Below are positions 1 through 64,000 of a stretch of 64,000 nucleotides of DNA, in pieces. The notes under the pieces were generated by a model. The model was not told the origin of the DNA. It saw only the letters and a program-made list of their open reading frames with translations, and ran no database searches. The DNA is from Actinomycetes bacterium. GTDB lineage: Bacteria; Actinomycetota; Acidimicrobiia; Acidimicrobiales; Ilumatobacteraceae. The translations under genes were made by a program, and so were the position numbers. Location of the stretch: assembly GCA_025359865.1 (NCBI GenBank), contig JANYDH010000165.1, positions 1 to 64,000 of the forward strand, written 5' to 3'. The number at the start of each line of letters is the position of its first letter. Positions within the stretch are counted from its first letter, which is position 1.

Positions 1-45
1 TCACGACCAAAGCTGCTAGCGGGTGGCTTGTTCACGTCACCACGG

Positions 46-2169
46 TCAGGCTCCGCGGGAGATGCTCGTCTCGTAGCGGTTGGTGGCGACTTCGTCGCCG
101 TGCACGATGGCGAGATCGAGCCACAGGTCGCCTGGTGCATCGGGAACGACGAACTGGATCGTGCCGACCCTGACGCAGCTGTCGGGCGGGGTATCGCCTT
201 GCCACTGCCATATGTGGCTGCCGCCCGGCCAGCGAAGTGTGGCCGTACAGTCGACGGCTTCCAGCATGCGGTGTACGTCGCTGATGATGTGTACGTCGAG
301 ACCCAAGGTGTCACCGGGCTGTACCTGATCGGGCAACCGGTCGGCCACCACGATCACGGGGCGGCATGCATCGATGACCGCCTGGAACGCCGGTTTGGGT
401 CGACGCTCGTGGTCGAGCACGCTGGACGATATTCTCGGTGTGGCATCGGCCAACGAAGCGAAGCAGAACCCGCCAGTAGGGCGATATTTCAGTCTCCGCA
501 ACGTCTCGATCTGGTGTCGCAACAACGTGGCCTGGTAGTACTGCGACGCCTGGCGCCATGCATCGAACGTGGCATACGAGGCCGGAGGCACATACTGGTC
601 GAACAGCTCGCGTTGAAAGCCGTGTTCCATCGCGAGGTGATCCCAGTCGAGTAACGGCCACTGGCGGGGGGAAGCGAACACCGCCTCGTCGGGTAGCGAC
701 GGCGCGCCGAATCCGGTGACCCAGCGCACCATTCGGGGAAGCGTCGCCGCAAAGCCGGGAAGGTCGCGTTCGCCACCTCGACCCCATCCGAAGCTGAGAT
801 GGCTGTCGGTGCCGTCAAGCTGCGGCAGATGTGGCGCAACGCCGCTGTGTGCGACCACCGGACGGCTGTCGTCGGCGCGTTCGAATGCACGCTTGACCCA
901 GTGGTCGAGAATCGATTTGTTCCAGCCGGGCAGTTGCTGCCCGCGAATGCTCGGCTCGGGCGAATCGTGGCCGCACCACAACACGATCGACGGATGATGG
1001 CCGAGAAGGTCAACGGCGTCACGAACCTGGCTGACAGCCTGGCGACGCACGCTGCGCGCGTAACCGCCGTAGAGCGGGAAGTCCTGCCATACGAGGAGTC
1101 CGAGCTCGTCGGCGGCCGCATAGCTCTCGGGCCGGCCGATGTGGCGGTACATCCTGACGAGATCGAGTCCGGCCTCGCGCGCGAGTTCCATGTCGGCACG
1201 CAGTTCCGCTGGCGAGGCATCGGCGAGTGCCAGGCGAGCGGGGCCGGCAAGCACACCCTTCGCGAACAGGCGTTCACCGTTGACCGAGATCGTCCAATCT
1301 TGCAGCGTCACTTCGCGCAGGCCCGTGCGAACACTGTGCCGATCGCTCACCTCCCCGTCGATCGATATCTCGACGGTGACGTCACTCAGCGGTTGCTCGC
1401 CCATCGTCCACGGCCACCACAGTTCCGGCGCAGACACGTCGAGATTCCACGCGACTTCGTTGATGCCGCCGGCAAGTGGCTGCTGGTGTTGTGCCAAGGC
1501 AACCCCATCGACGAGCGTCGTGATCCGCGCAGTGCGTGACGAGTCGCTGTCGAGTCGGGCGGTGATGCGCAGGTGGGCGCGTTTGTCGTTTGCGTCGCGG
1601 CACAGCACACGGCATCGGTCGATGCGGACCGGTCCGGTCCGTTCGATTCGGACAGGCCGCCAAAGCCCTCCGGGGTTCCAGGTTCCGGCGCTCGACGGAT
1701 CGTCAAAGGCGCCGGTGATGGATCGCTTTGCAGTGCCACTTTGGCGATGGCTGGTCACTTCGACAGCGAGCACGTGCTCGGCACCGAGACGCATCAGGCT
1801 GGTGACATCGAAGCTGTGTGTCGAGAAGTAGCCCTCCGGGTCACCAAGGTAGGCACCGTCTAGCCACACGTCGGCCTGGGAGAACACGCCGTTGAGTACT
1901 ACGAACAGTCGCTCACCCTCGGCGGGCACGACGTGATCGAACGCGCGTCGATACAGCAGCGGTCCGTCGAAGTCGGCGAATGCCGCATGGCTGCGCCAAT
2001 GCGACGGCACCTGCATCTCGGTCCACCCGGCCTCGTCGACGTCGATGCCGATACCGCTTCGGCGCAGTTCGTCATCGGCAGGAGATACCCGCCATGCGCC
2101 GCTCAGATCCATCCGCCCAGGGTAGCGATGGACCGGTGCGGCCCCATGCGACACAGGCGCGATGGCCAC
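46..2169 (-). CDS. Glycoside hydrolase family 2-fold protein, probably catalytically inactive
   Basis: The 707-residue protein has a GH2 layout: an N-terminal jelly-roll sugar-binding domain (about residues 20-190, with GDPEGYFSTHSFDVTSL), an immunoglobulin-like domain (to about 290) and a TIM barrel (about 295-600). It most resembles beta-mannosidase-type GH2 enzymes. The acid/base motif, normally WCGNNE, reads WCGHDSPEP near residue 400. The nucleophile motif, normally SEFG, reads TGFGAPSLP near residue 485. Both catalytic glutamates therefore seem to be missing, which suggests carbohydrate binding rather than hydrolysis. No signal peptide is visible. The start may be Met20 (MDLSGAWR, at 2112) rather than the first Met. 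The gene is divergent from the MoxR ATPase, 15 bases away. The GH2 fold is secure; loss of activity is inferred from the two motifs. Confidence 0.8.
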   Translation of the reverse strand: MAIAPVSHGAAPVHRYPGRMDLSGAWRVSPADDELRRSGIGIDVDEAGWTEMQVPSHWRSHAAFADFDGPLLYRRAFDHVVPAEGERLFVVLNGVFSQADVWLDGAYLGDPEGYFSTHSFDVTSLMRLGAEHVLAVEVTSHRQSGTAKRSITGAFDDPSSAGTWNPGGLWRPVRIERTGPVRIDRCRVLCRDANDKRAHLRITARLDSDSSRTARITTLVDGVALAQHQQPLAGGINEVAWNLDVSAPELWWPWTMGEQPLSDVTVEISIDGEVSDRHSVRTGLREVTLQDWTISVNGERLFAKGVLAGPARLALADASPAELRADMELAREAGLDLVRMYRHIGRPESYAAADELGLLVWQDFPLYGGYARSVRRQAVSQVRDAVDLLGHHPSIVLWCGHDSPEPSIRGQQLPGWNKSILDHWVKRAFERADDSRPVVAHSGVAPHLPQLDGTDSHLSFGWGRGGERDLPGFAATLPRMVRWVTGFGAPSLPDEAVFASPRQWPLLDWDHLAMEHGFQRELFDQYVPPASYATFDAWRQASQYYQATLLRHQIETLRRLKYRPTGGFCFASLADATPRISSSVLDHERRPKPAFQAVIDACRPVIVVADRLPDQVQPGDTLGLDVHIISDVHRMLEAVDCTATLRWPGGSHIWQWQGDTPPDSCVRVGTIQFVVPDAPGDLWLDLAIVHGDEVATNRYETSISRGA

Positions 2170-2184
2170 GGTAGGGTCAGGTCA

Positions 2185-3603
2185 ATGATGACGCAACCGG
2201 GCAATCTGGCAAGCACGCTTGGCGAACTGAGGGCGTCTGGTTGGGCCAGCGTGCCGGTGAAGGAAGAGATCCGCCGCAACGCCGTTGCCAAGATTGCTGC
2301 CGGAGAGCAGTTGTTCGATGGTGTGCAAGGGTACGAGCGCACTGTGATGCCGCAGCTCGAGAATGCACTGCTCGCCGGTCACGACGTGATCTTCCTGGGC
2401 GAGCGGGGCCAGGCGAAGACGCGGATGATCCGCTCACTCATCCATCTGCTCGACGAATGGATGCCGATCGTCACCGGTAGCGAGATCAACGACGACCCGT
2501 ACTCGCCCGTCAGCCGGTATGCGCGAGACCGCATCGCGGAGCATGGCGAAGCCACCCATATCGCCTGGGTACACCGCACCGAACGGTATGGCGAGAAGTT
2601 GGCCACGCCCGATACGTCCATTGCCGATCTCATCGGCGAGGTTGACCCAATCAAGGTCGCCGAGGGTCGGTATCTCAGCGATGAACTCACTCTGCACTAC
2701 GGTCTCGTGCCGCGTACCAACCGCGGCATCTTTGCTATCAACGAGATTCCCGATCTCGCCGAGCGCATTCAGGTTGGGCTGCTCAACGTGCTCGAAGAGC
2801 GCGATGTGCAAGTGCGCGGCTACAAGATCCGGTTGCCGCTCGATCTCTTGCTGGTGGCGAGCGCCAATCCCGAGGATTACACCAACCGCGGTCGCATCAT
2901 CACCCCGTTGAAAGACCGGTTCGGTAGCCAGATTCGTACCCACTACCCGCTCGAGGTTGCCACCGAGGTGGCCATCATGCGCCAAGAAGCTCGCCCGGCG
3001 TCGGTCGGCGATGTGCAGGTCACCATCCCCGACTACATCGAGCAGGTCGTTGCCACGTTCAGCCAGTTGGCCAGGGCGAGCAGCCAGGTCAATCAGCGCA
3101 GCGGGGTCAGCGTTCGACTATCGGTCAGCAATCTCGAGGTGCTTGGCGCCAACGCGTTGCGCCGCGGCCTGCGCGCCGGTGAGCGGTCGGTGGTTCCACG
3201 AATCAGCGACTTCGAAGCGCTCGCCGCATCGTCGGCTGGCAAGATCGAGATCGAATCGCTCGATGAAGGCCGCGATGGAATGATCCTTGAAAATCTGGTC
3301 AAAGCTGCGGTCTTGGCGGTCTACAAGGAGCGGATCTCTCCCGATCAGGTACGCGAAGTGATCGGCGCGTTCGAGGAGGGAATCGTTGCCCACACGGGCG
3401 AAGACGTTGCCTCGCTCGATGAGGCCCGCCTGGTTGAGCAGGTACCAGCGCTCGCCGGCCCGGTGTCGGCCCTTACCAAGGGCGACGAATCACCGGCAGC
3501 GGTGGCTGCTGCGGTCGAGTTTGTGCTCGAAGGTCTACACCTGTCGAAGCGTCTCAACAAAGACGCATCCAGCGCGGGTGCCACGTACCGCAGCCGCAGC
3601 TGA
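2185..3603 (+). CDS. MoxR-type AAA+ ATPase (magnesium chelatase ChlI-like)
   Basis: A 472-residue AAA+ ATPase. Walker A is GERGQAKT at about residues 72-79. Walker B-like IFAINEIPDL follows near 182, then a sensor segment ASANPEDYTNRGR near 228 and an arginine-bearing LKDRFGSQI. These match the MoxR/ChlI class, whose members work with a VWA-domain partner to remodel or insert metals into target proteins. The probable partner is the VWA protein starting at 5351. The open frame continues upstream into the GH2 gene, but the ATG at 2185 gives the N-terminus expected for the family and avoids that overlap. The substrate cannot be read from the sequence. Confidence 0.88.
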   Translation: MMTQPGNLASTLGELRASGWASVPVKEEIRRNAVAKIAAGEQLFDGVQGYERTVMPQLENALLAGHDVIFLGERGQAKTRMIRSLIHLLDEWMPIVTGSEINDDPYSPVSRYARDRIAEHGEATHIAWVHRTERYGEKLATPDTSIADLIGEVDPIKVAEGRYLSDELTLHYGLVPRTNRGIFAINEIPDLAERIQVGLLNVLEERDVQVRGYKIRLPLDLLLVASANPEDYTNRGRIITPLKDRFGSQIRTHYPLEVATEVAIMRQEARPASVGDVQVTIPDYIEQVVATFSQLARASSQVNQRSGVSVRLSVSNLEVLGANALRRGLRAGERSVVPRISDFEALAASSAGKIEIESLDEGRDGMILENLVKAAVLAVYKERISPDQVREVIGAFEEGIVAHTGEDVASLDEARLVEQVPALAGPVSALTKGDESPAAVAAAVEFVLEGLHLSKRLNKDASSAGATYRSRS

Positions 3604-3615
3604 CACCACCCGTCT

Positions 3616-3652
3616 GTGAGGTTCCCGCAGCTCAGCTTGCACCCAAACTCAC
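3616..3652. repeat. 37-bp dispersed intergenic repeat, copy A
   Basis: This 37-bp sequence begins GTGAGGTTCC and ends CCCAAACTCAC. It recurs in reverse orientation at 62579-62615 with only three differences. The ends (GTGAG/CTCAC) and an inner GCAG/CTGC pair can fold into an interrupted hairpin. It lies between the convergent ATPase and GH1-like genes, so it may serve as a transcription terminator. A 16-bp piece of the 62.6-kb copy and its flank (CGTCCGTGAGGTTCCG) also occurs at 27811-27826. Confidence 0.6.
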
Positions 3653-3700
3653 AAGGGTTGCTGCGTCAACCGCAGACCGGTCCATGCATCTCGACGGCTG

Positions 3701-4663
3701 TCACGTCTCGATGCCGAGAAATCGTCGCCCACTGTCTTTCAATTCTCGATCCCGGGTGATGATCCCTTGGGCTCGCGACGGCTCGGTGAGGTCGTTGGCG
3801 TCGAATGCCGGGCTGACCGACATCGCCGAGAGTGGTAGGCCAGACGCTGCCTCGATCGTGCCGGCAACGTACCGTTCGACGGCAGACTCTCGCCCTGCGT
3901 CGGCGCCTGTGGGCAGCAGAAACGTCACTGCCAGTGGACGCTCGGGCGCCTGTTCGGCGGTGCGATGCAACAGACCGAGAACGTCGTGCTCGTGACGAAC
4001 GATGATGCCGACGACGTCGCACGCCCCGGCGAGATCGTCCAACTCGCGATCTGCTCGTCCGGGGATGCTGATGTTGCCGGTACGCAGCCCGTCGAGCCAC
4101 AGCCGCCAGCGGATCTGGTCGAATCGCCGGGAGGCCTCGGCGGCCTGCACCGTTTGGTCGGCGGGCCGCACTACTTCGACACCGAATGCGGTGATCACGG
4201 GCGGTCCGCCGCGCAGGATCCGCCACGCATCTCGCCATGCGGTGATGAGCGTGTCGAGCACCTCACCGTGGCGACGCGGGTCGTTCGGATGTATGGCGTT
4301 GGCCACGCCCAGCGGATGGTCGATCGGCACCCAGCCGCCGATCACGTCACCGAACGCCTCGGCACATGCTTCGACCCAACGCGGCCACCAGTGATGCGCA
4401 AAGCGCACATCGGTGAAGCCGCCTTCGTTGTCGAACCACGCGGGCACGTGGCGTTGCAGCAAGGCCATCTGCAGTACCACCCCCATCTCGCGGGCGGCTA
4501 AAGCGGCACCGAGGTAGAACTCGACGGCTTCGCCGTGCAACTCGCCCGGCTTTGGTTGCATCCACACCCAGTCGACACCGATCCGCACCTGGCCAACGCC
4601 GAACTGCCGGAGCATGTCGAGGTCTTCGATGAAGCGGTGACGGTCGACCAGCGCGGCGGGCAC
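3701..4663 (-). CDS. GH1-fold protein lacking catalytic glutamates
   Basis: A 320-residue protein that follows the GH1 beta-glucosidase barrel. An early segment FIEDLDMLRQFGVGQVRIG matches the family's (Y/R)EDIxLMxxLG region, followed by WVWMQPKPGE and a WPRWVEACAEAFGDVIGGW helix. The catalytic acid/base motif NEP is replaced by IDHP in GGWVPIDHPLG (about residue 113). The nucleophile motif TENG near the C-terminus is replaced by TFLLPTG. At 320 residues it is shorter than usual GH1 enzymes (about 440-480). The start is a GTG just after the cyclase stop. It lies downstream of the cyclase on the same strand, 28 bases apart, so they probably share a transcript. The fold assignment is fairly strong; inactivity is inferred. 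Confidence 0.65.
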   Translation of the reverse strand: MPAALVDRHRFIEDLDMLRQFGVGQVRIGVDWVWMQPKPGELHGEAVEFYLGAALAAREMGVVLQMALLQRHVPAWFDNEGGFTDVRFAHHWWPRWVEACAEAFGDVIGGWVPIDHPLGVANAIHPNDPRRHGEVLDTLITAWRDAWRILRGGPPVITAFGVEVVRPADQTVQAAEASRRFDQIRWRLWLDGLRTGNISIPGRADRELDDLAGACDVVGIIVRHEHDVLGLLHRTAEQAPERPLAVTFLLPTGADAGRESAVERYVAGTIEAASGLPLSAMSVSPAFDANDLTEPSRAQGIITRDRELKDSGRRFLGIET

Positions 4664-4691
4664 GACTACTGCCCTGACAGGACCGTTGATG

Positions 4692-5240
4692 TTAGAGATA
4701 AGGGGCCCGTGTCCACAACTCGTTGGTGTCGCTGCTCGGGGTGGCAGCCGGAGCGCCGCTCAACTCGAGCACGTCGATGCTGCCCGGAAAGCCGCGCAGG
4801 TCGACTTCGCCGTACGGATTGGCGCTGACCCCTTCTGGCATTCGTTCGAGTTGCATCGTGGGGATCAACACGTGGGAGGGGCCGGCGACGTCACACAGCC
4901 GCGACGCCATGTTGACGGCCGACCCGATGTAGTCGTCACCGTCGAACAGCAGTGCAAATCCGGTGGCAATGCCGACTCGAAGCGACAAGGGAGCGCAGAT
5001 ATCCGCTGAGCGGTGTTTGAGGTCGAGCGCGAACGAGATGGCGTTGCTCTGATCGACCGACACCATCATGCAGCCGTCACCGAGCCACTTCGCGATGCGA
5101 ACGCCGCGCTCGCTCGCGATTTCGCGAACGAGCGACCGGAATGCACTCAGGATCCGCCCGGCGGCATCATCGCCGAAGGCAGCGGTGTAGTTCGTGAACC
5201 CGGAGAGGTCGACGAACGCAAAGGTTCGGGGAACACGCAT
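4692..5240 (-). CDS. Class III adenylate/guanylate cyclase catalytic domain protein
   Basis: A 182-residue, single-domain class III nucleotide cyclase. The first metal-binding Asp lies in FAFVDLSGFTNY near residue 11, and the second in KWLGDGCMM near 57. GSAVNMASRL near 128 matches the family's transition-state-stabilising Asn/Arg helix. The family makes cAMP or cGMP from ATP or GTP as a dimer. No sensor or membrane domain is attached, so it is soluble and any input must come from partners. It is the first gene of a two-gene minus-strand unit with the GH1-fold protein and is divergent from the VWA gene. Substrate choice (ATP or GTP) cannot be decided here. Confidence 0.85.
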   Translation of the reverse strand: MRVPRTFAFVDLSGFTNYTAAFGDDAAGRILSAFRSLVREIASERGVRIAKWLGDGCMMVSVDQSNAISFALDLKHRSADICAPLSLRVGIATGFALLFDGDDYIGSAVNMASRLCDVAGPSHVLIPTMQLERMPEGVSANPYGEVDLRGFPGSIDVLELSGAPAATPSSDTNELWTRAPYL

Positions 5241-5350
5241 GTAGCCCTCAGAGTATCTCGGTAGAACCGATCGGATGTGTCAGCGCTATCGGCCTCAAAG
5301 ATACTTCGACCCACAGGGAAGATGGCTTGAGCACGAAGTAGTGTTCGACT

Positions 5351-7369
5351 ATGGCAGCACGGTTCACATACTCACGCTGGGATGGCACGCAGAAGGGCTT
5401 CGATCTCGATGCCGATGCCCTGTTCGACGAGTTGAACGACGATTTGCTCTACCACGGCGACATCAACAGCGCCTTGCGCAGGCTGATGCAGCAGGGCATG
5501 AACGATCGCAACGGCGAGCGGATGCAGGGCCTTCGCGAACTGATGGACAAGCTGCGGCAACAACGACAGGAACGACTCGACCAGTTCGACCTCGGTGGCG
5601 TCTACCAAGAAATCGCCGACGAATTGAACGACATCGTCGACGAAGAGCGTCACGCCATCGAAAACGCCACTCGCGAGGCCGATAGCAGTGGCGACGACCG
5701 GCGTGCCCAGGCCGCACACGACACCGCGACCGACCGCAACTTCCGTCTCGACATGCTGCCAAACGACCTCGCCGGTAAGGTCCGCGAGCTGTCGGCGTAC
5801 GACTTCGAGTCGGCTGAGGCCGCCCAACGGTTCGAACAACTGATGGACAAGCTGCGTCAACAGTTGATGCAGCAGGCTGTCGACCAGATGAGCAGTGCGG
5901 TCCAGAACATGAGCCCCGAAGACATGCAGCGTACGAAAGACATGCTTGCGGCGCTCAATGAAATGCTCGAAAAGCGCGCTGAGGGCGAAGACCCGGGGTT
6001 CGAACAGTTCATGGAGCAGTTCGGCGACTTCTTTCCCGAAAACCCGCAGAACCTCGATGAGCTGCTCGAGCAGATGGCCCAACGGATGGCTGCGATGCAG
6101 GCGATGATGAACTCCATGTCGCCTGAGCAGCGCGCCCAGTTGCAACAGCTCAGTGATCAGCTCCTCGAAGACATGGATCTGCGGTGGCAGATGGACCAAC
6201 TCGGGCAGAACCTTCGGTCGATGTTTCCGCAGATGGGCTGGAACCAGAGCTACGAGTTCGAGGGCCAAGACCCAATGGGTATGGCCCAGGCGATGCAGAC
6301 CATGCAAGATCTCGGAGATCTCGATCAGCTCGAGAATCTGCTGCGTAACGCCACGACTCCCGGTGCCCTGGCCGAGGCCGATATGGACCGTGTCCGCGAC
6401 CTCATGGGTGACGACGCGGCGCGTTCACTCGAACGGTTGGCCGAACTCACCCAGATGCTGAAAGATGCAGGCCTGATCGAGCAGAAAGAAGGCCGCCTCG
6501 AGCTCACGCCCAAGGGACTCCGCAAGATCGGAGCCAATGCGCTTCGTGACCTGTTCGACCGGCTGGCCAAGGACAAGCTCGGCCAACATCAGATCGACCG
6601 CCTCGGCGAGGGCCACGAGCGTTCGTACGAAACCAAGCAGTACGAGTTCGGCGATCCGTTCAACCTCGATCTGCAGCGCACGGTTCGCAACGCGATTCGC
6701 CGCAACGGAGCTGGGACACCGGTGCAACTCTCACCGGATGATTTCGAGATCGAACGTACCGAGCACACCACGCGCTCGTCGACCGTACTCATGCTCGATC
6801 TGTCGCTCAGCATGCCCATGCGTGACAACTTCCTGCCTGCGAAGAAGGTCACGATGGCCCTGCATTCGCTGATCACCTCGCAGTTCCCTCGCGACTACAT
6901 GGGCATCGTCGGGTTCAGTGAGACCGCCCGCATCCTCACCGCCGCGCAACTGCCCGAAGTGAGCTGGGACTTTGTCTACGGCACCAACATGCAACATGGC
7001 TTCATGCTTGCTCGACAGTTGTTGTCGAAGCAGTCGGGTACGAAACAGATCATAATGATCACCGATGGCGAGCCGACGGCGCACGTGCTGCCCAACGGTG
7101 AGGTCTTCTTCAACTACCCGCCGGTGCGCGAAACGGTCGAAGCGACGTTGCGTGAGGTGGTGCGGTGTACCCGCGACAATATTCGGATCAATACGTTCGT
7201 GCTCGATGCCACGGGGTCGCTGCGGGCCTTCATCGAGAAGTTGACATCGATCAATCGCGGACGGGCGTTCTTCACCACCCCCGAGACGCTTGGCGACTAT
7301 GTCCTCGTCGACTTCATCGAGCACAAAAAGCAACTCGCCCGCGGCCGGGGTAGCCGCCGGGCCGGCTGA
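5351..7369 (+). CDS. VWA domain protein, CoxE-like partner of MoxR ATPase
   Basis: A 672-residue protein. Residues about 60-400 are helical and very rich in Met, Gln and Glu (for example LLEQMAQRMAAMQAMMNSM), probably coiled coil. The C-terminal third is a VWA domain with a metal-ion-dependent adhesion site, LDLSLSMPMRDN, near residue 481, and a second conserved strand IIMITDGEPTAH. VWA proteins of this type pair with MoxR ATPases to load cofactors or remodel target complexes. The cognate ATPase is probably the gene at 2185, although a cyclase/GH1 pair on the other strand separates them. No signal peptide or membrane span is seen, so a cytoplasmic role is likely. Confidence 0.85.
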   Translation: MAARFTYSRWDGTQKGFDLDADALFDELNDDLLYHGDINSALRRLMQQGMNDRNGERMQGLRELMDKLRQQRQERLDQFDLGGVYQEIADELNDIVDEERHAIENATREADSSGDDRRAQAAHDTATDRNFRLDMLPNDLAGKVRELSAYDFESAEAAQRFEQLMDKLRQQLMQQAVDQMSSAVQNMSPEDMQRTKDMLAALNEMLEKRAEGEDPGFEQFMEQFGDFFPENPQNLDELLEQMAQRMAAMQAMMNSMSPEQRAQLQQLSDQLLEDMDLRWQMDQLGQNLRSMFPQMGWNQSYEFEGQDPMGMAQAMQTMQDLGDLDQLENLLRNATTPGALAEADMDRVRDLMGDDAARSLERLAELTQMLKDAGLIEQKEGRLELTPKGLRKIGANALRDLFDRLAKDKLGQHQIDRLGEGHERSYETKQYEFGDPFNLDLQRTVRNAIRRNGAGTPVQLSPDDFEIERTEHTTRSSTVLMLDLSLSMPMRDNFLPAKKVTMALHSLITSQFPRDYMGIVGFSETARILTAAQLPEVSWDFVYGTNMQHGFMLARQLLSKQSGTKQIIMITDGEPTAHVLPNGEVFFNYPPVRETVEATLREVVRCTRDNIRINTFVLDATGSLRAFIEKLTSINRGRAFFTTPETLGDYVLVDFIEHKKQLARGRGSRRAG

Positions 7370-7410
7370 GTTCCAGACGCTCGGGTTCGGCTTCGGCTTC
7401 GTTTTCGTCC

Positions 7411-7662
7411 TCAGCCAAGACCGAGCGACTCGACCGTCGTGAGCGCCTCGCGTAGGTCGCACCCGGTGAGTTCACGTTGGCGCTTCACTGCACCGATCTT
7501 GTTGCCGGCCCGCATGAGTGCCACCACATCGGGCGAAACACCGCTCGCCAACAGTTGTATTGGGGGCGGCAACTGTAGGCCGGTGTGTTGTAACAGCAGT
7601 TCCATCTGGCGTTCGAGGACTGCGAGGCGGGCGTACACATTGGCGGCGTCACTATCGGGCAC
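7411..7662 (-). CDS. Small protein with ribosomal L7/L12 C-terminal-like domain
   Basis: An 83-residue protein. Residues about 42-80 (SPDVVALMRAGNKIGAVKRQ followed by RELTGCDLREA) resemble the C-terminal domain of ribosomal protein L7/L12, where IxxIKxVRExTGLGLKEAK is typical. The first 30 residues form a short helix (VYARLAVLERQMELLLQ) that may dimerise. It is not the ribosomal stalk protein, because it lacks the normal N-terminal domain and hinge and is not near rpoB or rplJ. Stand-alone copies of this domain are common in actinobacteria, and their role is unknown. Confidence 0.7.
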   Translation of the reverse strand: MPDSDAANVYARLAVLERQMELLLQHTGLQLPPPIQLLASGVSPDVVALMRAGNKIGAVKRQRELTGCDLREALTTVESLGLG

Positions 7663-7769
7663 CCCTGCAGACTAGTGCATTGTGCAAGGAGCAGAAGTTG
7701 GCTCAACGTCGGGGTCGACTGGGTTCCACAGGACGCTCTGCGATCGGTTACGGGCAGATTCTCGTAGGG

Positions 7770-8280
7770 TTTGGCGTTTGGCTGTCATTGGCAGGCTGTC
7801 GCACAATGTTGTTTTTGGTGGTGTGGCGGGTGAGGTTGGCCGTTTGGCCGTTTGGCCGTCTGGCCGTCTGGTCGTGTTGTCGGCAACGGTGTCGTGGTTG
7901 TTGCTGAACTCGCGCTCGTGCCGCACAAGTCGACTCAACGTCGGCGACTGACAGCCCGCCCGCCGGGCCTACCCGTTGTTGCGCTGCCAAGTCGCGTCGA
8001 GTTATCGGGGCTGGCGACAGGTAAGTCGACGCGATCCTACCCGCGACGCCTTTCCGGGAGAAGTCGCGTCGAGTTATCGGGGCTGGCGACATGTAAGTCG
8101 ACGCGATCCTGCCCGCACAGCCGGCGTGGTCGCTGATGCAGACTTCCACGACGCCCGCCTGTCATGCACCGGACGTTCACGCTGCAGCGCGACCGCACGG
8201 CCGGGGTCGGGGTCGGGGTCGGGTATCGCCACCCCCGCCCGCATTTTCCGACAGCCTGTCCATAACAACCCAACGCCAAA
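7770..8280. mobile_element. MITE-like intergenic element with terminal inverted repeats, copy 1
   Basis: The region 7663-8592 has no credible gene. Within it, 7770-7809 (TTTGGCGTTTGGCTGTCATT and onward) and the reverse complement of 8241-8280 match over roughly 40 bp with about eight differences, forming terminal inverted repeats. The interior matches 27855-28258 through long blocks, including GTTGTTGCTGAACTCG and ACAGCCCGCCCGCCGGGCCT. No transposase is encoded. Imperfect direct repeats ACTAGTGCATTGTGCA (7671) and ACTAGTGGTTGTGCA (8413) lie outside the inverted repeats. This is best described as a non-autonomous transposon-like or REP-like element; how it moved is unknown. Confidence 0.6.
7993..8105. 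repeat. Tandem pair of 41-bp hairpin units inside the element
   Basis: Two units, 7993-8033 and 8065-8105, each carry arms CGCGTCGA and TCGACGCG plus an inner TTA/TAA pair around a GC-rich loop (TCGGGGCTGGCGACA). They are 72 bp apart start to start and differ at one base. A third unit, missing part of the inner pair, is at 28050-28090 in the second element. The strong arms with a conserved loop suggest a structural or protein-binding role. Confidence 0.6.
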
Positions 8281-8522
8281 GATCAGCCCGAAAGCACCGG
8301 CGCCGGTCCATGTGATGGGTGTGGCGGTGTTCGACGAATTTGATCTGCGTGGCCACGAGTTCGTCGCCACGCAGACAAAACCGTCGCATTCAACCAACTT
8401 CAGCGCGGCACCACTAGTGGTTGTGCACGGCGCTGGCGGCCTGCCGACACGGGGAGCGGTTGCATCGGTGCTGCTCAGCCGGATATTGACCGCGGTGAGT
8501 GGTGAGCTGAGAACTTTCCGAA

Positions 8523-8544
8523 ATCACCCCTTGCAATGGGGTGA
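8523..8544. promoter_or_regulatory. Inverted repeat upstream of whiB, candidate operator
   Basis: A perfect 8-bp inverted repeat, ATCACCCC and GGGGTGAT with a 7-base spacer, lies about 50 bases before the whiB start. Its place in the likely promoter region suggests a regulator-binding site or a leader hairpin. No T-run follows it, so a terminator is less likely. The factor is unknown. Confidence 0.35.
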
Positions 8545-8592
8545 TGTGATAGGGGACAATGACACGGTTGTAATTACACGGGAGGGCAGAGC

Positions 8593-8859
8593 ATGCAGAT
8601 TGAAGTCCACTCAGACGAGCGCACTTGGCAGGATGAGGCGAACTGTCTCGGTGTCGATCCCGATCTGTTTTTCCCCGAGCGTGGTGCGTCGACGCGTGAG
8701 GCCAAAGAAGTCTGCCACGGCTGCGTGGTCCGCGAAGACTGTCTCGAATACGCCCTTGCCAATGGCGAGAAGTTCGGGATCTGGGGCGGGCTGTCAGAGC
8801 GTGAGCGTCGCCGCCTGCGCCGCCAGCGGGCCCAGACTGCCCGTCGCGACACCGCCTGA
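8593..8859 (+). CDS. WhiB-family iron-sulfur transcription factor (first copy)
   Basis: An 88-residue WhiB-like protein. The four cluster-binding cysteines are visible: one in EANCLG, the CHGC pair, and one in EDCLEYAL. The family turn follows as FGIWGGLSERERRRL, and then a basic tail that binds DNA. WhiB proteins bind a redox-sensitive [4Fe-4S] cluster and usually act with the primary sigma factor. A strong ribosome-binding site, GGGAGGG, lies a few bases ahead of the ATG. A second WhiB gene sits 0.6 kb away on the other strand, with tatA between them. Which WhiB subgroup this is cannot be settled by eye. Confidence 0.93.
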   Translation: MQIEVHSDERTWQDEANCLGVDPDLFFPERGASTREAKEVCHGCVVREDCLEYALANGEKFGIWGGLSERERRRLRRQRAQTARRDTA

Positions 8860-8901
8860 CCCCGCCGTTTCTTTCCGTACCGCGGGTGCTAGCCTGACGC
8901 C

Positions 8902-9144
8902 ATGTTCGCATTCCTTGATCCGCCGGAGATCATCCTGATCGTCGTAGTCGTGCTCGTTCTGTTTGGTGGCGCACAACTTCCGAAGCTCGCCAAGAACTTG
9001 GGCAAGGCGCAGCAGGAGTTCAAGACGGGTCTCGCCGAAGGCCAGAAGGATTCATCGAAGAGCGACAGCAAGGGCAATAGCGGTACCTCGGACAGCTCCA
9101 AGAACGACAGCTCCAACAACGACACTTCCAAGAACGACAGCTGA
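8902..9144 (+). CDS. tatA: Sec-independent protein translocase subunit TatA
   Basis: An 80-residue TatA/E-type protein. One membrane helix, PPEIILIVVVVLVLFGGAQL, is followed by the hallmark amphipathic helix LPKLAKNLGKAQQEFKTG and a charged, disordered tail of Ser/Asn/Asp/Lys repeats (SSKNDSSNNDTSKNDS). TatA oligomers form the pore for folded proteins with twin-arginine signals. No tatB or tatC is nearby, which is usual for actinobacteria. The length and the FGGxxLPxLAxxLG motif make the call firm. Confidence 0.93.
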   Translation: MFAFLDPPEIILIVVVVLVLFGGAQLPKLAKNLGKAQQEFKTGLAEGQKDSSKSDSKGNSGTSDSSKNDSSNNDTSKNDS

Positions 9145-9169
9145 TCACCAGATCCGCCAAGGCTGACCG

Positions 9170-9424
9170 TTGGCGTTGGGCTGTCATTGACAGCAACCCA
9201 ACGCCAAAGCTCAACCCGCGTGTTGAGTTGGAGTGCCGGATGCGCTCGCTCACCGCGCCGCGTTGTGATCGTCGGCGGGCTCAGGTGGTGTGACTCGCAG
9301 CTGACGACAGTGCATGTGGCGGCTGGGGTTCGGATCTCCGCCGTGGCGAGTTCGAATTGGTGACAGCGGTGACACGCCCCCACCCGCACGTTGCGACAGA
9401 CTGCTCACAGCAGCCCAACGCCAA
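9170..9424. repeat. Short inverted-repeat element, third member of the family
   Basis: This fills the gene-free gap 9145-9471. At 9170-9207 the two family ends are nearly fused (TTGGCGTTGGGCTGTCA, then GACAGCAACCCAACGCCAA), forming a strong hairpin just after tatA that could terminate it. At 9381-9424 a right end (CACCCGCA to CCCAACGCCAA) matches the right end of the 27.9-28.3-kb element. Together they may bound a 255-bp third copy. The middle shows no clear homology to the other copies and no gene. Confidence 0.5.
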
Positions 9425-9471
9425 ACGTCGGCGTGAGTGTGAGCGGGTTGGATGGTTGAGGGGTAGTCCGC

Positions 9472-9738
9472 TCAGCGGACGCCGAGTTCGACCCTGCGGC
9501 GCTTTTGGATGCGACGGCGCTCGCGCTCGCTGCAGCCACCCCAGACCCCGTGCTCGATTCGCTCGGCGAGCGCGTACTCCAAGCATTGGGCCGCGACCGG
9601 GCAGTTGACGCAGATCTTGCGGGCGCGATCCACACCTACGCCATCGCTGGGGAAAAAGACGGCAGGCGGATAGTTGCGGCAGTTACCCGCCGCCATCCAG
9701 ATCGTTGCCGCATCTTCAATGGTCTCGTGGTACTGCAT
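9472..9738 (-). CDS. WhiB-family iron-sulfur transcription factor (second copy)
   Basis: A WhiB protein with cysteines in AGNCRN, CVNC and AQCLEYAL, and the turn GVWGGCSERERRRI followed by a basic tail. The open frame has an ATG at 9747, but AAGGAG abuts that codon and is instead about 8 bases before the ATG at 9738. The start at 9738 is therefore preferred and gives 88 residues, the same length as the other WhiB. It is convergent with tatA. A fifth cysteine lies in the WGGC turn, which is unusual but not in the cluster-binding positions. Confidence 0.92.
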   Translation of the reverse strand: MQYHETIEDAATIWMAAGNCRNYPPAVFFPSDGVGVDRARKICVNCPVAAQCLEYALAERIEHGVWGGCSERERRRIQKRRRVELGVR

Positions 9739-9964
9739 TGGCGTCATCTCCTTGTGAACCGCGACGAATCACGGTGGTTGTGCGCCCGCACGAAGCCCCA
9801 AGAGGCCAGCGGCAACCGCAACTCATTGCGAACATCGAACTACTACTACGACGTTGAACGAGCCAAGACGGTTCCCGATTTCGATCAAAAGTAACACAGG
9901 TGCCGTCTCAAGGCCAGCATTCGTTCATCAGGGATACACTTCCGCCGGTAATCATCGCCATCTG

Positions 9965-9985
9965 GACCAGGGGTATCGCCTGGTC
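9965..9985 (+). promoter_or_regulatory. Leader stem-loop before the ppk1 operon
   Basis: A 7-bp stem GACCAGG/CCTGGTC with a 7-base loop sits 17 bases before the ATG of the small gene ahead of ppk1. A possible -10 (TACACT, in GGGATACACTTCC) lies about 30 bases upstream, so the stem would lie in the leader RNA. Its role is unknown. Confidence 0.3.
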
Positions 9986-10001
9986 GACCAATGAGGGAAT
10001 C

Positions 10002-10265
10002 ATGACCGACAACACCACCGAGCAGCCCCGGGCGCATGCCCGCATCGTCTTTCTCGGCCCGGTCTCACCTCACTGGGAGGTGTACGCCGACTATGGCGAC
10101 CGCACCCTGCTCGACGAGTTTCGCGCCCGTGTACTGGCCCGATTGGTGTTGTTGCCCCGCGATGACCCGCAGTTTCGCCGTAACCGTGAGCGGGTCGTTC
10201 GCGACGCCGAGCGTGAGGGCATTTCAATCGAGTGGGATCTCGGCTATGCCGAGTCCAACTCCTGA
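10002..10265 (+). CDS. Conserved small protein of unknown function upstream of ppk1
   Basis: An 87-residue cytoplasmic protein I do not recognise. It has no membrane segment and is rich in Arg, Asp and Glu, with motifs HARIVFLGPVSPHWEVYADYG and a helix DEFRARVLARLVLLPRDDPQ (both within residues 10-60). The ATG at 10002 was chosen because codons before it lack typical coding character. It ends 12 bases before ppk1 on the same strand, so the two are probably co-transcribed, suggesting a polyphosphate-linked role that cannot be shown here. Confidence 0.7.
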   Translation: MTDNTTEQPRAHARIVFLGPVSPHWEVYADYGDRTLLDEFRARVLARLVLLPRDDPQFRRNRERVVRDAEREGISIEWDLGYAESNS

Positions 10266-10277
10266 GCCACGCCATAG

Positions 10278-12365
10278 ATGAGCAGCCAACTCCTCAACCG
10301 TGAGCTGAGCTGGCTGCAATTCAATCACCGTGTACTCGCACTGGCCGGCGAGTCAGGCATCCCATTGCTCGAACGGGTCAAGTTCTGTGCGATTTGTTCT
10401 AGCAATCTCGACGAGTTTTTTCAGGTCCGCGTCGCCGCGCTCAAAGACCAGGTAGCAGCTGGTGTCACCGGCGCTGCGCCCGACGGACTCACTCCCAGTC
10501 AACAGCTCTCGGCCACCGGCGATGTGGTCAGTTCGTTCGTGTTACTGCAGGAACAGGTAGTACTTGGCTCGCTGCTGCCGGAACTTCGGCGGCAGGGCAT
10601 CGAAGTAGTCGATTGGGCCGAGCTCCTTGTGTCCGAACGCAATGAGTTGATCGCAGTGTTCGAGCAGAGGATCTTTCCGGTACTTACCCCGCTCGCCGTC
10701 GATCCGGCCCATCCGTTTCCGTACATCTCCAACCTTGCGCTCAGCTTGGCTGCGATGGTCAGTGATCCCGATACCGGGGAGCGGCGATTCGCCAGAGTGA
10801 AGGTGCCCAATGTGTTCCCGCGTTTGATGGCGCTGTCGGGCGGACGGCGTTTTGTACCGGTCGAGCAGGTCATAGCCGCACAGATGCACACGCTGTACTC
10901 GGGCATGGTGGTCGAGCAGTGCGCTGCGTTTCGAGTCACCCGCAATGCCGACCTCACCGTCGAAGATGAAGAAGCCGACGACCTGCTCGCTGCGGTCGAA
11001 CTCGAGCTTCGCCGCCGCCGTTTCGGCCGCGCTGTGCGGCTCGAGGTACAGGCCGGGATCAGCTCTGAGATGGTGGAACTGCTTCAGCGAGAGCTCGAGC
11101 TCGATCAGTCCGACGTGTCGTTCCATGGGAGCCTGCTCGATCTCACCTGCCTCATGCAGATCGCGTCGCTGAACCGGGAGGAGCTGAAAGACACCCCATG
11201 GCCGCCGGTCACCGCCGGCCGGGTGGCTGCTGCCGAAGAGTCGGGTCGTAGCATTTTTTCGGTCATCCGTGAACGTCCGCTTGTGGTCCACCATCCGTAC
11301 GAGAGCTTTGCCAGCAGCGTCGAAAGTTTCATCGACGAGGCCGCAGATGATCCCCGGGTGCAGTCGATCAAGATGACGTTGTATCGCGCCGGTGGCGACA
11401 GCCCCATCGCCCGCAGCCTCATCCGCGCAGCCGAACGCGGCGTGCAAGTGGCCGTGTTGGTCGAATTGAAGGCACGCTTCGATGAGGCGACCAACGTGAG
11501 CTGGGCCAAGGCACTTGAACGTGCCGGGGTGCACGTGGTGTATGGCCTGGTGGGTTTGAAGACGCACGCGAAATGCGTCCTGGTGGTACGCAACGACGAA
11601 GACGGGTTGCGTCGCTACTGTCACATCGGTACCGGCAATTACAACTCCAAGACAGCTCGTCTGTACGAAGATGTCGGCTTCATCTCGTGCGAACCCGACG
11701 TCGGCTCCGACGTCACCCAGCTGTTCAACCACCTCACGGGCTACAGCCGCTCACACGAATATCGTACGCTGTTGGTCGCACCGCGAGACATGCGTCAGCA
11801 ACTGTGCGATCTCATCGAGCACGAGACATCGTTCGGCACCGACGGGCGCATCGTCATCAAGTTGAACTCGCTCGCCGATCCCGAGCTGATCGAGGCGCTG
11901 TACAGCGCGAGTCAGGCCGGTGTATCTATCGAGCTGATCATTCGGGGTATTTGCTGCCTCGTTCCTGGCGTTACGGGTCTCAGCGACAACATCAAGGTGA
12001 GGTCGATTCTCGGGCGCTATCTCGAGCACAGTCGCATCGTGTGGTTCGCCCATGGGCAGCAGACCGTCGATGCGCACGACCGGGTCGACGAGGCAGCGAC
12101 GGTCGACGAAGCGCTGTATCTCATCGGTTCGGCCGATTGGATGCCACGCAACCTCGACCGGCGGGTTGAGACGATGGTGCCAGTCACTCACGCGAAGCAC
12201 AAGGCTTGGCTCGACCAGGTGTTCGCGTTTGCACTCGCGTCAGATGTGGTGCGGTGGGAGCTGGGGCCGCAGGGCGAGTGGACCCGGATGGGCCCTGCGG
12301 ACTTCTCGTCGGGCGACTACCAGGAACGTTTCTACCACTGGGTCGCGGCACGCCAGAAGCGCTGA
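10278..12365 (+). CDS. ppk1: Polyphosphate kinase 1
   Basis: A 695-residue enzyme that reversibly transfers the gamma-phosphate of ATP to growing polyphosphate. The N-terminal domain opens with LNRELSWLQFNHRVL, the family signature. The phosphorylated histidine lies in GLKTHAKCVLVV near residue 430, followed by YCHIGTGNYNSKTARLYED. The second active-site His is in WFAHGQQ near 590, within the second phospholipase-D-like domain. Length is normal (about 690). It lies upstream of the pst operon in the same orientation, with a PHO box between, so polyphosphate storage and phosphate uptake share one locus. Confidence 0.96.
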   Translation: MSSQLLNRELSWLQFNHRVLALAGESGIPLLERVKFCAICSSNLDEFFQVRVAALKDQVAAGVTGAAPDGLTPSQQLSATGDVVSSFVLLQEQVVLGSLLPELRRQGIEVVDWAELLVSERNELIAVFEQRIFPVLTPLAVDPAHPFPYISNLALSLAAMVSDPDTGERRFARVKVPNVFPRLMALSGGRRFVPVEQVIAAQMHTLYSGMVVEQCAAFRVTRNADLTVEDEEADDLLAAVELELRRRRFGRAVRLEVQAGISSEMVELLQRELELDQSDVSFHGSLLDLTCLMQIASLNREELKDTPWPPVTAGRVAAAEESGRSIFSVIRERPLVVHHPYESFASSVESFIDEAADDPRVQSIKMTLYRAGGDSPIARSLIRAAERGVQVAVLVELKARFDEATNVSWAKALERAGVHVVYGLVGLKTHAKCVLVVRNDEDGLRRYCHIGTGNYNSKTARLYEDVGFISCEPDVGSDVTQLFNHLTGYSRSHEYRTLLVAPRDMRQQLCDLIEHETSFGTDGRIVIKLNSLADPELIEALYSASQAGVSIELIIRGICCLVPGVTGLSDNIKVRSILGRYLEHSRIVWFAHGQQTVDAHDRVDEAATVDEALYLIGSADWMPRNLDRRVETMVPVTHAKHKAWLDQVFAFALASDVVRWELGPQGEWTRMGPADFSSGDYQERFYHWVAARQKR

Positions 12366-12382
12366 GGCGGTCATCGTTGATC

Positions 12383-12427
12383 GTTCATCGATCGTTCATC
12401 TCCCGTCCATGTGTACGAGAGATGAAC
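12383..12427 (+). promoter_or_regulatory. PHO box, 11-bp direct repeats upstream of pstS
   Basis: Three direct repeat units with exact 11-base spacing: GTTCATC (12383), GTTCATC (12394) and GTCCATG (12405). An inverted unit GATGAAC follows at 12421-12427. Units of GTTCA(T/C)C with 11-bp periodicity are the known binding pattern of PhoP/RegX3-type response regulators in actinobacteria. A RegX3-like regulator is encoded at the far end of this operon. The site lies 90-130 bases before the pstS start. Confidence 0.75.
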
Positions 12428-12516
12428 GACACCTGGCTTGTCTACGGTGATCGTCGTCGTCAGTGGTGCCCCCCGCCGCTGGCAACACCAATCCCATACT
12501 TGAGGAGACCACCATC

Positions 12517-13689
12517 GTGAACACATCCAAGCGTCGCCTGGCAATCACTGGCGTCATCAGCCTGTCCTTGCTCGCAGCAGCCTGCGGCTCTGATAGCAAG
12601 ACCGCGACCACTACAGCGGCACCGGCCACCACGGCCGCAGCAGCTGTTACTACTGCAGCAGCCGCCGACACCACTGCAGCTGCCGACACCACTGCAGCCG
12701 CCGACACCACTGCAGCCGCCGACACCACTGCAGCCGCCGACACCACTGCAGCCGCTGACACCACCGCACCCGCCGGTGGCCCGGAACTGGCCAGCGGAGA
12801 GGTCTTCGTGACCGGCTCGTCCACGGTCGAGCCAATCTCGATCAGAGTTGGCGAATTGGCCAAGGAGATGTCGGGTGGCAGCTTGGCTGTGACCGTCGAA
12901 GGACCAGGCACAGGCGATGGCTTCAAGAAGTTCTGCGCTGGCGAGGGCGACGTGACCGGCGCCTCGCGCAAGGTCAAGGACGAAGAAGCGACGCTGTGTG
13001 CAGATGCCGGCATCAACTTCGTCGAGCTGCAGGTCGGCATCGACGGGCTCACCGTTGCCACGAGTCCGAAGAACACCGCCGTCGAGTGCCTCGATACAGC
13101 AGCACTGTACGCGTTACTCGGACCCGAGTCCGAAGGCTTCGCCAACTGGAGCGACGCCAATGCCTTGGCCACCGAGCTCGGCTCGAAGTCTGTTCCGCTG
13201 CCGGACGCACCGTTGGTGATCAGCGGTCCAGGTGAGGAAAGCGGTACGTACGACAGCCTGGTCGAATTCGTCGCCAAGAAGATCGCCACCGATCGCAGTC
13301 AGGACGTGGTGTTCCGCGCCGACTATGCGTCGAGCGCGAATGACAACCTCATCGTCGAGGGCATCGAGAGCGCCGATACCTCGCTCGGTTGGGTGGGCTA
13401 CGCCTACTACAAGGCCGAAGAGGCGCGGATGAAGGCGATCGCCATCGCTGACAAGGAGGGCAACTGCGTCGCCCCGACCGATGAGACGATCGCCGATGGA
13501 ACGTACCCGTATTCTCGGCCGCTGTTCATCTACGTCAACGTCGACAAGGCCAAGGCGAATCCGGCGGTTGCATCCTACGTCGAGCTGTACCTCTCCGATG
13601 CTGGTATCGCTCAGGTAACCGATGCCGGCTACGTCGCAGAAGCCGCAGCGAAGCTCGCTACGTCACGCGATGCATGGTCCGCTATCTGA
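12517..13689 (+). CDS. pstS: Phosphate ABC transporter substrate-binding lipoprotein PstS
   Basis: A 390-residue phosphate-binding lipoprotein. The signal peptide ends in the lipobox LAAAC (Cys about 24), so it would be anchored to the outer face of the membrane. A low-complexity linker follows, with six repeats of AAADTT from an 18-base tandem repeat. The binding domain starts near residue 90; VTGSSTVEP is the phosphate-loop segment and SGPGEESGTY the second. The GTG at 12517 is chosen because GAGGAG lies 9 bases before it and the signal peptide then starts properly. It is the first gene of pstSCAB and lies below the PHO box. Confidence 0.95.
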   Translation: MNTSKRRLAITGVISLSLLAAACGSDSKTATTTAAPATTAAAAVTTAAAADTTAAADTTAAADTTAAADTTAAADTTAAADTTAPAGGPELASGEVFVTGSSTVEPISIRVGELAKEMSGGSLAVTVEGPGTGDGFKKFCAGEGDVTGASRKVKDEEATLCADAGINFVELQVGIDGLTVATSPKNTAVECLDTAALYALLGPESEGFANWSDANALATELGSKSVPLPDAPLVISGPGEESGTYDSLVEFVAKKIATDRSQDVVFRADYASSANDNLIVEGIESADTSLGWVGYAYYKAEEARMKAIAIADKEGNCVAPTDETIADGTYPYSRPLFIYVNVDKAKANPAVASYVELYLSDAGIAQVTDAGYVAEAAAKLATSRDAWSAI

Positions 13690-13708
13690 GCTGACCAACC
13701 ATGCGTAC

Positions 13709-13750
13709 ACTCCGGTCGGTCGCCTGCGTTCTCGCGTGATCGACCGGAGT
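13709..13750 (+). terminator. Stem-loop between pstS and pstC
   Basis: A perfect 10-bp stem, ACTCCGGTCG and CGACCGGAGT, with a 22-base loop. Outer bases (CCAACC/GGTTG) can extend it. It lacks a T-run. Such hairpins after the binding-protein gene of ABC operons often protect or partly terminate the message so that pstS is made in excess. Confidence 0.5.
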
Positions 13751-13815
13751 GGTTGCATAGTCTGATTCTCATCCGCCGATGGCGCTGCCATCTTTGCCCG
13801 CCGGAAGGTTCGAAC

Positions 13816-14757
13816 GTGGCATCTGTTCCCAACATGCTCACCGTCGAAGACCTGCGTGGTGACAGTCGGCGTCGAAACAAAGAGGCACGGATGACGCTGA
13901 TCTTCCGGATCGCCGCACTCACCTCGGTCGTCATCAGCGCGCTCATCGTCTTCACCCTCGTCCGTGGGGCGATCGAGTTCCTCCGACTCGTCCCACTGAG
14001 CGGTCTAATCGACGACGCGAAGACACCCGGCTGGTTCCCTCGCCGCAACCGATTCGACCTCCCAACCGTAGTGCTGGGCACCCTGATCATGAGTTCGATT
14101 GCGATGGTCGTGGCCGTGCCACTCGGACTGGGTACAGCGATCTTTCTGGCAGAGTATGCGTCGAGTCGCACACGGCGGATCATCAAGCCGATCATCGAGG
14201 TGCTAGCCGGCATGCCGAGCGTGGTGGTTGGGTACTTCGCACTGAAGTTCATCGCCCCCGAACTGGTGGCGAATCTGTTCCAGCCGGACAAGATTCAGAA
14301 CATGACGGCAGCCGGTATCGGCATCGGCATCCTGATCGTGCCAATCATGGCGTCGATCTCGGAGGATTCGCTGTCGGCTGTGCCGGGGGCGTTGCGTGAG
14401 GCGAGCTATGGCGTGGGCGCCCGAAAGTCGGCTACGGTCATTCGTGTCGTTCTGCCGGCTGCGGTGTCCGGCATCGTCGCGGCGTTCATCATCGCAGTGT
14501 CGCGGGCGATCGGCGAGACCATGGTGGCCACGATGGCCGGAGGCCTGGATGGCAGTGGCGCCCGCACCAGCAGTCCGCTCGATCCGGGCCTGTCGATCAC
14601 GGCAGCGCTCACCAACGCAGCAGGCGGCTCCGACCAAGCGTTGGTCGGTGCCCCGGTGAAGGTGCTGTTCTTCCTCGGCTTGCTGCTCTTCGTCGTCACC
14701 ATGGGTCTGAACCTCATCGCCGACAAGTTCGTTCGTCGCGTTCGGCAGAAGTACTGA
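13816..14757 (+). CDS. pstC: Phosphate ABC transporter permease PstC
   Basis: A 313-residue inner-membrane permease with about six spans. The first span is IAALTSVVISALIVFTLVRG. The cytoplasmic loop EDSLSAVPGALREASYGVGA is the EAA-type motif that contacts PstB. AISRAIGETMV-like residues (AVSRAIGETMVATMAGG) close the family signature. The GTG at 13816 follows GGAAGG at 8 bases spacing and is preferred over the upstream ATG. Second gene of the operon; one base separates its stop from the pstA start. Confidence 0.93.
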   Translation: MASVPNMLTVEDLRGDSRRRNKEARMTLIFRIAALTSVVISALIVFTLVRGAIEFLRLVPLSGLIDDAKTPGWFPRRNRFDLPTVVLGTLIMSSIAMVVAVPLGLGTAIFLAEYASSRTRRIIKPIIEVLAGMPSVVVGYFALKFIAPELVANLFQPDKIQNMTAAGIGIGILIVPIMASISEDSLSAVPGALREASYGVGARKSATVIRVVLPAAVSGIVAAFIIAVSRAIGETMVATMAGGLDGSGARTSSPLDPGLSITAALTNAAGGSDQALVGAPVKVLFFLGLLLFVVTMGLNLIADKFVRRVRQKY

Positions 14758-14758
14758 G

Positions 14759-15703
14759 ATGGCGCTCGTCTCACCATCGATCAAGGCGACCACTCAGGCG
14801 CAGGTTCGCGCGTCGATCACCCGCCGTGATCGCAATATCGGTGGTCTCGTGTTGTACGTGCTGTTGTTGATTGCCGTCGCCACAACGCTGCTGGTGCTGT
14901 TCACCCTGCTCGCTCGCCTGTTCGCTCCTGCGCTCCCCGTGTTCCGAGATCGCGGGCTCAGCTTCTTTACCGGGACGATCGGTTCCAATCCCGACAAAGT
15001 CGGTATCTGGCCCGGACTGTACGGGTCGTTCATCATCGGGATCGGTGTCATTGTCGTATCGATTCCGCTCGGTGTGGCGGCCGCGATCTACTTGGAGGAC
15101 TACGCCCAGAATCGTTGGTACAACCGGCTCATCGTGATCAACATCCGTAACCTCGCTGGAATCCCTGCGGTCATCTACGGCATCTTGGGGCTCACAATTT
15201 TTGTCGGATGGCTCGAACCCCTCACCACTGGCAAGACCGTCATCGCTGCCGCGCTCACGCTTGCGGTACTCGTACTGCCGATCGTCATCATCACCGCTAC
15301 CGAGGCGATTCGCTCAGTGCCACAGGGACTGCGCGATGCGGGCTATGGCGTCGGCGCCTCGAAGTGGGAGGTCACCCGCGACCACGTTCTGCCATACGCA
15401 GCACCTGGCATCCTCACCGGCACCGTGCTCTCTCTTGCTCGAGCGCTGGGAGAGGCCGCCCCGCTCATCCTGATCGGTGCGATCACCGGGCTGCTGCCTG
15501 CTACATCGCTCGACGGCCCATTCACCGCGCTACCGATGACGATCTACAGTTGGTCGTCCAAGGCCACCCCACCGAAGTCGGTGCTGGGCTTCGACAATGT
15601 TGCGGCGGCCGCCGGTGTAGCGCTGTTGTTGCTCGTCCTGGTGTTCAACATCATCGCGGTCATTTTCCGTAACCGATTCGAGAAGCAGAGGATCGGGCTG
15701 TGA
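14759..15703 (+). CDS. pstA: Phosphate ABC transporter permease PstA
   Basis: A 314-residue permease that partners PstC. Membrane spans are visible at [20 protein letters not shown], at [20 protein letters not shown] and toward the C-terminus. The EAA-like loop [20 protein letters not shown] and the later [13 protein letters not shown] match the PstA signature. The final codon overlaps the GTG start of pstB (GTGA), implying tight translational coupling. Confidence 0.94.
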
Positions 15704-16587
15704 ATGATCACAACGCCGCTACGTTGGCCGCAGTGCGATCATCGTCGGACCCTGAGAGGAATGCCGTGACCGAGGTAGATGTCGCCCCGACCGGTCCGGA
15801 CCCCCACGCGGTCTTCCAAGCCGTCGATCTGAGCGTGTACTACGGATCGTTCTGCGCGGTGCGTGGCGCCAATCTTGCTATCGCGCAACACGAAATCACC
15901 GCGTTCATCGGGCCGTCGGGTTGCGGCAAGACCACGATGTTGCGGTGCTTCAACCGGATGAACGACTTCATCGAGACCGTCCGGGTCGAGGGTTCGGTAC
16001 TCTACCACGGTGTCGATCTCTATGATCCAGCGGTCAACTCCACCGAGGTCCGTCGACGAATCGGGATGGTCTTCCAGAAACCGAATCCGTTCCCGAAGAG
16101 CATCTACGACAACGTCGCTTACGGCCCACGCCTGGGTGGCGTCAAGAAGAAGGCCGAGCTCGACGAGATTGTCGAGCGCGCGCTCAAAGGCGCCGCGTTG
16201 TGGGACGAGGTGAAGTCTCGGCTCAAGGCCTCTGGTCTCGGTCTGTCGGGCGGCCAACAGCAGCGTCTGTGCATCGCTCGAGCGATTGCGGTCGATCCAG
16301 AGGTGATCCTGATGGACGAGCCGTGTTCGGCACTCGACCCCATCGCGACCGCTCGAATCGAGGATCTGATGCAAGAGATCAAGACCAAGTACACGATCGT
16401 GATCGTCACCCACAATATGCAGCAGGCGGCCAGGGTGAGCGACAAGACCGCCTTCTTCACGACCGAAGTGAACACCGAAAGTGATCGGCGCACCGGCTGC
16501 CTCGTCGAGTTCGGGCCCACGTCCACCATCTTTTCCAAACCGAACGACGAACGAACCGAGCAATACGTGACGGGCAGGTTCGGCTGA
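15700..16587 (+). CDS. pstB: Phosphate ABC transporter ATP-binding protein PstB
   Basis: A 295-residue ABC ATPase. Walker A is GPSGCGKTT near residue 71, the Q-loop [10 protein letters not shown] is specific to PstB, the ABC signature is LSGGQQQRL and Walker B is [13 protein letters not shown]. About 40 residues precede the usual start of the family; a later in-frame GTG (at 15766, GTGACCGAGG) could be the true start. The C-terminal [14 protein letters not shown] matches other PstB. The stop overlaps the ATG of phoU. Confidence 0.95.
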
Positions 16588-17336
16588 TGGACGAGCTGCG
16601 CAAGACGTTCCATAGTGATCTCGACGAGGCCAAGGGCGAGCTGGTCAGGTTGGCAGCCTCGGTCACTGAACTCATCCCGCGGGCCACCGCAGTGTTGCTC
16701 GACGGTGACCTCGAGGGCGCCGACTACCTCATTCGCAGCGACGACGAGATCGATGCCCGGGCCATGGCGATCGAAGAGCACTGCTACCGCATCCTCGCGT
16801 TACAGGCACCCGTTGCGATCGACCTGCGGCAAGTGATCTCGCTGCTGAGAATGGTGGCCGAGGTCGAGCGTTCCGCAGACCTGCTGTGCAACATCTGCAA
16901 AGCGGCGCGGCGGATCTACGGACACGAACTCGATCCGAAGTTGCGCGGCATCATCGCTCGAATGGGAGAGCAGGCGTTACAGCTCTACAACGCGGCGATC
17001 GCGTCGTTCGTCGAAAACGATGCTGCCAAGGCTGCGGCGATCGACGACATGGACAGCTTCCTCGACGGGCTCCAGAAGCAGTTCGTGCAAGCCATCTTCG
17101 AAAGCCACGCCGCCGGACGGATCGATCTGCAGGTGGCTGTCCAACTGGCTGTTGTTGCTCGTTTCTACGAACGCATCGGCGACCATGCTGTCACGATCGG
17201 CGAGCGGGTCTACTTCATCGTCACCGGGCGACAGCCGGAGCACAAGGGTGAGCACAGCTATCGCGGTGGCGCCGACAACACCGCAAGCGTGCCACGCCTG
17301 GCACCTTTCATCGCCGACGACGAACCGGATCGGTGA
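16587..17336 (+). CDS. phoU: Phosphate uptake regulator PhoU
   Basis: A 249-residue, all-helical protein of two PhoU repeats. Each repeat has the metal-binding E(R)xxDxxxNI-type motif: EVERSADLLCNI near residue 93 and FYERIGDHAVTIGERVYF near 195. The second is intact and the first is slightly altered. PhoU holds the phosphate kinase off when PstSCAB senses enough phosphate. It overlaps pstB by ATGA and is followed after 7 bases by the SenX3-like kinase, so all signalling parts are co-transcribed. The roughly 30-residue C-terminal tail is disordered. Confidence 0.94.
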   Translation: MDELRKTFHSDLDEAKGELVRLAASVTELIPRATAVLLDGDLEGADYLIRSDDEIDARAMAIEEHCYRILALQAPVAIDLRQVISLLRMVAEVERSADLLCNICKAARRIYGHELDPKLRGIIARMGEQALQLYNAAIASFVENDAAKAAAIDDMDSFLDGLQKQFVQAIFESHAAGRIDLQVAVQLAVVARFYERIGDHAVTIGERVYFIVTGRQPEHKGEHSYRGGADNTASVPRLAPFIADDEPDR

Positions 17337-17343
17337 TCTCGAG

Positions 17344-18420
17344 GTGGGGTTACTGCAACGAAGAACTGACCGCGTTCCAGACCTCATCGAGGTCGAGGTT
17401 CGTGAGGCGCGTGCAGAGTTGTTGCGTCTCCGTGCGGAGGTGTCGCGTCTACAAGGTGCGCTCGACAGTCTGCCGATCGGCGTCGTTCTGGTCGAAGAGG
17501 GTGGCCTGGTACGCACTCGCAACGAAGCCGCCAAGGGGTTCAGTGGGGCCGGCCACGGTGACATTCTCGTACTCGAGGCCGTCGATCAGCATGTGCAGCA
17601 CGCGCTACAGGGCCGTGTCTCTGGGTCTTCGGTCGAACTGTTTGGCCCGCCTCTCAAGGTGATTGATGTGCGTGCGATCCCGTTGCGCGGTGGTGGCGCA
17701 CTCGTGGCGATCGAAGATGTCAGCGAACGGGTGCGTGTCGATGCAGTTCGAACCGATTTCGTGGCAAACATCAGCCACGAGCTGAAGACTCCCGTTGGTG
17801 CGCTCGCTGTGCTCGCCGAAACGATGATTGACGAAGAAGACCTCGAGGTGGTGCACCGGCTGGCAACCAAGGCAATGCACGAAGCACTGCGCGCGGCATC
17901 ATCCATCGACGATCTGTTGGAACTGTCGCGGATCGAACTCGGCGGTGCCGCGTTGAGCGAACCGGTCGACGTAGACCAACTGTTGCACGACGTCGCCGAA
18001 CGTCTGAGCGAGAGCGCCGAACAGCACCAGATCCGGATTCAACGTGAGCCGGTGGCTCAACGGCTGACCGCCATGGGAGATCGCCGACAGCTCGTCTCCG
18101 CCCTCGCCAATCTGGTCGACAATGCAGTGAAGTACAGCGACGCCGGCGGCGAAGTGCACCTGAGCGCCTCGGCTGACGGCGACCGGATTGCCTTTGTGGT
18201 CCGCGACCACGGCATCGGGATCCCGGCGCGCGATCTGGACCGCATTTTCGAACGCTTCTACCGGGTCGACCGTGCTCGCAGCCGGGGCACGGGCGGAACG
18301 GGACTGGGCCTCGCCATCGTCCGTCACGTTGCGAGCAACCACGAGGGAGACGTACGCGTGCAGTCGGTCGAAGGGGAAGGGTCCACGTTCACGATGCGCG
18401 CCATGGCGGCTACAGCATGA
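17344..18420 (+). CDS. senX3: SenX3/PhoR-type sensor histidine kinase, no membrane segment
   Basis: A 358-residue histidine kinase. An N-terminal helix (EVREARAELLRLRAEVSRLQ) and a PAS-like domain (about 40-120) lead to the H-box FVANISHELKTPVGA (His about 143). The N-box LVDNAVKYS, the G1 box DHGIGIP and the G2 box GTGGTGLGLAIV follow. The dimerisation and catalytic regions closely resemble mycobacterial SenX3. The N-terminal membrane spans of SenX3 are absent whichever start is used, because the upstream frame runs inside phoU without hydrophobic segments. The GTG at 17344 is the best start. It probably senses phosphate through PhoU rather than directly. Confidence 0.88.
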   Translation: MGLLQRRTDRVPDLIEVEVREARAELLRLRAEVSRLQGALDSLPIGVVLVEEGGLVRTRNEAAKGFSGAGHGDILVLEAVDQHVQHALQGRVSGSSVELFGPPLKVIDVRAIPLRGGGALVAIEDVSERVRVDAVRTDFVANISHELKTPVGALAVLAETMIDEEDLEVVHRLATKAMHEALRAASSIDDLLELSRIELGGAALSEPVDVDQLLHDVAERLSESAEQHQIRIQREPVAQRLTAMGDRRQLVSALANLVDNAVKYSDAGGEVHLSASADGDRIAFVVRDHGIGIPARDLDRIFERFYRVDRARSRGTGGTGLGLAIVRHVASNHEGDVRVQSVEGEGSTFTMRAMAATA

Positions 18421-18433
18421 AGGCGGCTGCAAC

Positions 18434-19159
18434 ATGAACGCGATGCCGATTGTTTTCGTGGTCGAAGACGAGGAGAGCTTCATCGACGCGATGACCGTCG
18501 GGCTCAAACGCGAAGGGTTTCAAGTCGAAGTTGCCCGAGACGGGTTCGAAGCACTCGACCGGTTCGACGATGTGAATCCCGATATCGTGTTGCTCGATGT
18601 GATGCTGCCGCGCATCGGTGGGATCGACGTCTGCCGCCAAATCCGTAAACGCAGCCAGGTGCCGATCATCATGGTCACCGCAAAAGGTGCCGAGATCGAC
18701 ACCGTCGTCGGCCTCGAGGTCGGCGCCGACGACTACGTAACCAAGCCGTATCGCATTCGTGAACTCGTCGCCCGAATGCATGCCGTGATGCGCCGCACCC
18801 CGAACGAGGTGGTCGCGCCCACCGAGTCGAACAGTGGATCATTGTCGACATCGATCGTGGTCGGCGACGTCTGCCTCGATCCCGACGAGCATGTCGTGAC
18901 CGTGGCTGGTGAGCTAGTGAACCTGCCATTGAAAGAGTTCGAGTTGCTGCACATCCTCCTTGCCAACGCCGGGCGAGTCTTGCCCCGCGAAATGCTCATC
19001 GACAGGGTCTGGGGTAGCGACTACGTGGGCGACACCAAGACACTCGATGTGCACATCAAGCGACTGCGCGGCCGCATCGAATCACGTGCCGGTGCCCCTA
19101 CGCGGATCGTGACAATCCGCGGTCTCGGCTACAAGTACGAACGAACCAAGCCCAGTTGA
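18434..19159 (+). CDS. regX3: RegX3/PhoB-type response regulator
   Basis: A 241-residue OmpR-family regulator. The receiver domain has the acidic pocket VVEDEES near residue 9, the phosphorylated Asp in DIVLLDVMLP (about 54) and Lys in DDYVTKPY (about 104). The C-terminal winged helix includes LLHILLANAGRVLPRE, DVHIKRLRGRIE and RIVTIRGLGYKYE. It follows the SenX3-like kinase after 13 bases and should bind the PHO box upstream of pstS. Its strong likeness to mycobacterial RegX3 supports the name. Confidence 0.93.
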   Translation: MNAMPIVFVVEDEESFIDAMTVGLKREGFQVEVARDGFEALDRFDDVNPDIVLLDVMLPRIGGIDVCRQIRKRSQVPIIMVTAKGAEIDTVVGLEVGADDYVTKPYRIRELVARMHAVMRRTPNEVVAPTESNSGSLSTSIVVGDVCLDPDEHVVTVAGELVNLPLKEFELLHILLANAGRVLPREMLIDRVWGSDYVGDTKTLDVHIKRLRGRIESRAGAPTRIVTIRGLGYKYERTKPS

Positions 19160-19205
19160 CTCTCTATCGCTGCTGGGGTCGAGAACGCCCATCTACGATG
19201 CCCAT

Positions 19206-20510
19206 GTGAACCGACCGCCAGCCCACCGGAGTGCCGCGCCAAAAGCGCCGATTCCGGCGAGGGAGTCACGGTTCTCGCGCCTGGCGCGCACCCACGCGGC
19301 GATGGCAGCGGGCGACGCGGCGATGGCCGTTGCGCTTGCTGATTCAGTGCTGTTCAACCTCAGCGCCGATGCTGCTCGTACCAAGGTGTTGTTGTTTCTT
19401 GGAATCAGCTTTGTGCCGTTCTTGTTCGTTGCCCCGTTGATCGGCCCAGCGATCGACCGGATGCGTGGCGGCCGGCGGCTGGTCATCCAGATCGTCGCGG
19501 TCTTGCGTGTGCTGCTGTCGGTACTGATGGCATTGCACACCGATGACCTCCTCCTGTTCCCGCTCGCGTTCGCGGCAATGGTGTTGCAGAAGACCTATGC
19601 GATTTCGAAGAACGCACTCGTACCGAGCGTGGTCAGCAGCGAAGTCGAACTGGTGGAGGCCAACTCGAAGCTGGGTCTGATCTCTGGTCTGGTTGGCGTC
19701 ATCGCCGTCGTCCCTGCCGGCATCCTGCAAAAGACCGTCGGTGCCACAGGGACGCTGCTCTACGGGGCAGTGTTGTTCGTGATTGCGTTCGTCAACGCAA
19801 CGCGGCTCCCGCGTGAGGTGGTGGCGTCGACCGGCGCCGACCAAACCGAAAAGGCTGAGCTCAACTCTGCGGGGGTGGTGCTTGCGTCGAACGCGATGAT
19901 GCTGCTTCGTGCCTCGGTCGGATTCACGTTCTTTCATCTGTTCTTCTGGTTCCGGCGTGACGAGGGGTTCATCTGGTTCGGTCTGGCCATCGGCGTGTCA
20001 AGCATTATGACGATGGTCGGCAATGCCATCGCGCCGCGGGTCCGGCACCACCTCCGCGAGGAGACCATGTTGGTCGGTGCGCTCGCCCTGATCGCTGTGA
20101 CGGGCGTGCTGACCGCCATCTTCGGAGGGGTGGCTAGCGGGGTCGTGCTTGCCGGCGTGGTCAACTTCGCAGCGGCGATCGGCCGGCTCGCATTTGACTC
20201 GATCGTTCAACGCGATGCCCCCGATGCAAATCAGGGCCGGGCGTTCGCCAAGTTCGAGACAAGGTTCCAACTCGGGTGGGTCGTGGCCGCCACCGTGCCG
20301 GTACTGATTCGCATCCCCGGAGCGGTCGGTTTCCTCTTGGTCGGGCTGCTCGCCCTTGCTGCGACGGTGTCGTACACGCTCGGGGCGCGGGTAATGCGTC
20401 AAGGCCGCCCGCCAACCCGGCCGCTACAGTCGCTCAGGCTGTGGGTGATCGGCCCGCCGAAACGGAAGGTGCCACCCCCGCCTCGGCAAGCACCGCGCTC
20501 TGGTTCTTGA
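19206..20510 (+). CDS. Major facilitator superfamily transporter
   Basis: A 434-residue membrane protein with about ten to twelve hydrophobic spans, for example FLGISFVPFLFVAPLIGPAI with DRMRGGRR after it, which matches the MFS loop 2-3 motif. A longer loop with charged residues lies in the middle, as in most MFS carriers. The start is a GTG inside ATGTGA. The C-terminal 35 residues are Pro/Arg-rich and cytoplasmic. Substrate is not deducible. It ends 9 bases before the convergent DUF2342 gene. Confidence 0.85.
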   Translation: MNRPPAHRSAAPKAPIPARESRFSRLARTHAAMAAGDAAMAVALADSVLFNLSADAARTKVLLFLGISFVPFLFVAPLIGPAIDRMRGGRRLVIQIVAVLRVLLSVLMALHTDDLLLFPLAFAAMVLQKTYAISKNALVPSVVSSEVELVEANSKLGLISGLVGVIAVVPAGILQKTVGATGTLLYGAVLFVIAFVNATRLPREVVASTGADQTEKAELNSAGVVLASNAMMLLRASVGFTFFHLFFWFRRDEGFIWFGLAIGVSSIMTMVGNAIAPRVRHHLREETMLVGALALIAVTGVLTAIFGGVASGVVLAGVVNFAAAIGRLAFDSIVQRDAPDANQGRAFAKFETRFQLGWVVAATVPVLIRIPGAVGFLLVGLLALAATVSYTLGARVMRQGRPPTRPLQSLRLWVIGPPKRKVPPPPRQAPRSGS

Positions 20511-20519
20511 AGGCTTCGG

Positions 20520-21773
20520 TCACGTTTCGAGCCGGGCCAGCCAGAGCCCGGGGGCAAGCAGCTCAGCCGGCGTGGGGAGCGCGTTCGGGCGCGTGAACAT
20601 GCTGCCGAGCCCAGCTTCGCCTGCACGGTCGACGACACCTGCCACGAACGACTTGCCCCGCTGTACCTGTGCCGGGGTGATGTGCAACCCGAGGAGCCGT
20701 TCGATGAATACATCTTCGGCGCTGGCTTCGATCCGTCGGCGGCGCACCGCCTCGGCGATTGGGAACGCCCCACCGCCGATGAGCCGAGCGGCCACGCCAT
20801 CGACCATGTAGTCCACATAGCCGACCACAGCAGCGGTGGCGGCGTCGAGCACCGGTGCGAGCTCGATCTGCTCGGGTGAACGCACCGCACCGAGCAACAC
20901 TTCGGGATCAACCAAGGCGCGTTGGATCGCCTGCATCGGATCACCACCTTCGACGTCGAGTGTGCTGAGCTTTTCGGCCACGCTTGCGGGATCAGCGCGG
21001 AACGCGCCGACGTGGCGTTGGACGAGCAACGTGATGGAGTCTCGGACCACGGCATGAGAAAAGACGGCATGGCCGATGAACTCTTGCGCCAGGACCCACA
21101 GTCGCATCTCGTCGACCGGAAGGCTCCATTGCTCAGCGAAGGCATCGACCGACGCCGGGATGATGAGCAGTTGGCGGGTGTCGCGAGGAATCGGCAGGTC
21201 GTACTGGCCGAAGGCATGTGTGGCCAACCGCCCCACCATGGAGCCGATGGCCATGCCCATCATCGATGGCGCCATCATCTGGCTGAGCCCGGTCATCATC
21301 GCCATCATCGGATCGCCGGGATCGTCGGCTTCGCCGCCAACGTCTGGATCAGCCGAACGAGAGCGGCCGAGCGACACGGCGAGGTCGATGAACAACGGCC
21401 GATATGCCTCGAGGGTGCGCTGGGCCCACGCACCCTGCGTGGTGAGTTCGATTGCGGTCGACGGTGTGTCGAAGCCGGTGACGTCGCGGACGTGCATCTC
21501 GGCGATGGGTGCGAGGTCGGTATAGGCGATACGCACCCGTGGGTCGACGTTGGGTTCCGGGGTTCCCCCCGTGGACGACAGCGTGGCGAACTGGCGTGCG
21601 GCGTCCCAGTTCAGCGGACCTTGCCCCGACAGTGCCTTGGCGAGGTCACCGAACATGGGAAGGTTCCCGAACAGCGCGTTCATGCCGTCGTTACCTGGAC
21701 CGTCGTTACCTGGACCGTCGTTACCTGGCCCGTCGTCTTGGGGTTCGCCATCTCTGGCGTCGTCGCCGGCCAT
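20520..21773 (-). CDS. DUF2342 family protein (zinc metalloprotease-like), degenerate active site
   Basis: A 417-residue protein of the actinobacterial DUF2342 family ('putative hydrolase' or F420-biosynthesis-associated proteins). Residues 10-30 hold a GPGND repeat from a 15-base tandem repeat. A Met/Gly-rich stretch (DPMMAMMTGLSQMM, about residue 155-170) precedes the conserved core. The zincin helix that normally carries HExxH reads LAQEFIGHAVFSHAVVRD, so the metal-binding histidines are not in place. The Met at 21773 is chosen as the start; an alternative is Met31 at 21683, after the repeat. It is divergent from the SDR-like gene, 54 bases away. Enzymatic activity is doubtful. Confidence 0.7.
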   Translation of the reverse strand: MAGDDARDGEPQDDGPGNDGPGNDGPGNDGMNALFGNLPMFGDLAKALSGQGPLNWDAARQFATLSSTGGTPEPNVDPRVRIAYTDLAPIAEMHVRDVTGFDTPSTAIELTTQGAWAQRTLEAYRPLFIDLAVSLGRSRSADPDVGGEADDPGDPMMAMMTGLSQMMAPSMMGMAIGSMVGRLATHAFGQYDLPIPRDTRQLLIIPASVDAFAEQWSLPVDEMRLWVLAQEFIGHAVFSHAVVRDSITLLVQRHVGAFRADPASVAEKLSTLDVEGGDPMQAIQRALVDPEVLLGAVRSPEQIELAPVLDAATAAVVGYVDYMVDGVAARLIGGGAFPIAEAVRRRRIEASAEDVFIERLLGLHITPAQVQRGKSFVAGVVDRAGEAGLGSMFTRPNALPTPAELLAPGLWLARLET

Positions 21774-21827
21774 GTGGAGGAGCTTACGGCCCGCTACGGA
21801 GTTAGCGGCCGGGTAGTGTGACCGACC

Positions 21828-22787
21828 GTGACCGGAGTCTGGGTGAGCGATGCCGACAGTGCGCTCGGTACTCGTGTGCTCGCCCGATTGTCGGTCCAGC
21901 CCGAGGTTCATTGTGCATCGGTGGCCGAGTGTGATGTCGCTGTCTACCTCGGTGGTTCCGACCCTGACACCCGCTCGCGGCGGCGAGAGAGCGTGACCGC
22001 CGGTGCCGTGGCGATGCTCGATCAGATCGAGGCCGCTTGCCACATCGTGCTGGTTTCATCGGCCATGGTCTACGGGGCATGGGCCAACAACCCGGTCCCG
22101 TTGACCGAGGATGCAGTTCTGCGGCCTGACGTGGACTTTGCGTACGCCCGCCAGTTGGCAGCCGTCGAGCAGGTTGCCGATGCCTGGCGTTCATCACGGC
22201 CGGGCCGGCGTGTCACGGTATTGCGTCCCGTGGTGTCGATGGCCGCCGACGGAACGACGGGCCTGGCGATCGCGCTTGCCGCAGGGATGGGACAACGGTT
22301 CGGTGTGGACGATCCGCCAGCCCAGTTCCTCCATCTCGACGATCTTGCGAGCGCGGTCTCGCTGGCTATCGACCGGTCCCTCGACGGGGTCTTCAACGTG
22401 GCACCCGACGGGTTCATTCCAGCATCTTCGGTGCGCGCGCTGTCCGGTGCCCGGCCGCGGACCCCGATGCCTGAACGGCTTGCCGAACTCAAGAACGCGA
22501 TCCGGTGGAGGTTTCAGCGGGGGCCGATTCCACCAGGCCTGCGCAGCTATACCCGCTCGCCATGGTTGGTGGCCAACGACCGGCTGAAGGCCGAAGGGTG
22601 GCTGCCAACGGTGACCAACGAGCAGGCCTACGTTGAGGGCACTGAGGCACCGTGGTGGACGATGGTGACGCCGAAGCGGCGCCAAGAATTGGCCCTGGGT
22701 GTGATGGTCGCTGGCGGTTCGGCGCTGCTGCTTGGCGCGGTGCGGATCATCCGGTCGGTTCGGGCAGCACGCTCAGCATCTGGGTGA
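21828..22787 (+). CDS. Extended SDR-like (NAD-epimerase fold) protein with C-terminal membrane helix
   Basis: A 319-residue protein with an SDR/epimerase-type Rossmann fold. The nucleotide motif is weak (VSDADSALG instead of VTGxxGFxG). The catalytic region reads VSSAMVYGAW and later FAYARQLAAVE, so the YxxxK lysine is replaced by leucine. LRPVVSMAADG and QFLHLDDLASAV fit the later SDR fold. A membrane helix (LALGVMVAGGSALLLGAVRI) lies near the end. The start is GTG. It overlaps the convergent trypsin-like gene by 41 bases. Likely a binding or scaffold protein, though a variant enzyme cannot be excluded. Confidence 0.65.
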   Translation: MTGVWVSDADSALGTRVLARLSVQPEVHCASVAECDVAVYLGGSDPDTRSRRRESVTAGAVAMLDQIEAACHIVLVSSAMVYGAWANNPVPLTEDAVLRPDVDFAYARQLAAVEQVADAWRSSRPGRRVTVLRPVVSMAADGTTGLAIALAAGMGQRFGVDDPPAQFLHLDDLASAVSLAIDRSLDGVFNVAPDGFIPASSVRALSGARPRTPMPERLAELKNAIRWRFQRGPIPPGLRSYTRSPWLVANDRLKAEGWLPTVTNEQAYVEGTEAPWWTMVTPKRRQELALGVMVAGGSALLLGAVRIIRSVRAARSASG

Positions 22788-23607
22788 CGCCGTCTTGATT
22801 AGTACACAGCGCCACTAACGCCCCTGATTCGTCGACCACCGGCGTTCCCTCTGCAACAGCCCCGTCGAGCACGTCGGAGAGATCGAGCCGGTCAGCAAAG
22901 ATGACAGCGACGGGTTTGTCGGTGAGCACGAACAACGTGTCGCCCGGTGCTGCCATTGCGGCCGTCTTGAACCCGGTGGCCTGCAGTCGTTCGATGGCCG
23001 AGAGATCTTCGGTGCCGCCGGTGGGGCGCAGGTAGGCGAGGGAGTGGTCGACGGTGTCGACCACCACCCGAGCAGCGCCATCGGCATCGAGTGTGATATC
23101 GAACGCGCCGAGCCTGCCCGACACTGCATTCGCCGTGGTGATCAACATTGGAGAGCCGTTGACGAGTACGGCGACGGCGATGGCCTTGGCCGTGGTCGAG
23201 TCCGGCACTTGAATCCGCGAGCGCAGCAGCGCAGTGTTACTCGGTGTACCCCTCGCAATTGCCGGGCCAGCTACGTTCGGCCCGGCCACGAAACTGGCGG
23301 TGAGCGGCGGCACCACGGTGTTGGTGCTCCGCATGGCGATCGGTTCTCTCGACGGGCGGTTGCTGACATCGGACAACATGAGCCACAGCATCGCCACACC
23401 GAGGGTGCATCCGATGACGCCAGCCGCCACGACCAGGCCTCGACCGATGACAATCGGAGGTTCGCTCGAGATCCAAGCCTGCTGGCCGAGTTCCGACGGG
23501 TGACGCCACACTCGTTCGTGTGCCGGTACCGGCGCGGGTACATAGATGCCACCGTCGCCCTCGCCGCCGCTCTCCGCGGCCCCATCGTTTCGATCGCTCC
23601 ACTCCAC
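22747..23607 (-). CDS. Membrane-anchored trypsin-like (S1-fold) protein, probably inactive
   Basis: A 286-residue protein. A cytoplasmic N-terminus with the actinobacterial motif HERVWRHPSELGQ is followed by one membrane helix (VVAAGVIGCTLGVAMLWLML, about residue 58-78). An extracytoplasmic domain with a chymotrypsin-like pattern follows. The last strands (VAEGTPVVDESGALVALCTN) match the GNSGGPVVD region of trypsin-like proteases, but the nucleophile Ser is absent and no catalytic His is evident. It is likely a non-catalytic relative that senses or binds peptides. It overlaps the SDR-like gene tail to tail. Confidence 0.6.
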   Translation of the reverse strand: MEWSDRNDGAAESGGEGDGGIYVPAPVPAHERVWRHPSELGQQAWISSEPPIVIGRGLVVAAGVIGCTLGVAMLWLMLSDVSNRPSREPIAMRSTNTVVPPLTASFVAGPNVAGPAIARGTPSNTALLRSRIQVPDSTTAKAIAVAVLVNGSPMLITTANAVSGRLGAFDITLDADGAARVVVDTVDHSLAYLRPTGGTEDLSAIERLQATGFKTAAMAAPGDTLFVLTDKPVAVIFADRLDLSDVLDGAVAEGTPVVDESGALVALCTNQDGVTQMLSVLPEPTG

Positions 23608-23689
23608 GAATCGGTGATCGTAGTAAGGATCTGGCGTCAGGTGTCGTCGCCCCGAGGGGCTGTGCCCCGCGAACGGCTACCATGCGCCC

Positions 23690-24217
23690 GTGCAGCCGAC
23701 GCTACGACCTCCAGCCACTGGCGATACGTGGGTCGGCCTCTCAGTCGATGAGTTACCGGTTGCCGATGCGTACCAGTGGTGTGTGCTGCCTCACACTGGT
23801 GCAATCGTGCTGTTCAGCGGGGTCGTTCGTGACCACGCCACCGACGATGCCGGCAGCGAACGCGCGGGTGTGCAGCACCTCACGTACGAGGCCTATGAGG
23901 AACAGGTTGAGCGCAGTTTCGCGGCCATCGTCGATGAACTCCGTGCGCGGTGGCCCGAGACTGGGCGAGTAGCGGTCTTGCACCGTGTCGGACGCCTCGA
24001 GCTCGGCGAGAGTTCGGTCATCGCCGTCGTCAGCGCTCCGCATCGTCCCCAGGCATTCGAAGCAGCGCGCTACGCGATCGACGCGGTCAAAGCCAGTGCC
24101 CCGATCTGGAAACACGAACAGTGGCAGGAACCGAATGGTTCGGTGGCCGCCGATTGGGGAACAGGCGCCCACGACGTAGTACAGCCATCGCATGTGCCCA
24201 CTGTGCGGAGCAACTGA
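23690..24217 (+). CDS. moaE: Molybdopterin synthase catalytic subunit MoaE
   Basis: A 175-residue MoaE. With MoaD it adds two sulfurs to precursor Z to make molybdopterin. Family segments are GAIVLFSGVVRDH near 38, LTYEAYEEQVERSF near 64, VLHRVGRLELGESSV near 96 and the active-site KASAPIWKHEQW near 134 (Lys in IWKHE). It is slightly longer than usual (about 150) because of N- and C-terminal extensions. The start is a GTG. No moaD or other molybdopterin gene is nearby. It is followed immediately by a small membrane protein gene. Confidence 0.93.
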   Translation: MQPTLRPPATGDTWVGLSVDELPVADAYQWCVLPHTGAIVLFSGVVRDHATDDAGSERAGVQHLTYEAYEEQVERSFAAIVDELRARWPETGRVAVLHRVGRLELGESSVIAVVSAPHRPQAFEAARYAIDAVKASAPIWKHEQWQEPNGSVAADWGTGAHDVVQPSHVPTVRSN

Positions 24218-24415
24218 GTGACTGCCGTTCTCGTCATCGTCTTGGTCGTCGCGCTGCTCGGTGCCGTGGTGTTCTTGGCGGTCCGCTCGCGACCACGTCA
24301 GGATGAAGGCATGTCCAGCTTCCGGCGTCACATCGACGCATTGTCACCAGAGGCCCGACGCGAAGTACGTGAAGTGCACGAGCGTTCCCGCAAGCACGAA
24401 GACGACGAGGGCTGA
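24218..24415 (+). CDS. Small single-span membrane protein
   Basis: A 65-residue protein with an N-terminal membrane helix (VLVIVLVVALLGAVVFLAV) and a charged cytoplasmic tail (EARREVREVHERSRKHEDDE). The GTG start directly follows the moaE stop, and it ends 1 base before the mreB start, so it sits in a coupled run moaE-orf-mreB. No family is recognised. The hydrophobic helix and coupling make it likely real. Confidence 0.65.
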   Translation: MTAVLVIVLVVALLGAVVFLAVRSRPRQDEGMSSFRRHIDALSPEARREVREVHERSRKHEDDEG

Positions 24416-24416
24416 C

Positions 24417-25421
24417 TTGGCCCGCGACCTCGCCATCGACCTGGGCACTGCCAACACGCTCGTCTACATGAAGGGAAAGGGCATCGTCTTGAACGAGCCC
24501 TCCGTCATCGCGCTCAACCGCCAGACCGGTGAGGTACTCGCCACGGGCCGCGAGGCATGGCAGATGATCGGCCGCACGCCGGGCTACATCGTCGCAGTGC
24601 GACCGTTACGTGGCGGCGCGATCACCGACTTCGAAATCACCGAGCGGATGATCCGCCTGCTGTTGCAGCGTGTCGGCGTCAGCCGGTTCACTCGTCCGAA
24701 AGTCGTCATCTGTGTGCCCTCAGCCATCACCGAGGTTGAGCGCCGGGCTGTTACCGACGCCGCCCGCCGGGCCGGTGCAGCCGACGCTCAGTTGATCGAG
24801 CAGCCGATGGCGGCCGCAATCGGCGCCGACCTTCCCATCGACGAACCGGTCGGCAACATGGTGATCGACATCGGGGGCGGAACCAGCGAAACAGCTGTCA
24901 TCAGCCTGGGTGGCATTGTTGCGCTCGAGGCCGTCAGGGTCGGAAGTTTCGATATCGACGCGGCGATCCAGAGTTATGTTCGTCGAGAGCACGGCATTGC
25001 CATCGGCGAGCGAACGGCAGAGGAAGTGAAAGTTGCCATCGGATCTGCCATGCCGATGGAGGACGAGAATCAGGCGGAGGTGCGTGGCCGCGACCTCATG
25101 ACCGGTCTGCCGAAGACAGTGGTACTCACACCGGAGGAGATCCGGATGGCCATTGATGATGTGGTCAGCAGCATCATCGCTTCGGTCATCCGCTGCCTCG
25201 CAAAAGCGCCGCCGGAACTCGCTCAGGATTTCCTCGTACGGGGGATGTTCCTGGTCGGCGGCGGCGGCCTGTTACGCGGGCTTGCCGATCGCATCTCACG
25301 CGAGACACAGGTGCCGGTGAAGATGTCGAACGTGCCGCTCGAAGCAGTGGTGCTTGGCGCCGGTCATTGCATCGAGCACTACGACGCATTGAAGACGATG
25401 TTCATGGGTGCCCGCCGCTGA
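24417..25421 (+). CDS. mreB: MreB/Mbl-type bacterial actin
   Basis: A 334-residue actin-fold protein. Phosphate-binding loops are AIDLGTANTLVYMKGKG at the N-terminus and MVIDIGGGTSETAVISLGG near 143; VVICVPSAITEVERRAV and the C-terminal FLVGGGGLLRGLADRI are typical of MreB. The start is a TTG (LARDLAIDLGTA), since no ATG or GTG fits the family's N-terminus. MreB normally scaffolds cell-wall elongation with MreC, MreD and RodA; none is in the window. It overlaps the enoyl-CoA hydratase gene by ATGA. Confidence 0.92.
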   Translation: MARDLAIDLGTANTLVYMKGKGIVLNEPSVIALNRQTGEVLATGREAWQMIGRTPGYIVAVRPLRGGAITDFEITERMIRLLLQRVGVSRFTRPKVVICVPSAITEVERRAVTDAARRAGAADAQLIEQPMAAAIGADLPIDEPVGNMVIDIGGGTSETAVISLGGIVALEAVRVGSFDIDAAIQSYVRREHGIAIGERTAEEVKVAIGSAMPMEDENQAEVRGRDLMTGLPKTVVLTPEEIRMAIDDVVSSIIASVIRCLAKAPPELAQDFLVRGMFLVGGGGLLRGLADRISRETQVPVKMSNVPLEAVVLGAGHCIEHYDALKTMFMGARR

Positions 25422-26239
25422 TGCCCGGTGTGGGCGGCGGCGCCGGGGTTGACGTCACCTGGGCGCTCGGCGACGATCACGTCGGCGTCGTCACGCTCAA
25501 TCGGCCTGCAACTCGCAATGCGCTCACCTGGTCGATGTACGCCGAACTCGAACGGCTGGTTCGTCTCGCTGGCGATGCAGGTGCCCGCTGTCTCGTGATC
25601 ACAGGTGCCGACCCTGCGTTTTGTAGCGGCGACGACGTGCGTCAGGTGATGGGCGGCGGCGAGGAAGGGCAAACACCGCTGTTATCCGACAACGAAACCC
25701 GATCCCCCCGGTTGACACCCGCAGCCGACGCATTGCTGTATACCGACCTTCCGGTCATTGCGGCTGTCAACGGTGCCGCGGTCGGATGGGGGATGGAACT
25801 CGCGGTGATGGCCGACATCCGGGTCGCCAGCGATCGCGCTCGTTTCGGAGAGCTGTTCGTACTGCGGGGGTTGGTCAGCGATGCACCCGGCCTCGGACGA
25901 CTCGCGCAGCTCATCGGGCGTGAGCGCGCGGCCGAGTTGTTGTTCACCGGCGACGTGATCGACGCGGCAACGGCGCTCCAGCTTGGGCTCGTCTCACGTG
26001 TTGTCACCCACGACGAATTGTTGCCGACGGTGTTTGCTTTGGCCGCTCGGATCGCGGCCAACCCGCCGCTGGCGGTACAACGGATCAAGGCCGGGCTCCG
26101 GCGGGCGCTCGATCCCGACTGGCGCGACCTGGGAGCGTGGGTCAGCGCGAATCTCGCCGAGCTCTTCACCACGTCCGACCACCGCGAGGGCGTGCGTGCG
26201 TTCCTCGAGAAGCGGCCGGCCAACTTCACGGGCCACTGA
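25421..26239 (+). CDS. Enoyl-CoA hydratase/isomerase (crotonase family)
   Basis: A 272-residue crotonase-fold protein. The first oxyanion-hole strand is ADPAFCSGDDVRQV near residue 70, and the second is AAVNGAAVGWGMELAVMADI near 120. Acidic catalytic residues in the usual helix are not obvious (LFVLRGLVSDAPGLGRL), so the exact reaction is open. It would act on CoA thioesters in fatty-acid or amino-acid breakdown. It overlaps mreB upstream and the RNB gene downstream, both by ATGA, so all three are coupled in one operon. Confidence 0.88.
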   Translation: MPGVGGGAGVDVTWALGDDHVGVVTLNRPATRNALTWSMYAELERLVRLAGDAGARCLVITGADPAFCSGDDVRQVMGGGEEGQTPLLSDNETRSPRLTPAADALLYTDLPVIAAVNGAAVGWGMELAVMADIRVASDRARFGELFVLRGLVSDAPGLGRLAQLIGRERAAELLFTGDVIDAATALQLGLVSRVVTHDELLPTVFALAARIAANPPLAVQRIKAGLRRALDPDWRDLGAWVSANLAELFTTSDHREGVRAFLEKRPANFTGH

Positions 26240-27669
26240 TGCGCGCTCGTCCGGAAGCGGCGCAGGCGATGCACCGTGGCCTCGCGCAGATCCGAGCCGA
26301 GTTCGAGGTACCTGCCGGCTTCCCACCCGAGGTCACCGAAGCCGCCGAGCGGGCAGTGCGGGCGTCCACATCGACAGCCACCTCCACAACGACATCGACA
26401 TCGACATCGACCGCCAACGGCTACGTCGACCGCACCGATGTACCGTTCGCCACGCTCGATCCGGCGGCCTCGACGGATCTGGACCAGGCCTTTGCTCTGG
26501 AACGTGCGGGCAATGATCTCGTCCTGCGCTACGCGATTGCCGATGTGGCGTCGTTCGTGCAGCCGGGAGATGTGATCGATGCCGAAGCATGGCGTCGCGG
26601 TGCAACGGTGTACCTGCCCGACGGGCGCGCCGGACTGTACCCGCCGGCCCTCTCCGAGCGCGCCGCAAGCCTGCTGCCAGATGGGCCTCGTCCCGCCATC
26701 GTGTTCGTTGTTCGGCTTGATCCGGGTGGCAACGCCAGGCTCGACCACGCCGAGCCGGCGATCATCCACAGTCGCGCCAAACTCGCATACGACTCGGTCA
26801 CACCCGCGCAACTTCCGCCGGAACTCGACGAGTTTGCGCGCCGGATGGCCCTCGCCGATGCGGCACGTGGGGCCAGTAGGGTCGAACCACCCGAGCAGGA
26901 GGTCGAGCCGGATGAAAGCGGGGGGTATCGCATTGCCTACCGGCCTCGCCTGCCCTCGGAAGATATGAACGCGGCGATGTCGCTGGCGACCAACCTCGCC
27001 GTGGCTCGGGCGTTGTTCGACGCGAAAGTCGGGTTGTTCCGGGTGATGCCAGAACCCGACGAACGGGCGGTCCAACGGTTGCGGCACACTGCGAACGCTC
27101 TCGGCATGTCGTGGGCAGCCGATGTCGGTCTGCATCAGTTCGAGCGCCAACTCGACGCACGCCGGGCCAAGGATGCGGCATTCATGCTCGCCGTGCGCCG
27201 GGCCGGCGGCGGGGCCAAGTACGTGCCATACGAAGCCGGTGTCATCCCCTGGCATGCGGCCATGGCTGCCACATACGCCCACGCCACGGCGCCGCTGCGG
27301 AGGCTCGCAGACCGGTACGTGGTGGCGGCCGCCCTCGCAGTGGCGAACGGGCAGCCGGTAGCCGAGCACATCACGTCAGCGTTCGCGGTACTCGGAGACG
27401 TGATGGGCCGCGCCGATGCGACGGGAAACCGAATTGAACGAGCGGTCATCGATCTCGCCGAGTCGGTCGCGATGCACGGTCAAGAGGGAACGACGTTTCG
27501 GGCGGTCGTCACCGACACCGACGAACGTGGTGCTCGAATCCAATTGTGCGATGTTGCCGTCGTTGCACGGGTCCCTTCGGTCAACGTCGAACCCGGTGAT
27601 CAGTTGAGAGTGAAGCTCGTCGGGGCCGACGCCTTACGCCGTACGGTCAGTTTCGAGCGCGTCGCATGA
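26239..27669 (+). CDS. RNB-domain 3'-5' exoribonuclease (RNase II/R family, short form)
   Basis: A 476-residue protein made mostly of an RNB domain (about 60-385). The metal-binding Asp cluster is in FATLDPAASTDLDQAFAL near residue 75. The segment YLPDGRAGLYPPALSERAASL matches the family's MLP...LP...LS segment. HATAPLRRLADRYV corresponds to the conserved S-PLRRYxDxxxH region with changes. The usual cold-shock and S1 domains are reduced; a Ser/Thr stretch (TSTATSTTTSTSTS) lies near residue 40. It would degrade single-stranded RNA 3' to 5'. Final gene of the moaE-mreB-ech-rnb run. Confidence 0.88.
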   Translation: MRARPEAAQAMHRGLAQIRAEFEVPAGFPPEVTEAAERAVRASTSTATSTTTSTSTSTANGYVDRTDVPFATLDPAASTDLDQAFALERAGNDLVLRYAIADVASFVQPGDVIDAEAWRRGATVYLPDGRAGLYPPALSERAASLLPDGPRPAIVFVVRLDPGGNARLDHAEPAIIHSRAKLAYDSVTPAQLPPELDEFARRMALADAARGASRVEPPEQEVEPDESGGYRIAYRPRLPSEDMNAAMSLATNLAVARALFDAKVGLFRVMPEPDERAVQRLRHTANALGMSWAADVGLHQFERQLDARRAKDAAFMLAVRRAGGGAKYVPYEAGVIPWHAAMAATYAHATAPLRRLADRYVVAAALAVANGQPVAEHITSAFAVLGDVMGRADATGNRIERAVIDLAESVAMHGQEGTTFRAVVTDTDERGARIQLCDVAVVARVPSVNVEPGDQLRVKLVGADALRRTVSFERVA

Positions 27670-27678
27670 ACTGGTGCC

Positions 27679-27695
27679 CGACCCGCTTTGGGTCG
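27679..27695. terminator. Hairpin after the RNB gene, duplicated after the PQQ gene
   Basis: CGACCC/GGGTCG with a 5-base loop lies 10 bases after the RNB stop. A near copy (CGACC...GGGTCG) ends the convergent dehydrogenase gene near 28355-28370. Both are followed by the identical 16-base GGGTCGTAGCTCAGGC (27690-27705 and 28364-28379), so these direct repeats bracket the repeat-rich gap 27670-28373. The hairpins may terminate the two convergent genes. Confidence 0.5.
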
Positions 27696-27725
27696 TAGCT
27701 CAGGCCTGTCGTAGGTTGACCGACC

Positions 27726-27763
27726 TTTGGTGTTCGGCTGTCATTGTCAGGCTGTCGTTGTCG
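27726..27763. repeat. Solitary left end of the inverted-repeat element family
   Basis: TTTGGTGTTCGGCTGTCATT and the next bases (GTCAGGCTGTCG) match the left end of copy 1 at 7770. No matching right end is in place before copy 2 starts at 27855, so this is a solitary or truncated end. Confidence 0.5.
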
Positions 27764-27854
27764 TTGTCGAGGATCGTGGTTCGATCATGACTCCCTGCCG
27801 ACCGTATCTTCGTCCGTGAGGTTCCGACGGGGAACAGGCAAATTCGTCGAACCG

Positions 27855-28258
27855 TTGGCGCTGGGTTGTTGTCAACAGGCCGTCGCAGAATGCCGGCCGG
27901 TGGGGTTGGGATGGCGTTGGCCATCTGGGCGTGTTGTCGGCAAAGACGTCATGGTTGTTGCTGAACTCGTGGTTGTGCCGCACGGGCCGGCGCGACCTCA
28001 TCGACTCACAGCCCGCCCGCCGGGCCTACCCGCTGTTGCGATGCCGAGTCGCGTCGAGTTATCGGGGCTAGCGACATGAAAGTCGACGCGATCCTGCCCG
28101 CACAGCCACCGCGGTCGCTGATCCAGACTTCCACCACACGCCCCTGTCATGCACCGAACATTCACGCCGCGACACGAACGAGATGGCGGAGTCAGGGTCC
28201 GGTGCCGCCAACCCCACCCGCAATTTGCGACCGCTCATTGACAACAACCCAACGCCAA
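27855..28258. mobile_element. MITE-like intergenic element with terminal inverted repeats, copy 2
   Basis: The gap 27670-28373 has no gene. The left end 27855-27900 (TTGGCGCTGGGTTGTTGTCA onward) matches the reverse complement of 28215-28258 over about 45 bp. The interior aligns with 7770-8280 in the same order, including one 41-bp hairpin unit (28050-28090), and the tail GACTTCCACCACACG resembles GACTTCCACGACGCC of copy 1. It is about 100 bp shorter than copy 1 because it has one hairpin unit instead of two. No transposase is present. Confidence 0.6.
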
Positions 28259-28373
28259 GAGTCAGCCCGGAACACTGGGCGACGGTCGCTGACGCAGACT
28301 TCCGCCACGCGCGATTCCCATTCAACGAACTTCCGCTCTGCGGCACGTGTGAACGACCGCAACGGGTCGTAGC

Positions 28374-29660
28374 TCAGGCGGGGACGACCTTCGCGACTTG
28401 GCCACCGAGTGACACCGAGTACAACTCGCCATCAGGGCCTGCGCGCACAGCGGCACCGTTCGGATGGTTGCCCAACTGCAGCGACCGTTGGAACGCCTTG
28501 TCACGCACCTCCACACCGGTGATGATCCCGCTGCAATAGTCGTTGAACACGTACCACCCTGTGAGCGCGGGGATTGCCGACCCTCGGTAGACAACGCCGC
28601 CGCTGATCGAGCACCCGAGATCACCGTGCTGGTACTCGAAGATCGGCGGTGTGGCACCACCGGGCGCGACATCTTCGTTGAGTCGGTGCGTTGCTTCCCA
28701 TGCCGACCAGCCGAAGTTCAGGCCGCGCCCGCTCCCTTCGTCGGCCCATGCAGCATCGACTTCTTCCCACACGTCCTGGCCGACGTCGCCAAACCACAAG
28801 TCGCCCGTGGCCGAATCGAAGCTCATCCGCCACGGGTTACGAACGCCTACCGCCCAGATCTCGGGCCGGGCACCCGGCACATCGACGAACGGATTATCGG
28901 GTGGGATGGAGTAGTCACGCCCGTCTCCAGGAGCAGGATCGATGCGGAGTATCTTGCCGAGCAGGCTGCTCACGTCGAGGGCCCGTCGTTCGGGATCGTT
29001 CGCCGCACCACCATCGCCCATCCCGATGTACAGGTAGCCGTCCGGACCGATCGTGACGTTGCCGCCGTTGTGGTTTGCGTAGGGCTGTTCGATGGCGAGC
29101 AACACCCGCTGGGTGCCTGCGTCGAAGCTGCCATCTGTGTTGACGCCGTACTCGGCGATGACCGTGTTGCCATCATTGTCGGTGTAGTCGATGTACGCCA
29201 ACGAACCGTTCGGGCTGAACGTGAGGCCGAGCAGTCCGCGCTCACCATCGGCAGACGTGACTGCGGTGATGTCGAGTGCGGCTGAATCTGGGGCACCATT
29301 GCGGACGGGCACGATGAGACCATCTTGTTGTACGACGTACATCGCCTCGTCGCCGGATCGCCATGCGACATCGACCGGTTGATCGAACGTGCCCAGATCC
29401 TGTAGCGCGATAAGAGGGTCCGGCCCTGAGTCACTGGTGACCGTAAAGGCAGTCTCGGTGTCGGTGGTCGTGTCGGTGGTCGTGTTGGATGTCGTGTTGG
29501 ATGTCGTGTCGGCCGATGCAAGTGTGGTGGCCGGTGTGGTGGCGAACGTGGCAGCGGGGCCACTGGAGCTGTTGTCGCTCGTACACGCCGCCATCGTGAT
29601 GGCCAGTACCGATCCGATCGCTGCAAACCATGTCACCGGCGAGTGATGCCGCCGGTTCAT
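28374..29660 (-). CDS. PQQ-dependent aldose/sorbosone dehydrogenase-type lipoprotein
   Basis: A 428-residue lipoprotein. The signal peptide ends at ITMAAC (lipobox, Cys about 26), and a Thr/Asn-rich linker with Asp-Thr repeats follows to about residue 75. The rest is a six-bladed propeller of the soluble glucose/sorbosone dehydrogenase family. Motifs include VDVAWRSGDEAMYVVQQDG, ERGLLGLTFSPNG, NHNGGNVTIGPDGYLYIGMG and EIWAVGVRNPWRMSFD. Members oxidise sugars or related substrates outside the cell with PQQ. The ATG overlaps the tesB stop (ATGA), so it is translated with tesB. PQQ binding is inferred from the family. Confidence 0.88.
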   Translation of the reverse strand: MNRRHHSPVTWFAAIGSVLAITMAACTSDNSSSGPAATFATTPATTLASADTTSNTTSNTTTDTTTDTETAFTVTSDSGPDPLIALQDLGTFDQPVDVAWRSGDEAMYVVQQDGLIVPVRNGAPDSAALDITAVTSADGERGLLGLTFSPNGSLAYIDYTDNDGNTVIAEYGVNTDGSFDAGTQRVLLAIEQPYANHNGGNVTIGPDGYLYIGMGDGGAANDPERRALDVSSLLGKILRIDPAPGDGRDYSIPPDNPFVDVPGARPEIWAVGVRNPWRMSFDSATGDLWFGDVGQDVWEEVDAAWADEGSGRGLNFGWSAWEATHRLNEDVAPGGATPPIFEYQHGDLGCSISGGVVYRGSAIPALTGWYVFNDYCSGIITGVEVRDKAFQRSLQLGNHPNGAAVRAGPDGELYSVSLGGQVAKVVPA

Positions 29661-30523
29661 CGCTCTACGGCAGTACCGACGCGGGCGAGACCTTCCTGCA
29701 CAACGGTGACGGCGAGTGTGCCATCAGCGGAGAAGATCGCTCCACCCGCCAACCCACGGCCGGCACCGCTGGACACGGCGGCCTGGTCATAGAGCAGCCA
29801 CCCATCGGCCCGGAACGGGCGGTGGAACCACATCGCATGGTCGAGGCTGGCCATCTGCATCCCAGGACTCTCCCACGACAGCCCGAACGGGAGCACGGTG
29901 GTGTCGAGCAGCGTCATATCACTCGCATACGTCACAATGCACGCGTGTAAGGTGGGGTCGTCGGGCAGGTCGCCGTCGGCGCGCATCCAGACACGCTGAC
30001 CAACAGCCGGATTGCCTTTGCGGGTGAACGGGTCGCCGTCGATGTGGCGGATGTCGATCGGGCGCGGCCGGTCGTACCACTCACCCATTCGCTCCTTGTA
30101 TGGTGCCATCCTGGCCTTGAAATCCGGCAGGCTCTCCGGCGCGGGCACGTCGGCCGGCATCGGGATCTGGTGATCGGGGCCTGGCTCGTGCACATGAAAG
30201 CTGGCCTGCAAGTTGAAGATCGCCCGGCCGTGCTGGATTGCGACCACTCGACGAGTGGAGAAGCTCTTGCCATCACGGATGCGATCGACTTCATACAGGA
30301 TCGGCACCGTCGGGTCGCCTGGTCGCAGGAAGTAGCCGTGCAGCGAGTGGACGAACCGGTCCGGCTCGTCGATCGTGCGGGTCGCCGCCACCAGCGCCTG
30401 CCCAGCCACCTGCCCGCCAAAGACCCGCTGGCGGCTCTCATCGGGCGAGCGGCCTCGGAACAGGTTGACCTCGATTGCCTCGAGATCGAGCAGCTTCACC
30501 AGTTCATCAAGCGCAGTCGTCAC
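29657..30523 (-). CDS. tesB: Acyl-CoA thioesterase II (TesB family)
   Basis: A 288-residue double hot-dog thioesterase. RQRVFGGQVAGQALVAATRT near residue 32 and VHSLHGYFLRPGDP near 62 are TesB signatures; RRVVAIQHGRAIFNLQASFH follows. The C-terminal LDHAMWFHRPFRADGWLLYD carries the catalytic-Asp region. It hydrolyses acyl-CoA to free fatty acid and CoA. The frame runs far upstream, but the GTG at 30523 follows GGGAG and gives the proper family N-terminus (TALDELVKLLDLE). It sits between the membrane glycosyltransferase and the dehydrogenase lipoprotein. Confidence 0.94.
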   Translation of the reverse strand: MTTALDELVKLLDLEAIEVNLFRGRSPDESRQRVFGGQVAGQALVAATRTIDEPDRFVHSLHGYFLRPGDPTVPILYEVDRIRDGKSFSTRRVVAIQHGRAIFNLQASFHVHEPGPDHQIPMPADVPAPESLPDFKARMAPYKERMGEWYDRPRPIDIRHIDGDPFTRKGNPAVGQRVWMRADGDLPDDPTLHACIVTYASDMTLLDTTVLPFGLSWESPGMQMASLDHAMWFHRPFRADGWLLYDQAAVSSGAGRGLAGGAIFSADGTLAVTVVQEGLARVGTAVER

Positions 30524-30540
30524 TCTCCCAGTGTCGCAGG

Positions 30541-32034
30541 TCAACGCTCCGGAACCCTCCACAAGGTCCACTCGGAATTCGACCACACGCTCACCAGCCC
30601 GGCTGACCTCACCTCTGGCCCGGTGAGGATGGGGATCCCGATCGGCGCCGACCGGCCCATGACGAACCAATCGGCGCGCTGCAGGATGATCGCCAGGTCT
30701 TTGCTCTGCACGGAGCGCCGGTCGGTGAACAGCGTGAGGGCGCGGGCTTTGAAGAACGCGACGAGATCGTCGCGGTGGGTGTACATCCGCACTGCCGCGA
30801 ACATCTCTTGTGAACTTGCCTGCTCCGGACCGACCTGCACCGAACCGCTGCGGTCGAAGTGGCGGGCTTGGCGTACCGCCGTTGGGATGTCGACCACGTT
30901 CGCAATGAGTAGAGAGGCGGCAACGGCGCCACCGGCAAGAGCACGCGAGCCCGGGATCGCGGCGCAGGCCTGGATCGCGAAGTATGCGAGGAACGGGGTG
31001 AGTGCCATCGTGTACCGGCCGGAATCGGCAGGGATCATCCCGACGATCACCATCGACACGACAGCGAACACGACGAAGCCGATGTCTGCTCGGGCGTGGC
31101 GCCGGATTCTCACGACGACCCCAACCACGATGACGAGTCCGAGCACGGCGCGTAGCCACCCGTCGAGATGATCGAACCCGAGCTGGTTCACGAACGACGA
31201 TTGGAATGGGCCGCGGAGTTTGCGCCAGGTCTGGCCGAGACCGGCACCGTCGTAACTCGGAGCGAGCGCACTGGGCAGCAGCAACTGCAGTGCCAGGACC
31301 GAACCGAGGAACGTGACGTGCGGGGTGGCGAGCGCCTTCCAATCGGGCCCCTCGTGGCGACGCGGCCACACATTGACTGCCTGTAGCGCCAACACCGCCG
31401 GCACGATCGCCAGCCCTTCTCGGCGCACGTTGAACAGCAGCATCATCATCAGCCCGAGTACCACGAGTCGGCGGCGATCGATGGCATCCCAACGCTCAGC
31501 CTTGTCGGACCCGGTGCCGGTGATTGTGTCGATGAACCACAACGTGGCGCCGAGTGCTGCCATGTACGGCAACTCCGACAGGATCAAATCGGTATGAGCC
31601 ATGTACACCAGCGAATACCCGGCCGCCGCTGTCGTGAGCAGGGCCAGCCACGTGGTCATCCGCCGTCGCGTCAGGCCGAACCAGCACGCCAGAAAGCCCA
31701 CCCAACACCCGACTTCAACGAGCTTCAGCTTGTCGAAGTCGAGACCCCACAACCGCACGAACGGCGCGAGCAACACGGGGAACGTCCACGGGTAGACGTA
31801 TGGACTGAAGCCGGGCTTCGCAGCGAGACCCACGTTCACATGGTTATCGGCGATCACTTGGCCGATGTTGCCGTCGACCAGGCTGCGCGCCTGGCGGAGG
31901 TACAACGCGTCGTCGTCGCCCCACGGCTGGCCGTGACGGTGCAGCAGCACCGACAACACTGCGACGGGAAGCAGCACCAGCAGTACGACCAGCACGGTCC
32001 GACGCGGTACGGTGAAGCGCTTCATCATCGCCAT
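30541..32034 (-). CDS. Membrane glycosyltransferase (GT39/ArnT-like, GT-C fold)
   Basis: A 497-residue polytopic protein with about ten or eleven hydrophobic spans; the first is TVLVVLLVLLPVAVLSVLL. The first extracytoplasmic loop carries an acidic DDDALYLRQARSLVDG motif near residue 40, matching the catalytic Asp of GT-C lipid-sugar transferases (PMT/ArnT type). The long C-terminal domain lies outside the membrane spans. It would use a polyprenyl-phosphate sugar to modify a lipid or protein. The start at 32034 (MAMMKRF) lies 15 bases from the divergent nitroreductase gene. Target and sugar are unknown. Confidence 0.78.
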   Translation of the reverse strand: MAMMKRFTVPRRTVLVVLLVLLPVAVLSVLLHRHGQPWGDDDALYLRQARSLVDGNIGQVIADNHVNVGLAAKPGFSPYVYPWTFPVLLAPFVRLWGLDFDKLKLVEVGCWVGFLACWFGLTRRRMTTWLALLTTAAAGYSLVYMAHTDLILSELPYMAALGATLWFIDTITGTGSDKAERWDAIDRRRLVVLGLMMMLLFNVRREGLAIVPAVLALQAVNVWPRRHEGPDWKALATPHVTFLGSVLALQLLLPSALAPSYDGAGLGQTWRKLRGPFQSSFVNQLGFDHLDGWLRAVLGLVIVVGVVVRIRRHARADIGFVVFAVVSMVIVGMIPADSGRYTMALTPFLAYFAIQACAAIPGSRALAGGAVAASLLIANVVDIPTAVRQARHFDRSGSVQVGPEQASSQEMFAAVRMYTHRDDLVAFFKARALTLFTDRRSVQSKDLAIILQRADWFVMGRSAPIGIPILTGPEVRSAGLVSVWSNSEWTLWRVPER

Positions 32035-32049
32035 GATTATGGTGCGGGT

Positions 32050-32709
32050 ATGGCGCTCTTGGCACTCGATCCCGATCAACTCCTGTCCACCACCCGCGCG
32101 GTGCGAAAGCGGCTCGACTTCGATCGACCGGTGGAGGATGATCTCATCCGCGAATGCGTGGCCGCGGCGATGCAGGCCCCGAGTGGCAGCAACAACATGA
32201 CGATGCAGTTCATCGTCGTGCGCGACCCCGACAAGAAGCAGGCGCTCGGCGAGATCTATCGCCAGTGCTATGCGATGTATCAGCAGATGGACGGCGTCTA
32301 CGTTCGCTCGATCGACAAGGGCGAGGCATCGGCAAACGCGCAGCAACTTCGTGTTGCCGATTCGGCCGACTTTCTCGGTGACCGGATGGGCGACGCTCCG
32401 GCGCTGGTGATTCCGTGTACCGCCGGTGGACGCGTCGACGGCATGCCGGGTCTCGTTGCGGCATCGGCGATGGCCAATGTGCTGCCGGCGACGTGGAGCT
32501 TCATGCTTGCGGCTCGCGCACGCGGGCTCGGCACGTGCTGGACCACGGTGCACCTGATGATGGAGCAGCAGGCAGCCGACGTGCTCGGCGTGCCGTTCGA
32601 CATTGTGCAACAGGTCTGCCTCAGCCCGCTCGCCTACACCAAGGGCACCGACTTCAAGCCCGCCGTTCGCCCCGCTCCCGACTCGATCATCCACTGGGAC
32701 CAATGGTGA
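32050..32709 (+). CDS. Nitroreductase family flavoprotein
   Basis: A 219-residue FMN-dependent nitroreductase-fold protein. TTRAVRKRLDFDRPVEDDLI matches the conserved N-terminal FMN loop (RxVRxF). AAMQAPSGSNNMTMQFIVV matches the APSxxNxQPW region. LAARARGLGTCWTTVHLM corresponds to the late FMN-contacting helix. It may reduce nitro groups, quinones or a specific cofactor. The ATG at 32050 is chosen because the upstream frame lies inside the divergent transferase gene. Confidence 0.88.
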   Translation: MALLALDPDQLLSTTRAVRKRLDFDRPVEDDLIRECVAAAMQAPSGSNNMTMQFIVVRDPDKKQALGEIYRQCYAMYQQMDGVYVRSIDKGEASANAQQLRVADSADFLGDRMGDAPALVIPCTAGGRVDGMPGLVAASAMANVLPATWSFMLAARARGLGTCWTTVHLMMEQQAADVLGVPFDIVQQVCLSPLAYTKGTDFKPAVRPAPDSIIHWDQW

Positions 32710-32739
32710 GCGTTCGGTCCTGACCGTACGCTCATCGAC

Positions 32740-33378
32740 ATGACGATCGATCAGGTTCTGCGCGCGCACGCGCTCGCTGCCACCGGCTTCATGCCGCCGG
32801 ATGAGGGTGATGCGTTGTACGAAGCCGCAGTTGCCGCTGGCGCGATGCTGCCGGGGCTGGCGTTCCTCGAGGTTGGGTCGTACTGCGGCCGGTCCACGGT
32901 CTGGCTCGGCGGTGCTGCACGGGTGGCGTCCACCGTGGTCTTCGCTGTCGATCATCACCGGGGGAGCGAAGAGAACCAGGCCGGGTGGGAGCACCACGAC
33001 ACCTTGGTGGTCGATCCGCGTACTGGCAAGATGGATACGTTGCCGTCGTTCCGCCGCACCATCCACGATGCCGGGCTCGAACGCGAGGTCGTCGCCGTGG
33101 TCGGTGAATCGCCGGTCGTGGCTCGTGCATGGCAGACGCCGCTGTCGATGCTTTTCATTGACGGCGGCCACGGCGAAGAACCCGCCCGACTCGATTACGA
33201 GGGGTGGACGCCGCACGTCGCGATCGGCGGCACCCTGGCGATCCACGACGTGTTCCCCGATCCGGCAGATGGCGGGCGGCCGCCCTATGAGCAGATTTTC
33301 GTCCCGGCGGTCGAGAGCGGCCGGTTTACACCGGTGAGCGCCCTCGGCAGCCTCCGGATCCTTCGCTGCGTCGCCTAA
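32740..33378 (+). CDS. Class I SAM-dependent methyltransferase
   Basis: A 212-residue methyltransferase of the Methyltransf_24 type. SAM-binding motif I is FLEVGSYCGRSTVWLG near residue 43, an acidic strand VVFAVDHHRGSEEN follows near 68, and the metal/active-site segment is MLFIDGGHGEEPARLDYEGW near 138. AIGGTLAIHDVFPDP forms the next strand. Small enzymes of this kind act on sugars or catechols. It is 30 bases after the nitroreductase on the same strand, and a strong hairpin ends the unit. Substrate unknown. Confidence 0.87.
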   Translation: MTIDQVLRAHALAATGFMPPDEGDALYEAAVAAGAMLPGLAFLEVGSYCGRSTVWLGGAARVASTVVFAVDHHRGSEENQAGWEHHDTLVVDPRTGKMDTLPSFRRTIHDAGLEREVVAVVGESPVVARAWQTPLSMLFIDGGHGEEPARLDYEGWTPHVAIGGTLAIHDVFPDPADGGRPPYEQIFVPAVESGRFTPVSALGSLRILRCVA

Positions 33379-33379
33379 C

Positions 33380-33420
33380 TTTTGGCGTTCGGCTGTCATT
33401 GACGACAGCGCAACGCCAAA
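33380..33420. terminator. Bidirectional hairpin of the inverted-repeat family
   Basis: TTTGGCGTTCGGCTGTC and GACAGCGCAACGCCAAA form a 17-bp stem with two mismatches and a 6-base loop. It lies in the 64-base gap between the convergent methyltransferase and ALDH genes, and T-rich or A-rich bases flank it, so it can terminate both. It is a fused-ends version of the 7.8-kb and 27.9-kb elements, close to the hairpin at 9170-9207. Confidence 0.65.
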
Positions 33421-33442
33421 GGTCGCATGTCGGCCGCCGAAC

Positions 33443-34960
33443 CTAGCCGAACGTGACGCCTTGGGCGAGAGGCAGCGCGTTCGAATAGTTGATCGTGTTC
33501 GTCGCCCGGCGCATGTAGGCCTTCCATGAATCGCTGCCGCTCTCGCGCCCGCCGCCCGTGGCCTTCTCGCCGCCGAACGCTCCGCCGATCTCTGCGCCGC
33601 TTGGTCCGATGTTGACGTTGGAGATGCCGCAGTCGCTACCGTCGACCGCGCAGAACCGCTCGGCCTCACGGACGTCGGTGGTGAAAATGCTGCTCGCCAA
33701 GCCTTGTGGTACATCGTTCTGGATGGCGATCGCCTCGTCGAAGTCGTCGTAGGCCATCACGTAGAGCAGCGGGGCGAAGGTTTCGGTGCGCACGATCTCG
33801 GTCTGCTGTGGCATCACCACGATTGCGGGGCGGGTGTAGGCAGCGTTTGGTGCGTGGTGCGCTAGCAGCCGTTCACCACCGACCGCAAGCATGCCGCCAT
33901 CGCCCTCGGCGACGGCGATCGCGGCGCGCATCCGGTCGAACGATGCAGTGTTGATTAATGGTCCGACGAGCGTCGAGGCATCGAGCGGGCTGCCGATCGG
34001 CAGCGAATTGAAGGCGATCGCCAGCCGGCCGAGCACCTCGTCCAGCCGCGAGCGGTGCACGATCAACCGTCGCAGGGTGGTGCACCGTTGACCGGCTGTG
34101 CCAGCAGCGGAAAATGTGACGCCACGCGTGGTCAGCTCGATGTCGGCCGACGGCGCGACGATGGCAGCGTTGTTACCACCGAGTTCGAGGATCGATCTAC
34201 CGAAGCGCGCGGCTACCACCGGAGCGACGCGGCGGCCCATCGCGGTGGACCCCGTGGCACTCACCAGTGCGACACCCTCGCTGCTCACGAGCGCCGCTCC
34301 GGTGGTCGCGTCGCCGAGCACGACCTGGCTCAACCCGGCCGGTGCACCTGCCAGGTACGCAGCCCGATCGAACAGGGCTTGCGTCGCCAGCGCGGTGAGC
34401 GATGTCAGTTCGCTCGGCTTCCAGATCACCGGATTGCCGCAGACCAATGCCAATGCTGCGTTCCACGACCATACTGCGACGGGAAAGTTGAACGCCGTGA
34501 TCACCGCGCACGGGCCGAGCGGGTGCCACTGCTCGGCCAAACGGTGGCCCGGACGTTCCGAGGCGATCGACAGTCCGTGCAGTTGACGGCTCAGACCGAC
34601 CGCGAAATCGCAGACGTCGATCATCTCTTGCACTTCGCCGAGCGCTTCGCTTTCGATCTTGCCGGCCTCGAGTTGCACGAGACGGCCCAGATCGGCCTGG
34701 TGGCGGCGGAGTTCTTCGCCGAGTCGGCGGACGAGTTCACCACGTACCGGTGCCGGTGTGGTCCGCCAGGTGCGAAACGCAACGGTGGCCTTGTCGACGG
34801 CGTCGCCAACCGGTCCATGGGGCGGAACCCAGCCGATTGATCCTCCCGTGATCGGTGTACGGGCGGTGTGCTGGCCGCCTGCCGGAAGTGGGTCTACGCC
34901 GCACGCCAAGAGTGCATCGAGGGCGAGGGCTGCGAGGGTGTCGTCGGTAGGAAGGCTCAC
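33443..34960 (-). CDS. ALDH7-type aldehyde dehydrogenase (aminoadipate-semialdehyde dehydrogenase-like)
   Basis: A 505-residue aldehyde dehydrogenase. ILELGGNNAAIVAPSADIEL and GTAGQRCTTLRRLIVH (catalytic Cys in QRCTT) are hallmarks of the ALDH7 family. The C-terminal SGAEIGGAFGGEKATGGGRE also fits it. ALDH7 enzymes oxidise alpha-aminoadipic semialdehyde (piperideine-6-carboxylate) in lysine breakdown. The GTG at 34960 gives the family's normal length (about 505-510); the frame continues upstream without good coding. No other lysine-degradation gene is nearby, so the physiological substrate is not fixed. Confidence 0.9.
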   Translation of the reverse strand: MSLPTDDTLAALALDALLACGVDPLPAGGQHTARTPITGGSIGWVPPHGPVGDAVDKATVAFRTWRTTPAPVRGELVRRLGEELRRHQADLGRLVQLEAGKIESEALGEVQEMIDVCDFAVGLSRQLHGLSIASERPGHRLAEQWHPLGPCAVITAFNFPVAVWSWNAALALVCGNPVIWKPSELTSLTALATQALFDRAAYLAGAPAGLSQVVLGDATTGAALVSSEGVALVSATGSTAMGRRVAPVVAARFGRSILELGGNNAAIVAPSADIELTTRGVTFSAAGTAGQRCTTLRRLIVHRSRLDEVLGRLAIAFNSLPIGSPLDASTLVGPLINTASFDRMRAAIAVAEGDGGMLAVGGERLLAHHAPNAAYTRPAIVVMPQQTEIVRTETFAPLLYVMAYDDFDEAIAIQNDVPQGLASSIFTTDVREAERFCAVDGSDCGISNVNIGPSGAEIGGAFGGEKATGGGRESGSDSWKAYMRRATNTINYSNALPLAQGVTFG

Positions 34961-35000
34961 CCGCCCATCCTGCCAGGTCGTCGTCAACCCGCTCGCGTGA

Positions 35001-36026
35001 TCAGTCGGTGGGTCGCGGCACGAAGATGCCGCTTGCCGCCGTAGCGCCGCTGATGGCATCGGCGGCCAAGATCACTGCGGCCGCTGTGTATGCAGATGTT
35101 TCGCCGAACGGGAACCGTTCGAGGCTCGGATACACGATCCCGGTCCAGTACGAACCGTTGTCGAGTCGATGTGAACGAGTCCAAGCCAGTAGGTCGGTGG
35201 CCGTGGCGGTATCGCCGAGCGCCGCGTACGCAATGGCGCATTCAGCGGTTTCGCTCGCAGTGATCCATGGCTCGTCGTTGACACAACGAATACCGAGCCC
35301 GTCCATCGCGAACTCATCCCAGCGGTCTCCCAGGCGGGCCTTTGCCTGTTCGCCGACCATCGCTCCGCTGAGCACCGGGTAGTACCAGTCCATCGCCCAG
35401 CGGGATTTCGGCTCGAACGCGCCGGGCCGCGTGGCAACCACATCGGCCAACGTGTCGGCCGCAATGGTCCACTCGGGGCGAGGTTCGTGGACCAGCGCGG
35501 CAAGCTTGACCGCACAGTGCAGCGCGTGCGCGATGCTGGCCGATCCAGTGAGCAGCGCGTAATCCCACGGTTGGCCCTCGTCGGTGATTGCCCACAGCAC
35601 GGTGCCGTCGTGGCGGCGTAGCCCGAGCACCCAGTCGATCGCTCGCTCGACGGTCGGCCACAGGTGGTCGACGAACCCGCGGTCCCACGTGCTCAGCCAG
35701 TGATGCCACACGCCGGTAGCAAGGTACGCGCAGACGTTGGTGTCGAGCTTGGCCTCTTCGACGCTGCCGTCGGGCAGGTAGTAGTTCCACCAACTGCCAT
35801 CGGGGCGCTGGATGTCGACCAACCATTCGTAGGCACGTTCGGCATGATCGTGCAGTCCGGCAACGTCGAGCGCCATCGCGGTCTCGACGTGATTCCACGG
35901 ATCGCAGTGGCCGCCGACGAACCATGGGATCATTCCGGTGGGTAGCTGCAGGTCGGCAATTGCACGCGCGCTCAGCTCGACCTCGCAGGCGCTGAGCACA
36001 CCGGGAAGGTTGGGTGTGGTGCTCAT
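35001..36026 (-). CDS. Prenyltransferase/squalene-oxidase repeat (alpha/alpha-barrel) protein
   Basis: A 341-residue protein of helical repeats resembling terpene-cyclase or six-hairpin glycosidase folds. Repeats with QRPDGSWWNYYLPDG, VLGLRRHDGTVLWAITDEG and HRLDNGSYWTGIVYP carry the QxxDGSW pattern of that superfamily. GGHCDPWNHVETAMALDVAG is near the start. The true start is the ATG at 36026, overlapping the methyltransferase stop (ATGA); the longer frame runs into that gene. Third gene in a GT4-methyltransferase-repeat protein operon, suggesting a role in making or trimming a glycan or glycolipid. Enzymatic reaction unknown. Confidence 0.7.
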   Translation of the reverse strand: MSTTPNLPGVLSACEVELSARAIADLQLPTGMIPWFVGGHCDPWNHVETAMALDVAGLHDHAERAYEWLVDIQRPDGSWWNYYLPDGSVEEAKLDTNVCAYLATGVWHHWLSTWDRGFVDHLWPTVERAIDWVLGLRRHDGTVLWAITDEGQPWDYALLTGSASIAHALHCAVKLAALVHEPRPEWTIAADTLADVVATRPGAFEPKSRWAMDWYYPVLSGAMVGEQAKARLGDRWDEFAMDGLGIRCVNDEPWITASETAECAIAYAALGDTATATDLLAWTRSHRLDNGSYWTGIVYPSLERFPFGETSAYTAAAVILAADAISGATAASGIFVPRPTD

Positions 36027-36742
36027 CGCGGCTTCTGCGCGTAGACGATAAAACTCTTGCCCAGCGCTGGGGCTAGGCCACGCTCGAGCAGTTGCATCGA
36101 TCGTGGCTGATGCACGATCTCGTACTCCAACAGCTTCTTGTATGCATTGACCGAGCTGCTGTCGGTACGGCGCGGGCCAACGGCACACTTCAGCCACCAG
36201 TACGGCGAGTGCAATGCGTGAGCATGGTGGCTGCCCGTCACGCGCAGGCCGGCTGTGCGCAGCTTGGCCTTCAGTTCGGTGGCGCTGTAAATGCGCACGT
36301 GGCCACCCACGCTCTTCGGGGCGTGATACTCATCGCTGAGCATCCAGTTGATCTTCTCGGGCAGCCAGGTGGGTACCGTCGCAGCGAATGTGCCGCCTGG
36401 CTTGAGCACCCGTGCGAACTCGGCGATTGCGTCGGTATCGGACTGGATGTGTTCGAGCACCTCGCTCGTGATCACGCGGTCGAAGCTGTCGTCAGCGAAC
36501 GAGAGGTTTGTGGCGTCGCCGCGGAGCGCGGCGACGTAACGCTGCACGGGGATCTCGCCGGCTTCGACCATCGCGCCAAAGGTGGCGCGGGTGCCGGCTA
36601 CTTCGTCAGCGGCGTAGTCGAGCGCGACGACGTTCGCGCCACGTCGGGCCAGTTCGAACGCGTGGCGTCCGAACCCGGCTCCGGCGTCGAGTACGAGGTC
36701 TCCGGCGCGAACGCCCAAACGGTCGAATCTGATGGTCAGCAA
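36023..36742 (-). CDS. Class I SAM-dependent methyltransferase (UbiE/COQ5-like)
   Basis: A 239-residue methyltransferase. Motif I is LVLDAGAGFGRHAFELARRG near residue 17; VALDYAADEV follows, then NLSFADDSFDRVITSEVLEH (about 80-99) and VLKPGGTFAATVPTW. This is the classic UbiE-type order. The TTG at 36742 is inferred as the start, because it comes 4 bases after the GT4 stop and no ATG or GTG fits. It overlaps the next gene by ATGA. It probably methylates a glycan or lipid made by the neighbouring GT4. Confidence 0.85.
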   Translation of the reverse strand: MLTIRFDRLGVRAGDLVLDAGAGFGRHAFELARRGANVVALDYAADEVAGTRATFGAMVEAGEIPVQRYVAALRGDATNLSFADDSFDRVITSEVLEHIQSDTDAIAEFARVLKPGGTFAATVPTWLPEKINWMLSDEYHAPKSVGGHVRIYSATELKAKLRTAGLRVTGSHHAHALHSPYWWLKCAVGPRRTDSSSVNAYKKLLEYEIVHQPRSMQLLERGLAPALGKSFIVYAQKPR

Positions 36743-36746
36743 GTGC

Positions 36747-38048
36747 TCAGATCCTGCCGTTCTTGCGGAGCTTTTCGATGTTCTGCGGCATTGCCAGCAC
36801 CTCGCGGTACTGATCGACCGTGAGCTGCGCGCAGTATTTCCACGTCCATCGGTCGACCACGCGGCGGCGACCGGCATCGCCCACGCGGGCGCGCAGGTTC
36901 TCGTCGTCGAGGCCGCGTCGCAGCGCGGCGGCCAATGACTCGACGTCGCCAGCCTTGCATTGCAGCACGGTGTCGCCGTCGCGCCCGGTCACTTCGGGCA
37001 GCGCGCCGCCATCGGTGGCGACCAGACAGATGCCCGTGCTCATCGCTTCGATCGCCGGCAGGCTGAACCCTTCGTACAGGCTCGGCACCACGGCCAACTC
37101 TGCTTCGGCGTACAACTCGACGATCCGCTCGTCGGGCACACCCGAGACGAACTGGATGTGCGGTCGTAGGCCGAGCTTGTCGATGAGGCCGCTGCTGTGG
37201 CCCTCGCGGGGCTTGCCGATGATGGTGAGCGTGACGTCACGTTCGGTGCGCAGCTTGGCCATCGCCTCGAGCAGGTACGGCAGACCTTTCAACGCAACAT
37301 CGGCCGATGCGGTGGTGATCATCCGGCCGGGCAGGCGGGCAATGTGCGGCAGTGGGGTGAACAGTTCCGGATCGACACCGACCGGTACGAGCCGCATTCG
37401 GTCGAGCGGAACCCCCATGTCGCTATGGATGTCTTTGATGCTGTTCTCGCTGACCACCACGACGCGCGGCATCTGACTCGCCACTCGGCCCTGCATCTTC
37501 ACGAAGTTGTACCACCGTCCGATACCGCGGCGCTTGCGGCGGTTCGGGGCATGTTCCATCTCGAGTGCGCGGTCACGAGTGATCGGGTGGTGCAGCGTGA
37601 CGATGGTCGGAATCCGCTTTTCGATTTCCACGATCCCGTAGCCAAGGCATTGGTTGTCGTGGACCAGATCGAAGTCGCGCGTGCGCTGCTTCAACGCTTT
37701 CAACACGCGCACACTGAATGCGTGAGGTTCGCCGAACGTGCCCTTCAGATGGGTGAGCGCTTCGACCAGGTCGCCCTTGGACTTGATCTCCCAGTACCCC
37801 GGCAAGCGGCCTGGGTAATAGTCGTTCCAGATGTCGAGGCTGGGCAGCTTGTGCATCGGGATCCGCTCGTCGATGATCGGATACGGCTGTCCACTGAACA
37901 GTTCGACCGAATGACCGAGATCGACCAGGGCCTTGGTGAGGTGCCGGGTGTAGACGCCTTGGCCACCCACATGCGGCTTGCCGCGGTAGGTGAGGTAGGC
38001 AAGATGGATGGGGGCGTCCGGGGACAGCCCGGGTGCCTTCGGCGACAT
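36747..38048 (-). CDS. Glycosyltransferase family 4 (GT-B fold)
   Basis: A 433-residue GT4 enzyme. The N-terminal domain has HVGGQGVYTRHLTKALVDLG, the glycine-rich acceptor loop, and FDLVHDNQCLGYG. The donor-binding C-terminal domain begins near residue 210 and carries ALKGLPYLLEAMAKL and the nucleotide-sugar motif VPSLYEGFSLPAIEAMSTG (E-x7-E). It transfers a sugar from a nucleotide donor to a lipid or glycan acceptor in the cytoplasm. It begins the operon with the methyltransferase and repeat protein. The order loosely resembles methylated polysaccharide loci of mycobacteria, but that link is speculative. Confidence 0.92.
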   Translation of the reverse strand: MSPKAPGLSPDAPIHLAYLTYRGKPHVGGQGVYTRHLTKALVDLGHSVELFSGQPYPIIDERIPMHKLPSLDIWNDYYPGRLPGYWEIKSKGDLVEALTHLKGTFGEPHAFSVRVLKALKQRTRDFDLVHDNQCLGYGIVEIEKRIPTIVTLHHPITRDRALEMEHAPNRRKRRGIGRWYNFVKMQGRVASQMPRVVVVSENSIKDIHSDMGVPLDRMRLVPVGVDPELFTPLPHIARLPGRMITTASADVALKGLPYLLEAMAKLRTERDVTLTIIGKPREGHSSGLIDKLGLRPHIQFVSGVPDERIVELYAEAELAVVPSLYEGFSLPAIEAMSTGICLVATDGGALPEVTGRDGDTVLQCKAGDVESLAAALRRGLDDENLRARVGDAGRRRVVDRWTWKYCAQLTVDQYREVLAMPQNIEKLRKNGRI

Positions 38049-38121
38049 GGAACAAGGCTACCGGGCCAGGGTTACCGCCCGGTAGCCAGGTGGCTGCCGT
38101 TGCTCGGGGCCGCTCGCCCGA

Positions 38122-40776
38122 TCACTCTTTGCTGGCCTTGATCACGGTGGACATGAGCGCTATGAGCTGCTCTTTCGTGACGGTACCGGTTGGCCCCTGA
38201 AGTAGACTGATCTGGTCGCCGTTTTGCACGACGAGTTGGCTGACACCGAGACTGTCGACGCCGAAGGCCGCAGCGTCGCCGGGCCCGCTGAATGGGGTGA
38301 ACACCGGATCAGAACCCGCAGTCGCCTGTGCGAAAGCGGCCGATGGATCAGTCCCGAAATCGGCGACAACATCTGCGAGCAACAGCGTTGCTGGCAGATG
38401 CGCGGGTGAATCGACGTCCCATCGGCAGACCCGGCTCTGCCCCGGCAGCAATCCGCTATTCTCGTTCGTCACGCCAAGGGGAGGACTGGTGACGGTCACT
38501 CCTAATGTCGAACCGATGGTATCGCTCGTCAGTAACGTGCACGGATCGGCAGGGATGAACGGGACCCGGATAGCGAGCACGTGATCGTCCGGATCACCGA
38601 CGAGGCGGGTTGTCTCGATCTTGAGAAAGTAGTCATTGGAGGAAAAGACCGACTGGCTGGGCGGCAACATGTCGAAGCACAGCGTCACCGGTCGTGATGT
38701 ACCGCGATCGCCGACCGTAATGTCGGCGAGCGGGTTCACGGCGTCGAACGAATTCTCCTCGACGATTCCGAAGATCTGTGCGCCGAACCCAAGTCCAGAG
38801 CTGTCATTCGACACCTTGATCGTCCCCACGAGTAGTGCAAGTGTCCGAGGATCACTCGTCGGCCCAAACGCGATGGTGTCGCCTTCGAATTTGCAGCTCG
38901 CCGGCGCTAGCAGCACGTTGTCGATGGTGAGGGTGACCCCGTCACCCAAGTCGAGGGTTTTGGCGACCTTCACGGTGGCAAGGAAGTCCGACGACGACGT
39001 TTGCTTGTCGAGTACCAGCGTGCTCTGGTGTTGATCGGCCGCGCCGATCAACACCGACGGAGATGTGAATGACGCTGTGGCCGGAACATCGGTGAAGATG
39101 ACGTCGATCGAATGCGGCTCGTCGACCGGAAAATTGTGAGTGTCTTGGACCCTTGAGGTGAACGTCTGATCGCCCAACCGCAAGTTGAGTTCAGTGCCAG
39201 ACACCCCGGCCTGGCCAGGCCCGAGATTGTGCCACTGGGCCGTCCAGGTAGCGCTGGTGGTCGCAAGGTCGTACACCAGTGATTCGTTGGAGATCTCGAA
39301 CCCAGCCCAAAAGACCCGAGCGGGCAACGTGTTCGGGAGCGTTGCGGCGACACCGCTTGTGCCGCTCAGACCAGTGTCGGCCGTCTCTGCCACGCCCGCC
39401 TTGTCATCACCACGCGAGGTGAGGACAATGACGCCGGCAATGATCAGGCTGAAGATCGTCAGCGCTGCCGCTCCGAGCAGTAGCAGTCGTCGAGGATCTC
39501 GACCCGGTGACACGACCGGGAGCGTTGCGACGAATCCTTGGTGAGCGTTGGTTGCGCTCGGCGGTGCAGCGATCTCCGGTGGTGGTGGTGGTGTTGGTGT
39601 TGGCGTTGGTGTTGAGGTGATGGCGATTGAGGCGCTTGCGGCGATGGAGGCAACCGCAGCTTGCGGCGACGAGGAAGCACGCGGCTGTTCTGCCGGCGGA
39701 GCCACAGGCCGCGCTGCACGGCGTGCTGCTTCGCGCGCCGCTCCGAGCGCCACGGCGAACTCTGGATCGATGTCGGCGGTGACTGGTCGCCCGGTGGTGA
39801 TGGCGATTTGCTGGCGGATCAGAGGAATTCGCGATGACCCACCGACGAGCAGGATGCGCCCGATCTGGTCGATGGTGATGCCGGCGGAGGCGGCCGCTCG
39901 GTTGAGCGCCTGAACGGTTTCGGCGAGACGCGGGCGAACCATTGCCTCCAGGTCATGGCGCGTGATCTGAACCTGGAGCGAAAGTCCCGGGAGTACTATT
40001 GGCACCGAGGTGGTCGTGGTTTCCGAGAGTGCTTCTTTGGCCGATCTTGCATCGCTACGGATCCGGGCCAACTGCGCTGCGACCGTTGGATCGCTGGGGT
40101 CCAGTTCATTGAGTTTTCCGCCGAGCTGGTCATTGATGTACTGCAGCACGGCAGCATCGAAGTCGACTCCTCCCAGCCGCTCTAGTCCTTGCGCTTCCCC
40201 AATCAGGTCGAATCCACCCGCCGTGCGCCGAAGCAGGGTCGTGTCGAACGTGCCGCCTCCGAAATCGTAGACAGCCACGACTTCGTCCACGGCAACGGTG
40301 GCCGTTGCCGCGTAGTGGAGTGCTGCGGCGGTGGGTTCAGCGACGAGATCGGCCGGGCCGATCCCGGCCTGGATGATCGCCGATCGAAGCAGGTCGAGGC
40401 GGTATTGTGAGTACGCGGCGGGATGCGTGACCACAACGTGTGTTGGCGTTCCACCCGTGCGTTCGCACACGCGGCGATAGATCGCGCCGAGCAACTCGGC
40501 GCTCAACACCTCGGCACTGAATGGTGCACCGCCGAGAAACAGCGGGGTGGTATCGCCGAGGCGGCGTTTGAACTCGCGAGCGACCCGAGTGGGGTCGGTC
40601 GCCGCCCGGCCTTCGGCCGTGTCACCCACCAGTGCTTCGCCGTTGGGTGCGATGAAAACGACCGAAGGAATCTGGGCCGATCTCGTCCCGAGGTTGATCA
40701 CCTCGACGCGGCCCTCGGTGGCGACGGCAGCAGCAGAAAAGGTAGTGCCAAGGTCGATGCCGAGCGCGTAAGACAT
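38122..40776 (-). CDS. Membrane-anchored Hsp70-like ATPase with extracytoplasmic DUF3558-like domain
   Basis: An 884-residue chimera. Residues 1-350 are an actin/Hsp70-type ATPase: ALGIDLGTTFSAAAVA, VVAVYDFGGGTFDTTLLRR and RILLVGGSSRIPLIRQQI mark the phosphate and connecting loops. The Hsp70 substrate-binding domain and lid are missing. A Pro/Ala/Ser linker (TPTPTPTPPPPPE) leads to one membrane helix (LLLLGAAALTIFSLIIAGVI, about 445). The outside part has beta-rich domains and ends with a DUF3558-like domain (DPCTLLTSDTIGS and CRWD). It could couple an internal ATP-driven cycle to an external binding domain. A decayed paralogue lies at 54526-56241. Confidence 0.8.
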   Translation of the reverse strand: MSYALGIDLGTTFSAAAVATEGRVEVINLGTRSAQIPSVVFIAPNGEALVGDTAEGRAATDPTRVAREFKRRLGDTTPLFLGGAPFSAEVLSAELLGAIYRRVCERTGGTPTHVVVTHPAAYSQYRLDLLRSAIIQAGIGPADLVAEPTAAALHYAATATVAVDEVVAVYDFGGGTFDTTLLRRTAGGFDLIGEAQGLERLGGVDFDAAVLQYINDQLGGKLNELDPSDPTVAAQLARIRSDARSAKEALSETTTTSVPIVLPGLSLQVQITRHDLEAMVRPRLAETVQALNRAAASAGITIDQIGRILLVGGSSRIPLIRQQIAITTGRPVTADIDPEFAVALGAAREAARRAARPVAPPAEQPRASSSPQAAVASIAASASIAITSTPTPTPTPPPPPEIAAPPSATNAHQGFVATLPVVSPGRDPRRLLLLGAAALTIFSLIIAGVIVLTSRGDDKAGVAETADTGLSGTSGVAATLPNTLPARVFWAGFEISNESLVYDLATTSATWTAQWHNLGPGQAGVSGTELNLRLGDQTFTSRVQDTHNFPVDEPHSIDVIFTDVPATASFTSPSVLIGAADQHQSTLVLDKQTSSSDFLATVKVAKTLDLGDGVTLTIDNVLLAPASCKFEGDTIAFGPTSDPRTLALLVGTIKVSNDSSGLGFGAQIFGIVEENSFDAVNPLADITVGDRGTSRPVTLCFDMLPPSQSVFSSNDYFLKIETTRLVGDPDDHVLAIRVPFIPADPCTLLTSDTIGSTLGVTVTSPPLGVTNENSGLLPGQSRVCRWDVDSPAHLPATLLLADVVADFGTDPSAAFAQATAGSDPVFTPFSGPGDAAAFGVDSLGVSQLVVQNGDQISLLQGPTGTVTKEQLIALMSTVIKASKE

Positions 40777-40809
40777 AGACGGAGAGTACCGGTTCGAACT
40801 GGACGGTGA

Positions 40810-41598
40810 CTATTGCCTGGCCCAGGAGATGGTCATCGTGCGTTGCAGCATCTCACCCGGTGCGAGCACGGTGGCACCGCCGACGTTGAACGAGTCGGGA
40901 GGGCCGCTCTGGGGCTCGACGCACGTGGCGTGCTCTGGCTGGTCGTAGACCACCCAGTGGTCGCAATCGCTCGTCACGGTGATGACCAGTTCCGGCTTGC
41001 CGAGTTCGCTCGCGTAGCGGAGTTGGAGCGGGTGATGCGGGCCGACGAAGCAGTCGTCCCACGGTCGCCGGGGTGGATCCACGAGTCGGCCCGTCGGCAC
41101 GTACTCGTCGTCGCGTAGGTACATTGCCTCGAAGCTCAAGCGGTCACTCGTGGGCTTGACGAACCAAGGATGCCAACCGATCGTGGCCGGCATCGGCTCG
41201 CCGCCTGCCACCACCGTGAGCACGCACACGAGGGCTTCAGGCGTCAGTTGCAGATGTTGATGGGCACGTCCGCCGAAGCTCCAGTCGAGCGGGCATTCCA
41301 GTTCGGCATGATCGAGTCCGGCATCGATCACCTCCCACCGGCGGGTGAATGTGGTGCCGTGGATCGCGTGTGGCGCCATGTTGATCGTCACCTCGTAGGG
41401 CAATCCGTCGAACTCGAAGCGTCCGTGTCGAAGCCTGCCTGCCCATGGCGCCATTGGGTAGCTGCCCCACAACAGCGGATCATCGGAGGAATCTCCCTGC
41501 ACCAGTAGGTCGCGTCCGCCAACCCGCAACCGGGCCACCCTGCCGCCATCGGCCTGACTCACCTCGACGAGCGCCTCGCCGGCTTCCAATTCGATCAC
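40810..41598 (-). CDS. Aldose 1-epimerase (mutarotase) family protein
   Basis: A 262-residue galactose-mutarotase-fold protein. YPMAPWAGRLRHGRFEFDG near residue 47 matches the RxxNRI-type ligand motif, and HAIHGTTFTRRWEV near 77 carries the conserved His. TIGWHPWFVKP near 139 holds the second His, and CVEPQSGPPDSFN near 224 the catalytic Glu. It interconverts alpha and beta sugar anomers; the sugar specificity is not evident. Divergent from dtd across a 197-base region that holds a strong hairpin. It ends 33 bases before the Hsp70-like gene on the same strand. Confidence 0.88.
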   Translation of the reverse strand: MIELEAGEALVEVSQADGGRVARLRVGGRDLLVQGDSSDDPLLWGSYPMAPWAGRLRHGRFEFDGLPYEVTINMAPHAIHGTTFTRRWEVIDAGLDHAELECPLDWSFGGRAHQHLQLTPEALVCVLTVVAGGEPMPATIGWHPWFVKPTSDRLSFEAMYLRDDEYVPTGRLVDPPRRPWDDCFVGPHHPLQLRYASELGKPELVITVTSDCDHWVVYDQPEHATCVEPQSGPPDSFNVGGATVLAPGEMLQRTMTISWARQ

Positions 41599-41663
41599 AC
41601 CGGCGAGTCTGCCACGCGGCCCCCGGTCGGTCGGATCCGCGTCTCGCCGGGCGCCGGGCGGCT

Positions 41664-41705
41664 CTGGGTACCGTCAGTGCCCCATAGGACACTGACGGTG
41701 CCCAG
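41664..41705. repeat. 16-bp hairpin between divergent epimerase and dtd genes
   Basis: CTGGGTACCGTCAGTG and CACTGACGGTGCCCAG form a 16-bp stem (one G-T type mismatch) with a 10-base loop. It lies 66 bases from the epimerase start and 90 from dtd, so it is in the promoter region of both. A related hairpin lies on the other side of dtd (42257-42298). Confidence 0.55.
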
Positions 41706-41795
41706 ACCGGATCTCGGTTCACGCCGTCGGTTCATTCACAGCGGCTGCCAGCCGAAGGCATCCGGCGATGCGTCGGTGTGTGGCACGATCGGCGG

Positions 41796-42233
41796 ATGCG
41801 AGGTTTGGTGCAGCGGGTCACATCGGCGTCGGTGTCGGTAACGGGCGAGGTGGTCGGCTCGATCGGGCCCGGCCTGTGCGTGCTGGTCGGCGTCACTCAC
41901 ACCGACACAGCGGTGCAGGCGTGCAAGTTGGCCGACAAGGTCTGGCACCTGCGCGTGATGGATGATGCCGATGGGGTGATGAACCGCTCGCTCGCCGATA
42001 CGACCGCCTCGGTGCTGGTGGTCAGTCAGTTCACGCTGTACGGCGACACCTCGGCTGGGCGGCGCCCGAGTTGGACCCGAGCGGCTCGTCCCGAGCATGC
42101 CGAGCCGCTCGTCGATGCAATGGTCGCCCGTCTTCGACTGCTCGGAGCAACCGTTGCCACCGGTCGATTTCGCACCGAGATGCTCGTCACCCTGGTCAAC
42201 GACGGCCCCGTCACACTGATGATCGAGGTCTGA
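41796..42233 (+). CDS. dtd: D-aminoacyl-tRNA deacylase
   Basis: A 145-residue DTD. The N-terminal MRGLVQRVTSASVSV, the active-site SQFTLYGDTSAGRRPSW (Ser-Gln-Phe-Thr, about 80-83) and the near-C-terminal LVNDGPVTLMIEV (the Gly-cisPro motif reads NDGPVT) are all present. It frees tRNAs wrongly charged with D-amino acids or glycine. The ATG at 41796 gives the family's exact start, rather than the ATG six codons upstream. Confidence 0.96.
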   Translation: MRGLVQRVTSASVSVTGEVVGSIGPGLCVLVGVTHTDTAVQACKLADKVWHLRVMDDADGVMNRSLADTTASVLVVSQFTLYGDTSAGRRPSWTRAARPEHAEPLVDAMVARLRLLGATVATGRFRTEMLVTLVNDGPVTLMIEV

Positions 42234-42256
42234 CCAACGATGTCGGCTTACTCGAT

Positions 42257-42298
42257 CTGGGCACCGGTAGTGGGCTCTAGCCCACTACCGGTGCCCAG
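42257..42298. terminator. Perfect 20-bp inverted repeat between convergent dtd and lnt
   Basis: CTGGGCACCGGTAGTGGGCT, a 2-base loop and AGCCCACTACCGGTGCCCAG form a perfect 20-bp stem. The lnt stop codon lies inside the right arm, so the hairpin ends both convergent genes. No T-run follows, so a protein-aided or structural terminator is likely. It shares CTGGG-ACCG--AGTG with the hairpin at 41664. Confidence 0.7.
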
Positions 42299-43859
42299 AC
42301 GTGTATGGAGGCCGGCGGCGGGCACGGAGGCGGTTTGGCCAGTTGCCGGCGATCGCCGACGCACCGAACAGGGCCACGGCAGCCAGGATGGCGAACGGCA
42401 AGTCGCCGAGCGAGGTGTACCAGGTGGTGCCATGGCGCAACGGCACCACCTGGCTGATCACCGCTTGCTCGCTCACCGCGGTGCGCTGAAACACGTCGCC
42501 GTCGGCTGAGATGAACCCGCTGAACCCCGTGGGGGATGCTTGGACGACCCACCTGCCGGTCTCGGTGGCGCGGAGTCTTGACGATGCCACCTGCTGGGTC
42601 TGCAGGATCGTGCCGGTGTAGCTGGAGCCGTTCGTCGGGTTGAGGATCAACTCGGCGCCGTGCTCGGCGGCGTCTCGCGCTCGCTCGCCGAAGAATACCT
42701 CCCACGAGATCACGACGCCGACAACGGTGCCACCCGGCAGCGTCAAGACCGCCGGGCCAGTACCGGGAATCGCATCCTTCGGGACCTGATCGACCGGGGC
42801 ACCGAGCGACTCGAGGAGCCCGCGCATCGGGACATATTCGCCGAACGGCACGCGGTGGATCTTCTCGTACCGGCTGACCACATCGCCGCTCGGCGTGACC
42901 ACCACCTGGGCGTTGAGGAAGTGCTCGACTCCACCGGGAGTATCGGCAGGGACGTCTTCGGTGATACCCACGGCAAACGGAGCGCCGATTCGGGCGGCCT
43001 CCGCGGTGATCTCGTCGAGTTCGCGGCTGCCCAGGAATGTCGGTACGTCGATGACGTTCTCCGGCCACAGCACGAGGTCGGCAGTGCCGGCAAGGATGAG
43101 GCGAGTGGCGTCAAGGTGGCGTTCGACCACATCGCGCGGGTCGGTGACGGCCGCACGGGTGCCCTGTGGGCCACCGCCTTGGACGACGGTGATGCGCAAC
43201 GACCGGCCCGTATCGGTGCCGCTCGGCGCGAGCCCGGCAAGCGCGATCACGAGGGCAGCAGCACCGAACCCAATGGCGCCGTGGGGCTGGCTGATCGCAC
43301 CGGCACTGCGGCGGCGAGCCATCGCCGGCACGAACGGAGACGGGCCGGCAAGCGCGAACCCGATCTGAAAGACCAACCAGGTGAGCAGTAGTACGCCGCC
43401 CACCCTGGCAACGCCCAGCAGAGGCCCGCCCGCCTGACCGATGGCGAGACTGGCCAGAGGGACGCCTCCGAACGGGAACACCAACCGGAGCGCCTCGACC
43501 AGCGTATGGGCTAGCGGGCGGCCAATCACGCGCCATGGACCGATCGGTGACACCACGGCTGCGAGCGCGTGAAGGCCCGCAAACATCGCTGCAGCAACCA
43601 CGTAGCCGGGAGCAGTAAGGAACCACATCCAGGCCATGCCAGGAAACAGCCATCCAGCGGCAAACAGCCAGCCGCGGGCGGCGCGCTCGCCGCGTGTCGG
43701 GCGTTCGCCGAGGGACACTTCGAACAGGGCGATTCCAGCGAAGGCAAGCGGCCAAAAGCCCCAGGGGGGGAGCGAGAGCGCAACCAGAAAGCCTGCGCAG
43801 AGTGCGATCCAACCCTGTGGTTGCGTTAGCCGGTGGAGTCGCCGGTGGGTCGGTGTCAC
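42285..43859 (-). CDS. lnt: Apolipoprotein N-acyltransferase-like protein, catalytic Cys replaced by Ser
   Basis: A 524-residue membrane protein. About six or more N-terminal spans (for example FLVALSLPPWGFWPLAFAGI) are followed by a nitrilase-type domain from about 215. The catalytic Glu is in LVLWPENVIDVP and the Lys in YEKIHRVPFGEYVP. The third residue, usually Cys in an ICYE motif, is Ser here: GVVISWEVFF (TCG codon). Lnt acylates the N-terminal Cys of lipoproteins. Loss of Cys should abolish the normal thioester chemistry, as reported, as I recall, for one mycobacterial Lnt homologue. The GTG at 43859 overlaps the sortase stop. It could be a non-catalytic homologue. Confidence 0.85.
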   Translation of the reverse strand: MTPTHRRLHRLTQPQGWIALCAGFLVALSLPPWGFWPLAFAGIALFEVSLGERPTRGERAARGWLFAAGWLFPGMAWMWFLTAPGYVVAAAMFAGLHALAAVVSPIGPWRVIGRPLAHTLVEALRLVFPFGGVPLASLAIGQAGGPLLGVARVGGVLLLTWLVFQIGFALAGPSPFVPAMARRRSAGAISQPHGAIGFGAAALVIALAGLAPSGTDTGRSLRITVVQGGGPQGTRAAVTDPRDVVERHLDATRLILAGTADLVLWPENVIDVPTFLGSRELDEITAEAARIGAPFAVGITEDVPADTPGGVEHFLNAQVVVTPSGDVVSRYEKIHRVPFGEYVPMRGLLESLGAPVDQVPKDAIPGTGPAVLTLPGGTVVGVVISWEVFFGERARDAAEHGAELILNPTNGSSYTGTILQTQQVASSRLRATETGRWVVQASPTGFSGFISADGDVFQRTAVSEQAVISQVVPLRHGTTWYTSLGDLPFAILAAVALFGASAIAGNWPNRLRARRRPPYTSGHR

Positions 43860-44590
43860 GCGACCAGAGCGAGCGAGACGACGATGCGCTGTTTGGTCGA
43901 CCCAGGCGGGTGGCACGCGAAGAGCGTGGCGGTGGCCGTGGTGGTCTGATCGATGATGTACAGCGCGTCGGGCTTGACGAAGGTGGTGCCGGTGACCTGA
44001 TACACGAAGGTTCCCGTCGCCATAGTGAAGATCACCTGATCGCCCGGGGCCAACTGGTCGATGTTGCGGAACGGCTTGTCGTGACTGGTGCGGTGACCAG
44101 CAACGACCACGTTGCCGATTTGCCCGGGTTGCGCCGTGCCGGGCCAATGGCCGGGCCCCTTGTCGAGCGTGGTGAGTGTGACACCTTCGAACAACGATTT
44201 CGTGATCCCGAGCTTCGGAATCTCGATCGTGCCGATTTGCGATGTGACCTCAGCGGCGCGTGGAGCGGGAGGCGGAGCTGGCTGTGGCAGGAGAACGACG
44301 GTGGTCGCGCCAACGGTGACCGCAGGGCCAGTGGTCGTAGGGATGGTCGTGGCGATGGTCGTGGCGATGGTCGTGGTCGCACGAGTGGTGGGGATGGCCT
44401 GCGTGGTCGATGCTGCAGCTGTAGTCAGCGGCGACGCCGTTGTCGAGGCGGGGGCGAGGGTGCTGACCGCGTCGATCTGGGGCTGGACCTGCGCACGGAC
44501 CGTGATCGAACCCGCTGCCGAGGAGTTGTCGTCGCCGCATGCACCGAGAGCGAGTGCCCCGACCATCAAGAGGCAGATCCGACGCGTCAT
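43856..44590 (-). CDS. Class E-type sortase, lipoprotein form
   Basis: A 244-residue sortase. The N-terminus has a lipobox (LGALALGAC, Cys about 16) instead of the usual membrane anchor. A Thr-rich linker with IATTIATTIPTT repeats follows. The catalytic domain has GHWPGTAQPGQIGNVVVAGH (His), then TLFACHPPGSTKQRIVV with the TLxxC cysteine and the Arg. Sortases cleave sorting signals and link surface proteins or pili. It is co-transcribed with lnt and the heme genes. The start at 44590 is 5 bases after the cgoX stop. A lipobox on a sortase is unusual. Confidence 0.85.
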   Translation of the reverse strand: MTRRICLLMVGALALGACGDDNSSAAGSITVRAQVQPQIDAVSTLAPASTTASPLTTAAASTTQAIPTTRATTTIATTIATTIPTTTGPAVTVGATTVVLLPQPAPPPAPRAAEVTSQIGTIEIPKLGITKSLFEGVTLTTLDKGPGHWPGTAQPGQIGNVVVAGHRTSHDKPFRNIDQLAPGDQVIFTMATGTFVYQVTGTTFVKPDALYIIDQTTTATATLFACHPPGSTKQRIVVSLALVA

Positions 44591-44594
44591 TGCC

Positions 44595-45956
44595 TTAGTC
44601 TGTCGCATCGGCCAGCCATTGTGTGAGCGCGTCGGCAGCCGCTGTGCCCGACCGGATGCATGCTGGGATACCGATGCCGTGATAGCTGGCACCGGCGAGT
44701 GCAATGCCGGCTGGTAGCGATGACTCGATCTGCTTCACCACGAGATGATGGTTCGGGCGGTACTGGGGGAATGCCCGGTTCCAGCGCGAGATTCGGGTAG
44801 CCGTTGGTTGAAGTGTGAGGCCGAGGTGTCCGCCGACCTCGTCGAGGGCTGCAGCGAGTAGGTCGTCGTCGTGGAGATGCAGGACCGGCAGACCGTCGCG
44901 GCCGAGCGAAATGCGCAAGATGACGGACTCGGGGGTCTGCCAGTGGACCCATTTCTGCGACCCGAACGACACCGCGGTGACCAGCCGCTGTACCGGTTTG
45001 GGCACCAGATATCCGCTACGTCCGGTGAGACCCTGTGGCCATGATCCGAGCGGCACGGCGATGGTGACCATCGCGACGTCGGCGTAGGGCACAGCGCCTA
45101 AACGCTCATCGGCGATCAGGGCTGCTGCATGCGCGGCGGGACAGGCCAACACCACAGCATCGGCGTAGACCCCGTCGACCCGCCATCCGCTCCCGTCGGC
45201 AACGAGTGACTGGACCGTGACGCCCGTCCGCAGGTCGGCCCCGCGATCACGAAGCCCGTTGGCTGTAGCCTCGACGAACGAACCCATTCCTCGTTGAGGC
45301 GCATAGAACACCGGCCCATCAGGTGTCGGCTGACGATGCCGCCCAGCCAGCAGAATGCTGCGGTTGTTCATCGCCAGATCGGCGATCTGGGGCACAGCGG
45401 TGAGGCTGAAGTGGTCGGTATCGGCGGCGTAGATGCTTCCGATCAGTGGATCGACCAGCCGTTCGTGGACTTGATGACCGAACCGGCTGCGCACGAATGC
45501 TCCGATGGAGTCGCCGCTGAGGTCGCTACGTGGGATCAACGGCTCGAGCGCGGCGCGTGCTTTGGCGGGCCACGACAGCAGTCGGGTACGCGCCAGTTTC
45601 AGCACGTCGGTGGGCATGCCGAGCAACAGCCCATCAGGGATCGGTTGGAGTCCGTGCCACCAGACCGAAGCGGAACCAGATGCCGGTGAGGTGAGTTGTA
45701 GCTCGAGGCCGACTTCTTTCGCCAGCTGCGTCGCCCAGGGAAGCCGCGCCAAGAATGCATCGGGGCCCTCGTCGACAGCGTCGATCCCTACGAACGGCGT
45801 GGACAGGAGTTTGCCGCCCAGCCGGTCGGCTGCCTCGATCAGCGTCACCCTGGCCGGGTGGTCGCGCTGTTGCAGCGCGTGCGCAGCCGCGAGCCCGGCG
45901 ATGCCGCCACCGACGACAACGATGTGCCGGTCGTGCCGATCGTGCCGGTCGCTCAA
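44595..45956 (-). CDS. cgoX: Coproporphyrinogen III oxidase / protoporphyrinogen oxidase (HemY/CgoX)
   Basis: A 453-residue FAD enzyme. The N-terminal dinucleotide motif is VVVGGGIAGLAAAHALQQR near residue 13, and EAADRLGGKLLST binds the FAD ribose. DEGPDAFLARLP and the C-terminal LAGASYHGIGIPACIRSG, which closes the FAD site, match the HemY family. In actinobacteria this enzyme usually oxidises coproporphyrinogen III before ferrochelation, so CgoX is the better name. The start overlaps the ferrochelatase stop (ATGA). Confidence 0.93.
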   Translation of the reverse strand: MSDRHDRHDRHIVVVGGGIAGLAAAHALQQRDHPARVTLIEAADRLGGKLLSTPFVGIDAVDEGPDAFLARLPWATQLAKEVGLELQLTSPASGSASVWWHGLQPIPDGLLLGMPTDVLKLARTRLLSWPAKARAALEPLIPRSDLSGDSIGAFVRSRFGHQVHERLVDPLIGSIYAADTDHFSLTAVPQIADLAMNNRSILLAGRHRQPTPDGPVFYAPQRGMGSFVEATANGLRDRGADLRTGVTVQSLVADGSGWRVDGVYADAVVLACPAAHAAALIADERLGAVPYADVAMVTIAVPLGSWPQGLTGRSGYLVPKPVQRLVTAVSFGSQKWVHWQTPESVILRISLGRDGLPVLHLHDDDLLAAALDEVGGHLGLTLQPTATRISRWNRAFPQYRPNHHLVVKQIESSLPAGIALAGASYHGIGIPACIRSGTAAADALTQWLADATD

Positions 45957-46897
45957 CGGCCCGCGATGACTCGTTGTGCGAGCGCGGCCATGACTGCTGG
46001 GTCGTCATTGACGCACGCGGTGCGGTCGAACGCCAGCCCGTGGGCGCCAGCTCGTGCAGCAGCTTCGATGTCGAGGTCGTAGAGCACCTCGAGGTGGTCG
46101 GCGACGAATCCGCACGCGCTGACCAGTACGCCTCGCTGATGCCCGTGATCGTTCTCGCTGGTAGCGAGGTCGTCGATGACCTGCAAGATGTCGGGCCCCA
46201 ACCACGGCTCGGGGGTGCGGCCGGCTGACTGCCAGGCGATGGCCCACTGGCTCGACTCGGCCAGGCCGACGCGTTCGGCCACGGCCTGAGCGGTGGCGCG
46301 CAACTCGTCGGGGTACCGGTCGCCAGCATCGACGATGCGCTGGGGCAGCGAATGCGCGGTGAACAACACCTTGGTATCCGTCGGCATCGTGACCAGCCTC
46401 GCGGCAAGGTCGCGGGCGATGAAGTCGATGTACGCAGGCTCGGTCGCCCAACTCTCGATTCCGACAACTTCGATACCGTGCGGCTCTGCGCGCGCGCTGA
46501 CTCGACCGAGGTACTGCCCGATCGAGAACGACGAGAAATGCGGTGCCAGCACCATCGCGACGATTCGTTGGAAGCCCTGCTCGGCCAACTCGTCGACGGC
46601 GCTCTCGATCATCGGAGCGGCATGTTTGAGCCCGAGTACGACATGGAACTCGCCCGGTGCTGCGGCATCGAGCGCTGTCTGCAACCCGTCGCGCTGGGCC
46701 TCGGTTCGTTGCGCCAACGGCGAGAGGATGTCGCCGCCGGCGGGCGCAATAGCCTCATACCGCATGATCAGGTTGCCGAGCTGTTCGTCCGTAGGTGCCC
46801 GACCGCGGCGAATGTCGGTGTAGTAGGGCAGTATCTCGTCTCGCGTGCGCGGGGTGCCGTACGCCATGAGGGCGACACCGGTGCGTTGCTCGATCAT
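45953..46897 (-). CDS. cpfC: Ferrochelatase (coproporphyrin type, HemH/CpfC)
   Basis: A 314-residue ferrochelatase. VALMAYGTPRTRDEILPYYT near residue 8 is the family start; LFTAHSLPQRIVDAGDRYPD near 180 carries the conserved active-site His. QSAGRTPEPWLGPDILQV near 222 and SACGFVADHLEVLYDLD near 258 complete the family pattern. It inserts iron into coproporphyrin III in the actinobacterial route. Overlaps hemE and cgoX by ATGA on each side. The partner chdC (hemQ) that ends this route is not in the window. Confidence 0.93.
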   Translation of the reverse strand: MIEQRTGVALMAYGTPRTRDEILPYYTDIRRGRAPTDEQLGNLIMRYEAIAPAGGDILSPLAQRTEAQRDGLQTALDAAAPGEFHVVLGLKHAAPMIESAVDELAEQGFQRIVAMVLAPHFSSFSIGQYLGRVSARAEPHGIEVVGIESWATEPAYIDFIARDLAARLVTMPTDTKVLFTAHSLPQRIVDAGDRYPDELRATAQAVAERVGLAESSQWAIAWQSAGRTPEPWLGPDILQVIDDLATSENDHGHQRGVLVSACGFVADHLEVLYDLDIEAAARAGAHGLAFDRTACVNDDPAVMAALAQRVIAGR

Positions 46898-47985
46898 GAG
46901 CCGGTTCCTAGCTCGGTGGCGGTGACCTCGTGCACATGCGCGACCACGGCCGCAAGCACGCCAGGATCGGTTTCGGGCTGTACCCCGTGGCCGAGGTTGA
47001 AGATGTGGCCCGGATGGCGGGTGCCATCGGTCAACACGTTGTCCGCAAGCACGGTGTCGGTGCCCTCCAGCGCAGTGGCCATACCTGCGAGCACAAGCGC
47101 CGGGTCGAGGTTGCCCTGCACCACGAGACCCGCGCCCATGCGGCGACGCGCCTCGCTGATGGGTGTCCGCCAATCGAGCCCGAGCACCGGAGTACCGTGC
47201 CCATGGCCCTGGGCGGCGTCGAGCATCGACTCGAGAAGATGGTCACAGCCGATCCCGAAATGGATGCCCGGCGTACCAGGGTGCCAGGTGCCGAGTTGTT
47301 CGAAGACGCTTCGCGAGTGGGGCAGGACGAATCGGTCGTAATCGACGCGGCTCAGCGCACCGGCCCACGAGTCGAACACCTGGAACGCGCCAGCACCGGC
47401 GCGCAGTTGGGCGCTGATGAAGGCAACCGAATGTTGCACGAGCCGCTCCATCAGGGCGTGCCACGTAGCCGGATCCGTGTGCATCAGCTGCTTGGTGTGC
47501 TCGTAGGTGCGCGATGGCCGCCCCTCGATCAGATAACTCGCCACGGTGAACGGCGCGCCCGCGAAAGCGAGAAGCGGAACGTCGACGGGGAGTTCGGCTG
47601 CCAGCAGGCGCACGGTCTGCACCACGTAGTCGGTGTCGTGCTCGGCATCGAGGGGTCGCAGACGGGCGAGGTCGGCATGGGATCGCAACGGATGTTCGAC
47701 TACCGGGCCGGTGCCGGGGGCGACATCGATGCCGAACCCTACGGCGTGAGCCGGCACGACGATGTCGCTGTACAGCACGGCAGCGTCGACGCCGTAGCGG
47801 TGAACAGGTTGGAGCGTGATCGCAGCGGCGATTTCGGGCACCTTGATGGCCTGCAGGATGCTGCCCTCGCCGCGCACCGAACGGTACTCGGGAAGGCTGC
47901 GCCCAGCCTGGCGCATAAACCACACCGGGGTATGTGACGGCCGGTGACAGTGTGCGGCTTGGAGGAAGGCGACATCGGCGGGCAT
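46894..47985 (-). CDS. hemE: Uroporphyrinogen III decarboxylase
   Basis: A 363-residue HemE. The signature PVWFMRQAGRSLPEYRSVR near residue 20 (Arg-Gln-Ala-Gly-Arg) and the DAAVLYSDIVVP Asp near 68 are intact. FAGAPFTVASYLIEG near 139 is typical. It converts uroporphyrinogen III to coproporphyrinogen III. First gene of the run hemE-cpfC-cgoX-sortase-lnt. It is divergent from helD, 67 bases apart. Confidence 0.96.
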   Translation of the reverse strand: MPADVAFLQAAHCHRPSHTPVWFMRQAGRSLPEYRSVRGEGSILQAIKVPEIAAAITLQPVHRYGVDAAVLYSDIVVPAHAVGFGIDVAPGTGPVVEHPLRSHADLARLRPLDAEHDTDYVVQTVRLLAAELPVDVPLLAFAGAPFTVASYLIEGRPSRTYEHTKQLMHTDPATWHALMERLVQHSVAFISAQLRAGAGAFQVFDSWAGALSRVDYDRFVLPHSRSVFEQLGTWHPGTPGIHFGIGCDHLLESMLDAAQGHGHGTPVLGLDWRTPISEARRRMGAGLVVQGNLDPALVLAGMATALEGTDTVLADNVLTDGTRHPGHIFNLGHGVQPETDPGVLAAVVAHVHEVTATELGTGS

Positions 47986-48052
47986 GCTCGGCGAACGCTA
48001 CCAGCAGGGTAGATGTGGACCTCGGAACGACGCCGGTAGACTCGTCCGACCC

Positions 48053-50209
48053 ATGACACAGGAGCACCCAGACCTCGCTGCAGAGCAGGCGTACATCGAC
48101 AATGCGTACCTCTGCCTCGAGCAGAGCCGTACCGATGCGTGGAAACTGCGAGACATCCACCAAGGCACACTCGGTGGCACGGTACAAGCGCGCTATGAGC
48201 GCGATGTCTTCGACGAAGCACTCGTCAACAGATTGACCAAGCTCGATCTGGGCGATGCCGCCCTGGTCTTCGGCCGCATCGACCGCCATGCCGAAAGCCC
48301 CGACGAGTTCGAGAGCTTCCACATCGGCCGGCTGGCAGTGGCCGACGAACAGAGCGAGCCCGTTGTGGTCGACTGGCGCGCGCCGGTCGCAGAGCCGTTC
48401 TACCGCGCCACAGGGCGCGATCCAATGGGCCTCGCCCGCCGGCGGCATTTCGCGGTGCAGGGTCGAACCCTGCTCGGCCTCGAGGACGAGTTGTTCGGCG
48501 GTGGTCACCTCGGCGTCGCAGGCGACGATGCCGTCGCCGAGGCTGATAGCACGCTGGTTTCACCCGGTTCGTTGCGCGGCTACTCCACGCTGCTGTCGGC
48601 GTTGCAACGTGGTCGCACCGGCCAACTCGGCGACATCGTCGCAACTATCCAGAGCGAACAGGACGAGATCATCCGCAGTCCACAGGCCGGGGTGCTGGTG
48701 GTGCAGGGTGGGCCCGGCACCGGCAAAACCGTGGTTGCGCTCCACCGTGCCGCCTACTTACTCTACACATACCGGTTCCCGCTGGAGGATCAAGGGGTGC
48801 TGGTCATCGGGCCCAACCGGGTGTTCCTGCGCTACATCGAGCGGGTGTTGCCGTCACTCGGCGAGGCCGGTGTCGAGCAGGTGGTGTTGAACGACTTGGT
48901 GCACGACGTCGAGTGGTCCCGTTACGGCATCGATCGCGCCGACTCGCCGCTCGCCGCTACCACCAAGGGCGATCTGCGGATGGCCGATGTGATCGACAAA
49001 GCCGTCACCGACCGAGAGCGCCCCCTGCGCGAGGACCTCGTCATTCCGTACCGCACCGGATTCCTGCGGTTACGGGTCGACGAGTCGGCGCGGATCGTTC
49101 GCACCGCACAACGGCGGTACCGTCGGCACAATCTGGCCCGCAAGTGGGTCGAAGGTGAATTTTGGGCGGCGCTGGCGGCCACATGGCGCGATGGCGAGAT
49201 CGACCCGAAAGCCGTGAAGGATGCGGTGCGGTCGTTTCCCGAGGTACGCACCGCGCTCGAACGGATGTGGCCGGTGCTCACACCCGCACAGCTGCTGCAC
49301 GATCTGTTCGGATCATCTGCGTTGCTCAAGCTGGCCGGTGCCAAGTTTCTGTCGGAAGCTGAGTATCTCTCCCTGGTCAGGCCACGAATCGACGATGTCG
49401 CGCAGGTTCGGTGGACCGACAACGACGTGGCGCTGCTCGATGAGGCCCGCCACTACCTCGGACCACCACCGGTGCGACGTATCCCGGGCCAGCCCGAGGA
49501 ACTCGACGAGATCAGAACGTACGGCCACATCGTCATCGACGAGGTGCAAGACCTCACGCCGATGCAGCTGCGGATGGCCTCGCGGCGGTCGCTGAATGGC
49601 AGCATGACCGTAGTCGGCGACATTGCCCAGGCCACCGGCGCACTAGCACCGAATGATTGGGACGATGTCCTTCGCCATCTCCCGGGCAGCCGTCCGCCCA
49701 GGGTCATCGGTCTCAGCGTCGGCTACCGCATCCCCGAGCGGATCATGGATCTGGCCAACCGGGTGATGATGGCCGCTACGCCCTCACTGCGTGCACCGGT
49801 CAGCGTACGCGGCGGCGATGAGCATCCCGAGTTCGTGTCGGTCGCCGACCACACCGAACTGTTCCATCACGTCGCGCTGGCGACCCGTGATATGGCAGGT
49901 GTAATCGGAGACGGCAGCATCGCGCTGGTTGCCCCAGACGCGATGGTCGAGCAGGTATCCGAGGCACTTACCGCGCTCGCCATCGACCATGGCCGGGCTA
50001 CCCGCAGCGGGCTCAACGCGGGCATCACGGTGGTGCCGGTAAGCGTGGTGAAAGGGCTCGAGCTCGATGGCGTAATCGTCGTCGAGCCAGCCGCGATCGT
50101 GTCCGGCGAGCAACAAGGCCTCCGGGCGCTCTACGTGGCGCTCACACGCAGCACCAGAATGCTTACCATCGTGCATGCCCAACCGCTGCCGCAGGCGATG
50201 ATCAACTGA
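48053..50209 (+). CDS. helD: HelD-like RNA polymerase-associated SF1 helicase
   Basis: A 718-residue UvrD/Rep-type ATPase. A helical N-terminal region (EQAYIDNAYLCLEQSRTDAW) begins the coiled arm that enters RNA polymerase. VDWRAPVAEPFYRATG follows near 105. Walker A is VVQGGPGTGKTVVALHRAAY near 214, and VIDEVQDLTPMQLRM near 496 is motif II; PVSVVKGLELDGVIVVEP and LYVALTRSTRML are motifs V and VI. HelD removes stalled polymerase and can affect rifamycin response. The order and length fit the actinobacterial class II HelD. The ATG at 48053 gives a proper N-terminus. Confidence 0.92.
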   Translation: MTQEHPDLAAEQAYIDNAYLCLEQSRTDAWKLRDIHQGTLGGTVQARYERDVFDEALVNRLTKLDLGDAALVFGRIDRHAESPDEFESFHIGRLAVADEQSEPVVVDWRAPVAEPFYRATGRDPMGLARRRHFAVQGRTLLGLEDELFGGGHLGVAGDDAVAEADSTLVSPGSLRGYSTLLSALQRGRTGQLGDIVATIQSEQDEIIRSPQAGVLVVQGGPGTGKTVVALHRAAYLLYTYRFPLEDQGVLVIGPNRVFLRYIERVLPSLGEAGVEQVVLNDLVHDVEWSRYGIDRADSPLAATTKGDLRMADVIDKAVTDRERPLREDLVIPYRTGFLRLRVDESARIVRTAQRRYRRHNLARKWVEGEFWAALAATWRDGEIDPKAVKDAVRSFPEVRTALERMWPVLTPAQLLHDLFGSSALLKLAGAKFLSEAEYLSLVRPRIDDVAQVRWTDNDVALLDEARHYLGPPPVRRIPGQPEELDEIRTYGHIVIDEVQDLTPMQLRMASRRSLNGSMTVVGDIAQATGALAPNDWDDVLRHLPGSRPPRVIGLSVGYRIPERIMDLANRVMMAATPSLRAPVSVRGGDEHPEFVSVADHTELFHHVALATRDMAGVIGDGSIALVAPDAMVEQVSEALTALAIDHGRATRSGLNAGITVVPVSVVKGLELDGVIVVEPAAIVSGEQQGLRALYVALTRSTRMLTIVHAQPLPQAMIN

Positions 50210-50223
50210 GCAACTGAGCCGCT

Positions 50224-50631
50224 CTACCCAGCCAGGTATGCGTTTACGAGCACGATCAGGTTCTTGGCAGTCTTGTCCGCGTCGGCGGAACGCTTGAACT
50301 GCACGGCACGATGAATTCGTGCGACGTTGGCCAGAAAGTCGGCCAACAGATCGGGACGGTGAGCACCGACTTCGACGCGGGCAGCATCCCACAGTTGTTG
50401 GATACGGTCGGCCTGGGCCGATGCATCACCCTGGGCAATCATCACTGCCGACAGTGCCGACGCCTCGGCGGCGAGTTGGGGGAGCAGTTCGGCGGCTGTC
50501 CCCGACGGCAGCGTCGAGGTGGTGCTTGTGGCCGAGGGATCGGTTGCCATGGTCGAGTCGTAGGTCGTGGCGCAAGCGGTCAAACCGAATGTGCAGCAGC
50601 TCAAGGCAAACAGCACTCGTCGGGCGGTCAC
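50224..50631 (-). CDS. Small lipoprotein of unknown function
   Basis: A 135-residue protein with a lipoprotein signal ending LTAC (lipobox Cys about 20), then a Ser/Thr linker. The mature part is helical (ELLPQLAAEASALSAVMIAQ; later DLLADFLANVARIHRAVQFK). No family is recognised. The GTG start overlaps the dtxR stop, so the two are co-transcribed and this could be part of an iron response. It is convergent with helD, with 14 bases between their stops. Confidence 0.72.
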   Translation of the reverse strand: MTARRVLFALSCCTFGLTACATTYDSTMATDPSATSTTSTLPSGTAAELLPQLAAEASALSAVMIAQGDASAQADRIQQLWDAARVEVGAHRPDLLADFLANVARIHRAVQFKRSADADKTAKNLIVLVNAYLAG

Positions 50632-51290
50632 GCCATCACCAGGATGCGGGCGCTCGCGAATGCGCCGATGCCCACATGATGGCCCTCGATTTCGACCGTG
50701 ATGGTTCCATCGGGCGAAGCGGCAGTGACCACCCCGGTGTGACCGGGTTGGATGCTGGATGCTTCAAGGAAGTCGAGCAGTCCGGGCGTGAATTCGAGTT
50801 CTTCGGGGATGCGGTTGACCGTGAACCGCTGGCCGACGAGCAGATCGCATAGTGGTGTCGAGGCAGGAGCCAGATAGCGCGAGCCCGGGATCGGGTTGCC
50901 GTGCGGGCAGGTGGTCGGGCTGCCGAGCACCCGGTCGATCGCGGCCTCGACTGCATCACTGATGATGTGCTCCCACTTACCGGCTTCGTGGTGAGCGTCG
51001 GCCCACGCCAACCCGAGCATGTCGGTGAGGAATCGTTCGGCGAGTCGGTGGCGGCGGACCACCTGCTCGGCCAACACGATTCCGCCCTCGGTGAGCGAGA
51101 TCTTGCCGCCGATCACTTCGATCAATTGCTCGGCTTCTAGCCGCCTGATCATTTCGCTGACGGCGGGACGGCTGACCTGCAGGCGATCGGCGATGCGCGC
51201 CTGGATGACGTCGACGTCATCTTCGCGTAGCTCGTAGATGCACTCGCAGTATTCTTCGAACGCTGGGTGGTGCTCGCCGGAGGCTGGCAT
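50628..51290 (-). CDS. DtxR/IdeR-family metal-dependent transcriptional regulator
   Basis: A 220-residue DtxR-type repressor. The N-terminal winged helix has ARIADRLQVSRPAVSEMIRR near residue 31. The metal-binding and dimer domain has VRRHRLAERFLTDMLGLAWA near 78 and AGKWEHIISDAVEAAIDRVL near 102, with CPHGNPIPG following. A C-terminal FeoA/SH3-like domain begins near 148. It represses genes when iron (or manganese) is bound. No iron box was seen near its start. It shares a transcript with the small lipoprotein. Confidence 0.92.
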   Translation of the reverse strand: MPASGEHHPAFEEYCECIYELREDDVDVIQARIADRLQVSRPAVSEMIRRLEAEQLIEVIGGKISLTEGGIVLAEQVVRRHRLAERFLTDMLGLAWADAHHEAGKWEHIISDAVEAAIDRVLGSPTTCPHGNPIPGSRYLAPASTPLCDLLVGQRFTVNRIPEELEFTPGLLDFLEASSIQPGHTGVVTAASPDGTITVEIEGHHVGIGAFASARILVMA

Positions 51291-51364
51291 GCGCCGAGTG
51301 TACCGGTCAGGGCCTTTTCAAAGCCGTCGGCTCGAGGTCCTTCAGGATGGCCGATGCCCGTCAA

Positions 51365-51378
51365 AGGCGCTTGCGCCT
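51365..51378. promoter_or_regulatory. Short palindrome upstream of the antitoxin-like gene
   Basis: AGGCGCTTGCGCCT is a perfect 14-bp palindrome, 66 bases before the ATG of the excisionase-type DNA-binding gene. Antitoxins commonly bind palindromes in their own promoters, so this is a candidate operator. Nothing else supports it. Confidence 0.3.
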
Positions 51379-51443
51379 ACGTGACGAGCCGTTGTGTGTT
51401 TCGGTTGTTTCGAGTAGTGTCCTTGTCGAAGAGGTCCGAGGCC

Positions 51444-51842
51444 ATGATCAGTTCGTTCGTCGTTCAGCCCACGAACAAGCACACGGCCCGCCGTCGGCAG
51501 TCGTTGCGTGCTGTGTGCGAGCTCCTGGCAAGCGCACAAGGAGATCCTTTCGAGATCGTTCACGCCGGTAGGCGGATCGTCCTGCCATCAGAGCTCGTCG
51601 AGTCGTTGAAGGTGATGGCGGGTTTGATGGCTGCGAACCACGGTGTCGTGATCGCCAGCCACGACGAGACTCTGACCTCTCAGCAGGTCGCTGATCTGTT
51701 GAACGTGAGCCGGCCCCACGTGATCAAAATGGCCCATCAGGGCGATCTCACATTCACGATGGCGGGCACCCACCACCGGTTCGACCTGTCGGAGGTGGAA
51801 CGTGTGCGCGCGAAGGTGCGCCGCCAGCGCGGCGCTGGCTGA
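51444..51842 (+). CDS. Excisionase-family DNA-binding protein, probable antitoxin
   Basis: A 132-residue protein. The C-terminal half carries an excisionase-type helix-turn-helix: LTSQQVADLLNVSRPHVIKM followed by LTFTMAGTHHRFDLSEVERV. The N-terminal half (SLRAVCELLASAQGDPF and RRIVLPSELVESLKVMAGLM) is typical of antitoxins paired with PIN-domain toxins in actinobacteria. The ATG at 51444 is preferred because the frame upstream has no family likeness. The toxin that should follow is broken (51844-52040). Confidence 0.75.
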   Translation: MISSFVVQPTNKHTARRRQSLRAVCELLASAQGDPFEIVHAGRRIVLPSELVESLKVMAGLMAANHGVVIASHDETLTSQQVADLLNVSRPHVIKMAHQGDLTFTMAGTHHRFDLSEVERVRAKVRRQRGAG

Positions 51843-51843
51843 G

Positions 51844-52040
51844 ATGGTGCCGGCGGCCGGTTACAGCGAGGACGACTTCTGACCTCGACGGCGGCACCTT
51901 TGCGTCCTCGATGCCTGCGTGTCGATCCCTCGAGGTCTGCGTGACGTGGTCCTGAGTGTTGCTGATGTCGGGGTCTTCCGACCCGTCTGGCAAGAGGAGA
52001 TCGAAGCCGCAACTCAAACCACGACGTTGAAAAGGGTCGT
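51844..52040 (+). pseudogene. Truncated PIN-domain toxin remnant
   Basis: An ATG just after the antitoxin stop begins a frame that hits TGA at 51880, but the same frame continues with VLDACVSIPRGLRDVVLSVA and DVGVFRPVWQEEIEA. This matches the N-terminal PIN pattern (VLDACVL, then FRPVWSxxIL), with the catalytic Asp in VLDAC. After about 50 residues the similarity stops near the end of the convergent helicase gene. The toxin has thus lost its start region (by a stop) and most of its C-terminus. Confidence 0.65.
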
Positions 52041-52053
52041 GGCGTACCGGCGC

Positions 52054-53742
52054 CTACCGACCGCGTGCCCGGCGAAGCCAGCTCTCCGCGTACCGCAGGC
52101 GTCGTTCCAGTTGCTCGGTGGTGGCGCTGTGCACCTTGGCCACGCCGGCCAGTCGGTTCATTTCGGCGTTGACCTTGCCGTGGGTCCACCCGGTGAGATC
52201 GACGAGTCGCTGGGCAACGAACGCATTCCGACTGCGTAGATCATCTTTGATCTCGGCGGTGCTGCGCTCGTCGTCCTGGCGGCTGAATCCTGCGTCGGTC
52301 GGAATCGCCGGGAGTTCCAGGTCGAGACCCGGGTCATCTGAACCCTGCGGTTCGCCCAGTTCCAGGTCGTCGTCGAAGGACACACCATCGGAGGTGACGG
52401 TGTGGATCTTCATCCCGGTCGCCACCGCGCTGAGCACCGAGAACAGCGAGAGTTGCTCGGGGGCGAACTCCTCGCGGACCTCGTCGAGCGTGGCATTGTC
52501 CTGGTCGCTGTGGAACTCATCGTCGTTGGGATGAGCAGGCCGCAGCACGTGGCGACGCGCCTCGGCGATCTGGAACGCGTGAGCGCGCAGGCGGGGGTCG
52601 TCGGGCAGGAACACGTACGCCTTCTGTGCTCCGCGACCGGCCTGCCAGCGCACGAACCGGCCGACAGCTTGACGGAAGAAGAGCTCAGTGGTGACGGTGG
52701 TGGCGTACACGCCGACGCGCAGTCGGGGGATGTCGACGCCTTCGCTGACCATCCGCACGGCTACGAGCCACGGTGCAGTTGACGAGGCGAACGCCGTGAT
52801 CCGGGCCGAGGCGGTCGGGTCGTCGCTGATCACCACATCGGCCGGTACGCCGAAGTTGCGACGAATGAGTTGCGCGATGGACTGGGCGTGCGCCTGATCG
52901 ATGGCGATCACCAGACCGCCGGCCTCGGGCTGACCATCTCCTGCCGAACGGATCGCCATCAGTCGGTCGTGTGCCTGGCGCATGACCGCCGGCATCCAGT
53001 CACCGTCGAGGCTCAGTGCGGTGCGAAGCCGCTGGGCGACACCGTCACGAGCGAGCTCATCGTGGAAGTTGGCGCTGACGATGTTGCCGTCGGGGGCGCT
53101 CCACTCCATGACGCCGTCGATGCGCGGGAAGTACACGGGACGAACGACGCCTCCGTCGCGCAGGGCGTCGGCATATCCGTAGGTGTAGTGACTGAACGCG
53201 GCATCACCTTCGGCTGTCGTCTGATACTCGACGAAGGGGATTGCGGCGCTGTCGCTACGAAACGGCGTGCCACTGAGACACAGCCTGCGATGTGCGGTAC
53301 CGAATGCCTCGCGCACCGAGTCGCCCCAAGCCTTTTCGTCGCCGGCGTGGTGGATTTCGTCCAGGATCACGAAGCTGTCGGCCGCTAAGCCGCGCAGCAC
53401 CTTGGACGTGCCGGCCGTGGCCACGTGCTGGTACGTGGTGACCAGGCCATGCACATCCCGGGCGAGACCGCCAGACGGCGTCCAATCGGGATCGAGCTCG
53501 AGCCCCAGGCGGTGGGCAGCGAGCGCCCACTGCGTCTTCAGATGGCTGGTGGGCGCCACCACCACCAGGCGTCGCCGTTCCTGGGCAAGTGCCCAGCGTG
53601 CGCAGGTGAGGGCAAAGGTGGTCTTGCCGGCCCCGGGGGTGGCGACCGCCAGGAAATCACCGCCGGGATGGGCGCTGAACAGGTCGAACGCGGCCCGCTG
53701 CCACGGCCGAAGCCGGACAGACGAGTGGGTCGAGGTGGTCAT
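52054..53742 (-). CDS. SF2 DEAD/DEAH-box helicase
   Basis: A 562-residue SF2 ATPase. LRPWQRAAFDLFSAHPGGDF carries a Q-like motif, Walker A is AVATPGAGKTTFAL near 37, motif II is VILDEIHHAGDEKAW (DEIH), motif III is LSGTPF, and motif VI is FRQAVGRFVRW. It resembles the helicase part of restriction or repair enzymes (Type III/XPB-like) but has no nuclease domain. The start is the ATG at 53742. A role in DNA repair or phage defence is possible but unproven. It lies within a zone of decayed genes. Confidence 0.9.
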   Translation of the reverse strand: MTTSTHSSVRLRPWQRAAFDLFSAHPGGDFLAVATPGAGKTTFALTCARWALAQERRRLVVVAPTSHLKTQWALAAHRLGLELDPDWTPSGGLARDVHGLVTTYQHVATAGTSKVLRGLAADSFVILDEIHHAGDEKAWGDSVREAFGTAHRRLCLSGTPFRSDSAAIPFVEYQTTAEGDAAFSHYTYGYADALRDGGVVRPVYFPRIDGVMEWSAPDGNIVSANFHDELARDGVAQRLRTALSLDGDWMPAVMRQAHDRLMAIRSAGDGQPEAGGLVIAIDQAHAQSIAQLIRRNFGVPADVVISDDPTASARITAFASSTAPWLVAVRMVSEGVDIPRLRVGVYATTVTTELFFRQAVGRFVRWQAGRGAQKAYVFLPDDPRLRAHAFQIAEARRHVLRPAHPNDDEFHSDQDNATLDEVREEFAPEQLSLFSVLSAVATGMKIHTVTSDGVSFDDDLELGEPQGSDDPGLDLELPAIPTDAGFSRQDDERSTAEIKDDLRSRNAFVAQRLVDLTGWTHGKVNAEMNRLAGVAKVHSATTEQLERRLRYAESWLRRARGR

Positions 53743-53869
53743 GGGACCGTTCAGTGTGCCGGGCCGCAAGCGCAGGCACACGCCGAGCACAGGAGTCAAC
53801 AGTCACGAGGTGTCCCCGGTACTACTTCCGACAACAGCCCGTCGAGGTGCTCAAGGGCCGAGGTGCTGC

Positions 53870-54070
53870 TCAGTCGAAAACGTCGGTGACCTCATCGATG
53901 ACGTCAGTGAACACGTCCTGGATCGAATCAATGACACCGTCAATGACCCCAGGGTCCTCGCCCGCGCCGACCGGGGTTGTATCGCCAAGACCGACCGGAG
54001 CCGCCAACGCAAGCCCAGCGATGCTCGTCATCGCCCCAACCATTCCCATGCTCGAATAGGTAGCACGCAT
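53870..54070 (-). CDS. Possible small secreted protein
   Basis: A 66-residue open frame with an N-terminal hydrophobic segment (MGMVGAMTSIAGLALAAP) that looks like a signal peptide with an ALA-AP cleavage site. The mature part is acidic (DSIQDVFTDVIDEVTDVFD). No family is recognised. The region 53743-54525 otherwise holds only this frame and the remnant below. It may be a chance frame, since its composition is unusual and no strong ribosome-binding site is visible. Confidence 0.35.
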   Translation of the reverse strand: MRATYSSMGMVGAMTSIAGLALAAPVGLGDTTPVGAGEDPGVIDGVIDSIQDVFTDVIDEVTDVFD

Positions 54071-54452
54071 CGCAGACTGGGCCCGATCAGCCTTCGATGC
54101 AATTCCAATCTCAAGCGACGCGACGGTCGGGGTTTCTCTTGCTTCGGACGAACGCGACGTGTTGCTGAGACGCTTTGGTCTGTATGGCGTTCGGGTGGCC
54201 GTCGACCAACTCCGCCGGAATCCCGGCTGTAGCACCATCGACCTTGTCCGGGCGTTGCGCGCTGCGAGCGGTGTCGACGAGCTTGTTGTCACCATCGAGC
54301 GCGAGTTCGGAGCGCGTGCAGCTGTACTGCGAGCACGATCGGTTCTGCTATCGCTCGAGACCATCGCGGACGAGGTAGGCGGTGACGCTGGCCAGCAGTT
54401 GCACCGCGATCTCGAACAGCGCTGGGGCTGGCCGAGGGGGTACCTCTGCTGA
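54060..54452 (+). pseudogene. C-terminal remnant, possibly of a dynamin-like GTPase
   Basis: The open frame from 54060, with a GTG at 54159, encodes ERDVLLRRFGLYGVRVAVDQ followed by RALRAASGVDELVVTIEREF and ARAAVLRARSVLLSLE. This pattern resembles the helical C-terminus of actinobacterial dynamin-like GTPases. The GTPase domain is absent, and a TAG ends the frame upstream. Some actinobacteria carry such GTPases beside Hsp70-like genes, and here the neighbour is a decayed Hsp70. The identity is tentative; a short standalone protein from the GTG is the alternative. Confidence 0.35.
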
Positions 54453-54525
54453 TCTCCTCCAGGCGGTGATGGAAGCCCACGACCGATGGCCACGGCGCGC
54501 TGGCAGAACTCTCGTCCGTCGAGGG

Positions 54526-56241
54526 TTACACGCATCCGGCCGGTTGAGCCGACCACGAGCCGATCGTGGCTCCGTCACGAAGTATGACGATCTGGTCGAT
54601 CTGCGTGGTGAGATTGCCGCGGGCATTCGCGAGCGCGTCATCTCGGGCGACGACGCCACCCTTCCAGAGCAGCACGATCACATCGCCGCTTCGTAGCGTC
54701 GCCGAATCCAGTTGCCAACTGATGGTGCAACTGGTGCCAGTGGGCTCGGTGGCGAATGCCTGCAACGTGACGCCGTTCTGCACTTCGAACGTGGTGGCAC
54801 TGGCCGCCGCCTTGGTATCGGTGTTGTCGCTGCCGCCGAAAACGAGGAATCCGACGACCGCCAACACCGCGACCAAGACGACGGCTGCTCCGCCGATCAG
54901 GAGGCGGGTCTTGCCGTGCAGCGTCCCTGTTGTGACGGTGGACTGGTCGAGGATGGGCAGAGGCATTGCTGCCGCTGCTGCTGCTGCTGGCGCTGCTGCT
55001 GGCGCTGCTGGCGGTGGGGCTGGGCGCTGACGAGGCTGGCGACCAGCGCTATGACCGTTGTTACGACCGGTTCGGGAGGCGAGGCTGGAATCGGTGCTAC
55101 GGCTGGACCAGGAGGCGCGGCTGGACCAGGAGGCGCGGCTGGACGTCGGCGGCGGGGTGGGCGCCGGGGTGGAGGACAAGGCAGCGCGACCACAAATCGC
55201 CGCGCCACGAGCAACGGCATGGACGGGATCGACATCTACGGTGATCGGCCGACCTAGTTCGGCAGCCAAGAGTTGAGCCACGATCGGGGTGCGACTCGAG
55301 CCACCCACGAGGAGCACCCGGTTCACTTGGTCTGGTTCGAGGCCGGCCGACCGCAACGCGCGCCGCAATGCCGAGGTTGCATCGGCCAAGAGCGGCCGAA
55401 TCATTCCCTCGTACTCGCTTCGCGTCAGACCGACTTCAGTGGCGCGATTCGGGAGCAGGACCGGGATCGTGACCTCGCTGTCTGAAAGCAAGGCCTCGAC
55501 GGCCTCGACGGCCTCGTCGCGGAGTCGTGCGATCGCCGTGGTCGATGCCGAGTCGTCTGGGTCGAGATCCGACAACGCATTCCCGAGAGCCCGATCGATA
55601 TGTGCCAATACCGCCTGGTCGAAGTCGATTCCGCCGAGTTGCTCCACGCCGTCCGGGTGGCCGAGCACGGTGAACCCACCCTCGTCGGCGCGGAGAATGG
55701 TGACGTCGAACGTTCCTCCGCCCAGGTCGTAGACAGCCACGATGTCGCCGGAGTCAATGTGTTGCAGCGAGGCGTAGTGGGTGGCGGCAGCGACAGGCTC
55801 CGGCACGAGAACAGGATCGTCGAGCCCGGCGCGATGCGCGGCCTGTCGAAACAGATCGACCTTGTACTCACCCCACGACGCCAGATGCGTGAGCACCACT
55901 TGGAGTGGTGCCTCACCCTCTCATGCCTGCACTGAGGCAATGACGCTTTCGATCGCCCTCGCCACGAGCGCGGCGGCCTTGAGTGGTGATCCACCAAGGA
56001 AATAGGGGGGTCGGGTCGCCAATCCGCCGCTTGAACTCACGTGCTACGCGTGACGGTTCGGTCAACACCTTTCGTCGCGCCGCATCGCCGACGAGATACT
56101 CACCGTCTTGGCCGAGGTGCACAACCGTCGGAATCGAAGGGTGCGATTGCCGAGCGTGAACAGGTCGACGGCTCCTCCGTCGCGTTGTATGGCGGCGGCC
56201 GTGAACGTTGTACCGAGATCGATGCCCAAGTGATAGCCCAT
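54526..56241 (-). pseudogene. Frameshifted membrane-anchored Hsp70-like ATPase
   Basis: Reading from the ATG at 56241, GYHLGIDLGTTFTAAAIQRD begins an Hsp70-type ATPase. Near 56128 the frame shifts (LGNRTLR to IPTVVHLGQDGE), and near 56005, at a run of six G bases, it shifts again (GDPTP to FLGGSPLKAA). A TGA at 55921-55923 then interrupts the frame. From there the protein is intact: VVAVYDLGGGTFDVTILRAD, RVLLVGGSSRTPIVAQLLAA, a Pro/Ala linker, a membrane helix (LLIGGAAVVLVAVLAVVGFL) and a short outer domain. It is a paralogue of the 38-kb gene with a smaller outer part. Three lesions indicate a pseudogene unless they are sequencing errors. Confidence 0.75.
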
Positions 56242-56328
56242 GGCGCACAAACTGCCCGACTTTTGCTCGTGATTCGAACCGCGCTGTCGTCGAGTCTCCT
56301 CGCGACACCCCCGGCGTAGTGTTTCCTC

Positions 56329-59300
56329 ATGGCCCACCACCCCGTACTCGACCGGTTCTCTCCGGCCGTCAGAGCGTGGTTTGCCGCGTCGTTCCCAACG
56401 CCTACTCCGCCGCAGGTGCAGGGTTGGCCGCACATTCTTCAGGGCGAGCACACGCTCATCTGCGCCCCCACGGGCAGTGGCAAGACACTCGCCGCCTTCC
56501 TTGCCTCGATCGACCGGCTGTGCACCCCGCAGCTACACGGCGCGCCGCTCGACCCGAAAGCGCGCACGCGGGTGCTCTACATCTCGCCGCTGCGGGCGCT
56601 GGCGTTCGACATCGAAAAGAACCTCCGGTCGCCGCTGATGGGTATCGGGCTGGCCGCCGAGCGTCTCGGCGAACCGTTCACCGCCCCCATCGTGGCGATG
56701 CGTACCGGCGACACCTCCGCCAAAGACCGCCAGGCGCTCATCCGCCGTCCGCCCGATCTGCTCATCACTACGCCCGAGAGCTTGTACCTCATGCTCACGT
56801 CGTCGGCGCGCTCCACGCTCGTCAACATCGACACCGTCATCATCGACGAGATCCATGCGCTCGCTCCCACCAAGCGCGGCACACACTTGATGTTGTCGCT
56901 CGAGCGTCTCGAGGCCATCACCAAGCAGCCACCGCAGCGGATCGGGTTGTCGGCTACCCAACGTCCGCTCGAGGAGGTGGCCCATTTCCTCGGCGGACAC
57001 CACGACGACGGAACGCGGCGGCAGGTTGCCATCGTCGACTCCGGCATTCGCAAGCCGCTCGTGATCGACGTGGTCATCCCGGTCGAAGACATGGGCGAGA
57101 TGGGTCGGCCCGTTGCCGGGCTGCGCAGTGGGCCGGCCAGCAACGCGCTCACGCCACAACGCAGCAGCATCTGGCCCAGTATCTATCCGCGGATTCTTGC
57201 CCAGGTACTCGAGCATCGAAGCACGATCATCTTCACGAACTCCCGCCGTCAGGCCGAGCGCGTGGCAGCAAAGCTCAATGAACTCCACGCCGAGAGCCTT
57301 GTTGGGCGCGGTGCCGATAATGCCGACGGGGTCGGCGTGGAAACCACCGCTGGTCCGCTCGTCGATCTGGTGAAGGCACACCACGGCTCGCTCGCCCGCG
57401 AGCAGCGGGTGGTCATCGAAGACGAACTGAAACGCGGTGTGCTCCGGGCGATCGTGGCCACCAGCAGTCTTGAACTCGGCATCGACATGGGCGCCGTCGA
57501 CCTGGTCATCCAGGTCGAGTCGCCTGGCGCGGTCAGCCGTGGGCTACAGCGCATCGGCCGCGCCGGCCACTCGGTCGGCGAGCCGAGCAAGGGCACGCTC
57601 TACCCGAAACATCGGGGCGATCTGCTCGAAGCCGCAGTCGTGGTCCGTCGGATGATCGACGGCGAGATCGAGTCCACCCGGTTCCTGCGCAACCCCCTCG
57701 ATGTGCTGGCACAACAGATCGTTGCGCACGTTGCCATCACCGCGGATGCGACCGGTCAAGACGCCACCACTGTTGCGTCGATCGCGGCGCTGGTGCGACG
57801 CTGTGCCTGTTTCGCGGAGATCAGCGATGACGTGCTTGCCAACGTGCTCGACCTGTTGGCCGGTCGCTATCCGAGTGAGGAATTCAGCGAACTGCGTCCG
57901 CGTATTGTGTGGGACCGAATTACCGACACGGTGCGCGCCCGCGACGGGTCCCGGCGGTTGGCAGTCACCAGCGGTGGCACCATCCCCGATCGAGGGTTGT
58001 TCGGCGTGTTCCTGCCCGACGGCACGCGCGTCGGCGAACTCGACGAGGAGATGGTGTACGAGAGCCGCCCGGGCGAGACGTTCCTGCTTGGCGCGTCCAC
58101 CTGGCGGATCGAAGACATCACGTTCGAACGGGTGATCGTCACACCCGCGCCCGGCCAACCGGGCAAGATGCCGTTCTGGCACGGCGACCGCCCAGGTCGA
58201 CCGCTCGAGTTGGGCAGGGCACTTGGGGCGTTCCAGCGCGAGATCCGGGCCATGCCGGCAGATCTGGCGCTCGAGCGGCTGTGCGAGCACCACTCGCTCG
58301 ACGAGAATGCTGCGAACAACGTGTTGATGTATCTCGACGAGCAGGCACAGGCCACGGGCACGGTGCCTGACGATCGCACCATCGTCGTCGAACGCTTCCG
58401 TGACGAGATCGGTGATTGGCGGATCTGCATCCTCAGCCCGTTCGGTACTCCGGTGCACGCGCCATGGGCGATGGCCATCGAGCGCCGGTTGATCGACCGC
58501 TACGACATGCCGGTCGAGACGATGTGGGGTGATGATGGCATCGTGCTCCGTCTGCCCGAAGCAGCCGATCAGCTACCGCTCGACGATCTGGTGATCGACC
58601 CCGACGACATCGACGAGCTCGTGCTCAGCTCGCTTCCGCAGACATCGTTGTTCTCGGCGCGTTTTCGTGAATGCGCTGCCCGGGCGCTGTTGCTACCGCG
58701 CCGTCGGCCCGATCGCCGCACCCCCTTGTGGCAGCAGCGCCAGCGTGCGGCCGATCTGCTTGCGGTGGCGGCGAAGTACCCCAGCTTTCCGATCCTGTTG
58801 GAAACCTCACGCGAGTGTGTGCAGGACGTGTTCGACCTCCCGGCACTGCGTGAGGTGCTCGGTCAGCTCCGTAGCCGTGCGGTGCGGGTGGTCAGCGTCG
58901 ACACGCAGAAGGCGTCGCCGTTCGCGCAGAGTCTGTTGTTCAACTGGATCGCGGCCTACATGTACGAGGGCGACGCCCCCCTCGCCGAGCGCCGCGCGGC
59001 AGCGTTGGCGCTCGACCGTGATCTGCTGCGCGACCTGCTCGGGGCGGAGGAGTTGCGCGAGTTGCTCGATCCCGGAGTGCTCGCCGACCTCGAGCTCGAA
59101 CTGCAGTGCCTTTCCGAGGGGCGCCGAGCGCGTACCGCCGACGAATTGCACGACGTGTTCCGCAAGGTCGGTGATCTGTCCGCCGACGAGGTCGACCTGC
59201 GCTGCGAGGGCACGGGCGTGTCGGCAGGGTGGTTGGATGCGCTGGCCTATGAACGACGGATCACCCAGGTCTCGGTCGCTTCCGAACCTCGATGGATCGC

Positions 59301-60891
59301 GTCGGAAGACGCGGCCCGCTATCGCGATGCGCTCGGATGCGCGTTGCCGCTCGGTCTACCCCGAGCGTTCACCGAGCCGGTCCCGCTTCCGCTCGAGTCG
59401 CTCATCGCTCGTTACGCCCGCACACATGCCCCGTTTCTCACCGACGACGTCGGCCGCCGGCTTGGTCTACCCACGCCGCGAGCTGCCGGGTCGCTCTTCG
59501 CGCTCGAGGGCGATCAGCGGGTCGTACGTGGCGAGTTCCGTCCCGATGGCGTCACCCGCGAATGGTGCGATGTCGACGTGCTTCGCCAGTTGCGTCGCCG
59601 TTCTCTGGCCGCGCTGCGTAAAGAAATCGAAGCGGTCGAGCCCGAGGCGTTCGCGCGCTTTCTGGTCGGTTGGCACGGTATCCCGGGTGAGCGTCGCAGT
59701 CTCGATGCGCTCGTCGAGTCGATCGGGCTGTTGCAGGGAAGCGCCATCGTTGCCAGCTCGCTCGAGGTCGACGTGCTGCCGCTGCGTGTTCGTGGGTACC
59801 GCCCGCCCGACCTCGACGAGCTGTGTACATCAGGCGACCTGGTCTGGGTGGGGGCCGGATCCATCGGCGCGACCGATGGGCGTGTGCGGTTGTTCTTCGC
59901 CGATCAACTCGCGTTGTTGTCACCGTCGTTCGAGCCGCTCGACCCGCCGTCGGGTGCACTGCACGACAGCATTCGTGCCCATCTCAACGGGCGCGGCGCC
60001 AGCTTTTGGGCTCAGCTGCGTGCCGCTACCACCGGGGCCACCGAGACCGAAACGCTCACGGCGCTGTGGGACCTCGTGTGGGCGGGCGAGGTCACCAACG
60101 ACTCGCTTGCCCCACTGCGCGCGGTACTGGCGGGCGCGCGTACCCGTCCCGGCACCGCCAAGGCCGCGCCGCGCAGCCGGCCCCGCCCGGGACGACTCAC
60201 CCGGATCGGTCCGCCGGCCGGTGCCGGTCGATGGAGTCTGGTTGCACCATTGCTCACGCCTCGTCCAACCACCACGGCGGCTGCGCATGCGGCCGCCCTC
60301 CAGTTGCTCGAGCGATACGGCGTAGTCACCCGCGAGGCGGTGCTGGCCGAGGGCATCGTCGGCGGCTATGCCGGTGTGTACGGCGTCTTGAAAGTGTTGG
60401 AAGAACGCGGTCAGGTGCGCCGTGGGTACTTCGTCAGCGGGCTCGGCGCGGCGCAGTTCAGCCTGGCGGGGGCAGTCGACCGGTTACGGACCGTTCGCGA
60501 AACCGCCGATCCGGTGCTGCACCCACAGGACGTTCCCGCTCCGGTCGTGCTCGCGGTTACCGACCCGGCGCAGCCCTATGGGGCATCGCTGGCCTGGCCG
60601 CAGTCTCCAGGCCGCCCGGCGCGTAGTGCAGGGGCCCTTGCAGTGCTGCATGCCGGCCGGGCGCTGGTGTGGTTCGACAAGCGATCACATCACCTGGTCA
60701 CGTTTCCGGGTGCTGCCGACGACACGGTGTGGGCCGAAGCGCTCGCTTCGCTCATCAAAGACGGCCGGGCACGAAAAGTCGAGATCCGCAAAATCAATGG
60801 TGAAGCGCTCGATTCGGCTTCGGTTCTGGTAGCTGCCTTGAAGCGGTCGGGGTTTGTTGATGGGTACCGAGGGCTGATACTCAGGTCTTGA
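56329..60891 (+). CDS. lhr: Large Lhr-type DNA helicase
   Basis: A 1520-residue Lhr. Walker A is ICAPTGSGKTLAAFLAS near residue 45, motif II is IIDEIHALAPTKRGTH near 170, and motif VI is GLQRIGRAGHSVGEPSKG near 405. The winged-helix and Lhr-specific domains follow, then a long C-terminal domain (from about 870) seen in actinobacterial and proteobacterial full-length Lhr. It is an ATP-dependent 3'-5' helicase linked to DNA repair. The full length matches the long form. It overlaps the convergent tetR-type gene by 11 bases. Confidence 0.95.
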   Translation: MAHHPVLDRFSPAVRAWFAASFPTPTPPQVQGWPHILQGEHTLICAPTGSGKTLAAFLASIDRLCTPQLHGAPLDPKARTRVLYISPLRALAFDIEKNLRSPLMGIGLAAERLGEPFTAPIVAMRTGDTSAKDRQALIRRPPDLLITTPESLYLMLTSSARSTLVNIDTVIIDEIHALAPTKRGTHLMLSLERLEAITKQPPQRIGLSATQRPLEEVAHFLGGHHDDGTRRQVAIVDSGIRKPLVIDVVIPVEDMGEMGRPVAGLRSGPASNALTPQRSSIWPSIYPRILAQVLEHRSTIIFTNSRRQAERVAAKLNELHAESLVGRGADNADGVGVETTAGPLVDLVKAHHGSLAREQRVVIEDELKRGVLRAIVATSSLELGIDMGAVDLVIQVESPGAVSRGLQRIGRAGHSVGEPSKGTLYPKHRGDLLEAAVVVRRMIDGEIESTRFLRNPLDVLAQQIVAHVAITADATGQDATTVASIAALVRRCACFAEISDDVLANVLDLLAGRYPSEEFSELRPRIVWDRITDTVRARDGSRRLAVTSGGTIPDRGLFGVFLPDGTRVGELDEEMVYESRPGETFLLGASTWRIEDITFERVIVTPAPGQPGKMPFWHGDRPGRPLELGRALGAFQREIRAMPADLALERLCEHHSLDENAANNVLMYLDEQAQATGTVPDDRTIVVERFRDEIGDWRICILSPFGTPVHAPWAMAIERRLIDRYDMPVETMWGDDGIVLRLPEAADQLPLDDLVIDPDDIDELVLSSLPQTSLFSARFRECAARALLLPRRRPDRRTPLWQQRQRAADLLAVAAKYPSFPILLETSRECVQDVFDLPALREVLGQLRSRAVRVVSVDTQKASPFAQSLLFNWIAAYMYEGDAPLAERRAAALALDRDLLRDLLGAEELRELLDPGVLADLELELQCLSEGRRARTADELHDVFRKVGDLSADEVDLRCEGTGVSAGWLDALAYERRITQVSVASEPRWIASEDAARYRDALGCALPLGLPRAFTEPVPLPLESLIARYARTHAPFLTDDVGRRLGLPTPRAAGSLFALEGDQRVVRGEFRPDGVTREWCDVDVLRQLRRRSLAALRKEIEAVEPEAFARFLVGWHGIPGERRSLDALVESIGLLQGSAIVASSLEVDVLPLRVRGYRPPDLDELCTSGDLVWVGAGSIGATDGRVRLFFADQLALLSPSFEPLDPPSGALHDSIRAHLNGRGASFWAQLRAATTGATETETLTALWDLVWAGEVTNDSLAPLRAVLAGARTRPGTAKAAPRSRPRPGRLTRIGPPAGAGRWSLVAPLLTPRPTTTAAAHAAALQLLERYGVVTREAVLAEGIVGGYAGVYGVLKVLEERGQVRRGYFVSGLGAAQFSLAGAVDRLRTVRETADPVLHPQDVPAPVVLAVTDPAQPYGASLAWPQSPGRPARSAGALAVLHAGRALVWFDKRSHHLVTFPGAADDTVWAEALASLIKDGRARKVEIRKINGEALDSASVLVAALKRSGFVDGYRGLILRS

Positions 60892-61474
60892 TACCCGTGC
60901 CGACGGCGCGCAAGCCCGCCCATGCGAGGTTGGCTACTTGGCGTGAGAGCTCATCGGGGTCGAATGTCTCACCCCGCTCGACCAACCGCCGGCTGACACC
61001 TTCGGCCAGGCCCACCAGGCCGTGCGCCAACGTGCGCCGGTACTCGGGGTCGATATCGGCGGTGATCAACGGTGCGATCGCCTCGGCCGACTCGTCGGTG
61101 ATTCGCCGGATGACCGCGGTCGACTCGGCGTCACGGTTGGCCTGGGTGCCGAACAACAGCAAGAACGCATCGTGGTCGGCGGCGACGAACCGGAAGTATG
61201 CCCGAAAGCCGAGTTCGGTCTGTGTCTTTCCGTCGGTGGCATTGGCAGTCGCTTTGGCGATGGCATGGAGCATGCGGTGGCCGACATCTTCCAAGAGGGC
61301 GAGGTATAGATCCTGCTTGGAATCGAAGTGCTGATAGAGCACCGGCTTGGTCACGCCGGCCGCGTCGGCAACGTCGTTCATCGATGCCCCGTGGTAGCCG
61401 TGCTTGGCGAAGACCTGGACGGCGACGTCGAGGATCTGCTCGCGGCGTTCACCGGCGGGAAGGCGTGTACTCAT
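60881..61474 (-). CDS. TetR-family transcriptional regulator
   Basis: A 197-residue TetR regulator. The N-terminal helix-turn-helix has AVQVFAKHGYHGASMNDVAD and AGVTKPVLYQHFDSKQDLYL (about 18-60). The C-terminal helical domain (FVAADHDAFLLLFGT, about 98-112) binds an unknown ligand. The start at 61474 is the ATG before RLPAGERREQ; the longer frame has no family likeness. TetR proteins near fatty-acid genes often respond to acyl-CoA; the enoyl-CoA hydratase gene lies 0.3 kb away, so that link is possible. Confidence 0.93.
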   Translation of the reverse strand: MSTRLPAGERREQILDVAVQVFAKHGYHGASMNDVADAAGVTKPVLYQHFDSKQDLYLALLEDVGHRMLHAIAKATANATDGKTQTELGFRAYFRFVAADHDAFLLLFGTQANRDAESTAVIRRITDESAEAIAPLITADIDPEYRRTLAHGLVGLAEGVSRRLVERGETFDPDELSRQVANLAWAGLRAVGTGIKT

Positions 61475-61517
61475 GGCTACCCCAGGGTAACAACGCTTCC
61501 GGCAGGATGAAACGGGC

Positions 61518-61796
61518 TCACAAGCCTCGCTCGCGGTCGTCTCGTTCGGCGGCCTTGACGGCATAGCCGAGCACGATCGCAGGGGCCAACAAGATCGAGC
61601 CGACGACGAGTGCGGCGATGATGATCGACGACATCGTGGAGTTGAAGCCGAACGCAAACGCCAGCACGAATGACACGATTGCGATAGCGAAGAAGAGATA
61701 CCCGATCCGGTTCGCCATCAGGGTCCACTTGGCGATCTGCTGTCGACGGGCCCTGACGGGGTCGTGCGACGGGGTCGATTTCTGGTTGGCAGGCAT
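61518..61796 (-). CDS. Small membrane protein with two spans
   Basis: A 92-residue protein. A charged N-terminus (KSTPSHDPVRARRQQIAKWT) precedes two hydrophobic helices (IGYLFFAIAIVSFVLAFAF and IIIAALVVGSILLAPAIVLG) and a charged tail (KAAERDDRERGL). This layout is common to a conserved actinobacterial membrane-protein family without known role. Same strand as the TetR gene, 43 bases upstream of it; divergent from the enoyl-CoA hydratase gene. Confidence 0.8.
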   Translation of the reverse strand: MPANQKSTPSHDPVRARRQQIAKWTLMANRIGYLFFAIAIVSFVLAFAFGFNSTMSSIIIAALVVGSILLAPAIVLGYAVKAAERDDRERGL

Positions 61797-61807
61797 ACAG
61801 TCGGGTC

Positions 61808-62536
61808 ATGGTACGTGTGGAGTGGAACGAACGCGTTGTTGTCGTCACGATCGATCGGTCGGAACGCCGCAACGCCGTCGACCATGCCACGCTCGTTTCG
61901 TTGGCCGAGGCGCAGCGGGCAGCGATGGATGGTGGGGCGCTCGTCTTGGTGCTCACGGGTGCGCCGCCGGCGTTCTGCTCCGGCGCCGACCTCACCGGGG
62001 TGGAGACCGGCGAGTTCGTCGACGCGCTGGTAACCGCGTTGCGCGGGTTCGCCGAGATGCCGATTCCCACTATCGCCGCGATCGACGGCCCGGCATTGGG
62101 TGCCGGCACGCAACTGGCCATCGCCTGCGACCTGCGGGTCGCGTCGAGTACCAGCACATTCGGCATTCCGGCCGCGAAGTTGGGGTTGGCGGTCGACCAC
62201 TGGACGGTCGAGCGCCTTGCTCGAGAGTTCGGCTGGCCGATCGCTCGCGCGATGTTGCTCAGTGCCCAGCCATATCACACGGATCAGCTGATCGCATCGG
62301 GTGGAATCCACCGCCACGGATCGCTAGGCGACGCGCTCACGTGGGCGCAGGAGATTGCCGCGTTGGCACCGCTCACGATTTCGGCCCACAAACTGGGGTT
62401 GGAACGGTCCGCGTTGCCACCGGCGGTCGATGAGTTGTACGAGTCGGCGCGAGCGGCGGCGTGGGCCAGCAACGATGCCGAGGAAGGTCGCACTGCGTTC
62501 TTCGAAAAGCGCCGCCCCCACTTTCACGGCAACTAG
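61808..62536 (+). CDS. Enoyl-CoA hydratase/isomerase family protein
   Basis: A 242-residue crotonase-fold protein. NERVVVVTIDRSERRNAVDH near residue 7 is the usual N-terminal signature; PPAFCSGADLTGVETG near 54 and AAIDGPALGAGTQLAIACDL near 90 are the oxyanion-hole strands. The usual two catalytic Glu positions read IPAAKLGLAVDHWTVERLAR (about 120-139), so the acid pair is not obvious and the reaction could be isomerisation or hydrolysis. It lies 11 bases from the divergent small membrane protein gene and 0.33 kb from the tetR-type gene. Confidence 0.88.
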   Translation: MVRVEWNERVVVVTIDRSERRNAVDHATLVSLAEAQRAAMDGGALVLVLTGAPPAFCSGADLTGVETGEFVDALVTALRGFAEMPIPTIAAIDGPALGAGTQLAIACDLRVASSTSTFGIPAAKLGLAVDHWTVERLAREFGWPIARAMLLSAQPYHTDQLIASGGIHRHGSLGDALTWAQEIAALAPLTISAHKLGLERSALPPAVDELYESARAAAWASNDAEEGRTAFFEKRRPHFHGN

Positions 62537-62578
62537 CCGGTCGGAGTTCGGGTCGGTCTTCCGGAACCGGACCGACGT

Positions 62579-62615
62579 GTGAGTTTGGGTGCAGGCTGGG
62601 CTGCCGGAACCTCAC
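62579..62615. repeat. 37-bp dispersed intergenic repeat, copy B
   Basis: The reverse complement of this 37-bp sequence matches 3616-3652 with three differences. It lies between the convergent enoyl-CoA hydratase and sortase genes, the same position type as copy A, so it is probably a shared terminator or a REP-like element. The next bases CGGACG extend the match to the partial copy at 27811. Confidence 0.6.
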
Positions 62616-62667
62616 GGACGTTGGGGGTCAGGGGTCGGGGGTCGGCGCTGAGCGACAACGGGCGATT

Positions 62668-64000
62668 TCAGAGGTTGGGTGGCAACAGCCGGTTGACGTT
62701 TTCGAACCAGAAGTAGAGCGCTACCACGAACGGGGCGAAACCGACGAGGATGCCGACCCAATACCGTCTAGCGCGACGGCTGAGGAGGTAGATCCCGGCC
62801 CACAGTGCGAGGAGGACCACAGCCCACAGCACGACCTGGGGCCATGCCGCCGGATCGTCGAACCATCCGCCTCCGAACACCGCTGAGCCGTCGTCCTGGT
62901 TGCCCGTCTGGTTGCCAGCCGGCGAAACGCCAGGGTCGGTTGTGGCAGTCGGCGTCGTGGTGACGTCGGATGCGCTCACCGTGGCGGCGGTGTCGGCGGC
63001 GTTCGTGGTGGTTGCTCCGACGAGAACCGAGGTGGCCGATGAAGAAGCGTCGGTTGGTGGAACGACGACACTGATCATCGCGGGTTCGATGGACGGCTCG
63101 GAGTTGGTGTCATCGCCGGGGATGACACCCGCGCTGGCGTTGGAGGGAGGCGACGGCTGGGTGACCACACCCGATTGCGTCGGGTCGAGGACGCCGGTGA
63201 TGATGATCCGCTGCTTGGACGTGTACCGCGGATGGCATGAAGCCAGGGTGATCGATGCCACCGTGGGGTCGACGGTCGGGATCACGCTGGCGTAGTCGTT
63301 TGCCTCTACGATCCGTTGTCCGGTGACGATGTAGACGTATCTGCCGGCGAGCGTGGTGACAATGATCTGGTCGCCGACGGCGACTTGGTCGATGTTGAAG
63401 AAGGGCTGGCCGTGAGTCGTGCGGTGGCCGGCGATGGCCGAGTTGCCGAGTTGGCCGGGCAGCGGGGTTTCGGGGAAGTGGCCTGGGCCATCGGCCAATG
63501 CCTTCGTAGTGACACCTTCGACGATGTACAGATCGGTGATGCCGATCGAGGGGATCTCCAGCTTGGCCAACACCGCGCCTACAGGTGGCGCCACGATGGC
63601 GGCTGGCGGCGCCGTCGTAGTGGGCGCGGCGGCGGACGGCGGCGTGGTGGTGACCGGTGGTGGGGTCGTGACGCCAGCGGTATCGCCCGGCATGGTTTCT
63701 ACAGTCGCCGGCGGTGTAGTCGGTGTAGTCGGAGGCGGCGTGGTTGTCGGAGTAAGCGTGAGCGTGGGCGCCGACGCAATCTGGCTGGCGAACGTCTCCT
63801 CGAGGCGACTTTGAGCCTGAGCGGTCTGGATACCGGTGCCCCACAGCTGGTAGGCGACGAACGCGAACATCAACAAGCCGATAGTGATCAGCGTCTTACC
63901 GATGCCTCCGACCACCCACCGCCAGTCGCGTGGCTCCTTCGGGCGGTCCCAGCGGTTCAGCTTCTGGCGCTTACCAGTCGACGCAATGGGGGCGGCACTC
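62668..64000 (-). CDS. Class E-type sortase with C-terminal membrane anchors (5' end outside window)
   Basis: The visible 443 residues run off the window edge; the frame stays open (RQKLNRWDRPKEPRDWRW) ahead of the first membrane helix (TLITIGLLMFAFVAYQLWG). A Thr/Pro-rich linker follows. The sortase domain (about 150-280 from the GTG at 63915) has GHFPETPLPGQLGNSAIAGH (catalytic His), then TLASCHPRYTSKQRIIITG with Cys and Arg. A long low-complexity spacer leads to two C-terminal helices (VVLWAVVLLALWAGIYLLS and YWVGILVGFAPFVVALYFWF). The C-terminal helices are uncommon for class E sortases. The start may be GTG 63915, but the homologous-looking upstream text suggests it lies outside. Confidence 0.88.
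   Translation of the reverse strand, partial: SAAPIASTGKRQKLNRWDRPKEPRDWRWVVGGIGKTLITIGLLMFAFVAYQLWGTGIQTAQAQSRLEETFASQIASAPTLTLTPTTTPPPTTPTTPPATVETMPGDTAGVTTPPPVTTTPPSAAAPTTTAPPAAIVAPPVGAVLAKLEIPSIGITDLYIVEGVTTKALADGPGHFPETPLPGQLGNSAIAGHRTTHGQPFFNIDQVAVGDQIIVTTLAGRYVYIVTGQRIVEANDYASVIPTVDPTVASITLASCHPRYTSKQRIIITGVLDPTQSGVVTQPSPPSNASAGVIPGDDTNSEPSIEPAMISVVVPPTDASSSATSVLVGATTTNAADTAATVSASDVTTTPTATTDPGVSPAGNQTGNQDDGSAVFGGGWFDDPAAWPQVVLWAVVLLALWAGIYLLSRRARRYWVGILVGFAPFVVALYFWFENVNRLLPPNL

Follow-up and report, generated by a model that had tools for sequence, protein, structure and literature searches.

Results

Five genes at one locus

The window, that is, the whole stretch of 64,000 nucleotides that we analyzed, comes from an Ilumatobacteraceae-type member of the Acidimicrobiia. 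It carries a locus of five genes at positions 46-7369, all of which were confirmed where the original prediction had placed them:

46..2112 (ORF to 2169), minus strand: GH2-like protein (PF00703, PF22666, motif columns)
about 2188..3603, plus strand: AAA+ ATPase, ChlI-like, 471 aa (PF07728, ChlI match in the PDB)
3701..4663, minus strand: GH1-like pseudo-glycosidase, 320 aa (PF00232, AlphaFold model)
4692..5240, minus strand: stand-alone class III nucleotide cyclase, 182 aa (PF00211, alignment to cyclase structures)
5351..7369, plus strand: VWA-domain protein, 672 aa (VWA fold matches, MIDAS columns)

Literature searches (open-licence PMC) returned no description of this five-gene set, in keeping with the earlier remark that the combination was not recognized as a described one.

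The ATPase and the VWA-domain protein are a conserved pair

The ATPase scored 30.4 bits against PF07728 (cut-off 22). It had been called a MoxR protein, a name that holds only loosely since the score against PF07726 (MoxR) was 19.9 bits with a cut-off of 27, and a whole-genome scan with PF07726 named four other places and skipped this gene; we therefore rejected MoxR in the strict sense. The ATPase is nearer to ChlI, its closest solved structure (PDB E value of 3.9e-10, and 4.5e-11 by profile), yet it scored only 42.3 bits against TIGR02030 (magnesium chelatase subunit I), far below the equivalog cut-off of 466.95. We also considered the MoxR-vWA-beta-propeller (bpMoxR) ternary systems, in which, as at this locus, an AAA+/VWA pair is joined by further conserved partners. 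This assignment was rejected because PF20030 gave 16.4 bits, under its cut-off of 27, and the Pfam results of the five window proteins contain no beta-propeller model. The LARA model was not among the matches named in a general, not LARA-specific, Pfam scan of the ATPase at E 1.

The motifs of the pair are intact. The window ATPase has the Walker A sequence GERGQAKT and a Walker B motif with NE; the Walker A lysine is found in 134 of 137 aligned ATPases (three gapped), NE in all 137 and R244 in 136 (one gapped). We presume the usual roles for these motifs, including an arginine-finger context for R244. The VWA protein is helical in its N-terminal two thirds and carries the VWA domain at its C terminus, with MIDAS residues D483, S485, S487, T545 and D572. 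Among 117 VWA sequences, the D, S and S are kept in 114 (three gapped), the T in 112 (four gapped, one Gln) and the last D in 112 (five gapped). Pfam scores for the window protein were each just below cut-off (VWA_2, 25.2 bits; VWA, 21.3 bits), and its profile found PDB sequences with a best E value of only 0.051. The full-length model is of moderate confidence (pLDDT 74.8); we take the 50 PDB fold matches listed to be VWA-domain proteins, and none was seen to match the helical part.

The two genes run in the same direction within one stretch at 57/71 loci of the window's family and, ATPase then VWA, at 59/65 other loci of the class; six of the 14 misses in the family and three of the six elsewhere in the class had less than 3 kb of downstream sequence. 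Outside the class, the VWA gene was found at 21 of 36 named loci, directly adjacent to the ATPase gene at 16 of the 21. Together with the intact ATPase and MIDAS residues, this supports the expectation that the AAA+ and VWA proteins form a pair.

Two glycosidase folds have lost their catalytic residues to different extents

The GH2-like protein comprises 688 aa when read from the ATG at 2112, a more likely start than the GTG at 2169 that the ORF also permits (707 aa). It passes PF00703 (32.6 bits, cut-off 23) and PF22666 (32.1 bits, cut-off 27), with PF02837 just below cut-off. The protein matched 68 PDB sequences, the best 60 of which are GH2 enzymes by name, and its PDB relatives include beta-mannosidase and beta-glucuronidase. 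The acid/base position, part of an HNEP motif in most relatives, is S403 in the window, and the nucleophile position, within SEFG in most relatives, is G486 (both in 707-aa numbering). After sequences shorter than 600 aa were dropped (78, including the window, to 72) and with L042 lacking the region, 71 copies were scored. Both glutamates are kept in 43 of these, and the two states change 12 times on a quick tree in which long branches are flagged. The remaining 28 include 12 with an acid/base Glu-to-Asp exchange, which we tallied as a loss, and 16 in which the change is non-conservative or at the nucleophile.

The GH1-like protein scored 38.6 bits against PF00232 (cut-off 22.6), and its AlphaFold model (pLDDT 95.3) superimposes on GH1 beta-glucosidases with a TM score of 0.84 (query-normalized); Klotho chains are among its weaker matches. 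H116 occupies the acid/base position (INEP in intact relatives) and F248 the nucleophile position (Glu in intact relatives, in CEHG and similar motifs). By both alignment and model, the barrel lacks its first strand and the active site two of its loops, and copies in the window's family also lack the NYEW motif. The catalytic glutamate pair occurs in 0/33 family copies (window included), 12/16 copies outside the family and 12/49 overall, with gaps at or near the acid/base motif making single letters unsure in L038, L040, L188, L197, L204, L209 and others. The GH1 fold has become a fixed pseudoenzyme in the window's family. That both folds are without catalytic residues, as originally predicted, holds in the window; it does not hold ancestrally, given the intact copies of GH2 and, outside the family, of GH1. 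Glycan binding, proposed for the dead folds, looks less likely for the GH1-like protein because the active-site loops and first barrel strand are gone as well.

Selection on the dead copies was gauged by a simple Nei-Gojobori estimate of dN/dS, which is rough: many pairs have a pS between 0.5 and 0.65, and codon bias appears to distort it. The value was 0.07 for L164/L165, the sole close pair of clearly dead GH2 among the family copies compared, and 0.01 to 0.10 for six pairs of dead GH1 copies that share at least 95% identity. Among more distant dead pairs from the window's genus, GH2 values ran from 0.23 to 0.38 and GH1 values from 0.35 to 0.51, and GH2 reached 0.54 within the twelve closest of 36 dead pairs. 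In the pS range of 0.05 to 0.4, the eight dead GH1 pairs had a median of 0.06 (L163/L164, 0.39; L163/L165, 0.35), and ATPase and VWA pairs had medians of 0.23 and 0.28 with maxima of 0.43 and 0.54. Judged by the close pairs, purifying selection appears to maintain the dead folds. As the reading frames are also open in the extracted copies, we rejected the view that these genes are simple pseudogenes.

The cyclase looks intact and is confined to the window's family

The cyclase scored 29.2 bits against PF00211 (cut-off 21.9) and was aligned to the structures of LipJ (1ybt) and Rv1264 (1y10). D11, K51, D55, D103, N110 and R114, which we take to be the metal, substrate and transition-state residues, are present in 59/59 sequences, in agreement with the prediction of a class III cyclase with its catalytic residues. 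Behind a variable linker, the tail is conserved around D171-T-x-E-L-W176-T-R-x-P; the strict pattern occurs once at 51/71 family loci and at 0/65 other loci, and at the 20 family loci without it the cyclase is absent or the tail is a variant. A cyclase gene at the locus was found only in the window's family (56/57 compared with 0/59 other class loci), which implies that the core machine does not include it.

Gene order and co-occurrence

At 56 of the 57 family loci recovered in one stretch, the antisense cyclase gene lies between the ATPase and VWA genes; one single-contig genome, G002 (locus L041), is without the cyclase. The GH1-like gene lies between the same two genes at 30/57 loci and is absent from 27, and the divergent GH2-like gene stands upstream of the ATPase gene at 50/62 loci and is missing from 12. 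Every GH2 gene counted beside the ATPase is on the minus strand. Genes for the cyclase, the GH2-like protein and the ATPase are also present in Desertimonas flava, a cultured relative. The block is split in genus g8: in G071, VWA, cyclase and GH1 genes lie ∼100 kb away from the ATPase, GH2 and SDH (succinate dehydrogenase) genes, and both there and in G205 these three have stayed together with their order unchanged.

The earlier prediction also called for a co-occurrence check, which we ran over 148 genomes of the class. GH2 orthologues (above 800 bits) were found in 33 of these and ATPase orthologues (below E 1e-25) in 78, and GH2 is almost confined to ATPase-bearing genomes (32/33). The sole exception is G100, where the contig carrying GH2 is 3,954 bases long. 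A Fisher test of 32/46 against 1/69 gave p = 8e-10, which is only indicative because the genomes are related. G040, which has no ATPase orthologue, carries a GH2 relative ∼1 kb from SdhA; this relative scored 480 and 153 bits, under the 800-bit line. The genes are not scattered among homologues, as they would have been had the grouping been accidental; their order is conserved across relatives, so we rejected chance grouping and regard the five genes as a real conserved set.

By reading rather than by family search, more distant neighbors resembling WhiB, FtcD, TatA and PPK are also kept at many loci, and part of the linkage may thus be general synteny.

Succinate dehydrogenase genes are the strongest neighbor

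The strongest neighbor of the locus is SDH, which lies outside coordinates 46-7369. In raw counts, genes for the SDH flavoprotein and iron-sulfur protein were found upstream at 47/57 family loci, on the same strand as the ATPase gene, and at 36/50 other class loci, on the opposite strand; they were not seen near the locus at the other 10 and 14, respectively. In the window's own genome, an sdhB match stops 47 bases before the end of contig C83 (103,375 bases) and on the window contig the GH2 gene runs to base 46; this contig should accordingly begin at the expected sdhB-GH2 junction. Three SdhA groups were each represented by one sequence, and each of these passed a different NCBIfam model (PRK07573/TIGR01811, PRK07803 and TIGR01816). 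The SDH type beside the ATPase gene switches a minimum of five times on the full ATPase tree and three times on a reduced one. ATPase sequences of 330 aa or less were left out of this analysis, and both are quick trees with long branches flagged.

The three SDH types sought were found at 0/36 loci outside the class, 26 of which had at least 6 kb of upstream sequence, and the pair must thus have another or wider role there. Matches to the SdhA family (E up to 1e-15, possibly including L-aspartate oxidase) occur in 143/148 class genomes and the ATPase in only 78, which indicates that SDH does not need the ATPase.

Discussion

We tentatively propose, from our analysis of gene neighborhoods and residues, that the locus may encode an AAA+/VWA remodeler of complex II (SDH) to which accessory genes were added in stages. 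Gene content and order, the residues lost and kept, purifying selection on close dead pairs and SDH adjacency in relatives are observations; the client, all contacts between the proteins and what the dead folds and cAMP do are inferred. The ATPase would assemble into a ring, and the VWA protein would serve as its adaptor and hold the SDH flavoprotein through the MIDAS domain. ATP hydrolysis would then remodel, mature or switch complex II, much as RavA-ViaA reportedly does to FrdA by way of ViaA. As former glycosidases, the GH2-like and GH1-like proteins may be kept as folded, non-catalytic adaptors or scaffolds of the machine or its client, and the cyclase would probably produce cAMP at the locus, where its conserved tail may dock onto a partner. 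A fuller version, in which cAMP controls the complex II remodeler, the cyclase docks by its ELWTR tail and the two glycosidase folds are adaptors, a role found repeatedly as catalytic residues were lost, strikes us as unlikely.

Alternatively, the pair could be a general remodeler, or one of unknown purpose, with SDH, GH2, GH1 and the cyclase as unrelated neighbors held by slow rearrangement. Conserved outer neighbors, the pair outside the class without the three SDH types sought and the split block in genus g8 fit this. However, high-scoring GH2 orthologues are nearly restricted to ATPase-bearing genomes and stay on the minus strand beside the ATPase gene, the neighboring place remains SDH through at least three to five switches of type, and the VWA, cyclase and GH1 genes of G071 and G205 kept their order after the split. 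We consider this account somewhat unlikely.

The original prediction raised the glycosidase folds as possible clients. As the likeliest clients they are not supported, and the strongest neighbor is SDH. A machine that matures or disposes of active GH2 and GH1, with copies decaying in some lineages, would agree with the copies that keep both glutamates and with the tie of GH2 orthologues to the ATPase, but the ATPase and VWA proteins are also conserved at loci with no glycosidase nearby, close dead pairs appear to be under purifying selection and G040 has its GH2 relative near SdhA with no ATPase orthologue; we judge it very unlikely. It is also quite unlikely that the dead folds are sugar sensors whose former pocket binds a sugar or glycan and which pass this on to the ATPase or cyclase. 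Binding-type pseudo-glycosidases such as Klotho are known, and Klotho chains appear among the weaker GH1 matches; inspection by eye showed no obvious signal peptide, so the five proteins may all be cytosolic, which would suit such a sensor. Against this, the loss of the first strand, two loops and NYEW from the family's GH1 leaves little of the former sugar site intact, and on that ground we rejected GH1 as a binder in its old pocket, leaving it as a weak rival to the complex II remodeler.

Among known systems, RavA-ViaA of Escherichia coli is an AAA+ ATPase with a helical protein bearing a C-terminal VWA domain (PMC10585395), as at this locus. There, the VWA domain of ViaA is reported to bind FrdA, and RavA-ViaA to lower Frd activity, an effect on activity that El Khoury et al. 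dispute, as discussed by the same authors (PMC10585395). That link to a complex II flavoprotein is paralleled here by gene neighborhood only. Unlike RavA-ViaA, the window ATPase fails the PF07726 score, and antisense genes separate the ATPase and VWA genes in the window's family. RavA-ViaA is not known to include a cyclase or a glycosidase fold. Rv0958/Rv0959 of M. tuberculosis are presumably homologues. Rv0958 is named a magnesium chelatase in PMC10774309. NorQ/NorD and CbbQ/CbbO (PMC9976466) share with the locus the principle of an AAA+/VWA adaptor acting on a dedicated enzyme. Their clients, nitric oxide reductase and Rubisco, differ from the one proposed here. Klotho-type GH1 pseudo-glycosidases have the GH1 fold without the catalytic pair. 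Unlike Klotho, the window GH1 is bacterial, a single short domain, and clustered with a cyclase and an AAA+/VWA pair.

To our knowledge, many AAA+/VWA pairs have no known client. At this locus the neighborhood points to complex II as a testable candidate, and three SDH types at one place support it. The phylum is distant from that of E. coli, in which a similar link to complex II is reported and disputed. The locus is also a natural series from enzyme to pseudoenzyme, with GH2 having changed state about a dozen times and GH1 fixed as dead. As both families sit in conserved order, the stage at which catalysis yields to other selection is open to study.

A conserved locus built around an ATPase/VWA pair

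All five genes of the original prediction were found at the left end of the window, which spans bases 1 to 64,000 of a contig (C26) of 73,068 bases in an assembly of 4.99 Mb and 219 contigs:

46..2112, minus strand, GH2-like protein
2188..3603, plus strand, AAA+ ATPase
3701..4663, minus strand, GH1-like protein
4692..5240, minus strand, class III cyclase
5351..7369, plus strand, VWA protein

With rows of E <1e-25 taken as orthologue-level matches in 148 class genomes (11 further rows were weak), the ATPase was found in 78 of the 148; within the window's family, 190 of 200 genomes contain it, among them 79/79 of the good-quality ones. We fetched 136 ATPase loci, from 76 of the 78 class genomes and from 60 family genomes, leaving out the window's own and a fragment from genome G145. 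The window's family (f1) accounts for 71 of these loci and the rest of the class for 65. We infer the label Ilumatobacteraceae-type for this family from named relatives that share its cyclase at the locus; among them are Ilumatobacter sp. SAT196 (L228) and, likewise of an Ilumatobacteraceae genus, Desertimonas flava (L264).

The predicted grouping proved to be a conserved order across the 71 family loci. Of the 62 loci that reach 2.5 kb or more upstream of the ATPase, 50 have GH2 there, encoded on the other strand. Where the ATPase and VWA genes share one stretch (n = 57), the cyclase sits between them in 56 loci and GH1 in 30, both antisense in every family case and with GH1 before the cyclase in 30/30. 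The other class loci contain GH2 in 20/57, GH1 in 15/59, and the cyclase in 0/59, and 24 of the 65 have directly adjacent ATPase and VWA genes. By these counts, the ATPase/VWA pair is the core of the locus and the remaining genes are later additions between and beside it, the cyclase being a later addition within one family. The block is broken in genus g8, with the order inside each half retained: G071 carries the ATPase, GH2, and succinate dehydrogenase genes at one site and the VWA, cyclase, and GH1 genes ∼100 kb off, and G205 has the two halves on separate contigs. The single-contig genome G002 gave no cyclase match.

Other features were seen in and near the block. In the other class loci, another antisense gene of ∼128 aa, with a start that looks lipoprotein-like by eye, occupies the ATPase-VWA gap in 20 of the 59 that have both genes (e.g., L108:4643-5029); three loci of family f3 (L045, L046, and L047) have an additional reading frame in this gap, also antisense and 231 to 309 aa long, which clustered in these loci only. 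Beyond the VWA gene, a 56-base sequence occurs twice in direct orientation at window positions 7989-8116 (96% identity, the two starts 72 bases apart). An inverted and direct repeat family around CCAACGCCAAA, which resembles a small palindromic repeat element, lies past the VWA gene and ahead of the genes that follow (7769-7808, 8232-8295, 9161-9223, and 9377-9440). By inspection, the stretches 8590-9750 and 10278-12365 hold short ORFs resembling a pair of WhiB-type regulators and one TatA-like protein, followed by a gene that resembles polyphosphate kinase.

The ATPase, the VWA protein, and the cyclase

Of 137 ATPase rows, 134 to 137 keep the AAA+ motifs, with either residue accepted at the Walker A Ser/Thr position. 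Pfam assigns the protein to AAA_5 (PF07728); the earlier assignment to MoxR was not upheld, as PF07726 scored 19.9 bits, below the cut-off of 27. The closest solved structures are of ChlI. The VWA protein (672 aa) is helical over its N-terminal two thirds and ends in a VWA domain with a MIDAS. Two deep ATPase relatives, L096 and L104, have extra cysteines (GCEINDSP..PVC..C; alignment A4, columns 101-120), perhaps a metal site, which the window protein lacks.

The cyclase is a catalytic domain alone, near LipJ and Rv1264, and at its six catalytic positions all 59 copies have the same residues. Behind a variable linker, linked copies conserve a C-terminal D-T-x-E-L-W-T-R-x-P tail (window 4692-4730; W in 59/59, D in 58/59, and R in 57/59). 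Among the class cyclases listed, the more distant ones match the model no further than residue 173 of 182, so the tail appears to be particular to locus-linked cyclases. It is a candidate docking motif.

Catalytic loss and apparent constraint in the glycosidase folds

The original prediction also held that both glycosidase folds had lost their catalytic residues. This holds for both window proteins. The catalytic pair of GH1 is missing in 33/33 copies of the window's family and kept in 12/16 outside it. Of the 71 GH2 rows scored, each 600 aa or longer, 43 retain both glutamates and 28 lack one or both, 12 of the 28 by a Glu-to-Asp change at the acid/base position only. The GH2 tree requires 12 changes of catalytic state, 11 of which well-supported branches make unavoidable. 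Within the window's genus, the acid/base residue is lost in 5/5 (Ser, Thr, Arg, Ala, and Ala) and the nucleophile in 4/5; L162, from a neighbouring genus, has both residues. The window-family form of GH1 has also lost the first barrel strand and two active-site loops, and the window protein still models as a GH1 barrel (pLDDT 95.3, TM 0.84). Two partial g8 copies outside the tally (L223 and L224) read PIDDP at the acid/base place.

In close species, dead copies of the two folds show far fewer protein changes than silent-site changes, with Nei-Gojobori dN/dS of 0.07 for L164/L165, the only close pair of clearly dead GH2, and 0.01 to 0.10 for six dead GH1 pairs of at least 95% identity. In more distant pairs of the window's genus, the ratio was 0.23 to 0.38 (GH2) and 0.35 to 0.51 (GH1), compared with 0.06 to 0.19 for the ATPase and VWA genes of those pairs. 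The method is rough, and we limit weight to the close pairs because even the ATPase and VWA genes reach 0.43 and 0.54 in family pairs of low silent-site difference. By these comparisons, the dead folds look constrained, though less so than the core machine. They may be accessories of the ATPase/VWA machine that have retained the fold and lost catalysis.

Succinate dehydrogenase genes beside the locus

Genes for succinate dehydrogenase (SDH, complex II) adjoin the locus in 47 of the 57 family loci that have 6 kb or more of upstream sequence, on the strand of the ATPase, and in 36/50 other class loci, on the opposite strand. They form three groups, and one flavoprotein (SdhA) tested per group passed a different NCBIfam model each time; outside the family, the first, second, and third group comprise 25, 6, and 5 loci, respectively. 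The SDH type beside the ATPase changes at least five times on the ATPase tree and at least three times on a reduced tree. None of the three types was found in 36 named loci sorted as non-class by record title (26 with at least 6 kb upstream; one named only 'uncultured bacterium').

In the window's genome, GH2 ends at base 46 of C26 and the match to the iron-sulfur gene sdhB stops 47 bases before the end of another contig, C83. As sdhB and GH2 face each other ∼150 bases apart, by match ends, in a close relative (L163), both contigs very likely end inside the sdhB-GH2 gap. G040, a genome without the ATPase orthologue, has a GH2 relative ∼1 kb from SdhA. A 283-aa membrane-like protein adjoining the second SDH type (L086:8172-9023), which matched none of the NCBIfam models at E 1e-10, is perhaps its membrane anchor.

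Discussion

In PMC9976466, AAA+/VWA pairs are described as having dedicated client enzymes as targets and the VWA protein as adaptor. For RavA-ViaA of Escherichia coli, PMC10585395 reports a contact with fumarate reductase between the VWA domain of ViaA and FrdA, and a lowering of Frd activity; per the same source, another group disputes the effect on activity. By gene neighbourhood and by analogy with RavA-ViaA, we propose that the ATPase/VWA pair would act on complex II through the flavoprotein. Against this reading, SDH is not near every locus, and outside the class the pair occurs without the three SDH types. SDH also occurs in many class genomes that lack the pair, with an SdhA-family match (E up to 1e-15) in 143 of 148 versus 78 for the ATPase, other neighbours of the locus are conserved as well, and the glycosidases, even the cyclase, are absent from some loci. 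In open-licence PMC full text, we found no title or abstract start describing this gene set. We file the locus with the AAA+/VWA systems of the client-remodelling kind.
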